Of a stretch of 64,000 nt of DNA, positions 1-64,000 are shown one piece after another. Each line of letters opens with the position of its first letter. Within the stretch, counting starts at the first letter, position 1. The stretch is from Methylomonas montana (GTDB lineage Bacteria; Pseudomonadota; Gammaproteobacteria; Methylococcales; Methylomonadaceae), in the NCBI RefSeq assembly GCF_030490285.1, contig NZ_CP129884.1, positions 4,340,001-4,404,000 of the forward strand, read 5' to 3'. A model generated the notes under the pieces. The model had not been told where the DNA came from, searched no databases, and was given only the letters and a program-made list of their open reading frames with translations. The translations under genes were made by a program, and so were the position numbers.

Positions 1-627
1 GGCGTTAAGACAGTGGTGGTCGCCTGCAACACGGCCACCGTGGTGGCTATCGAAAAACTTCGCTCATGGTGTCCGGTACCCGTGGTTGCCATGGAGCCGG
101 CCATTAAACCGGCGGCACAACGCACCAGGTCCGGCGTGGTCGGCGTACTGGCCACCAGCCAGACACTGGCAAGCCCAAGCGTCGCCAGGCTCTGCGCAGC
201 CCACGGTAAAAACATTGAAATTCTGTTACAGCCCTGCCCAGGATTGGTGGAGCAGGTCGAAAAAGCTGAATTGACCAGCGATACCAGCCGCGCCCTTCTG
301 ATCCGCTATATCTCGCCGCTGCTGGAAGCCGGAGCCGACACACTGGTGCTCGGCTGTACTCATTATCCATTTCTTAACAAACTCATTCGGGAGATCGCCG
401 GCCCGGACGTTGCCATCGTCGACCCCGCCACCGCAGTGGCGAAGGAAGTGGCGCGGCGTCTTGGAGACCAGCGCGTATCCTCGCTTCGCAGCAGCCCGGC
501 GGCGGCCAGATTTATCTCAAGTGCAGCGGCCGATGACGCGAGCGCCATCATATCGGCGTTGTGGGGCAACAGCGTGATCGTGCATGGCATCGAGCAGCAT
601 CGCTCGAACCAGGTCACCGCGCGCTAA
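1..627 (+). CDS. murI: Glutamate racemase, C-terminal part (5' end outside window)
   Basis: Cytoplasmic racemase that interconverts L- and D-glutamate and supplies D-Glu for peptidoglycan. The open frame runs in from the left edge; about 208 residues are visible, against roughly 265-270 in the family, so the first 60 or so are missing. Both catalytic cysteines are present: the first in VVACNTAT near the start of the fragment, the second in LGCTHYPF about 110 residues later. The frame ends in a normal stop at 625-627. The downstream PaiB-like gene follows after about 60 bases and is not obviously related. Confidence 0.95.
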   Translation, partial: GVKTVVVACNTATVVAIEKLRSWCPVPVVAMEPAIKPAAQRTRSGVVGVLATSQTLASPSVARLCAAHGKNIEILLQPCPGLVEQVEKAELTSDTSRALLIRYISPLLEAGADTLVLGCTHYPFLNKLIREIAGPDVAIVDPATAVAKEVARRLGDQRVSSLRSSPAAARFISSAAADDASAIISALWGNSVIVHGIEQHRSNQVTAR

Positions 628-690
628 CCCACCATGATTCGCCTGTAGAGCAAAGCACGAAGGACCCGGATACTATTCGCCAGCCAAGAT

Positions 691-1332
691 ATGAGCATGT
701 ACGTCCCCAAACAATTCGAGGAACCGAGCGTTGAGACGATGCACGAACTGATCCGTGCGCAGCCCTTGTCCACATTGGTCACATTATCCTCGGACGGCTT
801 GAACGCCAATCACATTCCGCTGCATTTATCCGAGTCGCCAGGGCCGTTTGGTACGCTGCGCGGCCATGTCGCCCGCGCTAATCCGGTGTTGGCTGACTTT
901 ACCGGTACGACCGAGACTCTGGCCATTTTCCATGGCCCCAATGCCTACATTAGCCCTTCTTGGTATGCGACCAAAAAACAAACCGGAAAAGTCGTGCCGA
1001 CCTGGAACTACAGCGTGGTGCACGCCTATGGTTGCGTACGTGTCGTGGACGACACGCTCTGGTTGCGCGCGCAACTTGAGATGCTGACCAGGCATAACGA
1101 AGCGTCGTTTCCCGAGCCATGGGCGGTGGCCGATGCACCCGCCGAATTCACCGACAGTTTATTAGCGGCTATTGTCGGCGTGGAAATGGTCATCACCCGG
1201 CTAACCGGCAAATGGAAGGTGAGCCAGAATCAACCGCCGCAGAATCAGGCCAGCCTGATTGCCGGCTTGCAGGCCAGTGGTTTACAGTCTATGGCCGCCT
1301 TGGTGGAGACCGGCGCGAAACAGGCGCACTGA
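691..1332 (+). CDS. PaiB-like FMN-binding split-barrel protein
   Basis: A 213-residue protein of the family named after Bacillus PaiB (FMN-binding negative transcriptional regulator). Seen: the N-terminal MYVPKQFE, an early strand ending in NHIPLHL, and the family block SWYATKKQTGKVVPTWNY near residue 90. The fold is a flavin-reductase-like split barrel; a regulatory or flavin-dependent role is known only for a few members, so the substrate here is open. ATG codons at 691 and 697 are both possible starts and neither has a strong Shine-Dalgarno. It appears to stand alone. Confidence 0.85.
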   Translation: MSMYVPKQFEEPSVETMHELIRAQPLSTLVTLSSDGLNANHIPLHLSESPGPFGTLRGHVARANPVLADFTGTTETLAIFHGPNAYISPSWYATKKQTGKVVPTWNYSVVHAYGCVRVVDDTLWLRAQLEMLTRHNEASFPEPWAVADAPAEFTDSLLAAIVGVEMVITRLTGKWKVSQNQPPQNQASLIAGLQASGLQSMAALVETGAKQAH

Positions 1333-1523
1333 TTGCGTTGAGCAATACCGCTAAGCGCTCTATCAAGCTGCTGGCTGGACTCGTGACGAACAGTTTTTGA
1401 TTTATCAATTTACCCTGCCGATCTGAATCGCTTGGGATTCGGGAACGAACCCAATTCTAAATTGCCTGAAAGGTTTTCCAGGTTATCACGACCAACAGCC
1501 ATAACCCATCACTGGAGGCGAAC

Positions 1524-2954
1524 GTGACCAGCGCGACAGAATACGATTTATGCATCATCGGCGGTGGCGCGGCCGGCTTGGTGGTAGCCGCCGGCGCGGC
1601 GACGCTGGGCGCAAAAGTGGCATTGGTGGAAAAACGGGCGCTGGGTGGCGATTGTCTGTATTACGGCTGTGTGCCAAGCAAAACCTTGATTCACAGCGCC
1701 AAGGTGGCGCAAACCATGCGCGATGCCAACCGCTTCGGCATCGCCGCACACACGCCGGCCATCGATTTGTCGCTGGTGATGCAACGGGTGCAAAGTGTGA
1801 TCGAACAGATCGAGCCTAACGACAGCCCGGAACGCTTTGCCGCATTGGGCGTGGAGGTAATTTTCGGTGCCGGTCAATTTGCCGGTGCCGATGAATTTGT
1901 CGTCAATGCTCGAACCTTGCGTGCCAGAAAATTTGTGATCGCCACCGGCACCCGCCCGGCGGTCCCCGCCTTGCCAGGCCTGGAAAATACGCCGTATTTG
2001 ACCAACGAAACCTTGTTTGCCGTGAACGGGCCGATTCGGCATTTGCTGATTCTGGGCGGCGGGCCTATCGGTTGCGAAATGGCGCAAAGCTTGGCCAGAC
2101 TCGGTAGTGGGGTGACATTGTTCGATCTGGCGCCCAGATTGCTGCCACGCGAGGACGAAGATGTCAGCGCGGTGATTCATCATCAGTTTAAACAGGACGG
2201 CATCGAGCTGCATCTAGGCATTCAAGTCCTGAAACTCGAACACGAGAATGGCGAAACCCGCGTGCTGCTGGAGCATCCCCAACACGGTCGATATTGGCTG
2301 AGCGGCAGTCATTTATTGATCGCAGCGGGCCGCAAGCCGAACCTGGAAAACCTGGGGCTGGAACAGGCGGGCGTCGCGCTGGAAAATGGCCGCTTAGTGC
2401 TGGATGCCCGGTTGCGCACCAGCAATAAAAACATTTATGCCTGCGGCGATGTCGCCGGCCCTTATTTGTTCACGCATATGGCCGAACACCAAGCCGGCGT
2501 GGTTTTGAGAAACGCGCTGTTTCATTGGCCGAGCAAGGTTCAGACCCGCAACATTCCCTGGTGTACTTATACCGATCCGGAACTGGCCCGCGTCGGGCTA
2601 TCGGAAAGCGAAGCCTTACAGCAAGGCATCAAACATCGGGTCTATCGCTTTCCGTTCGCCGACATCGACCGGGCGGTGACGGCGGGCGAAACCGCCGGCC
2701 TGGCCAAGATCGTCACCACACCGCGCGGCAAACTGCTGGGTGCCTGCATCGTCGGCCCGCAAGCCGGAGAATTGATTGCCGAATATGTGTTGGCGATCAG
2801 CAAAGGCATGCAGGCCGCCGATTTGAGCAACACCATTCATATTTACCCGACGCTGGCGCAGATTAATCGCCGGGTTGCCGATCAACGGCTCAAAGAGTCG
2901 CTGACACCCAAGCGCAAGCAATGGCTTAAATGGATTTTCGGCTTGCGGGGATAA
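1524..2954 (+). CDS. FAD-dependent disulfide oxidoreductase, mercuric-reductase-like
   Basis: A 476-residue flavoprotein of the pyridine nucleotide-disulfide oxidoreductase class I family. Seen: the N-terminal FAD site (GGGAAGL), the redox pair in GGDCLYYGCVPSK, the NAD(P)H Rossmann motif GGGPIGCEMAQSL, the second FAD motif ending in YACGD, and a C-terminal dimerisation domain with HIYPTLAQ. It lacks an N-terminal HMA domain and the C-terminal Cys pair of true MerA, so a mercury role is doubtful. GTG start with GGAGG about 6 bases upstream. It is the first gene of the co-directional cluster that includes ArsS. Pairing with a TVP38 protein is common near arsenosugar genes; the exact reaction is unknown. 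Confidence 0.85.
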   Translation: MTSATEYDLCIIGGGAAGLVVAAGAATLGAKVALVEKRALGGDCLYYGCVPSKTLIHSAKVAQTMRDANRFGIAAHTPAIDLSLVMQRVQSVIEQIEPNDSPERFAALGVEVIFGAGQFAGADEFVVNARTLRARKFVIATGTRPAVPALPGLENTPYLTNETLFAVNGPIRHLLILGGGPIGCEMAQSLARLGSGVTLFDLAPRLLPREDEDVSAVIHHQFKQDGIELHLGIQVLKLEHENGETRVLLEHPQHGRYWLSGSHLLIAAGRKPNLENLGLEQAGVALENGRLVLDARLRTSNKNIYACGDVAGPYLFTHMAEHQAGVVLRNALFHWPSKVQTRNIPWCTYTDPELARVGLSESEALQQGIKHRVYRFPFADIDRAVTAGETAGLAKIVTTPRGKLLGACIVGPQAGELIAEYVLAISKGMQAADLSNTIHIYPTLAQINRRVADQRLKESLTPKRKQWLKWIFGLRG

Positions 2955-3054
2955 GCGTAGCGGCATCGATTCGGTGGGCGATAATCATCGGGCAGAACGA
3001 ATGCCCACCGAACACGTCCAAACCGCATTCCCATTCATTCTAAGGAGAACGGAC

Positions 3055-3738
3055 ATGCAAAAACAACATCTACTCTGGCTGCTGGCGCTTGCCATAATCG
3101 CGTTTTTTTTGTTCGATGGCCACCGGCTATTAAGCTTGGATAATATCCGCGAACACCGGCAAGCGCTCACCGACTTTACCGGCCGGCATTACCTGGCCAT
3201 GTTACTGGCTTGCGGACTCGTTTACACCCTGTCCACCGCCTTAAGCCTGCCGGGCGGCACGGCGTTATCGCTGTTGCTAGGCTTCCTGTTTGGGCGCTGG
3301 ATCGGTACGCTATTGATCGTGATTGCCGCGACGCTGGGGGCGACAGCGATATTCTGGTTGGCGCGCTATTTATTCGCGGATTGGGCTAGACAGCGTTTGC
3401 AAGGGCACACGCTATCGCAAAAACTGCTGGCTGGTTTTCACGAAGACGCATTCAACTATCTGCTGTTCCTGCGCCTAGTGCCGCTGTTCCCGTTCTGGCT
3501 CGTGAATCTGGCGCCGGCATTCACCGCCATATCGCTACGCACCTATGTCGTAACCACCTTCATCGGCATCATGCCGGGCAGTTTCATCTTCGCCAATTTG
3601 GGTCAATCGCTGGGCAATATCGACAGGCTGGATCAGCTGTTTTCCTGGCAAGTGCTGCTGGCTTTGAGCTTGCTGGGCGGCTTGTCCTTGATCCCGGTGC
3701 TGTCGAAACATTTGCAGCCGCATCGGTTTGGCGATTAA
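3055..3738 (+). CDS. TVP38/TMEM64 (DedA-like) membrane protein
   Basis: A 227-residue inner-membrane protein with an N-terminal hydrophobic helix (LLWLLALAIIAFFLF) and several more membrane segments. Seen: the family signatures SLPGGTALSLLLGFLFG and LFLRLVPLFPFWLVN. The ATG at 3055 is preceded by AAGGAG at ideal spacing; the open frame extends 27 codons further upstream, but that extension is not protein-like. TVP38 proteins belong to the VTT/DedA superfamily and are linked to lipid or ion transport. The position after the disulfide oxidoreductase and before ArsS suggests a role in the same pathway (inference). Confidence 0.88.
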   Translation: MQKQHLLWLLALAIIAFFLFDGHRLLSLDNIREHRQALTDFTGRHYLAMLLACGLVYTLSTALSLPGGTALSLLLGFLFGRWIGTLLIVIAATLGATAIFWLARYLFADWARQRLQGHTLSQKLLAGFHEDAFNYLLFLRLVPLFPFWLVNLAPAFTAISLRTYVVTTFIGIMPGSFIFANLGQSLGNIDRLDQLFSWQVLLALSLLGGLSLIPVLSKHLQPHRFGD

Positions 3739-3765
3739 GCCGGCAGTTTTAATGGGAATTTGACA

Positions 3766-4407
3766 GTGAAATTACTAATAATGCTCGGCTTAGCGTTATG
3801 GAGTGGTCAGCTATTGGCTGCAGACACTTTACCGATAGGCGAATTCAGCGCCCATCGTCTGGATGATTGGGAACAGAAAAGTTTTAAAGGCCAAACCCAA
3901 TACCGCTTACAGAGCGTGGATGGCATCGTCGCGCTAAAAGCCGAAAGCCGGGCGGCCGGTTCCGGGATGTTCAAGGAGCGACGCATCTACCTGCAACAAA
4001 CCCCGTTTCTGAACTGGTCCTGGCGTATCGATCAGCGTTTGAGCGGGCTGAACGAACAAAGCAAGGCCGGCGACGATTACGCTGCGCGCATTTATGTGGT
4101 GGTCAAGAGTAGTTGGGCATTCTGGCAAACCAAGGCCGTGAATTATGTCTGGGCCGGCAACACGGCAAAAGATACGGTATGGCCCAATGCTTTCGCCGGC
4201 GATCATGCAATGATGCTGGCGCTGCGCGGTGCGGAGGCACCGTTGCAGGTCTGGCTTCACGAAAAGCGGAATATCAGGGCCGATTTGCAAACCTTGTTTG
4301 GCGAAGACATCCGCCACATCGATGCGGTGGCATTGATGACCGATACCGACAACAGCAACGGTCAGGCTTTGGCCTATTATGGCGACATCTGGTTTTCTAA
4401 GGATTAA
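3766..4407 (+). CDS. Exported DUF3047 protein
   Basis: About 213 residues with a signal peptide (hydrophobic LLIMLGLALWSGQLLA, cleavage after AA). The mature part starts IGEFSAHRLDDWEQKSF and contains YVWAGN and TDTDNSNGQALAYYGDIWF, which fit DUF3047, a periplasmic family of unknown biochemical role with a jelly-roll-like predicted fold. The start may be GTG 3766 or TTG 3760; GTG gives the shorter, more typical signal peptide. The stop lies 2 bases before the ArsS start, so the two are almost certainly co-transcribed. Confidence 0.75.
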   Translation: MKLLIMLGLALWSGQLLAADTLPIGEFSAHRLDDWEQKSFKGQTQYRLQSVDGIVALKAESRAAGSGMFKERRIYLQQTPFLNWSWRIDQRLSGLNEQSKAGDDYAARIYVVVKSSWAFWQTKAVNYVWAGNTAKDTVWPNAFAGDHAMMLALRGAEAPLQVWLHEKRNIRADLQTLFGEDIRHIDAVALMTDTDNSNGQALAYYGDIWFSKD

Positions 4408-4409
4408 AC

Positions 4410-5384
4410 ATGCACGACACCCGTCCGTTTTTGGCCGACAGCGATTTCCCGGCCATCTTCCGCAAGCCGCTGGAAGTTCTGCAAGTCAATCTCGGTTATC
4501 TCTGTAACCTCAGTTGCGTGCACTGCCATGTCAATGCGGGGCCGAAGCGCACCGAGTCGATGAGCGCGGCCATTCTGGAGCAGGTCTTGGCTTTTGCCGA
4601 AACCGCCAAGATTCAAACCCTGGATTTGACCGGCGGCGCGCCGGAAATGCATCCGCAATTTCGCGCTCTGGTCGCGACAGCGCGCAGTAAGGGCATCAAA
4701 GTCATCGATCGTTGTAATCTGACGATTTTGGAAGAACCGGCTTACGCAGGGTTGGCGGAATTTCTAGCCGAACAGCAAGTGGAGATCGTTGCCTCGCTGC
4801 CCTGTTATTTACAGGAAAATGTCGATAAACAGCGCGGCAAGGGGGTCTTCCAGGATAGTCTGGCGGCGTTGCAACATTTGAACCGGCTGGGTTACGGCCG
4901 ACCGGACAGCTCATTGCAGCTGAATCTGGTCTTTAACCCGCAGGATGCGGTATTGCCACCGGATCAAAACAATCTGGAACAGGCTTACAAAAAACATCTA
5001 AACCAGAATTACGACATTGTCTTTAACCGTTTGTTTGCCATCGCCAATATGCCAATCCAGCGTTTTGGCAGCACGCTGATCAGCCAGGGCCGATTTGATG
5101 CCTATCTGCAACTGCTCCGCAATAGCTTCCGGGTCGAAAACCTCGATGGCTTGATGTGTTTGAATACCATCAGCATCGATTGGCAAGGCTATGTCTACGA
5201 CTGCGATTTTAATCAGATGCTAGCCATGCCCTTGGCCGCATGGTCATCTGCGCGGCCGCACATCGGCGACTTGAATGGGGCGACATTGGACGGCAAGGCG
5301 ATTGCCACGGCCGCGCATTGCTACGGCTGTACCGCCGGCCAGGGCAGCAGTTGCGGTGGTGCTCTGGATGCGCATAGCCGATGA
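4410..5384 (+). CDS. arsS: Arsenosugar biosynthesis radical SAM protein ArsS
   Basis: A 324-residue radical SAM enzyme. Seen: the [4Fe-4S]/SAM motif CNLSCVHC (CX3CX2C) at about residue 33, the SAM-site stretch TGGAPEMHPQFRALV, and a Cys-rich C-terminus with HCYGCTAGQGSSCGG. In the known ArsS family this enzyme acts after arsenite methylation to build the dimethylarsinoyl-ribose unit of arsenosugars. Some homologues are described as selenoproteins; here the C-terminal positions are ordinary Cys codons and no in-frame TGA is needed. AAGGA precedes the ATG. The stop overlaps the next gene's start in ATGA, so the two are translationally coupled. Confidence 0.88.
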   Translation: MHDTRPFLADSDFPAIFRKPLEVLQVNLGYLCNLSCVHCHVNAGPKRTESMSAAILEQVLAFAETAKIQTLDLTGGAPEMHPQFRALVATARSKGIKVIDRCNLTILEEPAYAGLAEFLAEQQVEIVASLPCYLQENVDKQRGKGVFQDSLAALQHLNRLGYGRPDSSLQLNLVFNPQDAVLPPDQNNLEQAYKKHLNQNYDIVFNRLFAIANMPIQRFGSTLISQGRFDAYLQLLRNSFRVENLDGLMCLNTISIDWQGYVYDCDFNQMLAMPLAAWSSARPHIGDLNGATLDGKAIATAAHCYGCTAGQGSSCGGALDAHSR

Positions 5385-6064
5385 AGCCGGCGCTGAGCAT
5401 TATCATTCCTGTCGTCAACGAGGCCGAACAACTCGCTGGTAAATTGCAAGTCTTACAGCCTTTAAGACCGCATTGCGAACTGTTACTGGTCGATGGCGGC
5501 AGCGACGACGATAGTCCATCCATCGCCAACCCCCTAGTGGATAAGGTCTTTCATAGCTCACGCGGCCGGGCCAGACAAATGAACGCCGGCGCAGCCCGGG
5601 CCGCGGCCGAGGTATTTTTGTTTCTGCACGCGGACACCCGACTGCCGGACAACGCCATCGAGCTGATATTAAAGGCGATAGACGCGGGCGGCATGTGGGG
5701 ACGTTTCGATGTGCAATTCGATAGCCCTCAAGCCATTTTTAAATTGATTGCCTTCATGATGAACTGGCGTTCCAGGCTGACCGGCATCGCCACCGGCGAT
5801 CAGGCCCTATTCATCACGCGCGGCGCCTTCCAGGCGGCAGGCGGTTTTCCGGAAATCGCGCTGATGGAAGATATTGCGATCAGCGCTGCGTTGAAAAAAC
5901 TGGGTAAACCCTGCTGTCCAAAAGCGAAAGTCACCACCTCGGCACGGCGTTGGCAACAACATGGCGTCCTGAAGACTATCCTGTTGATGTGGGACTTGCG
6001 GTTACGCTACTTTTTCGGCGCCGACCCCAACCAGTTGGCGGCCAGTTATTATCGGAGACAATGA
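5381..6064 (+). CDS. Family 2 glycosyltransferase, arsenosugar-cluster type (TIGR04283-like)
   Basis: A 227-residue GT-A glycosyltransferase. Seen: N-terminal SIIIPVVNEAEQL, LLLVDGGSDDDSP, the DXD-like LHADTRLP, and GDQALFITR followed by FPEIALMEDI. This combination is typical of the small GT2 proteins that accompany ArsS. It presumably transfers a sugar or glycerol-type group to the arsenical ribose, but donor and acceptor cannot be read from sequence. Start and stop each overlap neighbours in ATGA (5381 and 6061), so the cluster is tightly coupled. Confidence 0.85.
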   Translation: MKPALSIIIPVVNEAEQLAGKLQVLQPLRPHCELLLVDGGSDDDSPSIANPLVDKVFHSSRGRARQMNAGAARAAAEVFLFLHADTRLPDNAIELILKAIDAGGMWGRFDVQFDSPQAIFKLIAFMMNWRSRLTGIATGDQALFITRGAFQAAGGFPEIALMEDIAISAALKKLGKPCCPKAKVTTSARRWQQHGVLKTILLMWDLRLRYFFGADPNQLAASYYRRQ

Positions 6065-6855
6065 TGGAAGCAATCGTCCGCTTTGCCGTGTTTCTGGGGA
6101 TTTTTTTATTGATGGCGGCCTGGGAGCTTTACCGCCCGAAGCGCCGTTTAAGCCTGAGCCGACAACAACGATGGCCGGTCAATCTCGGTCTGGCGGTGCT
6201 GAATGTCGGAGTCATGCGCATTAGCATCGGCGCGGCGGCCTGGTTGGCGGCAAATTGGGCCGCCGAGCAACAGCTCGGTTTGTTCCATGCGTTGCCGGTT
6301 CCGCAGTGGCTATCAATAGCACTGAGCCTGTTGCTACTGGACCTGGCGATCTATGCCCAACACATCGCCGCGCATCGCTGGCGCTGGTTTTGGCGCTTGC
6401 ATCAAGTACATCATAGCGATCTGGAATTCGATACCACCACCGCCGTACGCTTTCATCCCTTGGAAATCATGCTGTCGATGTTCTACAAAGTGGCGCTGGT
6501 GGTTTTGCTCGGCGCCGAGCCTGTGGCGGTGATTGCTTTCGAGGTTATTTTAAATGGCTGCGCCTTATTCAATCACGGCAATGTCGGGCTGCCGCCTGTG
6601 GTCGAGCGTTGGCTGCGCTTTGGACTGGTGACGCCGGACATGCACCGCATTCATCATTCCGCGCTGCGCCAGGAAACCGACAGTAACTACGGCTTCTCGC
6701 TATCTTGTTGGGACCGCTTGTTTAAAACCTATTGCCCGCAGGCGCAATCGCCGCAGACCGAGATGACGATAGGTTTATACGAGCTTCGCGACAACGCCGA
6801 GCTGGGATTGATGGGCTTGTTGGTATTGCCGTTTCGACGTCTACGCGACCGTTAA
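6061..6855 (+). CDS. Sterol desaturase / fatty acid hydroxylase superfamily protein
   Basis: A 264-residue integral membrane di-iron enzyme. Seen: N-terminal membrane helices and the three histidine clusters HIAAH, HQVHH and (M)HRIHH expected for the superfamily. The reaction is O2-dependent hydroxylation or desaturation of a lipid chain. The ATG at 6061 has GGAGA upstream and overlaps the previous stop; the frame is open further upstream but that part is antisense-like. Its place between two arsenosugar-type glycosyltransferases suggests that the arsenical is linked to a lipid, or that the enzyme modifies the aglycone (inference). Confidence 0.85.
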   Translation: MMEAIVRFAVFLGIFLLMAAWELYRPKRRLSLSRQQRWPVNLGLAVLNVGVMRISIGAAAWLAANWAAEQQLGLFHALPVPQWLSIALSLLLLDLAIYAQHIAAHRWRWFWRLHQVHHSDLEFDTTTAVRFHPLEIMLSMFYKVALVVLLGAEPVAVIAFEVILNGCALFNHGNVGLPPVVERWLRFGLVTPDMHRIHHSALRQETDSNYGFSLSCWDRLFKTYCPQAQSPQTEMTIGLYELRDNAELGLMGLLVLPFRRLRDR

Positions 6856-6860
6856 GCAAC

Positions 6861-7484
6861 ATGAGCGTTCTGTTTCCCGACTGCGTGCTGCTCATTTTTT
6901 GTAAAGCACCGCAACCAGGTCAAGTCAAAACCCGCTTGCAACCGGCGTTGACCGCCGAACAGGCCATGGCCGCGCATATGGTACTAACGCGCTTCACCCT
7001 GGATCGGGCCTTTCGGCAAGCCCTGTGCGACGTACGGTTATATTGTGCGCCGGATACTGAGCATGACTTTTTTCAACAATGCGCGGCAGATTACCCGCTG
7101 ACCTTGCACTTGCAATCCGGCGCCGGTTTGGGCGAAAGAATGCATGCGGCTTTTGTCGAGGCATTGCGAGATTATCGGCATGCCGTATTGATAGGTTGCG
7201 ATTGCCCCAGTCTGACCGGCGCAGATTTACAGCAGGCTTTTGAAGTGTTGAGCCACGGCGCTGATTTAGTGCTCGGACCTGCCGAAGATGGCGGCTATGT
7301 ATTGATCGGCATGAACCAGCCTCAACCCGGATTATTTGCGAACATGCCATGGGGCAGTGATGCCGTGATGGCAGAAACCCGGCTTCGGTCAACAGCAGCC
7401 GGGCTTAAGCTGCATCAGCTTCCCAAACAATGGGATGTCGATACCGTTGAAGATTGGCGCAGATTTCAGACTCCTTGTCGATAA
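6861..7484 (+). CDS. TIGR04282-like glycosyltransferase of the arsenosugar cluster
   Basis: A 207-residue nucleotide-diphospho-sugar transferase-like protein. Seen: N-terminal LLIFCKAPQPGQVKTRL, the sugar-nucleotide core VLIGCDCPSLTGADL, and LGPAEDGGYVLIG. These are hallmarks of the DUF2064/TIGR04282 group found beside ArsS. The start is ATG 6861, five bases after the hydroxylase stop; the longer open frame (from 6732) is a shadow of the upstream gene. It closes the cluster; about 180 bases without a gene follow. Confidence 0.87.
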   Translation: MSVLFPDCVLLIFCKAPQPGQVKTRLQPALTAEQAMAAHMVLTRFTLDRAFRQALCDVRLYCAPDTEHDFFQQCAADYPLTLHLQSGAGLGERMHAAFVEALRDYRHAVLIGCDCPSLTGADLQQAFEVLSHGADLVLGPAEDGGYVLIGMNQPQPGLFANMPWGSDAVMAETRLRSTAAGLKLHQLPKQWDVDTVEDWRRFQTPCR

Positions 7485-7661
7485 ATTGCGTTGCGGTGTT
7501 TTGGCGAGTCAATGACTCAACTGCGTAAGCGGCAGCCTACGCGATCCAGGCAACCCCGCATTGTTTCTTTATAGCGATCAATAAATGTCATTTTTGCATT
7601 ATTGTTAATAAATAAAATCTAGCATATAGTCTAAGTCCGTGAATTACTTCGGGAATCGAAA

Positions 7662-7817
7662 ATGACTAACTTACAAAGAGACATTTTGACGGGCCTAACC
7701 TTTGTGACGGGCGTTATCGGCTTTATATCGGGTGAGTTTATTATTTCATCGGCATTATTTGCGGCGACTACCTTCGCCAGCAACATCAATGTGAACCGGA
7801 AAAACCACGACAACTGA
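7662..7817 (+). CDS. Possible small membrane protein (51 aa)
   Basis: A short frame starting MTNLQRDILTGLTF, with one or two hydrophobic stretches (FVTGVIGFISG and FIISSALFAATTF) and a basic tail NRKNHDN. GGGAA lies 7 bases before the ATG. The preceding 170 bases are AT-rich, as expected for a promoter. I do not recognise a family. It could be a genuine small membrane protein or a chance frame. Confidence 0.4.
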   Translation: MTNLQRDILTGLTFVTGVIGFISGEFIISSALFAATTFASNINVNRKNHDN

Positions 7818-7973
7818 TTTTTTCCGCGCGTTTGGGTTGACCATTTGCAAGGCGCCGAGCCTTTTGAGCCGAGTGTTTTGCCAGCTAAAGCCAGATTATC
7901 CGCTTCGCTTGCGTAAGCAATGATTTACAATACCCGGATGCATGAAATCTATTTTGATCCAAGACTGTAGTAA

Positions 7974-8264
7974 ATGGCAGACGCGAAGACTTACCTGAAT
8001 GTACCCTACGCCGAAAAGGATGCGGCAAAAGCGCTCGGCGCACGCTGGGATGCTGCCAACAAGAAATGGTATGCTCCTGCCAATAAGGACATAGCGCTTT
8101 TTGGCAAATGGCAAACCGACGCAGTGGTTTTGGTCGCACCGTCTAAATCCCCACTTAAACCGGCGGCGCAAACGCCTTCCGGCAACGGCGAGGTTGGCGG
8201 GACCACCCGATCCAGCGATAAAAACTTCATCGCCTATGATGGCAACGAGCCACCATGGGATTAA
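7974..8264 (+). CDS. DUF5710 domain protein
   Basis: A 96-residue protein whose first half is the DUF5710 motif: YLNVPYAEKDAAKALGARW, then DAANKKWYAP. This small domain is often found in plasmid primase/TraC-type and helicase proteins and is thought to bind nucleic acid or act in protein contacts. The second half is low-complexity (Pro/Ala/Gly/Ser) and ends in YDGNEPPWD, resembling the acidic, aromatic tail of single-strand DNA-binding proteins. It stands just before a YgjP-like peptidase on the same strand. Confidence 0.75.
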   Translation: MADAKTYLNVPYAEKDAAKALGARWDAANKKWYAPANKDIALFGKWQTDAVVLVAPSKSPLKPAAQTPSGNGEVGGTTRSSDKNFIAYDGNEPPWD

Positions 8265-8304
8265 ACATCCGGCTTGTGCAAATCTTTGCGTTCGGCACCC
8301 GCCA

Positions 8305-8808
8305 ATGCGCCCTCTAAAATACCTTGCCGGCTATGCGCCCAACATCACCGGGCAAGTGCACCGGCTTATCGATAGCGATAAACTGGCTGCGGTACTGCTG
8401 AAAAAATACCCTTCGCCTCATGACATAAAGACCGATAAAGCACTTTACCTTTATGTGATGGACCTTAAAAATCAATTTCTGCGTCAATCCAATCCGCTCA
8501 GCAAAGTCGTTTACGACGACAAAATCGATGTGTTGCATCAGGCCTTGGGATTACATTCGATTGTATCCAGGGTTCAGGGCAGCAATTTAAAATCGAAAAA
8601 TGAAATCCGCATCGGATCGATCTTTAAAATTGCGCCAGCCGAATTCTTAAAAATGATCGTCGTGCACGAACTGGCGCATTTGCGGGAGAAACAGCACAAC
8701 AAGGCCTTTTATAAACTATGCGAGCACATGGAGCCGGATTACCACCAATTGGAGTTCGATATGCGGCTTTATCTGACTTACCTTGATTTGGGCGGAACGC
8801 TTTATTAG
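8305..8808 (+). CDS. YgjP/DUF45-like zinc metallopeptidase
   Basis: About 167 residues. Seen: the zinc motif VVHELAHLREKQHNKAFY (HExxH followed by a third His ten residues downstream), then LCEHMEPDYHQLEFDMRLYL, a pattern typical of the YgjP-like/WLM metallohydrolases. The start is taken at ATG 8305, 40 bases after the DUF5710 stop; the open frame extends upstream but there overlaps DUF5710 in another frame. The substrate is unknown. Probably co-transcribed with the DUF5710 gene. Confidence 0.8.
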   Translation: MRPLKYLAGYAPNITGQVHRLIDSDKLAAVLLKKYPSPHDIKTDKALYLYVMDLKNQFLRQSNPLSKVVYDDKIDVLHQALGLHSIVSRVQGSNLKSKNEIRIGSIFKIAPAEFLKMIVVHELAHLREKQHNKAFYKLCEHMEPDYHQLEFDMRLYLTYLDLGGTLY

Positions 8809-8967
8809 GCCGATGCCGACTGAAAACCTGGCCTGCGCCAGCCTTATCAGCAATTTCCCCAAAAATTGAATACGCGGTTTTATATTGCTTGATTTTGCCC
8901 GGCGATAGTTCGACTATGACGTCAGAATTTACTTACTTTCTTACAGCCATTTTTATGGGAGAACACC

Positions 8968-9435
8968 ATGCATGTCGCAGAGTTGATGACTACCAAAGTA
9001 TTTACCGTGGAGCCACACGATCTGATCGATCGGGTGTTTTTTTTAATTCATTACGAGAAAATTCGTCATCTACCCGTGGTCGAAAAGGGCAAACTGGTCG
9101 GTATCGTCTCCGATCGTGATTTGTACAAGGCCTTGGGACCCAAAAGCAATTCCAACGCGGTGGAGACCAGTAAGGACAACACGCAACTGCATGTCGTCTC
9201 GCAAAAAGTCGTCCATATCATGCATCGCGGCGTTTACACCGTCACCCCGGAAACGCCCGCATCGGAAGCGGCGGCGATGATGGCCGAACATCGGGTCGGT
9301 GCGCTACCCGTGGTGGAAAAGGACAAATTGGTAGGTATTTTGTCAGCCACCGATATCCTCAGGGTATTTGCCAAGTTGGAACGCGCACACGAAAATTTGG
9401 AAAAACAGATCAAAGAAGGCGCCGCACACGGCTAA
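8968..9435 (+). CDS. Two-CBS-domain protein
   Basis: A 155-residue cytoplasmic protein made of a tandem CBS pair (Bateman module): first CBS from MHVAELMTTKVFTVEP to LVGIVSDRDLYKAL, second from VVHIMHRGVYTVTPETP to LVGILSATDILRVF. A short helical tail follows (LERAHENLEKQIKEG). CBS pairs bind adenine nucleotides or SAM and regulate a partner. GGGAGA precedes the ATG at good spacing. No partner domain is fused; the following gap holds only a decayed reading frame. Confidence 0.88.
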   Translation: MHVAELMTTKVFTVEPHDLIDRVFFLIHYEKIRHLPVVEKGKLVGIVSDRDLYKALGPKSNSNAVETSKDNTQLHVVSQKVVHIMHRGVYTVTPETPASEAAAMMAEHRVGALPVVEKDKLVGILSATDILRVFAKLERAHENLEKQIKEGAAHG

Positions 9436-9842
9436 AGGCCGACCTTAAATCGATCGCTACCATCAACCAGTTCGACGCGATCGTTTTGTTGATCGGAACA
9501 AATAAATTCAAAACCGATGCCGCCGGCTTATTGCCCATGTTAAAGGACGATAAGCCGGCGTTGTAGTCGGTTTCGGGGGTTAACTATCGCCGACAACGCC
9601 GGCGAATCGATCAAGCTCATCAAGCTCCGCGCCACCGATGTCGAAGGCGAGGCGAGCTATCAAATCGCCGTTCATGCCGATAAAAGCGCCGAACGTTTCC
9701 GGGTTTAATTTTTCGAAACTCGAGATCGGGTCGGTAGCCACCATTGCCCGGCGCTTATAGACCGGAAGAATCCCGTAGGGCACAATAAAGCCTATATAGA
9801 AAACTTATTGCCTCCTTTCCCATATCGGCAGCAAACAGACTG
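9436..9842. other. Gap with possible gene remnant
   Basis: About 400 bases without an intact gene. In the + strand a frame with no start codon reads FDAIVLLIGTNKFKT then DAAGLLPMLKDDKPAL and stops near 9566. It is weakly reminiscent of the DUF417/YkgB pattern (G..KF..EA.GI.P). A second frame, from about 9570 to 9708, reads IADNAGESIKLIKLRATDVE and stops. Both look protein-like but are short and broken, so this may be a decayed gene. A 67-codon minus-strand frame (9580-9783) overlaps them and was not called. Confidence 0.3.
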
Positions 9843-11057
9843 ATGATCAAAAAAATCGATGTTTCCGAGCTTTGCCCCGACATGTACATCCATGACCTCA
9901 ATTGCGGCTGGATGGAACACACGTTTTTGCGCAACAGTTTTTTGGTGAAAAATAGCAGCGAGATCGAAAAAATAATCGCTGCCGGCATACGCTACGTTTA
10001 CATCGATACCAGTCGCGGACTGGATATGCCGGAAGCGCTCAGCGCCGAAGAAGTGCATCAACAGTTGGAAGCCAAAATGCAGAGCCTGGGCCAAAGCCTG
10101 ACACCCACCGCTCCGAAACAGGTGGCCATGCCGGAAGAGCTGGTCAAGGCCCGGCGCATCTTTAGCGAAGCCAGCGCCATCGTGAATACCGTTCTGCTCG
10201 ATTGCCGGATGGGCAAACAAGTCGAAGTAGAAAAACTGGAACCCATCATTGCCTCCATTACCGGCTCGATTTTTCGTAACCCCGACGCCATCGTCAGCCT
10301 GCTGAAAATCAAACAGGCCGACAAATATACGTTTCAGCATTCGGTTGCGGTCAGCACGCTGTTGATTAGTTTCTGTCGGGCGATGGAGATCGATCGAGCC
10401 AGCATCGAACTGGTCGGCATAGGCGGATTGTTGCACGACATCGGCAAAATGAAAGTGCCGGAGCAGATTTTGAACAAACCCGGCAAGCTCAGCGAAACCG
10501 AGTTCGCCATCATGAAAAAGCATGTCGATTACGGTTGCACGCTTTTGGAAAATACCCCCGACTTATCGCCGATTTCGATCAGCATCGCCGCCGAACATCA
10601 CGAGCGGCATGACGGCAGCGGCTATCCTTTGGGAATCAAAGGGGACGCCATCAGCCTCTATGGCCAGATGGCCGCTATCGTCGATGTTTATGATGCACTG
10701 ACCTCCAATCGCGTTTATCACAGCGGCATGGAGCCAACGGAAGTGCTAAAGAAGATGCTGGAATGGAGCGAACATCACTTCAATACGCCGCTGGTCCACC
10801 ATTTCATCCGCACCATCGGCATTTATCCGGTCGGCACCCTGGTGCGTCTGGAAAGCGGTTATTTGGCGGTCGTGGTCGAGCAAAATCATGATGATTTGCT
10901 GCACCCCAAAGTCAGGTTGATCTTCAACAGCAAGACGCATAGCTACATTCCGCCTCGGGATTGCGACTTATCCAAAGCCGACGGCATAGACCGAATCGTC
11001 ACATTTGAAGCGCCCTCGCGCTGGCGTATCGATCCGGCTCGGCATCTTTTAGTCTGA
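9843..11057 (+). CDS. HD-GYP domain cyclic-di-GMP phosphodiesterase (DUF3391)
   Basis: A 404-residue cytoplasmic signalling enzyme. The N-terminal ~110 residues fit DUF3391 (IDVSELCPDMYIHDLNCGWM). The HD-GYP domain follows: HSVAVSTLLISFCRAM, the metal motif LLHDIGKMKVP, HHERHDGSGYP (GYP signature present), and VDVYDALTSNRVYH. All residues expected for an active di-iron phosphodiesterase appear present, so it should degrade c-di-GMP. The C-terminal ~100 residues form the usual small domain (YLAVVVEQNHDDLLHPKVRL). It is convergent with the BNR protein; an imperfect hairpin lies between them. Confidence 0.93.
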   Translation: MIKKIDVSELCPDMYIHDLNCGWMEHTFLRNSFLVKNSSEIEKIIAAGIRYVYIDTSRGLDMPEALSAEEVHQQLEAKMQSLGQSLTPTAPKQVAMPEELVKARRIFSEASAIVNTVLLDCRMGKQVEVEKLEPIIASITGSIFRNPDAIVSLLKIKQADKYTFQHSVAVSTLLISFCRAMEIDRASIELVGIGGLLHDIGKMKVPEQILNKPGKLSETEFAIMKKHVDYGCTLLENTPDLSPISISIAAEHHERHDGSGYPLGIKGDAISLYGQMAAIVDVYDALTSNRVYHSGMEPTEVLKKMLEWSEHHFNTPLVHHFIRTIGIYPVGTLVRLESGYLAVVVEQNHDDLLHPKVRLIFNSKTHSYIPPRDCDLSKADGIDRIVTFEAPSRWRIDPARHLLV

Positions 11058-11095
11058 ACGATCCGAATATTGGCTACAGTCGATAACCAATATCC

Positions 11096-12316
11096 CTACT
11101 CGACGGTTAAAGCCATCAGTCTCACTTTTTTATGTACCGGATCGGTCCAAGCCACATAGGCTTCTTTTCCCACGCGGACCATGCCCAGATATTTGCTGGG
11201 CCATTTCGGAAAGCCCCCTCGATAAACCGTGGTTTGCCGGCTAACCAAACCGCTTTTTGTCACCTTGGCAACCCGTAGCTCATCTTCTGGCCCATTGCGG
11301 CCGCGCCAGCTGACCAGAGCGGAACCGTCGTCCAGCATCAGAGCATTCGCATAACCGCTGGCATTGGCATCCAGTTCGATAGGCAGCTCAAAATGCGCGC
11401 CGCCGTCGTTGGAGAAAGCCGTTTTTACCCGACCTTTGCCGTCAGCGGCGGTAAACCAGGCGACGACTGTGCCGTGCGTCGCCATATCGACGGACTGCCC
11501 GTTACTGGGACAGCCGCCGATCACCCAGCCGTCGGCATGAACGCCGGCGATTCGCGGATTGCCGGCTGCTTGCCAGCGCACCGCGCTGATGTCACGGATT
11601 TCGCCGGCGGCATGGTCGCGATAGACCGTCACCAGCTGTTCGCCCTGCGCGTCGGTAAAGCTGCGGCAGCAGGAGCAGACATCGTTATCCAGAATAATCT
11701 CCGGGCTGGCGCGCCAGTTTTTGTCGACCACGGTCGCCATTAATTGGAATCGGTTGTCTTGTTTGTGCTCGGGACCATGGCCGGCGTTGCGCATGTCGGT
11801 CCAGACCAATGCTATCCTGGTATCCGGCAGGGCGGCCAAAGACATTTGTGCGTCGTAGATGCGCGCGGCATCGGCGTAGGGTTTTAATGGCGTACTCCAA
11901 GTTAGGCCGCCGTCGATCGATCTGGCCAGATAGATGTCCGCCGCGTAGCGGTCCGGCGCATCCTTGATATACGGCATCCAGGCCGCCGCCAGGCTGCCGT
12001 CGCTGAGCCCCAGCACCACCGGCGGATCGGCCAACTTACCGTCCACCTTGACCACGGTTAACGGCAGCGACCAGCCCTGTTTTTCCAGAATGGTGAACTT
12101 GGCGGTACTGGTTTCACCGTCGGCTTCCACCCAACTGACGATTAACTGCCCGTCTGCTGTTTGCGCGAGATGGTGTTGCTGGCTGATGCCGGTGGTCGGT
12201 AAGGATAATTCTCGCGCCGAAAACGGATGCGGCGGCTTGGCAAATGAAGCCTGGCCGTGCAAGCCGCATAGAAAAAGTCCGGCGACAAGTTTGGATAAAA
12301 TTCCGATATTATTCAT
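11096..12316 (-). CDS. Exported BNR/sialidase-like beta-propeller protein
   Basis: A 406-residue protein with a signal peptide (LVAGLFLCGLHGQASFA). Seen: Asp-box repeats such as SIDGGLTWSTP and SNDGGAHFELP, which indicate a sialidase-type six-bladed propeller. An unusual CSCC motif (NDVCSCCRSF) sits near residue 212. The Arg triad of true sialidases is not obvious, so glycosidase activity is uncertain. It lies downstream of the unit-1 TonB receptor on the same strand, with an inverted repeat between them, so it may be a periplasmic accessory factor for the same substrate. The Cys cluster could bind a metal (inference). Confidence 0.72.
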   Translation of the reverse strand: MNNIGILSKLVAGLFLCGLHGQASFAKPPHPFSARELSLPTTGISQQHHLAQTADGQLIVSWVEADGETSTAKFTILEKQGWSLPLTVVKVDGKLADPPVVLGLSDGSLAAAWMPYIKDAPDRYAADIYLARSIDGGLTWSTPLKPYADAARIYDAQMSLAALPDTRIALVWTDMRNAGHGPEHKQDNRFQLMATVVDKNWRASPEIILDNDVCSCCRSFTDAQGEQLVTVYRDHAAGEIRDISAVRWQAAGNPRIAGVHADGWVIGGCPSNGQSVDMATHGTVVAWFTAADGKGRVKTAFSNDGGAHFELPIELDANASGYANALMLDDGSALVSWRGRNGPEDELRVAKVTKSGLVSRQTTVYRGGFPKWPSKYLGMVRVGKEAYVAWTDPVHKKVRLMALTVE

Positions 12317-12390
12317 CGATTGACCTTGGGTCGGGTGAAAAAACTCATCTGATAATTTGGCTTAACAGTAATGCGGTTATGGATGGAAAT

Positions 12391-12419
12391 GCCTGCCCCC
12401 AGTCGGGATGAGGGCAGGC
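12391..12419 (-). promoter_or_regulatory. Strong hairpin between TonB receptor and BNR gene
   Basis: GCCTGCCC and GGGCAGGC form a perfect 8-bp stem with a 13-base loop. No T-run follows on the transcribed strand, so it is not a classical terminator. It may be a processing or attenuation point that separates receptor expression from the downstream BNR gene. Confidence 0.45.
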
Positions 12420-12430
12420 TGCTATGCCGA

Positions 12431-14959
12431 TTAGTATTCCACCCGAATCGAGCCTATCGCCGTGACCGGTGCGCCGGGATAGACACCCAAGGCCGGGGCA
12501 ACGTTGGAATCGGGATCGGTGGATTCGTAGTAGCGTTTATCCAGCAGATTGCGAATATTGAATTGCGCGGTGACCCGCGATCCACCGACTTTCTGCTTGT
12601 AAGCCACGAAGGCATCCATCCTGACATAACCCGGCATCTGAAAGGTATTGGTGTTATCCCCCTCGCGCGCGCCGGCGGCAACGCCACCAACGCCTGCGCT
12701 GAAACCATCCCGAGCCGCATAGCCGTTCATGTCGTACTTGAGCCATAGGCTGCCGGAATGCTCCGGCACGTTGTTCAGGCGATTGCCTTGGGTGCCGCCG
12801 CTGTAATCCTTGATGATGCGCGCGTCGGTAAAGGCATAGCTGCCGATCAGGCTGAAATGGTTGCTGAGATAGCCGGTCATATCCAGCTCTATGCCCTGGC
12901 TGCGTTGCAGGTTGGCGATTTTGTCGAAAGGATCGGCTGTACTCAGATCGTTGACCAGAATGTTGTCCTTGCTCAAATGATAATAGGCCAAGGTAGCCAG
13001 CAGCCGCTGATCGAACAACTGGGTCTTGATGCCCGCCTCGAATTGCTCGCCAATTTGCGGATCGAAGGTCTTACCATCGGCGGATGGCGCATTGTTGGCG
13101 CCGAACGAGGTAGTCCAGTTGCCGTACAGGCTCAGTTCATCCATCGCTTCGTAGAGTATTCCCACTTTCGGACTGAAACCTTGATCTTCCTTTTTGAACT
13201 CGTTCACTCGCCCGGCGGCGTCGGAAAAATTAAAGCCATTACCGCGGCCGGTTTCGGTCCAGTCGTAACGGCCGCCGCCCATGATGTGTAACTTGTCCCA
13301 GAAAGTGGTTTGGTCTTGAAAATAAACCCCATACCAGCTGTTGAAGAGCTTGGCGCGATTGCCAATCCCGCCGTTGGCAGGCGAGCCGAAGGTATTGGAA
13401 GTCAGCAATGAATTATCGAACGCGGCCCGCGAAATGCCGTAGCTGGGATATGGGTTATAAATATTGATTGCCAGAGCAGGGTCGGCTTCCTTCCATTTGC
13501 CGTTGCCGCCATAGGAGTCGAAGCTGCGGTAATAATCAAAGCCAAGCAGCACATCATGCTTGAGGTCGCCGGTGCGAAATTTGCCGGTGAGGTCCAGGTT
13601 GGTCGCGTAATGCTCCTGCTCGCTGGTTTGTTGAAAGATATTGCGCTGCATCAGTCCGGTGGTTTGATTCAACGCCGCAGCGGCATTGAACGCTGGCGCC
13701 GGATTGACGAACGTGGTCGTACCGTCCGATAGGCTGGCCAGGAAGCGGTTGTGTATCGCCCAGTCGTCATTGAAGCGATGATTGATTTCGGAACCGATTT
13801 TGACGCTGGATTGTTCGCCGAGCGGCGTGTTCGGATCGCCCAGATTGCGGCTGATTGGAATCGCCGCGGGACGGTTACCGATGAAGGGGATGCCAAAATC
13901 GGCCGGCGCGGTTTTTTCGGTGCCTTCGATATCGATCGTTACGTCGGTGGCAGCGCTGGGCAGCCAGGTAATGCTGGGGTTGAATACCATCCGGTCCACG
14001 GATACGAAATCCCGGAACGAATCATTGCTTTGATAGGCGCCGGAAAAACGGTATACCAAGGATTTGTCGTCGGTCAGCGGACCGCCGGCATCCCATTGCG
14101 TGCGGTACAAATCGTAAGAACCGAACTGCTGCTCCAGAGAATAGTAAGGCGTATCCAGACCTTTTTTGGTGGTGAGGCTGATCAGGCCGCCCGGCTCGGT
14201 GCGGCCGTAAAGCTGTGCAGGACCCTTGAGCACTTCGATGTTTTCCAGATTGGCCGAGTCCAGGTCGCCGAAAGTACCTTCGCTCATCAACAAGCCGTTT
14301 CGATAAATATTACCGGTTCTGAAGCCGCGAACGATATAGCCGACGCTGCTGCCCAGCGAAGGTTGGGCCCGCACGCCGCTGACGTTTTCCAAGGCATCCT
14401 TGACCCGCGAGGATTTCTGATCATCCATCACGGCTCTTGCTATGACCTGAATCGAAGTTGGGGTTTCGATGATGGGCGTATTGGTCTTGGTGGCGGCAAA
14501 CGCCTTGGTCGTCGCATAGTCCTTGCTGTAAGGGTCAGCGGCATCACTGTACGCGCGATCGCCGGACACGGTTACCGCCGACAGCGTTGAGACATCGGCT
14601 TGCGAGTCAGGCGATTTTTGCAATGTTATCGTGCCGTTTGCCGTGGTACGGGTGACGATTCCCGTGCCAATCAACAGCTTTTGCAAGGCTTGCTGTGTGG
14701 TGTATTGGCCGGAAACGCCCGGCGATTTAAGGCCGGCCGTCAGGTCGGCCGGATAGCTGAGTTGGATATTGGCGGTATCGGCATAGGCATTCAGCGCGCT
14801 GCCCAGCGCTTGCGGCGGGATATTGAAGGCGATGTTTTGCTCGGCGGCGATCACGATGGGCGTACCGAGCGCCGAGATCATAGCCACCGACAAAGGGCAG
14901 AGCTTGATGGACATATGCCGGTTGCCGATAGAGGTTTTGCGGGATGAACGAGGTGCCAT
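12431..14959 (-). CDS. TonB-dependent siderophore receptor with STN signalling domain (unit 1)
   Basis: About 842 residues. After a signal region (LCPLSVAMISALGTPIVIAA) comes an STN domain (FNIPPQALGSALNAYADTA), a TonB box-like LSAVTVSG, a plug (IETPTSIQVIARAVMDDQ; EVLKGPAQLYGRTEPGGLI) and a 22-strand-type barrel that ends in the aromatic VEY. The start is taken at ATG 14959, which has GGAG upstream; the frame is open to 15010. It would import a ferric siderophore or similar chelate and signal to the FecR upstream. Gene order sigma, FecR, receptor matches Fec-type cell-surface signalling. Confidence 0.93.
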   Translation of the reverse strand: MAPRSSRKTSIGNRHMSIKLCPLSVAMISALGTPIVIAAEQNIAFNIPPQALGSALNAYADTANIQLSYPADLTAGLKSPGVSGQYTTQQALQKLLIGTGIVTRTTANGTITLQKSPDSQADVSTLSAVTVSGDRAYSDAADPYSKDYATTKAFAATKTNTPIIETPTSIQVIARAVMDDQKSSRVKDALENVSGVRAQPSLGSSVGYIVRGFRTGNIYRNGLLMSEGTFGDLDSANLENIEVLKGPAQLYGRTEPGGLISLTTKKGLDTPYYSLEQQFGSYDLYRTQWDAGGPLTDDKSLVYRFSGAYQSNDSFRDFVSVDRMVFNPSITWLPSAATDVTIDIEGTEKTAPADFGIPFIGNRPAAIPISRNLGDPNTPLGEQSSVKIGSEINHRFNDDWAIHNRFLASLSDGTTTFVNPAPAFNAAAALNQTTGLMQRNIFQQTSEQEHYATNLDLTGKFRTGDLKHDVLLGFDYYRSFDSYGGNGKWKEADPALAINIYNPYPSYGISRAAFDNSLLTSNTFGSPANGGIGNRAKLFNSWYGVYFQDQTTFWDKLHIMGGGRYDWTETGRGNGFNFSDAAGRVNEFKKEDQGFSPKVGILYEAMDELSLYGNWTTSFGANNAPSADGKTFDPQIGEQFEAGIKTQLFDQRLLATLAYYHLSKDNILVNDLSTADPFDKIANLQRSQGIELDMTGYLSNHFSLIGSYAFTDARIIKDYSGGTQGNRLNNVPEHSGSLWLKYDMNGYAARDGFSAGVGGVAAGAREGDNTNTFQMPGYVRMDAFVAYKQKVGGSRVTAQFNIRNLLDKRYYESTDPDSNVAPALGVYPGAPVTAIGSIRVEY

Positions 14960-15118
14960 TAACTTCTCCATTGCTGATATGAAACGTGTCCCTAAACCTT
15001 GGGGTTGCAATGGAGACGGGCGACTAGAATTTTTCCTCAGCTTGGACGGAAATTTTTTTATTTGATCGAATTGGCAATGGGCGTGATGGTTATAAAATCG
15101 TAGCGATTTTTGGATAAA

Positions 15119-16096
15119 TCAACTTATCACCACCAGCCATGGTGTGATCTTATAAATTCGGATCGGCAAGGTTTGTTGCAGCGACTCCAGCGCCTTGTCG
15201 GTATCGGCGATATCGAAACGGCCGCTGATTTTCAGGTTTTTTAAAGATTCATTCTTGATCAGCACACTCCCGCGCCGATAACGACCAAGCTCGGCAACGA
15301 CTTCGCTTAGCGGCGTATTGTCGAATAAGGCATTGCCTTTCATCCAGGCCGTGGCGCTGTTAAACGACACTTGACGTACTTCGCTGCTGCGCTCGGCATC
15401 GACGGTGATGCTGTCATTGGCGTTCAATATCGCCGGATTTTGCCGGTTGCGGCTGACTTCCACCATGCCGCTAACGACCGTGACGCTGTCGCTGCCGGCA
15501 TCTTCCCTGACGACAAACCGAGTGCCAAGCACCTTGGTATTGCTGTAATGCCCTTCCACCAGAAACGGATGCTGAACATCGCGTTGCACCTCGAAGAAGG
15601 CTTCGCCGTGCGTCAGCTGAATCTGGCGTAGACCGTTGCGTAAATTGACGTTGATGGCGCTGGCCGAATTCAGCGTCACCTGGCTGCCATCCGCCAAATG
15701 TACGGTCTTGATCTCTCCGACGCCGGTGCAGTAATCGGTCTGCCAGCAGTCTAAGGTCGGCCGATAAACGACAGCAATCAGTACGATACAGGCCGCAATG
15801 GCCAGCAACGGTTTCACGATACGCCGGCTACGGGAATACCGCCCTGGCAGCACGGCTTGGGTCTGCGGTGACAATCCGGTCGCGGCGAGTGTCTGGCTAA
15901 AATAGATGTCATCCCAAAAGGCGGCGGTGTCATCATAGGCCGGACGATGCGCCGGATTGGCCAGACACCAAACCTGAAACTGCCTGCGTTCCGCCGCCGT
16001 TACCGTATCGGCGCGCAGGCGCACAAACCAGGTCATGGCTTGTTCGGCAATGGCGTCCGGGTCGGTTGACGCAGATGAAGAGGCGTTTTCAGTCAT
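15119..16096 (-). CDS. FecR-family anti-sigma regulator (unit 1)
   Basis: A 325-residue single-pass inner-membrane regulator. Seen: an N-terminal DUF4880 anti-sigma region (AMTWFVRLRADTVTAAERRQ then FQVWCLANPAHRPAYDD), one membrane helix (LLAIAACIVLIAVVY), and a periplasmic FecR domain (VHLADGSQVTLNSASAINVN; EAFFEVQRDVQHPFLVEGH) plus a C-terminal STN-like segment. It should hold or activate the ECF sigma factor encoded just upstream, depending on receptor occupancy. It lies 71 bases after the sigma gene. Confidence 0.92.
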   Translation of the reverse strand: MTENASSSASTDPDAIAEQAMTWFVRLRADTVTAAERRQFQVWCLANPAHRPAYDDTAAFWDDIYFSQTLAATGLSPQTQAVLPGRYSRSRRIVKPLLAIAACIVLIAVVYRPTLDCWQTDYCTGVGEIKTVHLADGSQVTLNSASAINVNLRNGLRQIQLTHGEAFFEVQRDVQHPFLVEGHYSNTKVLGTRFVVREDAGSDSVTVVSGMVEVSRNRQNPAILNANDSITVDAERSSEVRQVSFNSATAWMKGNALFDNTPLSEVVAELGRYRRGSVLIKNESLKNLKISGRFDIADTDKALESLQQTLPIRIYKITPWLVVIS

Positions 16097-16167
16097 GGGG
16101 CATTATAAATCGGCAACCGCGCAAAACGGCGGGAATATCGATAAGACGTTTAATGCCCTAAAACACC

Positions 16168-16680
16168 TCAGTTAGACTGATAAGGACGGCTAGAATGCTC
16201 GCCTAAGCGATTGCGGCAATGCATCAAACCCTTGACGATGTGTTTTTCCACCGCGCTTTCGGAAATATCCAGTAGCCGCGCCACCTCCCGATAGCTCATG
16301 CCGCGAATCTTGTGGAGAATAAAGATGTCGCGGCTGCGCGGCGATAACTCGTCTATGGCCTGATAGAGTAACGTTCGCCATTGTTGGTCGGCTATCTCGC
16401 TTTCCGCGCCTGCATGTTCGGGTTCTTCGTCCAGTTGCGCGACCTGCTGGTGGCGTTCGACGATTTTATGGTGACGTAGATGATCTAGCGCCAGGTTGCT
16501 GGCGGTGCGGTATAAGAAGCCGCGCGGATGCTCGATACCAATCGCGGCGCTACGCGTCAGGATGATGTAACTTTCCTGAACCAGATCCTGCGCGGTTTCC
16601 GGACATTTGACGATGCGTAGCAAATGATGCAATAACGCCTTGTGGTGCATCTGATACAGCGTACTAATATCCAGGCTCAT
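16168..16680 (-). CDS. FecI-like ECF RNA polymerase sigma factor (unit 1)
   Basis: A 170-residue ECF sigma factor. Region 2: TAQDLVQESYIILTR and GFLYRTASNLALDHLRHHK; region 4: LSPRSRDIFILHKIRGMSYR followed by EVARLLDISESAVEKHIVKG. This is the FecI class, which drives transcription of a TonB receptor operon when signalled through FecR. It is divergent from the unit-2 sigma gene across about 360 bases, so their regulation may be linked. Confidence 0.93.
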   Translation of the reverse strand: MSLDISTLYQMHHKALLHHLLRIVKCPETAQDLVQESYIILTRSAAIGIEHPRGFLYRTASNLALDHLRHHKIVERHQQVAQLDEEPEHAGAESEIADQQWRTLLYQAIDELSPRSRDIFILHKIRGMSYREVARLLDISESAVEKHIVKGLMHCRNRLGEHSSRPYQSN

Positions 16681-17039
16681 GCTGCGCGCTTGCTCTATTG
16701 CCGTGTGTTGGGAACTAAAAACACAGCCAGATTCATGCCAGCCAAAAGCTTACTTCCTCGCCTAAACCCTGTTCGCGACTGAAAGCCCTGCGGTCCAGGC
16801 CGGCGACGCCCCCCTGGCGATAACTATCACGCTTTCAATCCGCACCGAACGCCAACCTGCCGCATTTCATGGCTACGGAAAATAGGCGATATGACGCATT
16901 CAATACGGCATATCGCCTAACTTTTCATCGCGACGCTTGCCTACATACCGCTCTAGGTCTGCTCCAAAACCGATAACGACTGCCGTACAGAGTGGCGTTG
17001 GCTTGCTGGTCTGCAATTTGCTGAAGAGTCGATTCTTGA
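16681..17039. promoter_or_regulatory. Divergent sigma-factor control region with inverted repeat
   Basis: This 359-base gap separates two divergent ECF sigma genes. It contains a perfect 10-bp inverted repeat, AGGCGATATG and CATATCGCCT, at 16884-16918 (spacer 15), a candidate operator or RNA hairpin. I see no clear 19-bp Fur box by eye. The rest contains no protein-like frame. Confidence 0.5.
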
Positions 17040-17564
17040 ATGTCTTTATTCCCGCGGATGACCACCACCGGCAAACACCATTTGTTGACAGCTTTTTTAA
17101 GTCATCAACACGAACTGCTGCAATTTTTGACTTATAAAGTCAGTTGCGCGGAAACGGCCGCCGATTTGATTCAAGAGACTTATCTGCGCGTGGCCCGCCA
17201 CCCCGGCGATGGCGAGATCGTCAACCTGCGCGCCTTCGTGTTCCGGATTGCCGATAATCTAGCTTTGGATCATTTACGCAGCATGACCCGACGCGATAAG
17301 CGCGACGGCGGCTCGCTCAGCGAGGAAATTGTTTGTCAGCAAGCGGAACCCGACCGCATCCTGGCCGGGCAACAACAAATGGAATTGTTCGAAAACTTTA
17401 TATACGCGTTACCGCCGCAGTGCCGCACCGTGTTTTTGCTATGTCGAGTGGACGGCAAAAGTTACTCGGAAATTGCCGCCGAGTTGAATATTTCACCGCG
17501 CACGGTGGAAAGTCACATGCACAAGGCCTTGAAACTGCTGAAACAACGCATCGAATTGTGTTGA
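17040..17564 (+). CDS. FecI-like ECF RNA polymerase sigma factor (unit 2)
   Basis: A 174-residue ECF sigma factor. Region 2: TAADLIQETYLRVARHPGDG and AFVFRIADNLALDHLRSMTR; region 4: LPPQCRTVFLLCRVDGKSYS then EIAAELNISPRTVESHMHKA. The start may be ATG 17040 or ATG 17058; neither has a good Shine-Dalgarno, and the shorter form would be 168 residues. FecR follows after about 80 bases. It should direct transcription of the unit-2 receptor. Confidence 0.92.
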   Translation: MSLFPRMTTTGKHHLLTAFLSHQHELLQFLTYKVSCAETAADLIQETYLRVARHPGDGEIVNLRAFVFRIADNLALDHLRSMTRRDKRDGGSLSEEIVCQQAEPDRILAGQQQMELFENFIYALPPQCRTVFLLCRVDGKSYSEIAAELNISPRTVESHMHKALKLLKQRIELC

Positions 17565-17646
17565 TTCACCCCCTATGAATCATCTTACCCAGCTGTTTAA
17601 AACGTGGCATCATGGCTGCTCGCGCTTAATGGTTTGATCTTTTTTC

Positions 17647-18714
17647 ATGTCCCAGCAGCAGCCCAGCCCAACATCATCCACGTCGGTTTCCGATCAGGCC
17701 AGCGCCTGGTTTGTCCGCTTGCAGGCCGACGATGTCAGCCATGCAGAGCGCAGTCATTTTCAGGCTTGGTATCGGGCTGATCCGCAAAACGCCAATGCCT
17801 ATGAGAGCACTCGCAAATTGTGGAGTGTGTTGCAATTGCCGGCCGAGCGGGTGCAGGAACGTTTAAAGACCGAAACGCCGGCATCCACCGATCCGAAAGG
17901 GAACGATCTTGCGAAACTGAACCCAGAACCAAATCCTCTCTTTCCTCATCGTTTAAAACCCGCGCTTACCCATCAAGCCAAATGCTCGGCCAGCAGGCGA
18001 GGACGATTTACCCGGCGTATTGCGACCCTAGCCTGTCTGAGTTTATTGTGGCTATCGATAACCTGGTATTTACCGGCACAGTTGCAAAATTGGCAAAGCG
18101 ATTACCATACCGCTCCCGGCCAGCAACTTAAGGTCAGCCTGGCAGACGGCTCGCGGTTGACACTAAATACCGATACTGCTTTGGTGATTTCTTTTACCCC
18201 CCAGCAGCGCCGTATCGAATTGCTACGCGGCGAAGCGTATTTCGAGGTGGCCTCCAACAAGGCCCGGCCTTTTATCGTCGACGGTGGCCGCGCCGACGCT
18301 CGCGCCGTGGGCACCGCGTTCAGCGTGGCAAAACGGGCTGACGATTTACGGGTTTCGGTCAATGAAGGCACGGTTGAAGTGAGTGCAGACAGCGCATCGA
18401 CATTGGTAAATGCCGGTCGGCAAGTCGATTACCGGGATGGCCAAATTCAGGCCGTACATAAAGTCGATAGCGACGATGCCTTCGCCTGGCGTCGCGGCCA
18501 GGTCGTTTTCGCGCGTCAGCCATTGGCTGAAGTGCTTGCGGAAGTCAATCGCTATCGCAATGGCCGTATCGTCGCCGTCAAACCGGTCCTGGCGGAACGC
18601 ATCGTCAGCGGTGTGTTCAACATCGGCGATGCCGATGCCGTGGTGGATGCGCTGAAAGCCACGCTGCATGCGCAAACAGTCAACGTGCCGGGCGGCTTGG
18701 TGTTGTTGTATTGA
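17647..18714 (+). CDS. FecR-family anti-sigma regulator (unit 2)
   Basis: A 355-residue FecR. Seen: a DUF4880 region (ASAWFVRLQADDVSHAERSH), an unusually long basic linker (residues ~80-125), one membrane helix (LACLSLLWLSITWYL), and a periplasmic FecR domain (VSLADGSRLTLNTDTALVIS; GEAYFEVASNKARPFIVDGG). The C-terminal segment (VVDALKATLHAQTVNVPGG) is the STN-like partner of the receptor. It is followed by a heptanucleotide repeat tract and then the receptor gene. Confidence 0.92.
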   Translation: MSQQQPSPTSSTSVSDQASAWFVRLQADDVSHAERSHFQAWYRADPQNANAYESTRKLWSVLQLPAERVQERLKTETPASTDPKGNDLAKLNPEPNPLFPHRLKPALTHQAKCSASRRGRFTRRIATLACLSLLWLSITWYLPAQLQNWQSDYHTAPGQQLKVSLADGSRLTLNTDTALVISFTPQQRRIELLRGEAYFEVASNKARPFIVDGGRADARAVGTAFSVAKRADDLRVSVNEGTVEVSADSASTLVNAGRQVDYRDGQIQAVHKVDSDDAFAWRRGQVVFARQPLAEVLAEVNRYRNGRIVAVKPVLAERIVSGVFNIGDADAVVDALKATLHAQTVNVPGGLVLLY

Positions 18715-18746
18715 GTGAGATGCTCGAATAAAGACGAAAGCTGAAA

Positions 18747-18809
18747 TTTCGCCTTTCGCCTTTCGCCTTTCGCCTTTCGCCTTTCGCCTTTCGCCTTTCG
18801 CCTTTCGCC
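18747..18809. repeat. Heptanucleotide tandem repeat, 9 x TTTCGCC
   Basis: Nine uninterrupted copies of TTTCGCC (63 bases) between fecR and the unit-2 receptor, ending 88 bases before the receptor ATG. A 7-bp unit changes spacing by a non-integral number of helical turns when copies are gained or lost. It lies in a position to affect the receptor's promoter or leader rather than its reading frame. Confidence 0.95.
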
Positions 18810-18897
18810 TAAAATTATTTTCCTTGCCGCTAAGGGTAAGCTCAGGACCGCATCGTCTTGGTTGATGACACTGTTCATCAATCAAGGAGAATGACCG

Positions 18898-21249
18898 ATG
18901 CATTTCCCGATCACAGGCCGTTTAATGCTGCTGGCGGCCGCCGGCTTGCTGGCTCCCGCGATTACCCTCGCGGGCGAGCAGGCTACCATCACTTTCAACA
19001 TTCCCGCTCAATCGTTGGCCGGCGCGCTGACCCGCTTCTCCGCCACCACCGGCTTGCAGGTATTGTACGAAAGCGACATCGACGAACAAATTCAAACGCC
19101 CGAACTGAAAGGCAGTTACACGGCGGAACAGGCTTTGCGAAAACTACTGCATGGCTCCGGCTTGAATTACCGTTACAGCAATGACAAGACAGTGACACTG
19201 GAAAAAGCGCCTGATATCGGGCCGCAATCCGGCGCTACCACGTTACCGGCTATGACGGTGATCGGACAAACCGTTGGTGTAGATAGCCCCAGCTTAACCA
19301 CGCCATCCATTCAAGAATCACAAGCCAAACTGAATCGTGTGTCCGGTGGAACGACGGTGATTAATGGCGAACGGATCACGGAAGGCGCGCCATTGTCGGT
19401 CAGCGATGCCTTGGCGACGGCGCCGGGTGTTTATGTGGGCGATATTAGCGCTGGTGCGACCGGCGGATCGCGCATCTCCATCCGCGGTTCGGACGGCAAT
19501 TCCGATATTTCGCCGATTCGCGGGATCAAAGTCCTGCGCAACGGCATGCCGTTTACCCACGCCAACGGCACTTTCGATGTCGAGGCGCTCAATCTTTACG
19601 CCATCGATCATATAGAGGTTTATCGCGGTGCCAATGCCTTGGAATATGGCGGCAGCAATCTAGGCGGCGCCATCAATTACATCACGCCGACCGGATATAC
19701 CGCCGATCCGCTGAAAATCGGGATTGTCGGGGGGACTAACGATTATTACCGCCCGTATTTCAGCGGCGGCAAAGCGTTTGAAAACGGCCTGGATGTTTTC
19801 GGCACGTTTTCCTACGTCAATACCGATACGCCCCGGGAAAACAATCATCAAGAGCAGTTTTTGGGACATGGCAATATCGGCTATCGCTGGAACGAAAATC
19901 ACGAAACCCGTTTGTATTTCGATGCGCAAAACCATAATTTTTTATGGCCGGCATCGCTGAGCAAGCGGCAAATCGACCAAAATCCGCAACAAAACGCCAA
20001 CGATTGGTCCCTGCCTAACGGCTTTTCATCCTACCGCTTCGATCTGAAACATTCGGTAAAATTGAATGGCGGCGACCGCTTCGATATCGGCACTTATTAT
20101 TCGATCAATAACTATCGTTACGACTATACCGATAGCGGCAATCATGACCAGTGGCAGGATGTCGGCTTCAATTGGCGGCATGAACTCAACGGTCAATTAT
20201 TGGGTTTAAAAAACCGGGTGATATGGGGTGGTCTAACCCAATGGCAATTTATCAACGATAAAAACTACGGCGTCGTTGGCAGGCAGCTTGGACCGTTGTT
20301 GACGGCGGAGCGCGACCGCTGGCTGAATGTCGAAGCTTTTATGGAAGATCAATTGAGTTTGACCGACGCGTTTACCTTGATAGCCGGCATTCAATTAAAT
20401 TATCGCGACGTGAATTACGAGCGTTACGAGGGCTATGTAGCCAGTGCCGCCAGACCCAGCAATCAGGCCAATCAAGATTTTTTCACAGCCAATCCTAAAC
20501 TGGGCTTTACCTGGCAAGCCACCGACGAAGCGCAAATTTACGGCAATGTCAGCCGCAGCTCCGAACCGCCAAAAATGGCCGATCTTGCCAATATTTATCT
20601 CCAACCCGAGAGAAATCTGCAAACCGCCAGCACCGTGGAAATCGGCACGCGCGGGCAAGCCCAGCGCTTGAAATGGGACTTGGCTTTTTACCAGGCATGG
20701 GTCAACAACGAGTACTTGATTGTTTCCAATCCCAGAAATCCAACGGCGTTTTCCTCCACCAACGCTGATAGTACGACGCTGCATCGCGGTGTCGAACTCG
20801 GCTTGGAAACCACTTTGCCGCTAAATCTGGTGGCATCCGGCGACAACCTGCGACTCAGCGGAAACTACACATGGAATGATTTTACGTTTGACAACGACCC
20901 CGCGCTTGGCAATAACCGCTTGCCCGGCATACCTAAGCACAATGCCTTCGTCGAAGCGCTTTACCAGCATCCCAGCGGCTTTTACATCGGCCCCAACGCC
21001 CGCATCGTCAGTTCCAATTATGCGGACTTCGCCAACACCCTGGCCGCCAAGCCCTATGCATTGTTGGGTGCGCGGATGGGATGGGACGACGGCAAACATT
21101 GGAAGTTGTTCGTCGATGGCAGAAATTTGACCGACGAACATTATGCGTCCTCGGTTTGGGTACTAGGCAATGCTGGCGGCGCCGATTTGGAGCAGTTCAA
21201 TCCCGGCGCAACCCGCTCGGTGTTTGGTGGCGTGGAATACCGATTCTGA
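18898..21249 (+). CDS. TonB-dependent receptor with STN domain, FecA-like (unit 2)
   Basis: A 783-residue outer-membrane receptor. Seen: a signal peptide (LMLLAAAGLLAPAITLA), an STN domain (ITFNIPAQSLAGALTRFSAT), a TonB box-like LPAMTVIG, a plug with VYRGANALEYGGSNLGGAIN and a barrel ending in GVEYRF. The plug resembles FecA-type transporters more than the three other receptors here, which carry KGPA and EPGG motifs, so the substrate probably differs. AAGGAGA precedes the ATG. A rho-independent terminator candidate follows at 21408. Confidence 0.93.
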   Translation: MHFPITGRLMLLAAAGLLAPAITLAGEQATITFNIPAQSLAGALTRFSATTGLQVLYESDIDEQIQTPELKGSYTAEQALRKLLHGSGLNYRYSNDKTVTLEKAPDIGPQSGATTLPAMTVIGQTVGVDSPSLTTPSIQESQAKLNRVSGGTTVINGERITEGAPLSVSDALATAPGVYVGDISAGATGGSRISIRGSDGNSDISPIRGIKVLRNGMPFTHANGTFDVEALNLYAIDHIEVYRGANALEYGGSNLGGAINYITPTGYTADPLKIGIVGGTNDYYRPYFSGGKAFENGLDVFGTFSYVNTDTPRENNHQEQFLGHGNIGYRWNENHETRLYFDAQNHNFLWPASLSKRQIDQNPQQNANDWSLPNGFSSYRFDLKHSVKLNGGDRFDIGTYYSINNYRYDYTDSGNHDQWQDVGFNWRHELNGQLLGLKNRVIWGGLTQWQFINDKNYGVVGRQLGPLLTAERDRWLNVEAFMEDQLSLTDAFTLIAGIQLNYRDVNYERYEGYVASAARPSNQANQDFFTANPKLGFTWQATDEAQIYGNVSRSSEPPKMADLANIYLQPERNLQTASTVEIGTRGQAQRLKWDLAFYQAWVNNEYLIVSNPRNPTAFSSTNADSTTLHRGVELGLETTLPLNLVASGDNLRLSGNYTWNDFTFDNDPALGNNRLPGIPKHNAFVEALYQHPSGFYIGPNARIVSSNYADFANTLAAKPYALLGARMGWDDGKHWKLFVDGRNLTDEHYASSVWVLGNAGGADLEQFNPGATRSVFGGVEYRF

Positions 21250-21407
21250 TATTTTCTTAGTCATTGGCTTGGATAGGTGCCGTAGCCGCTGAAACGGCCA
21301 CGTCGCCTATCTTCTGGGTTGCGGAGCATTACGACTCCAGCCACCAACTTGCCTGCGAGATACCAAGCCGGGATGGGAAGTTTCTATTTTGAAGCAGGAA
21401 CTGGTGT

Positions 21408-21448
21408 GGCATATCTCATAATCAACTGCGTGATATGCCTTATTTTTT
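21408..21448 (+). terminator. Terminator after unit-2 receptor
   Basis: GGCATATC and GATATGCC form an 8-bp stem with a 16-base loop, followed by TTATTTTTT. It lies 160 bases after the receptor stop and about 90 bases before the next sigma gene, so it would separate units 2 and 3. Confidence 0.6.
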
Positions 21449-21539
21449 GCGCCGAGCCTGCTTGCCAAATTGACCTCCACGTCATGCGCCTTTGGCCAAA
21501 CCTATGCTTGCCAAGCAATGGCATCGGATTTGCTGTTAG

Positions 21540-22103
21540 ATGACGATCGCAACCATAGGCGTTTGGCCAGTGTTCAAATTTTCCCCGGATTTTGCCACAG
21601 ACTTGATACAGCAGCATCGCGACGAATTGCTGGGCTTTTTAGTGCATCGCGTCAACTGCCCGGAGACCGCCGCCGACATTCTGCAGGATGCTTTTTTCAG
21701 GCTCACGCAGTTCGAATCGGAAAACCGCATTAATAACCCTCGCGCATTTCTGTACAAGGTGGCCGGCAACCTGGCGATCGATCATCTGCGCAAAACCAAG
21801 CGCGAGCAGGAAAGATATGCCGACGAGGAGGAACTGTTCGACCATGCCGACGCCACGCCCGGCGTAGAACGGCAACTCTACAGCCAGCAACAGCTTGCTC
21901 ATCTGAAACAGGCCATCTCGGAATTGCCACCGCGTTGCCGGGAAGTGTTCATCCTGCACAAATTCAAACACTATTCCTATTCGCAGATCATGCGCAAGCT
22001 GGGCATCGCCGAAAATACCGTGCTCAAGCATATCGTCAAGGCCCTGGAACATTGCCGGCGGCGCATGCTGGAACTGGAAAACGCCAATGACCACCAGGCG
22101 TAA
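21540..22103 (+). CDS. FecI-like ECF RNA polymerase sigma factor (unit 3)
   Basis: A 187-residue ECF sigma factor. Region 2: TAADILQDAFFRLTQFESEN and AFLYKVAGNLAIDHLRKTKR; region 4: LPPRCREVFILHKFKHYSYS then QIMRKLGIAENTVLKHIVKA. ATG 21540 is used; GTG 21570 would give a 177-residue protein closer to its paralogues' length. FecR follows after 98 bases. Its expected receptor is 2.6 kb away, beyond a gene cassette. Confidence 0.92.
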   Translation: MTIATIGVWPVFKFSPDFATDLIQQHRDELLGFLVHRVNCPETAADILQDAFFRLTQFESENRINNPRAFLYKVAGNLAIDHLRKTKREQERYADEEELFDHADATPGVERQLYSQQQLAHLKQAISELPPRCREVFILHKFKHYSYSQIMRKLGIAENTVLKHIVKALEHCRRRMLELENANDHQA

Positions 22104-22201
22104 TCCGGCTGGCCGTATGCCCGACAATCGTTCACAATACCTTAGGCCAAACTTGGAATGGATATTAAGACAGGGCTGCAACGTCTCATCGTAAAACCCG
22201 C

Positions 22202-23182
22202 GTGATCAACTCCATATCCGATACCCCACAACATCAGGCCGAACAGCAAGCCATCCTTTGGCAGGCAAAGTTAAGCTCCGATCTGCTCAGCGACCGACAG
22301 CGCCGCGAGTTTGAGGATTGGCTGGCCGAATGCCCGGAAAATGCCGCGGCCTGGCAGGCGGTCAATAGCTTCTGGACCGGCCTGGATGGCCTGACGCTGG
22401 CGGATATCGGCGCCGAATCGGGCGAAGTGCTGGCGTTTAGCCGAGCCAATGCATCCAAACCGCCACGACGCACATTCAAGACCGGCTTGGCGCTGGCCGC
22501 ATCGTTGTTGCTGACGCTGAGCATCGCTTACCAACAACTGGATTTTTATCTGGCCGACTATCGCAGCGCCACCGGCCAACAACGGCAAATCGCCTTGGCC
22601 GACGGCTCGACCGTATTGCTGAATACCGCCAGCGCGGTATCGGTGGATTTTTCCGAACAGCAGCGGTTGCTTACCTTGCATCGAGGCGAGGCCTTTTTTA
22701 AGGTGGCCGCCGACAGCAAGCGGCCGTTCGTGGTGAAAACCGACGCCGGCGAGGTGCGAGCCTTGGGCACCGCATTCGACGTTAAACTGCAGGATCAGCA
22801 AGCCAGCGTCACGGTGTTCGAACACGCCGTCAAAGTCACCAGCGCCAGCGGCGAGATCAAGGAAAGACTGGCGGAAGCCGAGCAACTGCAGTTCAGCGCC
22901 GATGGCATCAGCCCCCCGACCCACGTCAACCTACAACGCGCCGCCGCCTGGCACCAGCAGCGCATGGTGTTTCAGGACAAACCGCTGGCGGAAATCGTCG
23001 CCGAGCTGAATCGCTACCACCCCGGCAAAATCGTCATGGTAGGCGATGCGCTCAAAAACCTGCCGATCACCGGTGTATTCGGCATCGCCGATACCGACGT
23101 CGCACTGCAATCCATCGAACAAAGTTTGCCGGTTAAGGTTAGAAAAATCACCGACCATCTGGTGCTGCTGTCGGCGAAATAA
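22202..23182 (+). CDS. FecR-family anti-sigma regulator (unit 3)
   Basis: A 326-residue FecR starting with GTG. Seen: a DUF4880 region (AILWQAKLSSDLLSDRQRRE; FEDWLAECPENAAAWQAVNS), a membrane helix (GLALAASLLLTLSIAY), and a FecR domain (IALADGSTVLLNTASAVSVD; GEAFFKVAADSKRPFVVKTD). The C-terminus ends in ITDHLVLLSAK. In the other units the receptor follows within 200 bases; here the next gene on the strand belongs to an unrelated cassette. Confidence 0.92.
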   Translation: MINSISDTPQHQAEQQAILWQAKLSSDLLSDRQRREFEDWLAECPENAAAWQAVNSFWTGLDGLTLADIGAESGEVLAFSRANASKPPRRTFKTGLALAASLLLTLSIAYQQLDFYLADYRSATGQQRQIALADGSTVLLNTASAVSVDFSEQQRLLTLHRGEAFFKVAADSKRPFVVKTDAGEVRALGTAFDVKLQDQQASVTVFEHAVKVTSASGEIKERLAEAEQLQFSADGISPPTHVNLQRAAAWHQQRMVFQDKPLAEIVAELNRYHPGKIVMVGDALKNLPITGVFGIADTDVALQSIEQSLPVKVRKITDHLVLLSAK

Positions 23183-23405
23183 ATTGTGCCTTTAACAGAT
23201 GCTAGGGGTCGAAAGGACAAAAGCCTTCCGAGCCGTGCGGGCGGTTCTCCCACACACAGCTCGCCGTCGGTGGTTTTCTCATTTCACCAACACATGGTTC
23301 ATCCCGACAAAAAAATTCACCGTATTGAAAATTTTTTTCAAGCGGAAATAGACTGTTAGCCTCCCAACGATTGATGAAACTCGATAAGGTGATGTGCTAT
23401 AGGAA
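23183..23405. other. Left flank of the unit-3 cassette
   Basis: No gene seen. At 23230-23262 the arms GAGCCGTGCGGG and CCACACACAGCTC make an imperfect hairpin with a GGTTCT loop. It looks a little like a group II intron domain V stem but lacks its conserved catalytic triad layout. An AT-rich stretch (aaaaaaattcaccgtatt) follows near 23311 and could hold a promoter for the cassette. Confidence 0.35.
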
Positions 23406-23663
23406 ATGGGGACGCATCGGTCTCGATTTGTGCGCGTCACTTACGGCATTGCCGCCATATACACCCCTCTCTTCGGGCTCATGTATCGTTGGACAAAGCG
23501 CTGGCTTGACACACCCAGGTTAGTTTCTATACTGATGCGCAAACTGGATATACAGGCAAATAATCCTAGTTTAGTAGCTAAGTATCAAGCTGTGTGGGCC
23601 CAATCATTCGATAGGTGTTCCACTGTCTTCATACCTCATCCATCACGCGGAGAAACACAATGA
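23406..23663 (+). CDS. Possible 85-aa protein at the start of the cassette
   Basis: A short frame with one hydrophobic segment (VTYGIAAIYTPLFGLMY) and a basic middle part. Its stop overlaps the next gene's start in ATGA, which is why it is listed. AGGA lies too close to the ATG for an ideal ribosome binding site, and the C-terminus (FIPHPSRGETQ) is read through the next gene's Shine-Dalgarno. No family is recognised; it may be spurious. Confidence 0.28.
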   Translation: MGTHRSRFVRVTYGIAAIYTPLFGLMYRWTKRWLDTPRLVSILMRKLDIQANNPSLVAKYQAVWAQSFDRCSTVFIPHPSRGETQ

Positions 23664-23965
23664 AACCAGAAGAGTACAACCCCAAAGCAAGAGAGGCCTT
23701 CGGCAAGTCATTAATTGACGTTGGGGTCGGAATATTCAAGGGAATCATGCTTCTGTTCACTATCGCGCCGATGACGTTCCTGCTGAAAGGCGCGCTTGAT
23801 GGAACTGGAAAAAATGCTTCATTTGCGGATATCTGGAACTTCATGCGTAGCCCTTCGTACTTCGTCTTTTTGGTGCTCCTGGTAGTTGCATTCGTTTTTG
23901 GGCACTATTTCCGTAAGGAAGGCCTACGTCACATACATGAAATCGAGAATCGCACCAACAACTGA
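23660..23965 (+). CDS. Two-helix membrane protein of unknown function
   Basis: A 101-residue protein with two predicted membrane helices (GIFKGIMLLFTIAPMTFLL and SYFVFLVLLVVAFVFGHYF), a short loop between them (DGTGKNASFADIWNFM) and a charged tail (RKEGLRHIHEIENRTNN). GGAGAAAC precedes the ATG at good spacing. It is the first well-supported gene of the cassette that separates unit-3 fecR from its receptor. I do not recognise the family. Confidence 0.7.
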   Translation: MKPEEYNPKAREAFGKSLIDVGVGIFKGIMLLFTIAPMTFLLKGALDGTGKNASFADIWNFMRSPSYFVFLVLLVVAFVFGHYFRKEGLRHIHEIENRTNN

Positions 23966-24042
23966 CACCAGCTTCACCGAAACCACTCGCCCCAACCCCC
24001 AACCCCGAAATGGCCGATCCAAAGTGAGAAGAGTGTAGAAAC

Positions 24043-24810
24043 GTGGAAAATTTCATAATTTTGATAGGCGGTCCAGGAACATTTAAGTCTTGCGACCCGG
24101 GCCACGACAAGATCTGGCTCAACTATTTCTATCCCATCCAGATTGCCGCCGAGAAAGACCTCTACCACAAAAGGGCTGAGAATGTGCATTGGGTGGTGTA
24201 CGAGCCGGCTTATAGTGTGCGCTGGTTGGATGACTCCGAGATTACTTTTTGGGAAGGTGCGCAAGAGGCGCTCTCCGGTAAAGCTTTGCACAAGGTCAGG
24301 AAGAAAGCAGCCGATAACGTGATCAGTAAAGGAGCCTCCAGCTACGTTGAGCGTATTAAGAACCTCGCCAGAGGATACGGAATTACCTATAAGGGCATCA
24401 ATAAACCTCAGGAATTTTGGGACTATTTGGCCTCCTTTCCCTCGAAGTCAATCAGTAGGGTGTGGTATTCGGGCCACGCAACGCCTGGAGGACTGATCTT
24501 GCAATTGACTCACAATTCCGAATGTGAAGCGAGTTGGACGGATCAGTCGACGGTACTGACGCTGGACATTCCGAAACAAACGGCGATCAAGGATAGGTTC
24601 ATCGCCGATCCAAACAGACCGTCCAAATTCTATGGCTGTGCAACGGCTGATTTCGCAAGTTCATGGCATGTTACCTTCGCAGTACCTAGCGAAGGGGCGA
24701 AATCAAGCATCACTTTTGCGGGGATTTTCGGTGCGCCAGATGCTGTAATCACCCGTCTGGAGACCACGCCGACACCCAGAGGTGCTCCCGATTGGACCAA
24801 ATACCCTTGA
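24043..24810 (+). CDS. Unknown protein with possible caspase-like dyad
   Basis: A 255-residue soluble protein with a GTG start. It opens with a beta strand and Gly-rich turn (NFIILIGGPGTF). Two blocks stand out: RVWYSGHATPGGLILQL (His at the end of a strand) and KFYGCATADFASSW (Cys at the end of a later strand, then a helix). A His in SGH(G/A) followed by a Cys in a C-A/S context after the next strand is the arrangement of caspase/gingipain-fold peptidases. This is an analogy from motif order only. No signal peptide. It lies 77 bases after the two-helix protein, with a lipoprotein-like gene next. Confidence 0.6.
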   Translation: MENFIILIGGPGTFKSCDPGHDKIWLNYFYPIQIAAEKDLYHKRAENVHWVVYEPAYSVRWLDDSEITFWEGAQEALSGKALHKVRKKAADNVISKGASSYVERIKNLARGYGITYKGINKPQEFWDYLASFPSKSISRVWYSGHATPGGLILQLTHNSECEASWTDQSTVLTLDIPKQTAIKDRFIADPNRPSKFYGCATADFASSWHVTFAVPSEGAKSSITFAGIFGAPDAVITRLETTPTPRGAPDWTKYP

Positions 24811-24821
24811 GGTTGCCGCCA

Positions 24822-25424
24822 GTGAACCCAGTCAAGAAATCAAGCCTAGCCACACTTCTGGCATTAGTAGGATTGCTCGCGGTTTTCGCCTGTGAAACCG
24901 ATTCGCTGGACGATGCTTATAGACGCATTTATTTGGCGAAATACGCGGTGGATTTCCCGACTAGCGAAGAGGAACTCCATCGTTGCGAAAGCAATCGGGT
25001 AAAGACTTGCCTTGACCTTGTTGCAAAGGCGACGGATGGCAAGCGGCGGTTGCTGGCAGTGGAGCCGAACAAGGCCTTGGATCGAACACTAAAAACCATC
25101 GTCTCTAGCTGCCCTTTAGAAGATAGTGATCAACAAGAACTTTGCCTTGGTGCGATCGTCGCCCTGTATTTTTTTACGGAACCTGAGCTGGATGCGCGAA
25201 TATTGCGGGAATTGATGAAGGCCGAACGAACGGTTTTGCATAAGGTATTTAGTCCTTCGATGTTCGGCTGGTATTACAACCGCCCCCAACCGAAAGTGTG
25301 GATCGATGCCGTGAGCAAGCTCCCTCCCGACGACTTTCCTCACGACGGCAAGGCTAGTGTAATAAATGCCTTCGGCGCTTCCAAGCCTGCGGGCCTCGGC
25401 GACGGTGTCCGTTTACTGAAGTGA
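24822..25424 (+). CDS. Exported, probably lipid-anchored protein of unknown function
   Basis: About 200 residues. The N-terminus LATLLALVGLLAVFAC resembles a lipoprotein signal with Cys at +1, although Phe at -2 is unusual. The mature part contains four further Cys (RCESNRVKTC; SSCPLEDSDQQELC), which may form disulfides. GTG 24822 is chosen because TGAGGT lies upstream; TTG 24792 is an alternative. It is probably the last gene of the cassette and could be an envelope partner of the two upstream products. No family recognised. Confidence 0.6.
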   Translation: MNPVKKSSLATLLALVGLLAVFACETDSLDDAYRRIYLAKYAVDFPTSEEELHRCESNRVKTCLDLVAKATDGKRRLLAVEPNKALDRTLKTIVSSCPLEDSDQQELCLGAIVALYFFTEPELDARILRELMKAERTVLHKVFSPSMFGWYYNRPQPKVWIDAVSKLPPDDFPHDGKASVINAFGASKPAGLGDGVRLLK

Positions 25425-25816
25425 ATAACGTATCCTTCCCATGCCCCAACGTGGGAAGGATCGTCAACCTAACTCCAATACCTCAGTGGCGTGGGGCAAT
25501 TTCGCGATCGCAAACCGCCGTTACCTTTAAGTTTATGGCGGTTTGCTATCGCGAATCCACCATACCAACGATCCGCCGTACCGAGTTGCTGTCGGCGAAA
25601 TAATTTTCGCCGGCAATTGCGAATTGCTGTACGGGCACATTGACTTAAACCCTTTAGGGTATTCGCCCGCCCTGAATCAAGCCAACCAGCAAAAAAATCT
25701 CAGCAGGGAATGGATACCCTGCCTAAGCTACGTCGTCTTTATCTCCAAGCAACCTGATTTGCGTCAGCAAATAGAAGGAAGCCAACTTTTCCACGGACTC
25801 GATAATTGGAGAACAG
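25425..25816. other. Gap between cassette and unit-3 receptor, with REP-like hairpin
   Basis: No convincing gene. At 25433-25460 TCCTTCCCA and TGGGAAGGA form a 9-bp inverted repeat of the same type as the repeats at 28548-28643. It immediately follows the cassette's last stop. A direct repeat of a GCGATCGCAAACCGC-like stretch and its near-complement GCGGTTTGCTATCGC (25505-25553) forms a further hairpin. The receptor's ribosome binding site (TTGGAGAAC) lies at the right end. Confidence 0.5.
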
Positions 25817-28405
25817 ATGATAAGCAGACCCACAGTAGCCCGAGCGGACGCTGATTGCCACGAACCAGAACAAGCCTCGGCAATATTAATCAGCAAGCAT
25901 AGGCCGATTAGCTTTGCCATTTCCGGCATCTGCGCCGGCATTCTGCTGCTGGCTGCCAATCCGCAACCCACGCTTGCCGGGCAGGAAAACGCGGCAAGCG
26001 AACAATCGCTCCACTTTTCGATTCCCGCCGGCTCGTTATCCGATGCGTTGCTGCAATTCTCAGAAACCAGTGGCCAGAAGGTGCTGTTCAATGCCGACTT
26101 GGTGCGTGGTCTGGATAGCCAGGGGTTGCGCGGCCAGCTTACCGCGCAAGAGGCCTTGCGAAAATTGCTGAGCGGCACCGGCCTCGTGCCGAGAAAGACG
26201 GGGTCCGGCAGTGTGACGCTGGAAAAAGCCAATACCGTGGAGCCTCAATCGGCGACGACATTAGCTCCAGTTAATGTAACCGGCAAAGCAGTCTATGATT
26301 CCACCGATCCCTATAACACCGACTACAACCGTCCCAACGCCACGACCGCCACCAAGACCGACACGCCGATCATGGAAACACCTTTTTCCGTGCAGGTCAT
26401 ACCTAAGCAGGTAATGCAAGACCAGCAGGCTGTGCGATTGGAGAGGGCTATCGAAAATGTCAGCGGTACGTATTCCAGCCGGGCATCTGGTGGATTTGGC
26501 GGACAAAGCGCCACGTTTGTACGCGGCTTTGAAACTTTTGAGTTTTACCGTGACGGCGGCAAGTTCAATGGTGGTTTTGTGGTCAATGGCCCGCGCGAAA
26601 TGGCCAACGTCGAGCGAGTTGAAGTGCTCAAAGGGCCGGCCTCCATACTTTTTGGACGCATGGAGCCTGGCGGTATGGTCAACATCGTCACCAAGCGGCC
26701 ATTGGATACGCCTTATTATTCCTTGCAACAGCAATTTGGCTCGTTTGATTTTTACCGCACCACGGCGGATGCCACGGGCCCAGTGACAGACGATAAGTCC
26801 TTGCTGTACCGTGTCAATCTGGCTTATGAAAATAGCGGTTCGTTCCGGGAATTCCTTGAGCACGACCGGGTATTTTTTGCCCCGACCTTCCATTGGACGA
26901 TCAGCGACCAGACTCAGGCAAACTTCCACATGGAATACCAACACAGCAAGGATCCCCATGACATGGGGCTGTTTGCTATAGGCAACCGTCCGGTCAATTT
27001 GCCGCGTGAGCGCAATCTGGGAGAAAAGGGACAATGGGATGAAAGTGAAACCTTCAATGTGGGCTTTGATTGGTCGCATGCGTTTAACGACAACTGGACG
27101 CTACGTCACCGTTTCGATGCTATTTTCCTGCCCAAGGCCAATACGCTGCCTACTGTTAACGTCAATGGTCCCGTAAATCCAAGTAACTGCACCCCCGCAG
27201 GCTGTCGAGTGAACCGAGGGATTTTTCGTGATGAGCGCGACGACCATAACTATTACACCACCTTAGATATGCTCGGAAAATTTAGTACTTGGGGGATTAA
27301 ACACGAAGTGCTGATTGGCGGAGACTATCAGCGCCTTGACCACAGCACTGACTTTTTCTTTACACCGTATTTACAAATTGACGCCTACAATCCGCAGCAC
27401 ACGGGCTTAGACCTGAACGCCGGCCGATTCGGCGGTAGCATTAACAACCCGTTCAATTTTGGACACAATGCTTTTACGGAAGAATGGGGAGGATTCTACA
27501 CACAGGATCAGATAGAGCTTCCGTACCATGTCCATCTGTTGGCGGGTTTCAGATACGACACGGCAAGGTTTACAGAGTCACAAACCTTCAGTTCATCTGG
27601 AGACCAGACCAATACCTATAGCAACACCGAACAGGAAGCGGTCAATCCCCGCTTTGGTATTTTGTATCAACCCATACCCGAAGTCAGTGTCTATGGAAAT
27701 TATGTAGAGAACTTTGGTTCGACGAACGGTATCAATGCCAATGGCATCGCCTTGCCGGCCACCACCGCGCAACAATTTGAGGCGGGCATCAAGACCGAAC
27801 TGTTCGACAAACGCCTCTCCACCACCCTCGCCTGGTTCGATATTACTAAACAAAACATCGCTGTCACCGATCCTGACCCTGATAATGCACTGCGTGGTTT
27901 TCAAACCGCTGTCGGCGAAGTTCGCAATCAGGGGATAGAACTGGATGTAGCGGGCGAGGTGCTACCTGGCTGGAATGTCATCGGCAGTTATTCTTATATT
28001 GATTCCCAAATCACCAAGGACACTGGGCAGGATGTTAATGGCAACATCACCCTTGGAAACCAAGGACACCGTCTGTTTAATGTGCCGCGCAACATAGCCA
28101 GTCTTTGGAATACCTATGAGTTTTTAGGCGGCGATTTGCGTGGACTTAAATTCGGCGGTGGTGTGCTGGTTCGCGACCAACGGGAGGGAGATAACTCGAA
28201 TACTTTCCAACTGCCGGGCTATGCGACCATCAATCTGTTAGCCAGTTACACCCTAAACATTGGCAAAACCAAATTCACCGCCCAGCTTAACATCGACAAT
28301 CTGCTGAATAAAAACTACTACGATAGTGCTTCAAACAGCACAGGCAATGGCATTTATCCAGGCGCGCCGCGAACTGTGTTGGGCTCGATTCGGCTTGAGT
28401 TTTAA
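25817..28405 (+). CDS. TonB-dependent siderophore receptor with STN domain (unit 3)
   Basis: An 862-residue receptor. Seen: a signal segment (GICAGILLLAANPQPTLA), an STN domain (LHFSIPAGSLSDALLQFSET), a TonB box-like LAPVNVTG, a plug (METPFSVQVIPKQVMQDQQA; EVLKGPASILFGRMEPGGMV) and a long barrel ending in GSIRLEF. GGAGAAC lies before the ATG. The domain layout demands a FecI/FecR pair, which lies upstream beyond the 2.6-kb cassette. Likely substrate: a ferric siderophore. Close to the unit-1 and unit-4 receptors in motif content. Confidence 0.93.
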   Translation: MISRPTVARADADCHEPEQASAILISKHRPISFAISGICAGILLLAANPQPTLAGQENAASEQSLHFSIPAGSLSDALLQFSETSGQKVLFNADLVRGLDSQGLRGQLTAQEALRKLLSGTGLVPRKTGSGSVTLEKANTVEPQSATTLAPVNVTGKAVYDSTDPYNTDYNRPNATTATKTDTPIMETPFSVQVIPKQVMQDQQAVRLERAIENVSGTYSSRASGGFGGQSATFVRGFETFEFYRDGGKFNGGFVVNGPREMANVERVEVLKGPASILFGRMEPGGMVNIVTKRPLDTPYYSLQQQFGSFDFYRTTADATGPVTDDKSLLYRVNLAYENSGSFREFLEHDRVFFAPTFHWTISDQTQANFHMEYQHSKDPHDMGLFAIGNRPVNLPRERNLGEKGQWDESETFNVGFDWSHAFNDNWTLRHRFDAIFLPKANTLPTVNVNGPVNPSNCTPAGCRVNRGIFRDERDDHNYYTTLDMLGKFSTWGIKHEVLIGGDYQRLDHSTDFFFTPYLQIDAYNPQHTGLDLNAGRFGGSINNPFNFGHNAFTEEWGGFYTQDQIELPYHVHLLAGFRYDTARFTESQTFSSSGDQTNTYSNTEQEAVNPRFGILYQPIPEVSVYGNYVENFGSTNGINANGIALPATTAQQFEAGIKTELFDKRLSTTLAWFDITKQNIAVTDPDPDNALRGFQTAVGEVRNQGIELDVAGEVLPGWNVIGSYSYIDSQITKDTGQDVNGNITLGNQGHRLFNVPRNIASLWNTYEFLGGDLRGLKFGGGVLVRDQREGDNSNTFQLPGYATINLLASYTLNIGKTKFTAQLNIDNLLNKNYYDSASNSTGNGIYPGAPRTVLGSIRLEF

Positions 28406-28806
28406 GCTAGGTTTACTCAAAAAATCCATGAGTCGGTCGGGGCTCGTAATCCATTTACCTAATCCTCGCTGTTTCCGGGTATGTTAGAAATGGAATGCCA
28501 GTCCCAGATCAGCACTCGGTAACACACCTGCACGGAACCAATTTTATGGTTCCCATGCTCTGCGTGGGAACCCAGTTAGGAGGCGCTCCAGCGTCTCGAA
28601 CCGCAGGGCGGTTCAGGCTGCATTCCCACCCCGAGCGTGGGAACGATGTATGCGGCATTTCACACAGTTTATTAAATTCTTCTTGCGGTTAGCCTCTACT
28701 TTTCAAGGACCGAAGCGTTACACAGCGAGAAAAGCCCGGTTATGGCACAAATCCTGCTGTACTGATTGCCACAATTAACGCCGATCCTAGCCTGACTTAC
28801 CCGCGC
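28406..28806. other. Gap with REP-like repeat cluster before unit 4
   Basis: About 400 bases. The central 96 bases are occupied by a three-hairpin repetitive element described separately. The right part (28660-28806) is plain intergenic sequence and presumably holds the unit-4 sigma promoter; no clear operator is visible. Confidence 0.6.
28548..28643. repeat. REP/BIME-like palindromic cluster
   Basis: Three inverted repeats in a row: GGTTCCCA/TGGGAACC at 28548-28572, GAACCGC/GCGGTTC at 28598-28614, and TTCCCAC/GTGGGAA at 28623-28643. Between the first two lies AGGCGCTCCAGCGTCT, itself nearly palindromic. Paired GTTCCCA...TGGGAAC hairpins in head-to-tail and head-to-head order are typical of extragenic REP/BIME sequences. 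No RAYT transposase gene is present in the window. Confidence 0.75.
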
Positions 28807-29313
28807 ATGGCTTTTTCAGAACACGACATTTACCAGATTTTTCTAACCAGCCGCCCGCAAATCCAGCGATTTCTGCATCAGCGCATCCGTTGCCAGGATA
28901 CGGCTGCCGATCTGGTTCAGGACATCTACCTGCGCTTGATGCTGCTGAAGCCGCCACCTAGCAGCGAGAACGAGGTTGTGGCCTGGCTGTTTACCGTGGC
29001 CTCCAATCTGTCCATCGATCATATCCGCACCCAAAAGCGCCGTAGCGAACTGCTTGATCAATATCTGGGCGACGAAACAGAAATCGACCATTCTGCGGTA
29101 CCGGAGCAAGTTGCTCAGGCTCAGGATCAACTGCAACAAGTGCAATCGGCGCTGGCGGAATTGCCCGACCAGTGCGCCGAAATCCTTTACTTGAGCCGAG
29201 TCGAAGGCTTGAGCCACGCCGAGATTGCCCGGCAGCTTAAAATTTCCACCAGTTGGGTGGAAAAACAGCTGGCCCGGGCCTTGAATCATTGCCGTTTATT
29301 CGTCGATCGATAG
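28807..29313 (+). CDS. FecI-like ECF RNA polymerase sigma factor (unit 4)
   Basis: A 168-residue ECF sigma factor. Region 2: TAADLVQDIYLRLMLLKPPP and AWLFTVASNLSIDHIRTQKR; region 4: LPDQCAEILYLSRVEGLSHA then EIARQLKISTSWVEKQLARA. The FecR gene follows immediately, so the pair is probably translationally coupled. Confidence 0.92.
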   Translation: MAFSEHDIYQIFLTSRPQIQRFLHQRIRCQDTAADLVQDIYLRLMLLKPPPSSENEVVAWLFTVASNLSIDHIRTQKRRSELLDQYLGDETEIDHSAVPEQVAQAQDQLQQVQSALAELPDQCAEILYLSRVEGLSHAEIARQLKISTSWVEKQLARALNHCRLFVDR

Positions 29314-29374
29314 TGTGGCTTCAAGCCCTCCTGTTCGTTATAGTAATTATCCGAGCCCACTCATCAAGCCGCCG

Positions 29375-30352
29375 ATGACCGAATCCACACAGCAAATCCG
29401 CGAACAGATAAGGCAAGAAGCAGTTGCCTGGCATGTTCGCCTGACGTCCGGTGCGGTAGTAGCACCCGATGCGGCCATCGAGTTTGAAGACTGGCGGCGG
29501 CAAAGCCCGGAGCATGAACAAGCCTATCGAGACATCGCCAAGCTGTGGCAACAACTGCCCGCCCCGTTGCTGGCCGACCGGCAACGCCGCAGGGAACTTG
29601 CCGCGAAACGTCGCCGTACTACAATCGCGCGACGCGGCCTGGGACTTGCCGCCGCCGCTTCGCTGGCTTTAACGGTGGTTACTGGTTTTTATCCGGATTA
29701 CCTGACGCATCCTTTGGCCGATTACCGCACCCACATCGGCGAACAAACTTCGATCACACTGGCCGACGGCAGCGTCGCGCATCTGAATACCGACACCGCC
29801 ATCGATGTGTCGATTAGCGGTAACGAGCGCCGGGTCGAACTGCTGCGCGGCGAAGCCGAATTCGAGGTCGCCCACGACAGTAGCCGGCCGTTCCGGGTAA
29901 GCGCCGGCTCGACGACAACCGAAGCCCTGGGCACACGCTTCATCGTCCGTTACGACGGCAAGGCCGGCGCCGTGACTCTTTTACAAGGCAGGGTCCGCAC
30001 CAGCCGGCCTTCGTCCGAAGGCGCGCAAACCGACAGCGCCACCTTACAGCCCGGACAACAGCTGGCTTTTAATGCCGAATCGCTCGGTAATCTACAATCA
30101 GTGGAATTAAGCAACGCCGACGCCTGGCGCCGGGGCCGCTTGCTGATGAACTTCGTGCCGTTGAAACAGGTCATCGCCGAAATCAACCGCTACCGCCGTG
30201 GTCAGATCAAGCTGCTGGACGACAAACTGGCGGAACGGGAAGTCAACATCGCCGTCGACATCAAACAAATCGATGCCTGGCTGGAGGCGTTGCAACAGAC
30301 GTTGCCTATCAAGATCATCCATGCGGGTCCACTTGTGTTTTTGCAGTCCTGA
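29375..30352 (+). CDS. FecR-family anti-sigma regulator (unit 4)
   Basis: A FecR of 325 residues from ATG 29375; a GTG at 29315, one base after the sigma stop, would add 20 residues. The shorter form matches family length. Seen: a DUF4880 region (EAVAWHVRLTSGAVVAPDAA), a membrane helix (LGLAAAASLALTVVTGFY), and a FecR domain (ITLADGSVAHLNTDTAIDVS; GEAEFEVAHDSSRPFRVSAG). It sits between its sigma factor and receptor in the canonical order. Confidence 0.9.
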   Translation: MTESTQQIREQIRQEAVAWHVRLTSGAVVAPDAAIEFEDWRRQSPEHEQAYRDIAKLWQQLPAPLLADRQRRRELAAKRRRTTIARRGLGLAAAASLALTVVTGFYPDYLTHPLADYRTHIGEQTSITLADGSVAHLNTDTAIDVSISGNERRVELLRGEAEFEVAHDSSRPFRVSAGSTTTEALGTRFIVRYDGKAGAVTLLQGRVRTSRPSSEGAQTDSATLQPGQQLAFNAESLGNLQSVELSNADAWRRGRLLMNFVPLKQVIAEINRYRRGQIKLLDDKLAEREVNIAVDIKQIDAWLEALQQTLPIKIIHAGPLVFLQS

Positions 30353-30490
30353 TTGTTACCCAATAATGCTGAGCCCCCTATAGAGGCGAATCGCCCAACC
30401 TGCGACAATTTGCCGCGTCATCATTTGTACGGCTTCGACTGCCGCCAGACGTTCTCAGCTTGAACACATCATCACTGAGGACAGAAAAAT

Positions 30491-32974
30491 ATGAGAAAAA
30501 CAGGAATTCCAGTCATCGGAACAGACAAAACCCGGCTTAGCCGTTCGCTTGGCATTACCACGCTGCCGCTTTATTTGGGGTTAATGACATTGACCGCGCC
30601 ATTACCCCTCCAGGCCGAAAGCACCAGCGCCGCCAACAGCGAAAGCCGCAGCTTCAACATCGCTCCACAACCTTTATATTCCGCGCTCAGCGCGCTGGCC
30701 GAACAGTCCGGCGTGCAATTCGTTTACAACTCGGAACTAGTCAAGGGGCTTAATTCGCCGGGTGTCAGCGGCCAATATTCGCTGGAAGCAGCGCTGAAAC
30801 GTCTACTGGCGGGTTCCGGAATCTCATATCAATTCAATAGCGGCAACACTGTAACGCTACAGAAAATGACAGCGGTAGAGCCGCAGTCGGCGGCGACCAT
30901 GCCGGCGGTGACGGTGACCGGCCATGCCGCTGACGATCCCGCTAATCCGTATAACGCCGATTACCGCCTACCCAATACCAGCGCCGCCACAAAAACCGAC
31001 ACGCCGATTATGGAGACGCCAATGTCGATTCAGGTCATCCCCAAGCAAATATTAAAAGACCAGCAGGCGATTCGTCTCAAGGATGCGCTGAAAAACGTCA
31101 GCGGCATAAACTGGTCGACCGACCCGATGTACGAAGGCTTTCAGTTACGCGGCTTTCTGACCGATGGCGCGACCACGGTTTATCGTAACGGATTACGCAT
31201 CCGGCGTGCCGTGCAGGAGGTTGCCGATCTGGAACGCTTGGAAGTTCTTAAAGGTCCGGCCGCGGCTGCGTATGGTCGGATCGAACCCGGCGGCTTGATC
31301 AACATTGTTACCAAAAAACCGCTGGATACTCCTTATTACGCATTGGAACAGCAGTTTGGTTCGTACGATATGTTTCGTACCACGGCGGACGCGACCGGGC
31401 CGATCAACCAGGACCATTCCTTGTTATACAGAGTCAATTTGGCCTACCAAAACAACGACTTTTTTATCGACAAAACGGATCAGGAACAGGTGTTTTTCGC
31501 GCCATCCATTGCATGGAAACCCAGCGACCGCACCGAAATCAATTTGAACCTGGAATATCTCTACGACGAGCGCACCAGTTACACCGGCTTGCCCGTGCTG
31601 GGCAATCGTCCTGCCAATGTACCTATAAGCCGCTACTATGGGTTTGGGTCGGACAATGAAAAATCGGTATTCGACAAGTTTTTGATCGGGTTCGATTGGT
31701 CTCATCAATTCAATGATGATTGGAAAATCCAGCATCGCTTTCACTACTACAAACTGGATTACCAAATAAATAATTCATCCTTTTTTCCCGGTCGGGTTAA
31801 TCCCGCCAATAATCGCACTGCGGTACGGAATGTGTCCGATAGGCCGATCGACATTACCGATACCGTCGCGACAAATGTCGACCTCACCGGCAAATTCAAG
31901 CTGTTAGGGACCGAGCATCGAGTGTTGGCGGGATTCGATTACTTTTGGGAAGACTTCGAAGGGCAGGGCTTTTTCGGTGCTCCTGCCCCCGCCAGCCATA
32001 GGCCTGTGGTCGATATTTTTAATCCGGTCTACGGACAGGTTCCATCCGCCGCAAGCCAGGGTTTCAATGATTTCAGCACCTTAGAGCAATATTGGTACGG
32101 CGCCTACTTTCAGGATCAGATTACTCTGTTCGATAAGTTACATATCATGGGCGGTGGACGTTACGATTGGGCAACGCGCAGCAGCGGTGCGGCCTCGACT
32201 TCCATCGAAACCGCCAGAAACAATGAGACCGAAGTCAAAAACGAGGCGTTCAGTCCGCGCGTGGGCGTGGTCTATCAACCCTGGCCCTGGCTTTCGCTGT
32301 ACGGAAATTACGTCGAATCTCTAGGCGGGGCGAATAGCGCGTTGGCATCAAACGGCAAACCGCTCGATGCCGAAACCGCTCAGCAGCACGAGGTGGGATT
32401 CAAAACCGAATGGTTCGATAAGCGGCTGATGACCACCGTTGCCTTTTACGAGTTGACCAAACAAAACATCGCGACGCAGGACCCGGTAAACCCCCGGTTT
32501 TCCGTGTCAACCGGCGAAGCCCGCAGCCGCGGTATAGAGGTGGATGTATCGGGGCAGATTACCGAAGGCCTGAATTTGATTGCGACCTACGCCTATACCG
32601 ACGCTGTCATCACTCAAGATAACAGAGGCAATCAAGGTCACAAACTTTGGAACGTTCCGGCAAATTCAGGAAGCTTCTGGGCCAAATACGCATTTCAAGA
32701 TCCCGCTTTACGTGGCCTGAATGTTGGCGCCGGCGCGTATATGGTTGGCGAGCGCCAAGGCAACAATTTGAATAATTGGCAAATGCCGGGCTATGTCAGA
32801 GTCGATGCCCTGATCGGTTATGCCTGGAACGTGGGGCAGTCAAAAGTAACGGCGCAACTTAATGTCAATAACCTGCTGGACAAGACCATTTATGAAACAT
32901 CTGCATTCAACGGTTATTTGACTCAGCCGGGTGCACCGCGCAATTTCATGGGTTCGATCCGTTTGGAATTCTAG
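30491..32974 (+). CDS. TonB-dependent siderophore receptor with STN domain (unit 4)
   Basis: An 827-residue receptor. Seen: a signal region (LGLMTLTAPLPLQAES), an STN domain (FNIAPQPLYSALSALAEQSG), a TonB box-like MPAVTVTG, a plug (METPMSIQVIPKQILKDQQA; EVLKGPAAAAYGRIEPGGLI) and a barrel ending in GSIRLEF. GAGGA lies upstream of the ATG. A PepSY membrane protein follows on the same strand, a frequent companion of ferric-siderophore receptors. Confidence 0.93.
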   Translation: MRKTGIPVIGTDKTRLSRSLGITTLPLYLGLMTLTAPLPLQAESTSAANSESRSFNIAPQPLYSALSALAEQSGVQFVYNSELVKGLNSPGVSGQYSLEAALKRLLAGSGISYQFNSGNTVTLQKMTAVEPQSAATMPAVTVTGHAADDPANPYNADYRLPNTSAATKTDTPIMETPMSIQVIPKQILKDQQAIRLKDALKNVSGINWSTDPMYEGFQLRGFLTDGATTVYRNGLRIRRAVQEVADLERLEVLKGPAAAAYGRIEPGGLINIVTKKPLDTPYYALEQQFGSYDMFRTTADATGPINQDHSLLYRVNLAYQNNDFFIDKTDQEQVFFAPSIAWKPSDRTEINLNLEYLYDERTSYTGLPVLGNRPANVPISRYYGFGSDNEKSVFDKFLIGFDWSHQFNDDWKIQHRFHYYKLDYQINNSSFFPGRVNPANNRTAVRNVSDRPIDITDTVATNVDLTGKFKLLGTEHRVLAGFDYFWEDFEGQGFFGAPAPASHRPVVDIFNPVYGQVPSAASQGFNDFSTLEQYWYGAYFQDQITLFDKLHIMGGGRYDWATRSSGAASTSIETARNNETEVKNEAFSPRVGVVYQPWPWLSLYGNYVESLGGANSALASNGKPLDAETAQQHEVGFKTEWFDKRLMTTVAFYELTKQNIATQDPVNPRFSVSTGEARSRGIEVDVSGQITEGLNLIATYAYTDAVITQDNRGNQGHKLWNVPANSGSFWAKYAFQDPALRGLNVGAGAYMVGERQGNNLNNWQMPGYVRVDALIGYAWNVGQSKVTAQLNVNNLLDKTIYETSAFNGYLTQPGAPRNFMGSIRLEF

Positions 32975-33330
32975 CGTCCGGATGGTTCAGACATTGTAGC
33001 TCCGAATAGCGAAGCGTATTCGGAGGGATAAAGACTTCGAATTCATCCGATCGAGTTTCACGGATCGGCCTTGGGTTGCAAATCCAAAGCCGTGAAGTCT
33101 AGCCCACGTGGATTGAGGTTCCTATCGTCACCCTTACGCGCAGCGACTCTTGTGCCTTTGGGTATACCTTAAACGGCATTGATTACAAATCCCGTCCGGC
33201 CAACCAAGCCGGTGTGGGATTTTTCGGTGCCGGAACGTCTTATTCAACAAAGAGGCTTTCCGGGCAAAGTTGCGGCCGGCTTAGCCAACTCTATTTTCCT
33301 AACTTTCAAGGTTCCTTTCGGGCTACAAGC
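32975..33330. other. Gap between unit-4 receptor and PepSY gene
   Basis: Contains two hairpin-forming repeats, TCCGAATA/TATTCGGA at 33000-33024 and CCGATCGA.../...GGATCGG near 33048-33070, of unclear role. The stretch 33175-33260 reads NGIDYKSRPANQAGVGFFGA in the PepSY frame. It looks protein-like but has no start, and may be the end of a decayed gene rather than an N-terminal extension of PepSY. Confidence 0.35.
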
Positions 33331-34551
33331 ATGAGCACAAATCTCTATCAACCTGCTTCCACGGTTCGAAAAGAACCGCAAAATCCTAGCCTTCCCCGTT
33401 TAAAACTCCGCCGCCAGCGCTGGCTGACCGTGCATCTCTGGCTAGGACTGACGCTGGGCCTGCTACTGGCTATCTACGGCATCACCGGTAGCATTCTGGT
33501 GTTTCATCCGGAAATCGACGAATGGCTGCATCCTGATATGCTGACCGTAAAGCCAACGGCGCATGCAGAATATCGGCCACTGGCGGAGATTTTCTCGGCT
33601 GGCAAGGAAGCGATGCCGCCACAAGCCAAGCATAATTTCGCCACGTATCCGCGCAACGCTGAGGCCGCCTTCAAGCTGAACTTTACCGTTTCGAGTGCGG
33701 ATGGCGTCGAACGCTGGCTGGTGGCGGTCGATCCTTACACGACGCAAGTCACCGGCAAACAGCTCCAGGGCCGTTCCAGCGACTGGCTGCCCAGCACCTT
33801 TATCGGTTTGATGTTTGAATTGCATTACGCCTTGCTGCTGCCCAACGAGGTCAGCACGGTGGTGGTCGGCGTGTCCGGGGCGTTATTGATTATTTCCACT
33901 TTGACCGGCCTGATCGTCTGGTGGCCGCTGACCGGAAAATGGCGCCAGGCGCTAGTTTTCAAGGCCGGCGCCGGCAAGGTGCGTTTCAATTACGACCTGC
34001 ACAAGGTCAGCGGCTTTTACACCGCTCTAGTAATGATACCGGTGCTGTTCTCCGGCGTTTATATGGTATTGCCGCACAATGTGGTGCCAGTACTCGAACT
34101 ATTCTCGCCAGTAACTTACCGTTACTGGTTTCATTCCACGCCGCCCGCGGAGAATGCGCCGGCGATTGGCATGGATCAAGCAGTGGCTATCGCACGGCAA
34201 CAGTATCCGGATGGCCGGCCGCACTGGATTTATGGAGCGGCGGAGCCGACTAAAACCTATATGGTATGCCAAGATGGCGTCGATGCGCCCGGTAGCATCT
34301 TGCAACGCCGCTGTACCGTCATCGACCGCTATACAGGCAAGATTCTGGATCTGGACGATCCCAGTCTGCCGACAGCCACGGCTGGCGAGGTATTCACTCA
34401 CTGGCAATGGCCTCTGCATTCCGGCCAGGCCTTCGGCATGACCGGGCGTATTCTGGTATTTATTGCCGGCCTGGCTTGCCCGGCGCTGTTCGTCACCGGA
34501 GTGATCCGCTGGTTGCAAAAGCGTAAGGCGCAACGAGCGATGCGGCGTTAG
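33331..34551 (+). CDS. PepSY-domain transmembrane protein, ferric-reductase-like
   Basis: A 406-residue inner-membrane protein with at least four helices: LWLGLTLGLLLAIYGITGSI near the N-terminus, VVVGVSGALLIISTLTGLIV, ALVMIPVLFSGVYMVL and ILVFIAGLACPALFVTGVI. His residues occur near helix ends (TVHLWLG, ELHYALLLP, DLHKVSGFY), as in PepSY-TM proteins thought to carry heme and reduce ferric siderophores (PiuB/FoxB-like). ATG 33331 starts a typical cytoplasmic N-terminus; the frame is open to 33214. Its position after a siderophore receptor supports periplasmic iron release. Confidence 0.88.
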   Translation: MSTNLYQPASTVRKEPQNPSLPRLKLRRQRWLTVHLWLGLTLGLLLAIYGITGSILVFHPEIDEWLHPDMLTVKPTAHAEYRPLAEIFSAGKEAMPPQAKHNFATYPRNAEAAFKLNFTVSSADGVERWLVAVDPYTTQVTGKQLQGRSSDWLPSTFIGLMFELHYALLLPNEVSTVVVGVSGALLIISTLTGLIVWWPLTGKWRQALVFKAGAGKVRFNYDLHKVSGFYTALVMIPVLFSGVYMVLPHNVVPVLELFSPVTYRYWFHSTPPAENAPAIGMDQAVAIARQQYPDGRPHWIYGAAEPTKTYMVCQDGVDAPGSILQRRCTVIDRYTGKILDLDDPSLPTATAGEVFTHWQWPLHSGQAFGMTGRILVFIAGLACPALFVTGVIRWLQKRKAQRAMRR

Positions 34552-34710
34552 CGGTTTTGCATTCCCAAGCCCCGGTTTGCAGTAATGCGTAAGCCAAGAT
34601 TCAGTCGATACGATTTATCCGCATCGAACCAATCATTCAACTCGGTATCCAGTTGCCACTTGCCGAACATATCACGCCGAAAAATTCCAAAATCCTCGGA
34701 AAAGACCTAA
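34548..34710 (-). pseudogene. Possible C-terminal remnant of a decayed gene
   Basis: On the minus strand an open frame without a proper start reads DFGIFRRDMFGKWQLDTELN, then DWFDADKSYRLNLGLRITAN, and ends RGLGMQNR at a stop that overlaps the PepSY stop. The amphipathic alternation (SYRLNLGLRIT) is that of an outer-membrane beta strand. An in-frame TAG lies just upstream, so only about 50 codons survive. Family not identified. Confidence 0.3.
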
Positions 34711-34747
34711 GATCGAGACGATTAAGACAACTTCTTCCACATTCACC

Positions 34748-36007
34748 ATGAAAAACCATCATCTATTACTGCTGAGTCTAGTGCTTGGCGCCGTAGCCGG
34801 GCTAATTTGTCATGGCTTCGCCGACTCGGAAGCATTGCAACTATTTAACCTTTATTTGATGGGGCCCATCGGCCAAATCTTCTTGCGGCTGATTTTCATG
34901 ATCGTGGTGCCGATGGTGATGAGCGGCCTGATACTGGGGGTTTATCAGCTCAGCAATCATCACGGCTTGGCACGGGTTGCAAAGCGCACCTTGCTTTTTA
35001 CCGTGCTGGCCAGTTCGGCGTCGGTGGTGATCGGCATCTCGCTGGTCAATATTGCTCAGCCGGGGAATGGTCTGGATATTTCGCAGATGCTGGGCGACAG
35101 CTCAGGCGTGCATAAAATCCAGCAAAACGTCGCTCAGGCCAAACCGGTGGTGCAATCCTTGCTGGAGATTATTCCCAAGAATCCGTTTGCCAGCGCGACT
35201 CAGGCGCTGGAAGGCGAGATGCTGTCCTTGATGTTTTTCTCCTTGGCTTTCGGCGCGGCGCTGGCCGTCACCACGGGAGGCAAACCGTCGCGTTGGGTAG
35301 AGTTATTGGAAGAAACCTATGCCGCCTGCCTGCTGGTGGTCGATACTGCGATGAAGTTCGCGCCGGCGGCGGTGTTTGCGCTGGTGTTTCAATCGACCTT
35401 CAAATTTGGTCATCACATATTATTTTCCTTGGGTTTTTATGTGCTGATCGTGGTCACCGGCCTGCTGATACAGCAGGGCGTGGTTTACACCCTGCTGTTA
35501 CGACTGTTCACTCGCATCGCGCCTTGGGCTTTTTTTCGGCAATGCCGCGAGGTTTATCTGTACGCTTTCGCCACCGCCTCGTCCAATGCCACTTTGCCAC
35601 GCTCGCTGGAACTGGCCGAACAGGAATTAAATCTTAGGCCGGAAGTCGCGCGCTTCGTGCTGACGATAGGCTCCACCGCCAATCAAAACGGCACCGCGCT
35701 GTTCGAAGGCATCACCGTGTTGTTCTTGGCGCAGGTGTACGGCATCGATTTGACGTTGGCGCAGCAGGTACAGGTGGTGTTGATGTCGATACTGGCCGGG
35801 ATCGGCACGGCCGGCGTGCCAGGCGGTTCGCTGCCGTTGATTATGATCCTGACTCAGCAGGTCGGCATCCCGGCCGAAGGCATGGGTTTAATTTTGGGCG
35901 TGGATCGCTTTCTGGACATGTGCCGCACCACATTGAATGTCAGCGGCGACTTGGTGATCGCGGCTTTGGTCGATCAGCCCGAACGGGACCAGACTGGCAG
36001 GCAGTAG
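34748..36007 (+). CDS. Dicarboxylate/amino acid:cation symporter (DAACS family)
   Basis: A 419-residue inner-membrane transporter with the family's features: N-terminal LLSLVLGAVAGLICHGF, ATASSNATLPRSLELAEQEL (re-entrant loop 1 serine-rich motif), TIGSTANQNGTALFEG (in place of the NMDGT motif), GTAGVPGGSLPLIMILTQQV, and DRFLDMCRTTLNVSGDLV near the C-terminus. Imports C4-dicarboxylates or acidic/neutral amino acids with H+ or Na+. It has its own upstream gap and is probably a single-gene transcript. Confidence 0.92.
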   Translation: MKNHHLLLLSLVLGAVAGLICHGFADSEALQLFNLYLMGPIGQIFLRLIFMIVVPMVMSGLILGVYQLSNHHGLARVAKRTLLFTVLASSASVVIGISLVNIAQPGNGLDISQMLGDSSGVHKIQQNVAQAKPVVQSLLEIIPKNPFASATQALEGEMLSLMFFSLAFGAALAVTTGGKPSRWVELLEETYAACLLVVDTAMKFAPAAVFALVFQSTFKFGHHILFSLGFYVLIVVTGLLIQQGVVYTLLLRLFTRIAPWAFFRQCREVYLYAFATASSNATLPRSLELAEQELNLRPEVARFVLTIGSTANQNGTALFEGITVLFLAQVYGIDLTLAQQVQVVLMSILAGIGTAGVPGGSLPLIMILTQQVGIPAEGMGLILGVDRFLDMCRTTLNVSGDLVIAALVDQPERDQTGRQ

Positions 36008-36192
36008 CGTAATAACTAAAACAAAAGCCCTTGAGAGCAAGAGTTCCGGTAGATTTTGAATCCGCATGCATGCTGCCTATCTCTCGCTGCAGCGGTTCAT
36101 GTCGCCGTCAAATAACATATTCATCGGCGCTTGCAGCAGGCTGCCAGGCCCTGTATCGTTGCGCCAACCCTACTGTTGCTTGTTGACTCTCC

Positions 36193-38979
36193 ATGTCCGA
36201 TTCCGCTCCTAACAAACTGATCCTGGTCGACGGCTCGTCGTTTCTATTTCGCGCCTTTCACGCGGTGCCACCGCTGACCAATGCGCAGGGCGAGCCGACC
36301 AACGCTGTTTACGGCGTCTCCAACATGCTGCGCAAGCTGATCAACGATTACGGCACGCCCTATTTTGCCGTGGTGTTCGATGCGCCGGGCAAGACTTTTC
36401 GCCACGATTTGTACGATCAATACAAAGCCCATCGACCACCGATGCCGGACGATCTGCGGGTGCAAATTGCGCCCTTGCACGACTTGATTCGCTCGCTGGG
36501 TTTGCCGTTGATTATCGAACACGGCGTGGAAGCGGACGACGTGCTGGGCAGCCTGGCGCAGAACGCCGCTCGACAAGGCTTTGAGGTGATAATTTCCACC
36601 GGCGACAAGGACATGGCGCAGTTGGTGAACGAGCAAATCACCCTGGAAAACACCATGACCAACACCCGCATGGATATTCAGGGTGTGCAGGACAAATTCG
36701 GCGTAAAGCCGGAGCAGATCATCGATTATCTGGCGCTGATGGGCGATGCGGTGGACAACATTCCCGGCGTACCGAAAGTCGGGCCGAAAACCGCCGCCAA
36801 GTGGTTGCAGGAATACGGCACGCTGGACAATTTGATCGCCCGCGCCGACGAGATCAAGGGCAAGATCGGCGACAATTTGCGCGAAGCCTTGGGCCAGTTG
36901 CCGCTGTCTCGCGAGCTGACCACCATCAAATGCGACGTGGCCTTGCATTACAGTCTGGACGAATTAAAGCGCAAGGCACCGGACATTGCCTCCCTTAAAG
37001 ACCAACTGGGCCATTTGGGCTTTAGCAGTTGGCTGAAAACCTTGAACGGCGATGGCTCAACTCCCTCTCCAGAGGGAGAGGGTGGGGTGAGGGGAAATGC
37101 AAAAAACGATTCTTCGGAATCCTCAATCCAGCCTTCTCCCGTTGGAGAGAAGGAGCCGAAAGCTGCGCTAGCGAGGGATTACCAAACCATCCTCAGCCAA
37201 GCCGATTTCGATGCCTGGCTGGATAAGCTCAAACAAGCCGAGTTGTTCGCATTCGACACCGAAACCACCAGTCTGAATTACAGCGATGCGCAAATCGTCG
37301 GCGTGTCGTTTGCAGTCGAAGCCGGCCAGGCCGCTTATTTGCCTGTGGCGCACGATTATCCCGGCGCACCGGCCCAACTTGACCGGCAAACCGTATTGGA
37401 CGCTTTAAAGCCATTGCTGGAAGACCCAAACAAAGCCAAGCTGGGCCAAAACCTGAAATACGATAGCCATGTGTTGGTCAATCACGGCATCGCGCTGCGC
37501 GGCATCCAACACGACACGATGCTGGAGTCTTACGTGTTGAACAGTACCGCGACCAAACACAATATGGACGATCTGGCCAAGCGTTATCTGGGCGTAGAGA
37601 CCATTCATTTCGAAGACGTAGCCGGCAAGGGCGCCAAGCAGATCGGCTTCGCCGAAGTAGCCATCGAACAAGCCAGCGAATACGCCGCCGAGGACGCCGA
37701 CATCACCCTGCGCCTGCATCAAACCTTGTCCGAGCAATTGCAACAACATCCTCGCTTGTGGGCTTTGTACAACGAGATCGAAGTGCCACTGATCAGCGTG
37801 TTGGCGCGGATCGAGGAAAACGGCGTGCTGATCGACAGCGCGATGCTGGCCCAGCAGAGCCTGGAATTGGCGAACCGGATGATAGGCATCGAACAGCAGG
37901 CCCACGATCTGGCAGGTTCCGCGTTCAACCTCGGTTCACCCAAGCAGATTCAGGAAATCTTGTACGACCGTTTGAATCTGCCGGTATTGAAGAAAACCCC
38001 GAAAGGTCAGCCCTCCACCGACGAATCGGTGTTACAAGAACTGGCGGTGGATTACGCCTTGCCTAAGCTGATTCTGGATTTTCGCGGCATGAGCAAACTC
38101 AAATCCACCTACACCGACAAACTGCCGCAGCAGGTCAACGACCGCACCGGCCGGGTGCATACCTCCTATCATCAGGCCGTAGCCGCCACCGGGCGCTTGT
38201 CGTCGTCCGATCCTAATCTGCAAAACATTCCGATTCGTAGCGAAGAAGGCCGCAAGATTCGTCAGGCCTTCATCGCCCCGCCCGGCTATAAAATCGTCGC
38301 CGCCGACTATTCGCAGATCGAACTGCGCATCATGGCCCACCTATCCGGCGATGCCGGCCTGCTGGCAGCGTTTTCGCAAGGCGTGGATGTGCATAGCGCC
38401 ACCGCGGCGGAAGTGTTTGAAGTGGAACTGGAGCAAGTCACTCACGATTTGCGCCGCTCTGCAAAGGCCATCAATTTCGGTTTGATTTACGGCATGTCGG
38501 CGTTCGGTCTGGCGCAGCAATTGGGCTTGCCGCGCAATCAAGCCCAGGCGTATATCGATCTATACTTCAGCCGTTACCCCGGCGTGAAACAGTATATGGA
38601 CACCACGCGTGAACTGGCGAAACAGCAAGGCTATGTCGAAACCATTTTCGGCCGCCGCCTGTATTTGCCGGAGATCAACTCCCGTAATGCCGCGATGCGC
38701 CAATACGCCGAACGCACTGCTATCAACGCGCCGATGCAGGGCACCGCCGCCGACATCATCAAGCGGGCGATGCTGGCTTGCGATACCTGGATCACTGCCG
38801 ATAGCCCGGATGTGAAGATGATTATGCAAGTACACGACGAACTGGTGTTCGAAGTGGCAGAAGCGCAGCTGACGGATCACGTCGAAACCATCCGCGGCAT
38901 CATGTCCGGCGCCGCTGAACTGCATGTGCCATTGCTGGTGGAAGTGGGTAGCGGCGAGAATTGGGACGAAGCGCACTAA
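36193..38979 (+). CDS. polA: DNA polymerase I, with inserted palindromic peptide segment
   Basis: A 928-residue Pol I for Okazaki-fragment processing and repair. Domains in order: 5'-3' exonuclease (LILVDGSSFLFRAFHAVPPL; HGVEADDVLGSLA; GDKDMAQLV), 3'-5' proofreading exonuclease with intact FDTET, NLKYDSHVL and YAAEDADIT motifs, and the polymerase (DYSQIELRIMAHLSGD; RRSAKAINFGLIYGMS; MQVHDELVFEV). All catalytic residues are present. Residues about 290-321 are a low-complexity segment (STPSPEGEGGVRGNAKNDSS) encoded by a palindromic repeat inserted in frame between the two nuclease domains. Confidence 0.97.
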   Translation: MSDSAPNKLILVDGSSFLFRAFHAVPPLTNAQGEPTNAVYGVSNMLRKLINDYGTPYFAVVFDAPGKTFRHDLYDQYKAHRPPMPDDLRVQIAPLHDLIRSLGLPLIIEHGVEADDVLGSLAQNAARQGFEVIISTGDKDMAQLVNEQITLENTMTNTRMDIQGVQDKFGVKPEQIIDYLALMGDAVDNIPGVPKVGPKTAAKWLQEYGTLDNLIARADEIKGKIGDNLREALGQLPLSRELTTIKCDVALHYSLDELKRKAPDIASLKDQLGHLGFSSWLKTLNGDGSTPSPEGEGGVRGNAKNDSSESSIQPSPVGEKEPKAALARDYQTILSQADFDAWLDKLKQAELFAFDTETTSLNYSDAQIVGVSFAVEAGQAAYLPVAHDYPGAPAQLDRQTVLDALKPLLEDPNKAKLGQNLKYDSHVLVNHGIALRGIQHDTMLESYVLNSTATKHNMDDLAKRYLGVETIHFEDVAGKGAKQIGFAEVAIEQASEYAAEDADITLRLHQTLSEQLQQHPRLWALYNEIEVPLISVLARIEENGVLIDSAMLAQQSLELANRMIGIEQQAHDLAGSAFNLGSPKQIQEILYDRLNLPVLKKTPKGQPSTDESVLQELAVDYALPKLILDFRGMSKLKSTYTDKLPQQVNDRTGRVHTSYHQAVAATGRLSSSDPNLQNIPIRSEEGRKIRQAFIAPPGYKIVAADYSQIELRIMAHLSGDAGLLAAFSQGVDVHSATAAEVFEVELEQVTHDLRRSAKAINFGLIYGMSAFGLAQQLGLPRNQAQAYIDLYFSRYPGVKQYMDTTRELAKQQGYVETIFGRRLYLPEINSRNAAMRQYAERTAINAPMQGTAADIIKRAMLACDTWITADSPDVKMIMQVHDELVFEVAEAQLTDHVETIRGIMSGAAELHVPLLVEVGSGENWDEAH
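37060..37158. repeat. Palindromic repetitive element inside polA
   Basis: Two hairpins about 65 bases apart within the coding sequence: CTCCCTCT/AGAGGGAG at 37061-37078 and CCTTCTC/GAGAAGG at 37132-37153. Between them runs GGTGGGGTGAGGGGAAATG, the kind of GGGAGAGGGTGGGGTGAGG sequence usually found as extragenic repeats in proteobacterial genomes. It keeps the reading frame and contains no stop. Confidence 0.75.
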
Positions 38980-39002
38980 TCAGGCGACAGGATTATCGAG
39001 CA

Positions 39003-39887
39003 ATGAAATTCAAATTTTGGGGAGTGCGGGGCTCGATCGCCACGCCGGGGCCGAGTACCGTCAAATACGGCGGCAACACGACCTGTATCGAAATCACCAG
39101 CAGTGCCGGCGATTTGATCATTCTCGATGCCGGCACCGGCATTCACGCACTCGCGCAAAGTTTGCCGAAACAAGCGCTGACGGCGCATATCCTAATCACC
39201 CATACCCATTGGGACCATATCCAGGGCTTGCCGTTTTTTCTGCCCATGTTCAAGGCCGGCAATTGCATCAATATCTACGGAGGCCTGGAACCCCTGACCC
39301 ATCAAGGCATAGAGCGGGCCATGCATGTGCAATTGCAGCATAGCTATTTTCCGATCAGTGAAGCGCAATTGCAGGCCGAGGTGCGTTATTTCACGCTAAA
39401 AGCCGGCCAGACGGTTAGTGTCGGCAGCGTCCGCGTGACGCCGACAGTCTTGAATCACCCGGTATATAACTTCGGTTATCGGATCGACGACAGCGACGGC
39501 AGCTCCTTGTTTTTTACCGGCGATTACGAACCGCCGCTGAATCCTTATCAGGCCAATCATCCGGGTTATCCGGCCATGCAAGAGCTAATCGAGCAAAAGC
39601 GCGAAGAAGTCATCGCGGCAATGGCCGGCGTCGACGCATTGATCATGGATAGTTCCTACACCGATGCCGAGTACGCCGGCAAACACGGCTGGGGCCACGG
39701 CACTTATCACTCGGCGATGAATTTCGCGGCGCAAGCGGGCGTTAAGCAGTTGTTTTTGACGCACCATGAGCCGACGCGGAGTGATGATGAGCTGGAGGCG
39801 ATTTTTCTGGATATATGTAGTCATGCGAGCCCCCTAAGTTTTGAAATGCTTCTCGCCCGCGAAGGCATGATCTTTTCGCTATGCTAG
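39003..39887 (+). CDS. MBL-fold metallohydrolase
   Basis: A 294-residue metallo-beta-lactamase-fold enzyme. Seen: N-terminal KFWGVRGSIATPGP, the metal motif THTHWDHIQGLPFF (HxHxDH), LNHPVYNFGYRI with a further His, FTGDYEPP with the metal-bridging Asp, and LFLTHHEPTRSDDELE with the last His. The N-terminal signature is shared with cyclic-nucleotide phosphodiesterase- and RNase Z-like hydrolases; the substrate is unknown. ATG 39003 follows polA by 23 bases, so co-transcription is likely. Confidence 0.88.
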   Translation: MKFKFWGVRGSIATPGPSTVKYGGNTTCIEITSSAGDLIILDAGTGIHALAQSLPKQALTAHILITHTHWDHIQGLPFFLPMFKAGNCINIYGGLEPLTHQGIERAMHVQLQHSYFPISEAQLQAEVRYFTLKAGQTVSVGSVRVTPTVLNHPVYNFGYRIDDSDGSSLFFTGDYEPPLNPYQANHPGYPAMQELIEQKREEVIAAMAGVDALIMDSSYTDAEYAGKHGWGHGTYHSAMNFAAQAGVKQLFLTHHEPTRSDDELEAIFLDICSHASPLSFEMLLAREGMIFSLC

Positions 39888-40094
39888 CTTGTTGCAAAGC
39901 GGGGCAATTTACAAACAGGCTGATTTGACTGGCTATTTGTCAATACTAAGAATCGTACCCTTAGTCGACTTACGTCAATCATTCTCGTTTTTTCTTGCTA
40001 ACCTCGTATTCGTTTCGGTTACCGGGAATCTAATTTGGTTTGGCCGCTGGGTTTCCGACAGCGATATTTTTCAATTTTGAAACCAATAGGCGAC

Positions 40095-41414
40095 ATGTCT
40101 TTATTTAGCAATCGATGCAAACCGTTTTGGTGGGCTGGCCTGACCGGCATTACCGTTCTTTCCACTATCCTGTTTTTTCAAGTCGTATCGCAAACCAGCA
40201 TAGATGGTCTCATCCGGGGCGATACCAAGGATTATTTAGCCTATGCCTTTAACCTAAAAACCTATGGGGTCTATTCCCATATCTGGCCCGAGGCCGCAGC
40301 GGCAGCACCAGCCCCGGATGCATTGCGCGCACCGGGTTATCCATTTTTGCTAAGCCTTTTTGTGGGGACGGACAACGAGACTTTTCCCATAGCCAAGGTG
40401 TTGTTTGTTCAAGCAGCACTTGGCGTCTTGACTGTCATTATCTATGTATTGCTATATCGCCGGTTTTTACCGACGGGATGGGCGTTAGCCGCCGGCTTGA
40501 TGACCGCTATTTGCCCGCATTTAATCAATGCTTCGGTCTACCTTCTGACCGAGTCGCTATTCACATTTCTGCTCGGCGCCCATTTACTGATATTAGAGCG
40601 AGCCATGCGATCGGCACATTTTCGCTGGGCGCTTCTAGCTGGTACGCTGTTAGCGCTTAGCTTTTTGGTACGCCCGACCAGCCAATATTTGATCCTGGCT
40701 TATCTGGCGGCGCTTTTGGCGTGGTTTCGCTATGTACCTCGCCCACACTGGAAATGCGTGGCCTACTTGGTGTTGCCAGTGATATTGGCGGCCGGCGCCT
40801 GGTCCGCGCGTAATGTCGTGGAAACCGGTCGTTTTTCGGATCCTGCGCTGACGGCAAACTTTCTACAGCATGGCATGTACATCAACATGATGTACGAAAA
40901 TCATCCAGAAACGTATGGCTATCCTTATCGCTACGATCCGGCCAATCAAGAAATAGAAGGTAATACAGGCAAGATCCTGGAAATAATTGGCCAAAAATTT
41001 CAGCAAGAACCTAGACGATATTTAGCGTGGCTTTTGATTGGTAAGCCCATTCAATTTTTTTCCTGGAATCTCACGGAAAGCGTCGGCGATGCGTTTATAT
41101 TCGCTCCGACCTACTCGCCTTATTTCGACCAAGAGCTATTCGCTATCACCCATACGGTTGCCAAGGCATTTCATCCTTTTTTGATGTTTCTGGGGGTAAT
41201 CGGCGCCTGTATCGCCATTTTCCAGGCCCGAAAGAATACAACCGCAATGTTGTTGGCCGTAGTGACGTTTTATTTCATCGCTATACACATCATCGGCGCT
41301 CCATTTCCTCGCTATAGCGTTCCCTTGCGGCCGATCAGTTACGGTTTAGCCTTTTTTGCATTACATACCGCAACCCAGCATGTTTGGACGCGATTCAAAG
41401 GCATAACACGATGA
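40095..41414 (+). CDS. Multi-helix membrane glycosyltransferase, GT39/ArnT-like
   Basis: A 439-residue membrane protein with about ten hydrophobic helices. Seen: an acidic luminal loop after helix 1 (GLIRGDTKDYLAYAFNLK), the RAPGYPFLLSLFVG motif, ASVYLLTESLFTFLLGAHLL and a C-terminal helix set (YFIAIHIIGAPFPRYSVPLR). This layout fits polyprenyl-phosphate-sugar transferases of the PMT/ArnT type, which move a sugar to lipid or protein on the periplasmic face. ATG 40095 is preferred; the frame is open to 40035. It ends close to the left edge of the mobile region. Confidence 0.75.
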   Translation: MSLFSNRCKPFWWAGLTGITVLSTILFFQVVSQTSIDGLIRGDTKDYLAYAFNLKTYGVYSHIWPEAAAAAPAPDALRAPGYPFLLSLFVGTDNETFPIAKVLFVQAALGVLTVIIYVLLYRRFLPTGWALAAGLMTAICPHLINASVYLLTESLFTFLLGAHLLILERAMRSAHFRWALLAGTLLALSFLVRPTSQYLILAYLAALLAWFRYVPRPHWKCVAYLVLPVILAAGAWSARNVVETGRFSDPALTANFLQHGMYINMMYENHPETYGYPYRYDPANQEIEGNTGKILEIIGQKFQQEPRRYLAWLLIGKPIQFFSWNLTESVGDAFIFAPTYSPYFDQELFAITHTVAKAFHPFLMFLGVIGACIAIFQARKNTTAMLLAVVTFYFIAIHIIGAPFPRYSVPLRPISYGLAFFALHTATQHVWTRFKGITR

Positions 41415-41757
41415 CGAGCAAGGTCCAGAGGAAACTGACCTGCCCAATTTTCGGGGAGTCGCTATTTTTGCGAAAGCTTGTTTTGGGCATCCCAGCCCAA
41501 TCAAGCGGCAAAAATTACGCGACCGCTTATGCCTCCGGCGGCCCCGATTCGTCCGCGCCACCTCGTTTCGACCCAACAAGGGGTCGAAACATTGGCTCTC
41601 GCATGACTTGACGCCGTTTCGCGATGCCTTGCAGGTTTTCTCCGCTTCACTACGAAAACCCGCCCGGCGCTACGGCTATCGCGGACTAAAAATCTTCACT
41701 TCGCTATCGTTCCGTTTCCAAGATTTTCAGCGGGGTAAATTAAATGGCACCTACCTA
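41415..41757. other. Gap between glycosyltransferase and IS copy 1
   Basis: No gene seen. It contains a perfect 10-bp inverted repeat GTTTCGACCC/GGGTCGAAAC at 41565-41590 with a 6-base loop and no T-run. Sequence up to 41757 shows no copy of the tRNA-Pro end that would mark an attachment site. Confidence 0.5.
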
Positions 41758-43539
41758 GAGTCTGCTCAGAAAATATAACCCATTGATTAAGCGTAGTTAT
41801 TGAGGAATTTTGGTATAATTGCTGCACGAAAAACATGCCATTAGCCTCAAAAACCGTGCAGCCATGATTCGAACCACGAGCTCAAAACAACTGACGATAG
41901 CTGAATTCGACTGGCCGTTCGAGACAGCCCTGGATAAACACAATCGCTGGGTAAAACTGAGTGAGTGCATCCCGTGGGACGAACTGGCGGAATGCTATTA
42001 CCAAGGGATGAGGGCGGACCGGGGCCGGCCGCTGAAAGACGCGCGGCGCGTAATCGGCGCGGTGATCATCAAGCACAAACTGTGTTTGTCAGACGTGGAA
42101 ACCGTCCAGCAAATCCAGGAAAACCCGTACCTGCAATACTTCGTCGGCTTGCCCGGCTACCAAGCGGCGGCGCCGTTTGCGCCGTCGTTATTGGTCGAAG
42201 TGCGCAAGCGCATGGGCGAAGCCGTGTTCGAAGGCTTTCACCGCGCCATCATCGAGGCGCACGAGGGGCAAAAGCCGACCCCGACCAAACTGGAAACGCC
42301 GCCGGCCGCGGCAACGCCCGCTGCGTCTGAGCCGAAGGCCGCGGCTAGCGTGACCGCGCCTGAAGCTGAGGTTCAGCCCGAGGCGGCCGAAGCGGCCTTG
42401 GATTTTGCCGATAAAGACGGTGTCCCATCGGCACCGGAGCCGGAAGCACCGGCCGCCCCGCGCGGCCAATTGATTCTGGATGCCACCGTGGTCGAACAAG
42501 CCATCCGCTTTCCCACCGATTTGAGCCTGTTGAACGAAGCGCGGGAATTAACGGAACGGATCATCGACACCCTGTGCAAGCGCCTGAAGGTCACGGACAA
42601 ACCCAGGACTTATCGCCACAAAGCCCGCAGTGCGTATCTGGCCGTCGCCAAACAAAAGCGCCCCGGCCGGAAAGTGCTACGCCGAGGCATCAAGCAACAG
42701 TGGCAATATCTGCGCCGCAACCTGAGCCACATCGAACAACTCTTGGCGCCCATCCCTCAGGGTTCGCCGCTGCCGTTGCCGGGTTGGCTGCTGCATCGCT
42801 ACTGGGTGATTCAGCATCTGTACCAGCAACAATGGGACATGTATCGAAACCAGACCCGCCGCTGCGACCGCCGCATCGTCAGTATCAGTCAACCCTATGT
42901 GCGGCCGATGGTGCGCGGCAAGTTGGACAAGCCGGTCGAATTCGGCGCCAAACTCAGCGTCAGCCTGAGCGGCGAAGGCCTAGCTCATGTCGATCACCTG
43001 CGATGGGATGCCTTTCACGAAGGACTGGATCTGGTCTCGCAAGTCGAAGCGTACTTGGCGCGCTACGGCCACTATCCGGAACGGGTGCTCGCCGATCCGA
43101 TCTACGGCACGCGCGCCAACCGCGACTACCTGAAGCAACACGGTATCCGCTTTGCCGGCAAACCGCTCGGCCGCCCCAAACGCGAAACCGAGGCCAACCG
43201 GGAGCAACTCAAACACGACAAAGAACAGCGCCGGCAGGAATACCTGCAGCGCATCCCCATCGAAGGCAAATTCGACCAAGGTAAAAACGGCTATCGTCTC
43301 AACGACATCCGCGCCAAGCGCGCCAACACCTCGTTCGCCTGGTTCAACACCATCTTCTTGGTGATGAACCTGCTGGTCCTGCAAGGGATCTTTTTTGCCC
43401 TCGGTCAATGCCGCCTGGTCGGGTTACTGCAAATGATCGTGCGCGCCTGGAAACAAAAGATTTGGAATCTGCGCACCCATTCTAACTTGGCCGACCCGAT
43501 TTGCTCGTCATTGCCACAGCTGATTTACTGAGCAGACTC
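41758..43539 (+). mobile_element. 1782-bp insertion sequence, copy 1 (IS5/IS1182-like)
   Basis: Bounded by the 12-bp perfect terminal inverted repeats GAGTCTGCTCAG and CTGAGCAGACTC. Same length as copy 2 at 45950-47731. The flanks (CTACCTA to the left, TAAATAA to the right) share only TA, unlike copy 2, which has a clear 6-bp target repeat. This suggests that copy 1 is now flanked by sequences that were not originally adjacent, for example after recombination between two IS copies. Confidence 0.9.
41864..43531 (+). CDS. IS5/IS1182-like transposase, copy 1 (variant)
   Basis: A 555-residue transposase from ATG 41864; a TTG at 41819 would add 15 residues. Seen: the N-terminal InsH/DUF772-type domain (DARRVIGAVIIKHKLCLSDV; ENPYLQYFVGLPGYQ), an Ala/Pro/Glu-rich insertion (residues ~145-210), then a DDE-type catalytic core (QLILDATVVEQAIRFPTDL; LADPIYGTRANRDYL). 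It differs from copy 2 at only three residues, all between 471 and 494: Gly to Asp, Thr to Asn and Ile to Phe. The first change falls in the IEGKFGQGKNGY block near the catalytic Glu, so activity may be reduced. Confidence 0.9.
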   Translation: MIRTTSSKQLTIAEFDWPFETALDKHNRWVKLSECIPWDELAECYYQGMRADRGRPLKDARRVIGAVIIKHKLCLSDVETVQQIQENPYLQYFVGLPGYQAAAPFAPSLLVEVRKRMGEAVFEGFHRAIIEAHEGQKPTPTKLETPPAAATPAASEPKAAASVTAPEAEVQPEAAEAALDFADKDGVPSAPEPEAPAAPRGQLILDATVVEQAIRFPTDLSLLNEARELTERIIDTLCKRLKVTDKPRTYRHKARSAYLAVAKQKRPGRKVLRRGIKQQWQYLRRNLSHIEQLLAPIPQGSPLPLPGWLLHRYWVIQHLYQQQWDMYRNQTRRCDRRIVSISQPYVRPMVRGKLDKPVEFGAKLSVSLSGEGLAHVDHLRWDAFHEGLDLVSQVEAYLARYGHYPERVLADPIYGTRANRDYLKQHGIRFAGKPLGRPKRETEANREQLKHDKEQRRQEYLQRIPIEGKFDQGKNGYRLNDIRAKRANTSFAWFNTIFLVMNLLVLQGIFFALGQCRLVGLLQMIVRAWKQKIWNLRTHSNLADPICSSLPQLIY

Positions 43540-43548
43540 TAAATAATA

Positions 43549-43699
43549 GATACATCCCGCATAGTGAACACCCAAGGCTGTTTTTCAACAAGCTAAGTTA
43601 TTGATTTTTGGTGTTTTTCGTTCATATTATGAACACATGTTCACTATACGGCATGACTTGTTCAGCATACGGCATGAAGCGTTCATATTATGAATAAGC
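43549..43699. repeat. Iteron-like repeat array
   Basis: Four consecutive units, each starting GTTCA: at 43620 (19 bp), 43639 (21 bp), 43660 (21 bp) and 43681 (19 bp). The middle two share CATACGGCATGA-type cores (GTTCACTATACGGCATGAC and GTTCAGCATACGGCATGAA). The outer two contain the palindrome TTCATATTATGAA. An inverted, diverged unit lies at 43549-43569 (reverse complement GTTCACTATGCGGGATG). The array abuts the 3' end of the winged-helix gene. Iterons of about 20 bp bind replication initiators or regulators. Confidence 0.65.
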
Positions 43700-43702
43700 A
43701 AA

Positions 43703-44056
43703 TCAATTTTGTGACTGCCAGTTCCGCCACTCATCGCTTGGCTTGTGATCGTTGAACTCGCGGAAAGTCAGCCGCCATTTTCTCGCTAATTGCTTGCTGA
43801 AATGGCCTTCCAGCATCAGCTTGATAAAGCCGTGGCTTTCCAGTTCTCTAAAGGCTTCGTGCGCCTTGCCACGGCAACAGCCGATGCGTTTCTGAGCTTC
43901 GGTGATGCTGTAGGCGATGGGTTCGTACATGCGCCAATGGGTATGCATCAGGATCAGCAACTTCACCGCATTGCCGCTTAAATCCAGGTAAGCGGCAGAA
44001 CGGATCATTTCCACGCTTTGGGCGATGTAGGGCTTTTTAGACTGCCTCGCCGCCAT
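43703..44056 (-). CDS. Winged-helix protein of the integrative element
   Basis: A 117-residue basic protein: VEMIRSAAYLDLSGNAVKLL, then a helix-turn-helix-like stretch (SITEAQKRIGCCRGKAHEAF; RELESHGFIKLMLEGHF). It fits the small replication/regulatory winged-helix proteins common in integrated plasmid-like elements. It starts 2 bases after the Rha-like stop and ends beside the iteron-like array, so it may bind those repeats (inference). Confidence 0.65.
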   Translation of the reverse strand: MAARQSKKPYIAQSVEMIRSAAYLDLSGNAVKLLILMHTHWRMYEPIAYSITEAQKRIGCCRGKAHEAFRELESHGFIKLMLEGHFSKQLARKWRLTFREFNDHKPSDEWRNWQSQN

Positions 44057-44058
44057 GC

Positions 44059-44778
44059 CTAACCGCCCAGAACCTTAACCTTAGCACCGACAATACCATC
44101 CAGGGCCGCTTTCACGGCTTGGTAAATGGCTTTGTAAGGCTGTTGGCTCTCCATGCCTTCGGTCAAGGTCTGGGCGGCGGTCAGCTCGGCCAGTTCCAAG
44201 GTTTTGAGCTGCACCGCCGTCAATAGCTCTCTGATTTCGGTCGCCTGCGGTTCGATGATGAGCAGCGCCTTGTAAATGGCCTGGGTGATATTGGCAAAAT
44301 AGCGGTCGGCATTCTGGCTGCCTTGCTCGCGCGCATAGTCAGCAAACTGTTGAATGGCATCGGTCAGAATGCCGCGACTGTCCTTGCCAGATAGTCGCGC
44401 CACCTGATAGGCCAGGGTTTCGCGCTCTTTGGCTTGCCGATTCAGTTGATTTTCCAATCGCAAAAACTCATCGACCAGCCGCTTTTGACCTTCCCGCGAT
44501 TTACGCCCGCCGATAAACGGCATGGCTTTTAAACAGCCGGCTTTGTTGAGTTCAAAACAGCGATATTCCTTGCCGCGTTTTTGATAATTTCGCGGCACAA
44601 ATTCGTGCTGTGAGACGGTGCCGTCGGCGATTAAATCATCAAGTGTTCTAAGTACGCTTTTATGCTCGCGTTCAAACTCCTTGGCAATGACTCGACTGTC
44701 CACGCTGATTTGATGGGTTGCACCATCGATGATCAGGCCTAGGGTATTGGAACCAGTGTTAGCAATATCCCCTTTCAT
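44059..44778 (-). CDS. Rha-family phage regulatory protein
   Basis: A 239-residue protein. Its N-terminal ~100 residues match the pRha domain: VDSRVIAKEFEREHKSVLRT, then YQKRGKEYRCFELNKAGCLK and a conserved Phe/Gly segment (AMPFIGGRKSREGQKRLVDE). The remaining part is largely alpha-helical. Rha proteins are phage/satellite regulators. It overlaps the upstream AlpA-like gene by 4 bases, so they form one operon. Confidence 0.82.
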   Translation of the reverse strand: MKGDIANTGSNTLGLIIDGATHQISVDSRVIAKEFEREHKSVLRTLDDLIADGTVSQHEFVPRNYQKRGKEYRCFELNKAGCLKAMPFIGGRKSREGQKRLVDEFLRLENQLNRQAKERETLAYQVARLSGKDSRGILTDAIQQFADYAREQGSQNADRYFANITQAIYKALLIIEPQATEIRELLTAVQLKTLELAELTAAQTLTEGMESQQPYKAIYQAVKAALDGIVGAKVKVLGG

Positions 44779-45002
44779 GCTGCACCGTCCACGCTATCCA
44801 GCAATGCCAGAATATCCGATTTCTTCCAGGTGGTGGTTCTCTCGCCTAGTTTGACGGGTTTGGGGTATTTGCCGGATTTGACGCCGGCCAAAAAGGTTGA
44901 GCGGCCAACCGGCAATAACGGCTCAATGCCGCGTTTACGATCGCCGACGATTTGCCAGATTCTCAGATAGCCAAAAACGATGGCGGATTGTGGGTTTTGC
45001 AT
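44775..45002 (-). CDS. AlpA-like DNA-binding protein
   Basis: A 75-residue MerR/excisionase-type protein: GYLRIWQIVGDRKRGIEPLL, then PVGRSTFLAGVKSGKYPKPV and KLGERTTTWKKSDILALLDS. This is the AlpA family, which controls integrase/excision genes of P4-like elements. ATG 45002 has GGAG nine bases upstream; an in-frame ATG at 45017 without a ribosome site would add 5 residues. It ends in a 4-base overlap with the Rha-like gene. Confidence 0.85.
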   Translation of the reverse strand: MQNPQSAIVFGYLRIWQIVGDRKRGIEPLLPVGRSTFLAGVKSGKYPKPVKLGERTTTWKKSDILALLDSVDGAA

Positions 45003-45149
45003 TTTGTCTAACTCCATCTTGTGAATGACGGGGTTAGCTTATTGGGTGCAATATGTGTTGAATAGCTGAAATGGTTTCAGGTAATACTGCAAAAAACTGC
45101 TGTGTCTATTAGCTCAAAGCCATGCTATTACTGGGTTTAAAGGGTGTAG

Positions 45150-45371
45150 CTATTTTGTTGGCCGCCTGCCGCTTGCTGCCCATTCGGGCCTAATAATTAC
45201 GGCCCCTTGCTTAGCAGAAATATCAGAAAAGCCTTGTCGCTTTAACCAATTGGAAACTTCTTCATTTGTTGGGTGGGTAGTTTTGTCGTCCGGATCGGCA
45301 GAACTCCAAAACTCAAAAGCCGCTTTATTGAGTACTTTTAGTTCATTGGATATGTGCTCGGCAGTGGCATC
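45150..45371 (-). pseudogene. C-terminal part of interrupted hypothetical gene
   Basis: When the IS630-type element (45374-49562) and one TA are removed, this minus-strand stretch continues the frame of the gene at 49565-50282 without a break. It adds 73 residues: DATAEHISNELKVLNKAAFE and so on, ending QGAVIIRPEWAASGRRPTK. The region NEEVSNWLKRQGFSDISAKQ looks like a small helix-turn-helix-like or dimerisation segment. The complete protein would have 313 residues. The fragment has no start of its own. Confidence 0.85.
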
Positions 45372-45949
45372 TAGTGCTTAATTGCATAATTAATCGATTT
45401 TAATATACTAACTCCGTTATCGACATAAAACGGAGTAAGCAATGGCGCGGGTAGCTATATCGATCAGTTGCTCAGACAAAGATCGACGAGAGGGCACCTC
45501 GAAAAACCGGCACCCATGAGAAAATAGTCGCATCATCCAACGGATTCTAAAGCCCATGATCAAAGAAAGCCTGTTTGCCGCCGAAGAACGAGAAACCAAG
45601 CTGAACAAGTTAGGTGATGTTCTTCAAATCCTGGAAGAGCATGTTGATTTCGCCGCCTTAGCAGCTGCGATTGATGCAGCGGCACCCCGACCCAGTCGGG
45701 AGCGCGGCGGTCGTCCGCCGTTTCCGACCGAAATCATGGTTCGTACGTTGTTATTGCAGCAACTGTACAACCTCAGCGACGAACAACTGGAATTTCAATT
45801 GCTGGATCGTTTGAGTTTCCAACGGTTTGCCGGGCTAAGGCACAGCAGCCAGATCCCCGATCGCACCACGTTCTGGACATTCCGTGAGCGACTGATGGCG
45901 GCGGGAGCCAGTGAAACGATCTTTGAAGCCGCGAATCGGGAATTAGATA

Positions 45950-47731
45950 GAGTCTGCTCAGAAAATATAACCCATTGATTAAGCGTAGTTATTGAGGAAT
46001 TTTGGTATAATTGCTGCACGAAAAACATGCCATTAGCCTCAAAAACCGTGCAGCCATGATTCGAACCACGAGCTCAAAACAACTGACGATAGCTGAATTC
46101 GACTGGCCGTTCGAGACAGCCCTGGATAAACACAATCGCTGGGTAAAACTGAGTGAGTGCATCCCGTGGGACGAACTGGCGGAATGCTATTACCAAGGGA
46201 TGAGGGCGGACCGGGGCCGGCCGCTGAAAGACGCGCGGCGCGTAATCGGCGCGGTGATCATCAAGCACAAACTGTGTTTGTCAGACGTGGAAACCGTCCA
46301 GCAAATCCAGGAAAACCCGTACCTGCAATACTTCGTCGGCTTGCCCGGCTACCAAGCGGCGGCGCCGTTTGCGCCGTCGTTATTGGTCGAAGTGCGCAAG
46401 CGCATGGGCGAAGCCGTGTTCGAAGGCTTTCACCGCGCCATCATCGAGGCGCACGAGGGGCAAAAGCCGACCCCGACCAAACTGGAAACGCCGCCGGCCG
46501 CGGCAACGCCCGCTGCGTCTGAGCCGAAGGCCGCGGCTAGCGTGACCGCGCCTGAAGCTGAGGTTCAGCCCGAGGCGGCCGAAGCGGCCTTGGATTTTGC
46601 CGATAAAGACGGTGTCCCATCGGCACCGGAGCCGGAAGCACCGGCCGCCCCGCGCGGCCAATTGATTCTGGATGCCACCGTGGTCGAACAAGCCATCCGC
46701 TTTCCCACCGATTTGAGCCTGTTGAACGAAGCGCGGGAATTAACGGAACGGATCATCGACACCCTGTGCAAGCGCCTGAAGGTCACGGACAAACCCAGGA
46801 CTTATCGCCACAAAGCCCGCAGTGCGTATCTGGCCGTCGCCAAACAAAAGCGCCCCGGCCGGAAAGTGCTACGCCGAGGCATCAAGCAACAGTGGCAATA
46901 TCTGCGCCGCAACCTGAGCCACATCGAACAACTCTTGGCGCCCATCCCTCAGGGTTCGCCGCTGCCGTTGCCGGGTTGGCTGCTGCATCGCTACTGGGTG
47001 ATTCAGCATCTGTACCAGCAACAATGGGACATGTATCGAAACCAGACCCGCCGCTGCGACCGCCGCATCGTCAGTATCAGTCAACCCTATGTGCGGCCGA
47101 TGGTGCGCGGCAAGTTGGACAAGCCGGTCGAATTCGGCGCCAAACTCAGCGTCAGCCTGAGCGGCGAAGGCCTAGCTCATGTCGATCACCTGCGATGGGA
47201 TGCCTTTCACGAAGGACTGGATCTGGTCTCGCAAGTCGAAGCGTACTTGGCGCGCTACGGCCACTATCCGGAACGGGTGCTCGCCGATCCGATCTACGGC
47301 ACGCGCGCCAACCGCGACTACCTGAAGCAACACGGTATCCGCTTTGCCGGCAAACCGCTCGGCCGCCCCAAACGCGAAACCGAGGCCAACCGGGAGCAAC
47401 TCAAACACGACAAAGAACAGCGCCGGCAGGAATACCTGCAGCGCATCCCCATCGAAGGCAAATTCGGCCAAGGTAAAAACGGCTATCGTCTCACCGACAT
47501 CCGCGCCAAGCGCGCCAACACCTCGTTCGCCTGGATCAACACCATCTTCTTGGTGATGAACCTGCTGGTCCTGCAAGGGATCTTTTTTGCCCTCGGTCAA
47601 TGCCGCCTGGTCGGGTTACTGCAAATGATCGTGCGCGCCTGGAAACAAAAGATTTGGAATCTGCGCACCCATTCTAACTTGGCCGACCCGATTTGCTCGT
47701 CATTGCCACAGCTGATTTACTGAGCAGACTC
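45950..47731 (+). mobile_element. 1782-bp insertion sequence, copy 2, innermost layer
   Basis: Terminal inverted repeats GAGTCTGCTCAG/CTGAGCAGACTC as in copy 1. A 6-bp direct repeat TAGATA flanks it (45944-45949 and 47732-47737), showing a simple transposition into the IS5-type transposase gene. It is the youngest insertion of the stack. The left end contains TTGGTATAAT (about 46001-46010), a plausible -10 for the transposase. Confidence 0.93.
46056..47723 (+). CDS. IS5/IS1182-like transposase, copy 2
   Basis: A 555-residue transposase, identical to copy 1 except at three residues. It has the expected catalytic-region block IEGKFGQGKNGYRLTDIRAK and ANTSFAWINTIFLVMNLL, so this copy looks functional. 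The Ala/Pro/Glu-rich insertion in the middle (TPAASEPKAAASVTAPEAEV) is unusual for the family and may be a flexible linker between the N-terminal domain and the split DDE core. The start is taken at ATG 46056; TTG 46011 is also open. Confidence 0.92.
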   Translation: MIRTTSSKQLTIAEFDWPFETALDKHNRWVKLSECIPWDELAECYYQGMRADRGRPLKDARRVIGAVIIKHKLCLSDVETVQQIQENPYLQYFVGLPGYQAAAPFAPSLLVEVRKRMGEAVFEGFHRAIIEAHEGQKPTPTKLETPPAAATPAASEPKAAASVTAPEAEVQPEAAEAALDFADKDGVPSAPEPEAPAAPRGQLILDATVVEQAIRFPTDLSLLNEARELTERIIDTLCKRLKVTDKPRTYRHKARSAYLAVAKQKRPGRKVLRRGIKQQWQYLRRNLSHIEQLLAPIPQGSPLPLPGWLLHRYWVIQHLYQQQWDMYRNQTRRCDRRIVSISQPYVRPMVRGKLDKPVEFGAKLSVSLSGEGLAHVDHLRWDAFHEGLDLVSQVEAYLARYGHYPERVLADPIYGTRANRDYLKQHGIRFAGKPLGRPKRETEANREQLKHDKEQRRQEYLQRIPIEGKFGQGKNGYRLTDIRAKRANTSFAWINTIFLVMNLLVLQGIFFALGQCRLVGLLQMIVRAWKQKIWNLRTHSNLADPICSSLPQLIY

Positions 47732-49564
47732 TAGATAAGCACGGCTATCTGGCGCGTGGTGGCCAAATGATTGATGCCAGCATCGTGCCCGCGCCCAAGC
47801 AGCATCGGCCTAAAGGCGAGAAAGCCCTGATCGAAGAGCAGGCCATGCCTATCGACTGGTCACCTGCCAAGCGTCGGCAAAAAGACATCGATGCGATGTG
47901 GACAAAAAAGCATGGCAAATCGTACTTCGGATACAAGTTGTCAGCCAACGTGGATAAGCGATACAAACTGGTTCGTAAAGTTAAAGTCAGCACGGCCAGC
48001 GAGCACGATACCTTGCATCTGGATGAGGTGCTGGACACTTTTAATACCGGCCGCGAACTGTATGCTGACAAAGGCTATGTGGACAAAGAACGTGAAGCGC
48101 GAATCAAAGCGTCAGGTCTTCGGGTGCATATCCAACGCAAGGCGGCCAAAGGCAAACCGCTATCCGACTGCCAAAAGCGGCGCAATACGCGGATTGCCAA
48201 AACCCGTGCACGGGTTGAGCATGTGTTTGCCAGCTTGGAACAGATGGGTGGCAAAGGCTTGCGTAGTATTGGGCTAGCTCGCGCCACGTTACAACTGAAC
48301 TTCAAGGTGGCCACTTATAATTTACGTCGCCTCTGCAGTTTAAGGACTGGCGGCATTAAGCCTGCTTTTGCCTTCTGACGGGCAAAGTGCGCCTGAAATC
48401 GTCAAAAATGGCGATTTCAGGATAAAAACAGCCCCAAACAGGGCGAAAATAAGGCGCCAAATCTGTTTTCTGCTTTGAGCATAAACTGAATACCCAGAAC
48501 CTGCGGCAATTTTGCCGGTATTTCGAGGCTCCCGAGAGTTGGAGCGATTAATCAACAGCCGAACCGATGAGATTCGCATGATAGAGCGAGCAAAGATTGT
48601 GACGCGCTGTCTTGAAGGGAAGCGCAATGACGAAATTGCTGCTGAGCTTAATATCAGGGCGGGGACGGTGGCTGTGTGGCGCAAACGGTTTGCATCTGAA
48701 GGCATGAAAGGACTTCGTGATCGGCAAAGATCTGGGAAGCCACCACGATACCCCGTACCAGAATTACGTACCCGGCTGCTGAGGCAACTTGAACAGCCGC
48801 CACCGGCTGGATTGTCCACATGGGATGGAAGATCGTTGGCGCAAATGCTGGGTGTTTCCGATGATGCCGTCTGGCGACTATTGCGCAAAGAAGGCATCCA
48901 ACTCCAGCGCCATCGTTCATGGTGCGTCAGTACCGATCCTGAGTTTGCCATGAAATCGGCCGATATAATCGGGCTATATCTTAATCCGCCCTGTAACGCG
49001 CTGGTGATTTCCATCGACGAAAAACCGTCAATTCAGGCCATAGAAAGGCCAAGTGGTTTTGTCCATACCAGCAGCGGCAAGATTGTTCGCGGTTTAAAAA
49101 GCACCTATAAGCGCCACGGCACCCTCAATCTTTTTGCCGCTTTAAACGTTGCGACCGGCGCTATTCAATCCAAAACAACCGCCACCAAGAAGCGACCAGA
49201 TTTTCAGGAGTTTCTTGATGAAGTGGTCGCCGAGGTGCCTACCTCTCAAGAGGTCCATATCATTCTTGACAACTATTGTACGCACAAGAAAAACGATGAT
49301 TGGCTTGCTGCGCATCCCAATGTGAACTTCCATTTCACGCCCACTTCAGCCAGCTGGTTGAATCAAGTGGAAATTTGGTTCGGCATCATGTCGCGCAAAG
49401 CCCTGCACGGTGCCAGTTTCAGCAGCATTGAACAGTTGACGCAAGCCATCAAAGATTTTGTTGCGGTCTACAATAACAATGCTAACCCTTTTGTTTGGCG
49501 TAAACGCGAAGTCAAAGGTGCTCAGTTAAGAAATACAATCGTTAATTTATGCAATTAAGCACTA

Positions 49565-50282
49565 GCTTGATGTTGGAAACATAAACATCAGCATTACCAA
49601 TATCTGACTGGTTTTCATCATGTTCGATCTTTTGTAAAAGATCGTTTATTTCTGGAAATGGTAAGTCAAACAGAAGAAAAGCCTCGGATTTCAGAACGGC
49701 AATTTCATTTAAGGTAATGTCATAGCCAGTAAATCTTATATGCATATTTTCCGGATTATCCCACCATCTCGAGTTTATCAATTCAAGAATAATATCCCTC
49801 AACTTACCTGTTTGTTCTAACTTTTCAGGAAGAGACGACGGCCACAACCCGTAGATAGATAATTCGGTAATAGTGTTAAGAATCCAGTCACATGCCTCTG
49901 AAATTTTCATTGTGTACCATGACGCAATAGCTTTTGACAGCGTTACCAGGCTAATTAAGTCGCTAGTGGTTACAGGTTTTGAGGTTCGGAGTCGTTCAAA
50001 AAAAGGGGCGGTAATATCGTTTTGACCTATCCAGCACTTCAAATTATTAAGTGAAATAAATGGTTCAAAACTGTTAGGGCTATGAGGTTTTGCAGGATTG
50101 TTATTTTGCAATTTTCCAGTTTCGATATCCTTTTGTAATGCACCCCGAATTTGATCGTATCTTTCTGAGCTAAATTTATCCTCTGGTTCATCAAATCGAT
50201 GTGGCTCAATATCAAGTATCAGCATTGTCGCTTCATGCAAACTGATTTCGTGAACAAATTTCCAGCGATCTAATGGCTTCAA
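49565..50282 (-). pseudogene. N-terminal part of interrupted hypothetical gene
   Basis: 240 residues starting MKPLDRWKFVHEISLHEATM, then LILDIEPHRFDEPEDKF; the sequence contains FISLNNLKCWIGQNDITAPF and ends VYVSNIKL at the IS630 insertion. In the present form the frame reads six residues into the IS (VLNCIN) and stops at 49542. The gene is AT-richer than its surroundings, as expected for cargo of an integrative element. It would lie in one minus-strand array with int, AlpA, Rha and the winged-helix gene. Function unknown. Confidence 0.82.
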
Positions 50283-50372
50283 TTAACACCCCGTCAAAAG
50301 TATTGCCGTCAAAGAAAGGATTAACCGGAAACGGGGGACGAATCCCGCTTGTTGCCCCGTCGGGCTATCCGG

Positions 50373-50766
50373 TTAAATTCGATATAGCCAACCCAATCGC
50401 TTCAAGGCGCCGTAAATCAAATAGACGCCAAGGCAGCAAATGAAAATACCGAACATCAGGCGCAGATGGGGGCCTGATATGTGGTTGGCGAGATAGGCGC
50501 CAAACCATGCGCCGACAAACATCATGGCGGCCAGAATAACCGCCGCCGCGAACATCGACGTTGCCATGCCGGTAATACTCAAACACTGCCGCCAATCCTA
50601 TCGGGGGCAATAAGACCGCCAGACTGGTGCCTGTCGCCATGTGCTGCGAAAATCCGGCCCAGTAAATAAGCGCAGGAACAATCACTATGCCGCCGCCAAC
50701 GCCAAACAAGCCGGACGCAACGCCGCCCAAAGTACCGATCAGCACGAATAATAACCACGACGGCAT
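50373..50766 (-). pseudogene. TauE/SafE-family exporter (short form), frameshifted
   Basis: The first part (WLLFVLIGTLGGVASGLFGV; GGGIVIVPALIYWAGFSQHM; ATGTSLAVLLPPIGLAAVFE) is a typical DUF81/TauE half. At a GCGGCGGCGG run near 50550 the frame shifts. The continuation in the other frame is AAVILAAMMFVGAWFGAYLA then GPHLRLMFGIFICCLGVYLI. One base too many explains it. The intact protein would have about 130 residues, one half of the usual two-repeat transporter. A sequencing error is possible. Confidence 0.8.
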
Positions 50767-50780
50767 GACGATTCTCGCCG

Positions 50781-52041
50781 CTAAGCCGTTGCAGGAAACG
50801 GTATAACCTGCGCGCCAGCCTTCAAGCTGCCCAGGTAATCCGCCCAGCTTTGCATCATCTTCCGCCGCTCTTCCAAGTGGGCCGTTCGGTTATAGGCTCG
50901 CCCGTTGGGATCGCGCACGGCATGGGCCAGTTGATGTTCGATAAAATCCAATCTAAAGCCCAGAACTTCATCGAGCAGTGTTCGCGCAATTGCTCTGAAC
51001 CCGTGCACGGTCATTTCAGATTTATCAAAGCCCATGCGCCGCAAAGCGGCCAAAAGCGCCATGTCCGAGATGGAGCGGCTACCGTTGGGCGTTCTGGCGG
51101 AAGGGAAGGCAAAGCGTCCGCCGCCGGTCAATGGGTAGAGATTGCGTAATACATCAACCGCTTGCCTCGATAAAGGGACAATGTGTTGTGTATCGGTTTT
51201 AGTGACTAAGTAACGCCACTCAGCCGTATCAAAATCGATGTGCTGCCATTCCAGGCCGCGCAGTTCGCCAGGCCGCACGAACACCAAAGGTGCGAGCATC
51301 AGCGCCGACTTAACGACAAATGAACCGCTGTATTCGTCAATCGCGCGAAGTAGGCCGCCAAGTTGTCTAGTGTCGGTGAGCGCTGAAAAATGTGTGGTCT
51401 GCTTGCTGGCTAATGCGCCCTTGTGTGACTGGGTAATGTCTTGCTCACAACGTCCAGTCGCAACGCCATAACGAAAAATTTGCCCGCTGGCTTGCAATGC
51501 GCGATGCGACATTTCAACGGTACGGGTTTCGATTCGTCGCAGCACGTCGAGTAACTTCGGGGCCTTAATTTCATTAATTGGCCTATGTTTGAGCCAGGGC
51601 ATTAAATCGTTATCAATAACTCGCCATGTGCGTTTCCGGTGGCTGTCTGACTTGGTTTGCATTTTCTTTTCGAAGAACTCCAGCGCAACTTCGCCAAATG
51701 AACCGATTACCGGCAAGCCGGCGTCGATGCGTTTTTGGTTTTCGTTTTCGATCTGCTGGACTTGTTTTTTTCTCTTTGCGTTTGTCGCTAGGGTCAATGT
51801 CATTTGCAACATTGTTGCGCGCCTCGGTCGCCTTTTTCCGGGCATCGGATAGTGCAGTTTTGGGGTAGACGCCTAACGACAAGGTTTTGCGATTGCCGGC
51901 GAATGTGTAATCAAATCGCCACCACTTGGCCCCGTTGGGTTTGATCAGCAAATAGAGGCCGCTACCGTCGTTAAGGCGTTGATTTTTATCGGTGGGCTTG
52001 GCATTGCGAACAGTAACGTCGCTCAGTAACTCTTTTGCCAT
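50781..52041 (-). pseudogene. P4-type tyrosine integrase, frameshifted at an A7 run
   Basis: The N-terminal DUF4102 domain (LLSDVTVRNAKPTDKNQRLN; SLGVYPKTALSDARKKATEA) lies in one frame, and the rest lies in another: a core-binding domain (FGEVALEFFEKKMQTKSDSH) and a catalytic domain with RPGELRGLEW, HGFRAIARTLL and HQLAHAVRD...YNR. The switch occurs at seven A residues (T run 51765-51771); six would restore one frame of about 420 codons. It is adjacent to tRNA-Pro, the probable integration site. The run could be a real mutation, a slippage site or an error. Confidence 0.88.
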
Positions 52042-52212
52042 TGCAGTAACTCCGGCAGTAAAAACAGTAATTCTGGCGGTTACTGTAATTGTTACTGCGT
52101 AAAAAGCAAGTTGTTACTGATTTTTGAGAGATGTTACTGGACAATAAAAAACCCGAGAAGCCTTGTTTCTTGTGGGCTTCAGCGCTTTGTTGGATTCCGT
52201 AAGATTATTAGT

Positions 52213-52289
52213 TGGTCGGAGTGAGAGGATTCGAACCTCCGGCCCCTGCCTCCCGAAGGCAGTGCTCTACCAAGCTGAGCTACACTCCG
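52213..52289 (-). tRNA. tRNA-Pro(CGG)
   Basis: On the minus strand it begins CGGAGTGTAGCTCAGC and ends with the encoded CCA after CACTCCGA. The acceptor stem CGGAGTG/CACTCCG pairs perfectly. The anticodon stem CTGCC/GGCAG encloses the loop TTCGGGA, giving anticodon CGG. The T loop GGTTCGAATCC is standard. Its 3' end faces the integrase gene, as in tRNA-borne attachment sites. Confidence 0.97.
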
Positions 52290-52460
52290 ATTTAGCTACC
52301 GGTTAAGGCAGTTGAGTATTCTAGCAAAGCTGGAAGGGATATAGGAAGCGGTGTTGATGGGAAAAAAGAATACGGCCTATGCAAAGGCTTTTTAACGCCT
52401 ACCTCACCGAAGCGGAGGTAGTGGAAACCGTGATACGATTTCCACTGTATCTAACAGAAA

Positions 52461-52490
52461 AGCCGTGGGTGTCGGATGACGACCACGGCT
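52461..52490 (-). terminator. Rho-independent terminator of cold-shock gene
   Basis: AGCCGTGG and CCACGGCT form an 8-bp stem. On the minus strand it is followed by TTTCTGTT (joined TTTT at the stem end). It lies 8 bases beyond the cold-shock stop. Two further small hairpins (CTACCTC/GAGGTAG and GTGGAAA/TTTCCAC) follow between it and tRNA-Pro. Confidence 0.75.
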
Positions 52491-52498
52491 AGAAGTTA

Positions 52499-52714
52499 TT
52501 AGATAATGGTTACTTCTTCGGCTTGTGGGCCTTTAGGGCCGCGGCCCAATTTGAATTGCACATGCTGACCTTCGTCCAGCGTTCTATAGCTGTTGTTAGG
52601 GTTCAGAATGTTTTTGAAATGTACGAAAACGTCAGGGCCTTGTTTTTGTTCGATAAAGCCGAAGCCTTTGTCTGCGTTAAACCATTTTACGACGCCAGTT
52701 GTCATTGTAGACAT
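52499..52714 (-). CDS. Cold-shock domain protein, CspA family
   Basis: A 71-residue OB-fold RNA chaperone. Seen: TGVVKWFNADKGFGFIEQ (RNP1 KGFGFI), DVFVHFKNI (RNP2), LDEGQHVQFKLGRGPKGPQA. It binds single-stranded RNA/DNA and melts secondary structure. The start is ATG 52714 or ATG 52705. A gap of about 280 bases upstream, AT-rich near the gene, could hold the long leader typical of csp mRNAs. Confidence 0.95.
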   Translation of the reverse strand: MSTMTTGVVKWFNADKGFGFIEQKQGPDVFVHFKNILNPNNSYRTLDEGQHVQFKLGRGPKGPQAEEVTII

Positions 52715-52998
52715 AATAAGTCCTATAAAAATTTTAGATAAAGCCTTAGCAAAAGTAAGGCGGGTAACGCTGGTAAATGTGGAAATTACTTAATGAAAAA
52801 CAAGGACGAAGAACTACAGAAGAGACATCGAGCTGGTAAACAAAGGGTAAATCGTATTTTCTAGCTGGAACCCATTCTAGGCTGATTCGACCGATTGTCA
52901 AACTAAATCGTAAAATCCCTTCAACTCCCTCCTCACATATGCCGTCGGATCGCAAGCTTAAAGGTTTATATGCCCTTCGTTAACCACCAAAAATCCGT

Positions 52999-55110
52999 AT
53001 GTCTACGCGATTAACCCTGCGCCGCAGATCATTGCGCCTGTTTGACATCGGCGCCGCCGTTCTGTTTTTCGGTGTGTTCGCGCAGCAAACCGAATTGCCG
53101 CAAGCCGCAACAACCGCACTCAGCGAATTGGCCGCGCAGGGCTATCGGATACCTAGCGAAGATGATCCGGTGCGGGTGTTCCCGGCTTTGACCGGCGGCG
53201 ATTTCAGCGGCCATCATGCCGGTGGCTGGCGACCTGGCAGTATTTACCTGCGCCAACATCCACAAGGCGCTCTAAGCGAAACCATCTATCTTCGCCACGA
53301 GTTGTTTCATGAAGTTAGCCATCGCAGCTGCGGCGGCCGTATGCCGGGCTGGGCAGAAGAGGCCGCCGCGATGCATTTCAGCGGCGAGTTGGCCGATCTG
53401 GAACCCAGTGCTTGGCCGAGCGACGCGGAGCTGCAAGGTATGAAAACCCGTATCAGCCACGGCGCCGAACTGGATGCTAACGACAGAAGCTTGTTAGGAC
53501 GCTTGGTGGTCGATGCCGGCTGGCCTAAGGAGCCGTGCTCGCAATCGGCAAAACTCAGCGAGCTGCTGGGAGGGGCGTTTGACCAAGCAGGCGGCCACGC
53601 TTATCTGCTGATGAGCCTATTGTCCGGCCGGATATTGGAACGCGGCGGTGATATCGACAGCCGCCAGCCGCCCGGCTCCTTATTGAAAATCCCCTACGCG
53701 GCAGCCTTGAAGCACGCGAATCCTGAAGTATTAAGCTCGGAATTGGCCGCTAGCGATACCGACAAGCTGGCGCAACGCCACGAATATTTTCAAACCGAGC
53801 GTTATCGATTATTACTGTCGCCGTTCCGGGAACAAAAACTTCCCGTTCAGACTACGCCTGCTGATCGACAAACTTGGCGAACCTATTTGGGCGAACGAAA
53901 CGCCGACGGCGATTTCGCATTGCAATCCAGTTTGCCGGAATTGGCGCTGGCGATGCGTGCGGCCTTGCTTTCCAAGCCCGAATATTTCCGCGGCCTAAGC
54001 CAAAACGGTCTAGCGCCCAGCTCAACCTTATTCGGCCAAAACGCAGCGGATAAAAAACTGCTGCGGCAACTGCAAGCCTTGGCGAAAACCGGCACGGTGT
54101 CGACGAGTGACGGCCAACCCTTGGTCGGCCATCTATTGCTGGCCTGGCCGGCAACGCATCCGGTGTTTCTGGCGATATTTCGCCAGCGTGGCATGAGCGG
54201 CGCGGCGGTGTTGAGTAAAGCCGCGCCCGTTTTAAAAAGCTGGCAACAAAACTATCCGGCGCGCTTTGCTACGGTTCGGGTTAGATTATTGACGCCCACT
54301 GATCCCGCCAGCTGGGAAGCGCGAGCCGATTGTCCGGAACTGGATGGCTCGCTTGGCCGTTTTACGCTTTGCGGGCAATTTCATATTGTGTCTACCGCGC
54401 GCGGCAGCCGTTCCGAGCGTTTGGTCAGCGGCATCTTGCGGCAGACAGCCGGGAATGGGCCAACGGTATTGGAAACCGATGTCGAGACTTATGTCGATAG
54501 CGTATTGGCGGCCGAAGCGCAAAACCTGACCGGCAGCGGCCGCGAAGCGATGCGCGCCGTCATCGCTTGGAACGGTAGCCATGGCAGTCACAGGCACGCC
54601 GATTCGGGATCGTTATGCGATACCACTCACTGTATGGTGTTTCTCGGCGAACTGCCTAGCGATAAGCCGCGCCGTAGCAGCCGTATCGATATTGAGTTAA
54701 TGCAGCTGCTGGACAAATTAGCAGTGGAAACGGGACTGAATTGGTTGCCGTTCGCAAACGGCGGCGATCAACGCTGGCAACGGCAAATTTCGGCCAACGA
54801 GTTGCAGCATATCTTTGCGGAAAATCAGATTCTGGAGATTCGCCGGGAGCGCCGAAAGGATGGCGCATTGTTCATCCGGCTGACTTATCCGGACAACGAG
54901 GAAGCAATTAGTTGCGAAGTGTTCCGTAACACCCTAAAGCTACCGTCCTGTCCCGATACCGTGCAAAACGTCGGAAACCAGGCGTGGGGGTTTCAAGGCA
55001 TCGGTGCCGGACATGGTTTGGGATTGTCCATAGTGCGCGCCCAAGCTTTGGCTGAGGCCGGACGCAGTGCGGAGCAGATTTTGCGGGATGCTTACGGGCA
55101 GAGCCGTTAG
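52999..55110 (+). CDS. Exported DUF2300 protein: gluzincin-like plus SpoIID-like domains
   Basis: A 703-residue protein with an N-terminal hydrophobic segment (IGAAVLFFGVFAQQ). Near residue 100 it has a zinc motif, LRHELFHEVSHRSC, followed by PGWAEEAAAMHFSGEL, a gluzincin-like HExxH...E pattern. The C-terminal half contains VETYVDSVLAAEAQNLTGSG, CDTTHCMVFLGE and GIGAGHGLGLSIVRAQALAE. These resemble the SpoIID/LytB lytic transglycosylase domain. E. coli YfaQ is a DUF2300 relative. It may act on peptidoglycan or as an envelope factor; the two-domain reading is inference from motifs. Confidence 0.75.
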   Translation: MSTRLTLRRRSLRLFDIGAAVLFFGVFAQQTELPQAATTALSELAAQGYRIPSEDDPVRVFPALTGGDFSGHHAGGWRPGSIYLRQHPQGALSETIYLRHELFHEVSHRSCGGRMPGWAEEAAAMHFSGELADLEPSAWPSDAELQGMKTRISHGAELDANDRSLLGRLVVDAGWPKEPCSQSAKLSELLGGAFDQAGGHAYLLMSLLSGRILERGGDIDSRQPPGSLLKIPYAAALKHANPEVLSSELAASDTDKLAQRHEYFQTERYRLLLSPFREQKLPVQTTPADRQTWRTYLGERNADGDFALQSSLPELALAMRAALLSKPEYFRGLSQNGLAPSSTLFGQNAADKKLLRQLQALAKTGTVSTSDGQPLVGHLLLAWPATHPVFLAIFRQRGMSGAAVLSKAAPVLKSWQQNYPARFATVRVRLLTPTDPASWEARADCPELDGSLGRFTLCGQFHIVSTARGSRSERLVSGILRQTAGNGPTVLETDVETYVDSVLAAEAQNLTGSGREAMRAVIAWNGSHGSHRHADSGSLCDTTHCMVFLGELPSDKPRRSSRIDIELMQLLDKLAVETGLNWLPFANGGDQRWQRQISANELQHIFAENQILEIRRERRKDGALFIRLTYPDNEEAISCEVFRNTLKLPSCPDTVQNVGNQAWGFQGIGAGHGLGLSIVRAQALAEAGRSAEQILRDAYGQSR

Positions 55111-55158
55111 GTCAAGCATTTAAGCTAGGCCCAACGGCTTTGTATGGCTGGGTATGGA

Positions 55159-56796
<1,638 letters not shown>

Positions 56797-56865
56797 CTAC
56801 CCTTTGTAATACCACGTTTGGAAAGGGTTAAATTACACCAAAACTTTGATTATTTACAGATTGCG

Positions 56866-57420
56866 ATGCTAAAGAAAAAATTATTAGGTGTTTTGATTGT
56901 GATGGGCTGTGCTGTATCGGCGCGTAGCGTTGCCGGTGAAGACGTTTGGTTGTTAGTCGATACGCAAACGCAGAGCATGGAAGTCCGAAAAGGTGGCAAG
57001 ACCGTCGCCGTATTAGAAAACATTGCTATCGGCCGTAATGGCGCCGGCGAGAAAAATCATCGCGGCGACGACATCACACCGTTAGGCAACTATCGAATTG
57101 GTTGGATTAACGAGAGAAGTGCTTTTCGGAAGTTCTTCGGATTGACTTATCCCAACGTCGATAACGCGGACAATGCCTTGAAGAAAGGCAAAATCGATCT
57201 CGATACTTACGAGGCGATTGCCAGAGCGCATTCCTCTGGACAAATTCCACCGCAAAATACCGATCTCGGTGGGCAAATCGGTATTCATGGTTTGGGCAGC
57301 GGTAGTCTGTCCATCCACAGATCCATGAATTGGACACATGGATGTATCGCGTTGACTAACGATCAAATCGATCAGTTAAGCCAATGGGTAGAAAAAGGGA
57401 CACTCGTAACAGTGAAATAA
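56866..57420 (+). CDS. Small exported L,D-transpeptidase (YkuD)
   Basis: A 184-residue protein with a signal peptide (LLGVLIVMGCAVSARSVA). The YkuD domain is visible from WLLVDTQTQSMEVRKGGKTV. The catalytic block is HGLGSGSLSIHRSMNWTHGC followed by IALTN (His and Cys in THGC). It should form 3-3 crosslinks or attach proteins to peptidoglycan. ATG 56866 starts a clean signal peptide; the upstream open frame is antisense to pgm. The next gene encodes a Lys-terminated lipoprotein, a potential substrate. Confidence 0.88.
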   Translation: MLKKKLLGVLIVMGCAVSARSVAGEDVWLLVDTQTQSMEVRKGGKTVAVLENIAIGRNGAGEKNHRGDDITPLGNYRIGWINERSAFRKFFGLTYPNVDNADNALKKGKIDLDTYEAIARAHSSGQIPPQNTDLGGQIGIHGLGSGSLSIHRSMNWTHGCIALTNDQIDQLSQWVEKGTLVTVK

Positions 57421-57426
57421 TGTTGG

Positions 57427-57432
57427 TATAAT
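57427..57432 (+). promoter_or_regulatory. Candidate -10 box for the lipoprotein gene
   Basis: TATAAT sits in TTGGTATAATCCAA about 75 bases before the lipoprotein ATG. No good -35 hexamer lies 16-18 bases upstream, so the assignment is tentative. The high-expression codon use of the gene argues for a strong promoter in this short gap. Confidence 0.35.
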
Positions 57433-57504
57433 CCAAAAAAATGTTGGACAATTACCACCGTTTTTCATTTTTTATTTTTTGAAACCACAATCAAGGGGAA
57501 AACC

Positions 57505-57783
57505 ATGATGAGAGCTATTAAATTATCAGCAGTTGTTGCAATTGCAGCTTTGGCAACCGGTTGCGCAAGCACTTCAGACCTGGAAGCTTTGGACGCAAGA
57601 GTAGGCACTTTGGAAGGTAAAGTTGCTACTGCATCTGCTGACGCTGCTTCTGCTAAAGCTGCTGCTGCTGAAGCTGCTGCTAAAGCTGCTGCTGCTGAAG
57701 CTGCTGCAAACCGTGCTGCCCAATATGCTCAAGATACCAACAGCAAATTGGACCGTATGTTCAAAAAATCACAACATAAATAA
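57505..57783 (+). CDS. Braun-type alanine-zipper lipoprotein
   Basis: A 92-residue outer-membrane lipoprotein. Signal peptide LSAVVAIAALATGC with lipobox ATGC; the mature part begins CASTSDLEALDARVGTLEGK and continues as an Ala-rich coiled coil (ASADAASAKAAAAEAAAKAA) with heptad spacing, ending FKKSQHK. The terminal Lys is the residue used in Lpp for linkage to peptidoglycan. GGGGAA precedes the ATG. Codon use is strikingly GCT/GCA/GAA-biased against GC-rich neighbours, a sign of very high expression. It lies between two L,D-transpeptidase genes. Confidence 0.88.
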   Translation: MMRAIKLSAVVAIAALATGCASTSDLEALDARVGTLEGKVATASADAASAKAAAAEAAAKAAAAEAAANRAAQYAQDTNSKLDRMFKKSQHK

Positions 57784-57806
57784 GCATTACTGCTGTTGTT
57801 GATTTT

Positions 57807-57842
57807 AAAAAGCCCGTGAGCCGAAAGGCCACGGGCTTTTTT
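57807..57842 (+). terminator. Bidirectional terminator after lipoprotein gene
   Basis: AAAAGCCCGTG and CACGGGCTTTT form a strong stem with inner GCC/GGC pairs and a GAAA tetraloop, followed by a T-run. The A-run on the left lets it serve the convergent L,D-transpeptidase gene as well. Confidence 0.92.
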
Positions 57843-57849
57843 ATTGCCG

Positions 57850-58809
57850 CTAGTTTGGAACTGCCTGGCTTTGCACGACAGGCGGCGTTTGAGCTGGACG
57901 CTCGTAAATCGCCACGGGAATACCGGTGGCTTTTTCGACCGCCGCTTTCAACACCGCCCCTTTAATCACCGGCATTTGTCCGCCATTGGCCTGCTCGATC
58001 AAGCTCAGCGCCGAATGCAAGCGCTGCTCATAGGTAGCCGGCGTTTCTTCCATTTCCGGATAAACTTCCATATACAGCGTGTCGTGATACCAGCCAACCT
58101 TAATGGATTGATTGACGATATTGACCTGTGTGCCGACTTTAACCATCGGGAAAAACTGCTCGATATCGGCCGGATACATCCGAATGCAGCCGTGACTGAC
58201 TCGCATGCCAACACCATTGGTTTTGTTGGTACTGTGAATCAGATAACCCGGGATACCGAGTTTAAACGCAAACAAACCCAGCGGATTATCGGGACCTGGC
58301 CGATAATAAGGCTCCAATACATCGCCCTCGGCCAAATGCTCGGCGATGATCGACTTCGGCGGGGTCCACGAAGGATTTTCGGTTTTAGCGGCCACATGGG
58401 TTTTACCTAGCGGCGTTTTCCAGTTGTCTTCCCGGCCGATACCGATCGCATAGGTTACGACCCTGCTAGGGTCGGGAAAATAATAAATACGCATTTCCGG
58501 CAAGTTGATCACGATGCCTTGGCGTGGAGCATTGGGCAGTAAAAAGCTGCTCGGGATTCTGACCTGCGTACCTTCGCGTGGCAACCAACGATCAACAAAA
58601 GGGTTAGCCAATACAATTTCGTCCTGCCCCAGTCTAAAGTTCACCGCAATATCGATCAGCGTATCTTCCTGTTTGGCGGCTACATATTTAACCTCGTGAG
58701 GCGGATTGCCGATCAGGCTATCGCCTGGCCGATCCGGCGGCGCCAACGTCAGCGCCGATACCGAGGTGCTGGCACTCAGTAACAGACTGGATAACAATCG
58801 GGTTTTCAT
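57850..58809 (-). CDS. ErfK/YbiS-type L,D-transpeptidase with LysM-like N-terminus
   Basis: A 319-residue periplasmic enzyme. Signal peptide (LLSSLLLSASTSVSALT), then a LysM-like module (KQEDTLIDIAVNFRLGQDEI; ANPFVDRWLPREGTQVRIP) and the YkuD catalytic domain (YAIGIGREDNWKTPLGKTHV; HSTNKTNGVGMRVSHGCIRM). This architecture is that of the Lpp-anchoring enzymes ErfK, YbiS and YcfS. Its gene is convergent to the lipoprotein gene, which supports such a role. Its ATG overlaps the rdgC stop (TGATG), so translation is coupled. Confidence 0.93.
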   Translation of the reverse strand: MKTRLLSSLLLSASTSVSALTLAPPDRPGDSLIGNPPHEVKYVAAKQEDTLIDIAVNFRLGQDEIVLANPFVDRWLPREGTQVRIPSSFLLPNAPRQGIVINLPEMRIYYFPDPSRVVTYAIGIGREDNWKTPLGKTHVAAKTENPSWTPPKSIIAEHLAEGDVLEPYYRPGPDNPLGLFAFKLGIPGYLIHSTNKTNGVGMRVSHGCIRMYPADIEQFFPMVKVGTQVNIVNQSIKVGWYHDTLYMEVYPEMEETPATYEQRLHSALSLIEQANGGQMPVIKGAVLKAAVEKATGIPVAIYERPAQTPPVVQSQAVPN

Positions 58810-59717
58810 CAGGCATCACCTTCGGCAGTAAATAATTCAAGCAGACGCGGCAAAAACTGAGCAAGTTCCGCGGTCATAATAGAAAAATCGGCGTCGAACT
58901 GTTCGGTTTCGTCGAATGCTTCGATGTCGGCGGATTGTTCCTGAATGAGATCGAGAAACTTCAGACGCTTGACAGCCAGGCTCTCGTCGAGCACAAACGA
59001 GATACGTTCGGCCCAGCTCATCGCCAATTTAATGACTTGTTTGCCGCTATCCAGATGATTTTTAATTTCCGGCAAAGCCAAGTCGTGACGCTTGCATCGA
59101 ATAATCGCACCTTCTTCTTCCGGCGAGCGCAGCTCGCACTCGTCTTCGATCAGGATGTCTTTGGGCGAGGTATTGTCGATCAGCCATTGCGTCATCACGC
59201 TAGCCGGTTTGGCGGTGGCTGTCAGCGGTACGACCGGCAGCGAACCCAAGCACTTACGCAATTGGCTCAGCAAGTCTTCGGCTTTTTTGGCCGACGCCGC
59301 ATCCACCACTAGCCAACCGCCCTGGCTGTCGATATAGGCATAGGTTTTACGCGAAAACGAAAACGCCCGCGGCAACAGTTCGAATATCAATTCATCCTTG
59401 ATGCGACTGCGTTCCTTAGCCGGCAATTTGCGGGCTTCGCGCTCTTCGATTTCGCTGATTCGCTCTTGCAGCATCTCGTTGATCACCGAAGCAGGCACGA
59501 CTTTCTCTTCTTTTTTACCGCACAGCATCAGGAAACCGTTATTGGCATGAACCAACGCATCCGAAGCCCTGCCTAGCGGCGAAGTCCAACCGAAACTGAA
59601 TTCGTCTTGACTTCCGCAAGGGCGAAACGGCTGCTGTTGCAGTTTTTGCTCCAAACCATCGGCGGTCAGGGTGAACGGCTCGGAAAAGCGATAGACGGCA
59701 AGATTTTTAAACCACAT
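58809..59717 (-). CDS. rdgC: Recombination-associated protein RdgC
   Basis: A 302-residue nucleoid-associated protein that forms a ring on double-stranded DNA and restrains RecA. Seen: N-terminal MWFKNLAVYRFSEPFTLTA, PFRPCGSQDEFSFGWTSPLG, RKLPAKERSRIKDELIFELL, PRAFSFSRKTYAYIDSQGGW and VMTQWLIDNTSPKDILIEDE. The length is typical. It heads a two-gene minus-strand operon with an L,D-transpeptidase; the large AT-rich gap upstream carries its promoter. Confidence 0.96.
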   Translation of the reverse strand: MWFKNLAVYRFSEPFTLTADGLEQKLQQQPFRPCGSQDEFSFGWTSPLGRASDALVHANNGFLMLCGKKEEKVVPASVINEMLQERISEIEEREARKLPAKERSRIKDELIFELLPRAFSFSRKTYAYIDSQGGWLVVDAASAKKAEDLLSQLRKCLGSLPVVPLTATAKPASVMTQWLIDNTSPKDILIEDECELRSPEEEGAIIRCKRHDLALPEIKNHLDSGKQVIKLAMSWAERISFVLDESLAVKRLKFLDLIQEQSADIEAFDETEQFDADFSIMTAELAQFLPRLLELFTAEGDA

Positions 59718-60209
59718 GAAACGACTCTTTTTAAAAACCGCCTATTATCGCAAATTTGTTGACCCCGTAGAACCTGCTCCATGCAGAGCTTCGTTAAAAA
59801 GCCGGTTTAACCGCAAATTTGTTCTGAGGCAAAACAGGTTATGCACAATAAAAAAGTTGAGGAAAATTTATAAAAACCCTTGACACAATAACTTATTGAA
59901 AAGAAAGGGATTAATATAAGTCATTGTTTTATAAAAAATAATCAGTCTGATTAAATCTTATACAATTTAAGCCGAAGCCAGTATTACCGGGGAATGACAG
60001 CGACTTTCGACATTTAATCCACAAAGTTATCCACAGCTTCTGTGGTTAACTGGTTTTTTTCCAGTCACAATAAACGCTTAGCGATCAATGCCGAGAAAAA
60101 CTTTTAAATTGTCGCAATAAGCAATGCCTTGTTGGTCGGCAAGGTTTGTTAAAATGCCGCATGGCCGCTTCGGCGACCACCACCTCACTCACAACAAAGC
60201 GGGCCAATC
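59718..60209. other. AT-rich gap with DnaA-box matches
   Basis: A 490-base gap without a gene. Perfect matches to TTATNCACA occur at 59839-59847 (TTATGCACA) and 60027-60035 (TTATCCACA), and a one-mismatch inverted box (TGTGGTTAA) at 60041-60049. Between them lies a long AT-rich stretch (59870-59970). This composition is like an origin region or a DnaA-regulated promoter. One GATC is present at about 60081. rdgC and the small membrane gene point away from it on both sides. Confidence 0.5.
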
Positions 60210-60392
60210 ATGCTGTCAACCTGGGAAAACCTGATACTCGGCGCCCTGGCGCTGCTGCTTTTGTTCTGGATGCAGCCCGGCATTAAAGCCGCACTAGCAC
60301 GTAGCAAACAAACACCGTCCGATTGGCCCAGCGTCATCGTGCCTATTTTGATGGTCGTGATGTTCGTGCTTTTTTTAATAGCAATGGTTTGA
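60210..60392 (+). CDS. Small two-helix membrane protein (60 aa)
   Basis: Two hydrophobic helices (LILGALALLLLFWMQPG and VIVPILMVVMFVLFLIAMV) joined by a basic, Pro-containing loop (ALARSKQTPSDWPS). It starts with ATG after GGGCCAATC, and the darP start follows one base after its stop, so the two are co-translated. No family recognised; conserved linkage with darP would be worth testing. Confidence 0.65.
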   Translation: MLSTWENLILGALALLLLFWMQPGIKAALARSKQTPSDWPSVIVPILMVVMFVLFLIAMV

Positions 60393-60393
60393 C

Positions 60394-61035
60394 ATGAAAG
60401 AAGAAGACTACCAAGACGAATACGAAGAAGAAGATTATTACGACGAAACCGAAGGCGAAGAGGGCGAAACCGAGGGTGAGGAAGTCGAGTATTACGCGAT
60501 ACGCCCCAACAAAACCCGTATTAAAAAAGAAATTGCCGCGATTTTTGCGATAGCTGAGGAAATTTGCAGCTTATCACCCGCCCATATCGCCGAATTCGAA
60601 TTACCGGAAAATATAGAGCAAGCACTGCGTGACGCCGGCAAAATGGGCCAAAATTCCGCCAGGAAGCGCTTGTTGAAATACATCACCGCCCAACTCAGAA
60701 AGCTGGATACCGAAGCTATCCAGGAAAAATTGGCGCGGATGAAAAACCGCAGTGCTCATGCGGTCAGAGAACATCATCAGGCGGAACGCTGGCGCGATCT
60801 ATTATTGGCCGACAGCGGCAATGCACAACTAACGCAACTGATCGAAGAATATCCGGCCGCAGACAGTCAGCATGTCCGCCAATTGCAACGCAACGCGCAA
60901 AAAGAAGCCAAGGAAGCCAAGCCGCCGAAGTCAGCGCGCTTGCTATACAAATATCTGAAAGAGCTGATTGCCGATGCAGCCGGCTTGCCTCAAATTGAGG
61001 AAGACGAGCGGAACGATGAGGGCGCAGACGATTAA
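60394..61035 (+). CDS. darP: Ribosome-biogenesis factor DarP (YjgA)
   Basis: A 213-residue protein. It begins with a very acidic stretch (about residues 3-33, Asp/Glu/Tyr) longer than in E. coli, then the DUF615 body: RPNKTRIKKEIAAIFAIAEE, MGQNSARKRLLKYITAQLRK, ERWRDLLLADSGNAQLTQLI, VRQLQRNAQKEAKEAKPPKS. In E. coli DarP binds the maturing 50S subunit. The 3' end overlaps convergent mtgA by 4 bases. Confidence 0.92.
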   Translation: MKEEDYQDEYEEEDYYDETEGEEGETEGEEVEYYAIRPNKTRIKKEIAAIFAIAEEICSLSPAHIAEFELPENIEQALRDAGKMGQNSARKRLLKYITAQLRKLDTEAIQEKLARMKNRSAHAVREHHQAERWRDLLLADSGNAQLTQLIEEYPAADSQHVRQLQRNAQKEAKEAKPPKSARLLYKYLKELIADAAGLPQIEEDERNDEGADD

Positions 61036-61772
61036 TCCCCCAGTGCCCGCATCTGCCCCAAAATCCAGCTCTGGCGCTTATGCAAATAGGCGCTGGGTTG
61101 ATTAGCTTTCAACAATATCGGGTTCGGTAAGGTAGCGGCCAACAGCGCCGCCTGACTGGCTGACAATTGCCGGGCGGAAATACCGAAATAGCGGCGACTG
61201 GCCGCCTCTATACCAAATAAATGATCGCCGAATTCGGCGATATTCAGATACATTTCCAGAATACGCTGCTTGCTCCATAGGGTCTCGATCAGCAGCGTAA
61301 ACCAGATTTCCAGAGCCTTGCGGCCGAAATTTTTAGCCGGACTCAAAAACAGATTCTTCGCCACCTGCTGGCTAATCGTGCTGGCGCCGCGCAGTTTGCC
61401 GCCGCGCAGATACTGACGAAAAGCCTTGCCGATCGCATCGACATCGAAGCCGTTGTGTTGATAAAACAATTGATCTTCGGAAGCGATCACTGCGGCAAAG
61501 GCATGCGGCGAAATATGTTGGCGGCTAACCCAGCGTTGCTCGACACCCCGATAGCTCTTACCCTCGACCAGATCGTCGATATGCTGATGCAGCATGAAAG
61601 CCGAAGTCGGCGTCGGCATAAATCGCAATACTCCAACCAATAGCAACGAACTAAGCACAAAAAACAACACGGCATACGTCAGGCCACGTTTAAAGACGTG
61701 CGGCAATGAAATGCCGGATTTAGATCTGAGCGATAATTGGCGATAGCGAGCCGGATGACGAGAGTGCTTCAA
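61032..61772 (-). CDS. mtgA: Monofunctional peptidoglycan glycosyltransferase MtgA
   Basis: A 246-residue GT51 enzyme that polymerises lipid II. N-terminal membrane helix (GLTYAVLFFVLSSLLLVGVL), then the GT51 motifs: ASEDQLFYQHNGFD (catalytic Glu), GGKLRGASTISQQVAKNLFL, KQRILEMYLNIAEFGDHLFG, and GIEAASRRYFG. Length and layout match the family, with no transpeptidase domain. It is convergent with darP, and its upstream gap contains the sigma-54 promoter directed the other way. Confidence 0.95.
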   Translation of the reverse strand: MKHSRHPARYRQLSLRSKSGISLPHVFKRGLTYAVLFFVLSSLLLVGVLRFMPTPTSAFMLHQHIDDLVEGKSYRGVEQRWVSRQHISPHAFAAVIASEDQLFYQHNGFDVDAIGKAFRQYLRGGKLRGASTISQQVAKNLFLSPAKNFGRKALEIWFTLLIETLWSKQRILEMYLNIAEFGDHLFGIEAASRRYFGISARQLSASQAALLAATLPNPILLKANQPSAYLHKRQSWILGQMRALGD

Positions 61773-61951
61773 GGTCGATAAAGGCGTTGTGAAATGTGGC
61801 TATTATCCTCGATTCGATCGGACCTTTACCAATTACCTGGGTATGCGGCATATAACTCAAAACATCCGTTAGATTAATTTAATTAACATAGTTTAATAAA
61901 GTCCTGCCATTCCCCTCTTGCCTATCCCTTGAATTGCCTACCTTAAATGCA
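61773..61951. other. AT-rich upstream region of the sigma-54 promoter
   Basis: No gene. The stretch around 61860-61905 is strongly AT-rich (GTTAGATTAATTTAATTAAC), as expected of an IHF-bent linker between an activator site and a sigma-54 promoter. It also holds the upstream region of mtgA. No specific activator site was identified by eye. Confidence 0.4.
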
Positions 61952-61968
61952 TTGGCACGCCTATTGCT
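61952..61968 (+). promoter_or_regulatory. Sigma-54 (RpoN) -24/-12 promoter
   Basis: TTGGCACG-CCTA-TTGCT matches the sigma-54 consensus TTGGCACG-N4-TTGCW at every position, with the required 10-base spacing between GG (61954-61955) and GC (61966-61967). It points right, away from mtgA and towards a region without a convincing gene. Transcription should start near 61979. Confidence 0.85.
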
Positions 61969-61978
61969 ATAATATGGC

Positions 61979-62445
61979 CGGCATCAAGGATGTTAAGTTC
62001 TCTCCCCCGTGAACATGGAAAACAATGAGGCCAGGGAATACCTGGATAAAAGCGCGCACAAAACGCTTTTATCCAGGCAGGGATGATTTATCGCAATTCG
62101 CTATTTTCCCCGCGACGTTTCGGTCTCGCTACTCACGACCAGTTTATCGCCTGCCATCCCCAAAACCGCGGAAGATATCGCCCAAGCGCACCCCCTTCAA
62201 TAAAAGCGCACGCCCCCTGCCGCGTCAGATTATCAATAGATTTTGCGCAGAGATGCCCTCAAGGTCTATTTCAAGTAAACCAGGGAAATTCTAATCTGAA
62301 GGGTAATTGGTTTAAGCAAGCGCTATCGCTTGAATTGATGCGCGGGTAGCAACTAACGTTGCCTAAAGGAGGAGAGTTGAACCAACGCGATCTTCATAAA
62401 GAAAACGTTGGCTCAATGCGTCTGTTGGGAGCAGACTTTATTTTT
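61979..62445 (+). ncRNA. Candidate sigma-54-driven non-coding RNA
   Basis: About 465 bases between a near-ideal sigma-54 promoter and a terminator. The segment has strong RNA-like structure: a perfect 14-bp stem CCTGGATAAAAGCG/CGCTTTTATCCAGG (62041-62077), GCAAC/GTTGC (62349-62362), CCAACG/CGTTGG (62382-62411) and the terminator stem. An exposed AAAGGAGGAG lies between the second and third. The only frames on this strand are short and poorly supported, and the next gene, fdxA, is convergent. It does not resemble 6S RNA, tmRNA, RNase P RNA or SRP RNA. Assignment rests on promoter, structure and terminator, not on homology. Confidence 0.55.
62420..62445 (+). terminator. Terminator of the candidate ncRNA
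   Basis: GTCTG/CAGAC stem with a 7-base loop, followed by TTTATTTTT. The T-run overlaps the last codons of convergent fdxA. Confidence 0.65.
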
Positions 62446-62761
62446 CCAATAACGCAAATTTTCCTGACTTGCCGTTCCATTCATCGGCATCCGGCAGCGC
62501 GTCTTTCACTTCGGTGATGATAGGCCATTGTTTTGCCAGTTCCGCGTTCAGCGCCGCGAAGTGTTCTTGACCTTCGGGCAATTCGTCTTCGGCGTGGATA
62601 GCGTTAGCAGGGCATTCGGGTTCGCACAGAGTGCAATCGATACATTCGTCGGGGTCTATAACCAGAAAATTTGGACCTTCATGAAAGCAATCGACTGGGC
62701 AAACGTCAACACAGTCGGTAAATTTGCATTTGATGCAGTTTTCGGTGATTACAAAAGCCAT
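62438..62761 (-). CDS. fdxA: FdxA-type seven-iron ferredoxin
   Basis: A 107-residue electron carrier with one [3Fe-4S] and one [4Fe-4S] cluster. Seen: N-terminal [18 protein letters not shown] and a second motif [12 protein letters not shown], spaced as in the Azotobacter-type 7Fe ferredoxin, followed by the usual C-terminal tail ([20 protein letters not shown]). Cytoplasmic. It lies downstream of the EF-G gene on the same strand with a 150-base gap and probably has its own promoter there. Confidence 0.96.
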
Positions 62762-62910
62762 ATTGTTCTTCCAAGGTTAGGTAAATGAACAAGTTTTCGT
62801 GCATGGCGAAAACTTTATGGTTAAAAATGCACCTGCCGCTTAACGCGGCAGGTGGCTGATCGGCAATACTCAGTAGTGTCAGGGCCGAACATGGTCAGCC
62901 CATGTACTGC

Positions 62911-64000
62911 TTATTTATCTTTGTTACGTTCTTTAACTTCTTTAATCACTTCTTCCGCCACATTGCGTGGGCAAGCGGTGTAGTGTGAAAATTCCATCGA
63001 GAACTGGCCGCGACCGGAGGTCATGGTGCGCAAATCGCCAATGTAACCGAACATGTCGCTCAGCGGTACGTCGGCTTTGATACGCACACCGGTAATGCCT
63101 GCATCTTGGGATTTGATCATGCCACGGCGACGGTTCAAGTCGCCGATCACGTCACCGACGTGCGCATCCGGGGTGAATACGTCAACTTTCATGATGGGTT
63201 CCAGCAATTGTGGATTACCTTTTGGGATCGATTGACGATACGCGGCGCGGGCGGCGATTTCGAAAGCGATGGACGAGGAGTCAACCGCGTGGAAAGCACC
63301 GTCGGTTAAGATAACTTTGAAGTCCAAGCAAGGGAAGCCTGCCAGAACACCTTTGTCGATACTGGCTTTAAAGCCTTTTTCAACCGCAGGCCAGTATTCG
63401 CGAGGTACGTTACCGCCGGTCACTTGCGATTCGAATATAAAACCGCTGCCTGGTTCGCCTGGCTCGATGATGTAATCGATTTTCGCGTATTGACCGGAAC
63501 CGCCCGATTGTTTTTTGTGGGTGTAGCTGTCTTCGATGCGTTGAGTAATCGTTTCGCGATAAGCTACCTGTGGTTTACCAACGTTAACATCTACACCGTG
63601 GGTACGGCGCAAAATGTCGACTTTGATGTCCAGATGCAACTCACCCATACCTTTGATGATGGTTTCGCCGGATTCTTGGTCGGTTTCGACGCGGAAAGAC
63701 GGATCTTCTTGTACCATCTTGCCGATCGCGATACCCATTTTTTCGTTGCTGCCTTTGTCTTTTGGCGAAATCGCAATCGAGATAACAGGGTCCGGGAATA
63801 CCATCGGTTCCAGTGTGGCCGGTTGGTCCGGGTCGCATAAGGTATGGCCGGTTTGCACGTTTTTCAAACCGATCAACGCCACGATGTCGCCGGCTTGCGC
63901 GGTTTCGATCTCGTTGCGGTCGTCGGCATGCATTTCCACCATACGACCGATACGCTCGGTTTTACCGGTAAAGGTGTTCAACAGAGTGTCGCCTTTTTTG
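62911..64000 (-). CDS. fusA: Elongation factor G, C-terminal part (5' end outside window)
   Basis: A translocation GTPase; about 363 C-terminal residues are visible and the frame continues past the right edge. Seen: domain II ([20 protein letters not shown]), domain III ([17 protein letters not shown]), domain IV ([60 protein letters not shown]) and domain V ([31 protein letters not shown]). The downstream neighbour is fdxA, not tuf, so it is either outside the usual str operon or a second EF-G copy. Confidence 0.93.

Follow-up and report, generated by a model that had tools for sequence, protein, structure and literature searches.

A predicted caspase-fold type VI effector and lipoprotein immunity protein inserted in a Fec unit of a Methylomonas-like genome

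Four fecI-fecR-receptor units lie within the window, the 64,000-nucleotide stretch of DNA analysed here, which comes from a 4.63 Mb Methylomonas-like genome (G000). The receptor gene begins 108 b after the end of fecR in unit 1, 183 b after it in unit 2 and 138 b after it in unit 4, whereas in unit 3 the interval is 2,634 b (23183-25816). These distances bear out the initial annotation, which had placed the receptor within 200 b of fecR in three units and a cassette of genes between the two in unit 3. The cassette was described there as a two-helix membrane protein, a possible caspase-fold protein and an envelope protein, which might make up a conflict or toxin-type module or an accessory to uptake. 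How did these genes come to separate fecR from its receptor, which of them belong together, and what might they do?

The insertion in Fec unit 3

Both FecI and FecR of unit 3 are recognized by Pfam. The fecR gene (22202..23182, forward strand; Pfam FecR, 6.1e-25) forms the left flank of the cassette, and the gene for the TonB-dependent receptor (25817..28405, forward strand) forms the right, its product sharing 84% protein identity with the receptor of a Methylomonas relative, G017. Because this relative carries the orthologous Fec unit with a fecR-receptor gap of 170 b and without the cassette, genome comparison identifies the cassette in unit 3 as an insertion, as had been suspected. On the fecR side, 81% nucleotide identity with G017 extends up to 23184, two bases beyond the fecR stop, and homology (about 81%) picks up again on the receptor side from 25690. 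An exact 17-base direct repeat is also present, with its left copy, TGCTGTCGGCGAAATAA, at the 3' end of fecR (23166..23182, forward strand) and its right copy at 25587..25603 on the same strand; by a simple equal-base estimate, about 0.0003 such repeat pairs would be expected by chance in 3 kb. The homology breakpoints and the repeats at both sides therefore place the inserted segment most simply at 23183..25603 (forward strand), a minimal reading that runs from the fecR stop to the end of the right repeat and corresponds to an empty site in G017. No integrase or transposase is found within this segment.

The edges of the cassette differ in part from their first description. Its start had been set at 23406, where an 85-aa open reading frame begins. 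The strongest promoter-like site, a sigma-70-like match of the form TTGACA-16-TATACT (23506..23533, forward strand; 11/12 consensus positions, a consensus match only), lies ahead of the cassette genes and inside this reading frame, which for that reason is probably not a gene. Hairpins had been described at each edge, and those on the right stand. One with an 11-bp stem and no T-run lies directly 3' of the stop of the predicted immunity gene (25433..25460, forward strand; z -4.3), followed by an imperfect palindrome that looks like a dispersed palindromic repeat (25501..25555, forward strand; 27-nt arms 85% complementary, z -6.2). The left-edge hairpin does not stand, being no better than shuffled sequences (z -0.7). 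The long palindrome, listed also as 25501-25587, has a 74% second copy (L037:2013-2102) some 38 kb upstream in the same chromosome, just after a transposase-like gene. A possible remnant of a group II intron at the left side of the cassette (23132-23264, minus strand) reached 23.1 bits, short of the cut-off of 40, and is not claimed.

The first gene of the cassette (23660..23965, forward strand) encodes the 101-aa membrane protein, which is hydrophobic around residues 17-47 and again around 58-87. Among 61 genomes searched it is present only in its own, and the one further homologue found, 37% identical, is encoded on a Salinimonas megaplasmid (L035:5974-6294), with an integrase and a RES/Xre toxin-antitoxin pair nearby. 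Pfam matches to BrkB and Sdh_cyt were sub-threshold, far under the cut-offs, and were discarded. A three-gene system was considered and rejected, since this gene is missing from every other locus of the conserved pair described below. The two-helix protein is thus better regarded as a passenger than as the cassette member it was first taken to be.

The caspase-like protein and its exported partner

The second gene (24043..24810, forward strand) has a GTG start and encodes a 255-aa protein with neither a signal peptide nor a membrane helix. The protein contains the motifs SGHA (residues 143-146) and YGCAT (197-201), whose order had first suggested a caspase-like fold. Searches of Pfam, NCBIfam, PADLOC and PHROGs returned nothing significant for the cassette proteins of the window or for the members of their alignments, and phmmer and profile searches of PDB chain sequences gave no significant match to the 255-aa protein. 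No chain of the type VI secretion system (T6SS) effectors Tce1 and Tce2, discussed below, was matched in the copy of the PDB sequences searched, which may lack 9qpe and has no chain for Tce2.

Structure prediction is more informative. The AlphaFold model, built from nine sequences (pLDDT 82.4, pTM 0.84), was compared with known structures by VIA-align, and the top 35 rows are clan CD proteins throughout, the first unrelated fold appearing at Z 7.3. The matches include the GPI transamidase subunit PIGK (Z 9.9, 182 residues aligned), legumains (up to Z 9.8), a SAVED-CHAT protease (Z 9.3) and a gingipain (Z 8.4). Also among them is Tce1, a T6SS effector, as seen within its Hcp3 ring (9qpe_G; Z 8.1, 142 residues). 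All these values are below 10 and back the fold class of the protein, not its activity. The best PDB row from Foldseek is likewise a legumain, with a weak E of 1.3e-3, and in a viral structure library caspases ranked first, with named caspases in seven of the first eight rows. In the model, a strand at 137-143 leads to His145 and a strand at 194-197 leads to Cys199, the layout of clan CD. Both residues are kept in all homologues that cover those positions, even members only 28-37% identical, and a 28% identical domain from UBA2778 retains the equivalents of both. As modelled, the protein thus has the alpha/beta/alpha caspase-hemoglobinase fold of clan CD, in agreement with the first suggestion, and His145 and Cys199 form a putative catalytic dyad, the juxtaposition of their side chains being deduced from the topology.

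The third gene (24822..25424, forward strand) encodes a 200-aa protein with a signal/lipobox-like N terminus. The GTG at 24822 is preferred as its start to the mechanical TTG at 24792; the resulting sequence, MNPVKKSSLATLLALVGLLAVFAC, opens with a hydrophobic segment ending ..LAVFAC. By inspection, similar N termini occur in most members of the family, with LASC in G460, ATSC in Hahella and VFAC in the window, and the Thioploca member has a signal-like segment without a lipobox. The predicted structure (pLDDT 83) is all-helical. Fold searches gave generic helical-repeat matches only, the best at Z 7.6, which is under the chance level for helical bundles, and no family was assigned. Partner proteins at the two-gene loci are 22-32% identical to that of the window, with Cys and Trp positions conserved. 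From this N terminus and its co-conservation with the caspase-like protein, the 200-aa protein is predicted to be the immunity lipoprotein of a 255-aa effector. The arrangement of a toxin without a signal and a partner with one is what would be expected if the toxin enters the periplasm from outside.

Distribution of the pair and links to type VI secretion

The pair, intact or decayed, is present in the window and in nine other genomes, with gene order and strand conserved, and at the five loci measured the two genes either overlap stop to start or are separated by no more than 11 b. Homologues of the 255-aa protein occur in three other Methylomonas genomes (46-50% identical) and, outside the genus, in MAGs of Kangiellaceae and Hahella (51-53%) and of Thioploca, and UBA2778 has one in the form of a domain; a search with the exported protein added two genomes of the order, G460 and G494. 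In the three other Methylomonas copies the pair lies between aqpZ and another gene. The effector of the window is no closer to those of other Methylomonas than to those of Hahella and Kangiellaceae (~50% each), and this points to movement of the pair by horizontal transfer. The family is rare, since sampling across the class yielded two positive genomes in 369 (that of the window and a weak match to a remnant in G360) and 398 genomes of the phylum gave no further match. Phage records (50,697), plasmid records (72,556) and viral contigs (2.9 million) were searched for a relative of the effector that would indicate a phage or plasmid origin, and none was found.

This distribution bears on the proposal that the genes serve siderophore uptake, with the protease and lipoprotein processing the unit 3 receptor, its FecR or its signalling chain. 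Anti-sigma factors of the FecR type are controlled by proteolysis, and the pair does sit inside a FecI/FecR/receptor unit. No Fec genes, however, are found near the pair in any of the nine other genomes, the Fec unit of G017 does without the cassette, and the protease has no signal peptide. With the pair existing apart from Fec genes and the Fec unit apart from the pair, an accessory role in iron uptake was rejected as an explanation and is held to be very unlikely. That the pair is found elsewhere also means that the genes are not confined to this Fec unit; had they always been found inside it, this would have told against the toxin-type module.

The pair is associated with type VI secretion. 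The T6SS sheath gene (VipB) is present in 10/10 genomes with the pair vs 71/369 in the class; for the six pair genomes outside the genus, (71/369)^6 = 5e-5, at a rate that ignores genome size. In the Thioploca MAG (L015) the pair begins 74 b after clpV of a tssE-tssF-tssG-clpV cluster. The same slot after clpV in the genome of the window, whose T6SS cluster was checked by Pfam, is occupied by a muramidase gene (PF11860) and then a gene for a secreted protein, which by their arrangement look like another effector-immunity pair. The pair of the window is itself distant from the T6SS genes of its genome, and the 255-aa protein lacks any loading domain, such as PAAR, VgrG or Hcp. The host cluster (L026/L027; G000:C1:355001-395000) reads tssA-B-C-hcp ... 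tssE-F-G-clpV. Downstream of its clpV, the muramidase and secreted protein, vgrG and Rhs-type genes make several candidate effector-immunity pairs, and an open reading frame with a long run of Gly-Pro dipeptides (L027:4310-5347) also follows the cluster.

Other neighbourhoods are varied. At the G460 locus the gene adjoining the pair encodes a GYSHGC motif, which we take to resemble the one in L,D-transpeptidase effectors, and a gene for a DUF2195 protein comes next; no paper joining DUF2195 with type VI secretion was found in the literature search. An open reading frame resembling a group II intron reverse transcriptase (L023:503-1918) lies a few kb from the G460 pair. The Kangiellaceae pair adjoins AbiE genes, and the effector remnant of G360 adjoins a peptidoglycan-binding/M23-like protein.

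Decay of the pair is uneven. The effector gene is damaged in four of ten loci and the partner gene in none (one-sided p 0.04): a transposase gene (IS) lies at the 5' end of the effector in G023, the G360 effector has lost its N terminus and retains the C-terminal 103 aa, that of G460 contains frameshifts, and that of Thioploca has a frameshift that is possibly a MAG sequence error, without which the count is 3/9. Decay of the toxin ahead of its immunity protein is what is expected of an effector-immunity pair.

A conflict module of another kind was also weighed, namely a toxin-antitoxin or anti-phage system in which the protease would be switched on within the producing cell, with the envelope lipoprotein as partner or target. 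Bacterial defence does employ caspase-fold proteases (CHAT, metacaspases), a SAVED-CHAT protease is among the structural matches, and AbiE genes at the Kangiellaceae locus and the RES/Xre pair near the plasmid homologue of the two-helix gene fit such a role. But there is no PADLOC match, the partner is exported and the protease is not, so that the two would not meet inside the cell, and neither the association with T6SS nor the position behind clpV is accounted for. We regard such a system as unlikely.

The UBA2778 MAG (G040) presents a different architecture, in which the caspase-like domain is N-terminal and fused to a C-terminal Amidase_2 domain (L009:8651-10135). Neither the partner gene nor VipB was found in this MAG, and this version may therefore be part of another system. 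The fusion adjoins a gene with the metalloprotease-like motif HEIGHAFNLQH and no Pfam match. Its domain order would suit a caspase-fold autoprocessing or structural domain of another contractile injection system, one that is not itself the toxin, as would the peptidoglycan-binding/M23-like neighbour of the G360 remnant and the caspase domains that process polymorphic toxins (PMC3482391). Nearly all members, however, are standalone proteins of ~255 aa that have no attached domain to free and come with an exported partner of their own, and a processing role is accordingly given little credence, less than self-directed toxicity or phage defence.

Relation to known effectors and proposed function

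The best account of the pair, and one that we consider quite probable, is a caspase-fold cysteine peptidase that travels as T6SS cargo and acts in the periplasm, together with a lipoprotein immunity protein. The conflict module first proposed is thereby supported and given a more specific form. Several of the features by which such pairs are recognized are present: adjacent, co-directional and conserved genes, a T6SS in the host and linkage to T6SS genes in one genome (Thioploca). The evidence is genomic and structural, and from it we infer secretion, peptidase activity, a periplasmic target and binding between the partners. The 255-aa effector would be loaded as tube cargo, in the manner of Tce1 inside Hcp3, and the T6SS of its owner would carry it to the periplasm of Gram-negative neighbours. 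There it would cleave a peptide bond, either in an envelope protein or in a cell-wall stem peptide, with Cys199 serving as the nucleophile and His145 as the base; a cell-wall link of the substrate is hinted at by the Amidase_2 fusion of UBA2778. In the periplasm of the owner, the 200-aa lipoprotein would bind and block effector arriving from sister cells.

Tce1 and Tce2, the closest known counterparts, are cargo effectors of the Pseudomonas aeruginosa H3-T6SS (PMC13323088; PDB 9qpe). They share with the 255-aa protein a caspase-like (TcdB protease-like) cysteine protease fold, a His-Cys dyad and a role as T6SS cargo, all three predicted for the latter. The spacing of 54 between His and Cys equals that of Tce1 (H186/C240; PMC13323088), which is the only T6SS effector among the structural matches (Z 8.1). 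Neither Tce protein affected growth of E. coli, Tce2 slowed yeast, and no immunity genes were found for them (PMC13323088), whereas a dedicated exported partner accompanies every pair described here. Caspase-like domains of polymorphic toxins are listed as both toxin and processing domains, with T6SS among the export routes (PMC3482391). These Tox-Caspase domains have a caspase-like fold with His and Cys, and some versions have been proposed as toxins (PMC3482391), but they form part of large proteins, at the C terminus or internally, and are mostly regarded as processing peptidases, unlike the small standalone protein found here with its own predicted immunity family. Peptidase family C13 (legumain and the GPI transamidase PIGK) provides the best structural matches (Z 9.4-9.9 over 170-183 residues), yet at 8-14% identity, with no detectable sequence similarity and no Pfam match.

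In layout the cassette is like T6SS effector-immunity pairs built on amidases, muramidases or L,D-transpeptidases, with a toxin that lacks a signal peptide and an exported partner, and it shares with them a patchy distribution and, in one genome, a place beside T6SS genes. Known periplasmic T6SS effectors mostly hit peptidoglycan or lipids, whereas the 255-aa protein is a predicted clan CD peptidase. No clan CD peptidase acting as a periplasmic T6SS effector was found in the literature searched, nor any description of the family formed by the 255-aa protein and the lipoprotein, and a survey of T6SS pairs by structure names neither a caspase nor a legumain type in its main text (PMC11148199). 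With somewhat less assurance, we lean towards seeing in the pair a hitherto undescribed family of caspase/legumain-fold T6SS effectors that kill target bacteria by periplasmic proteolysis, countered by a new family of all-helical immunity lipoproteins and spread among Gammaproteobacteria as a self-contained two-gene cassette.

A function is thereby proposed for two genes that are unnamed in Pfam, NCBIfam, PADLOC and PHROGs. The caspase-fold T6SS cargo effectors described in 2026 are anti-eukaryotic or inactive on bacteria and come without immunity genes (PMC13323088). If the present reading is true, the caspase protease fold would be used between bacteria too, with a dedicated periplasmic immunity protein, which would raise the question of which envelope protein or peptide the effector cuts. 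For methane-oxidising bacteria, the pair suggests a weapon of competition.
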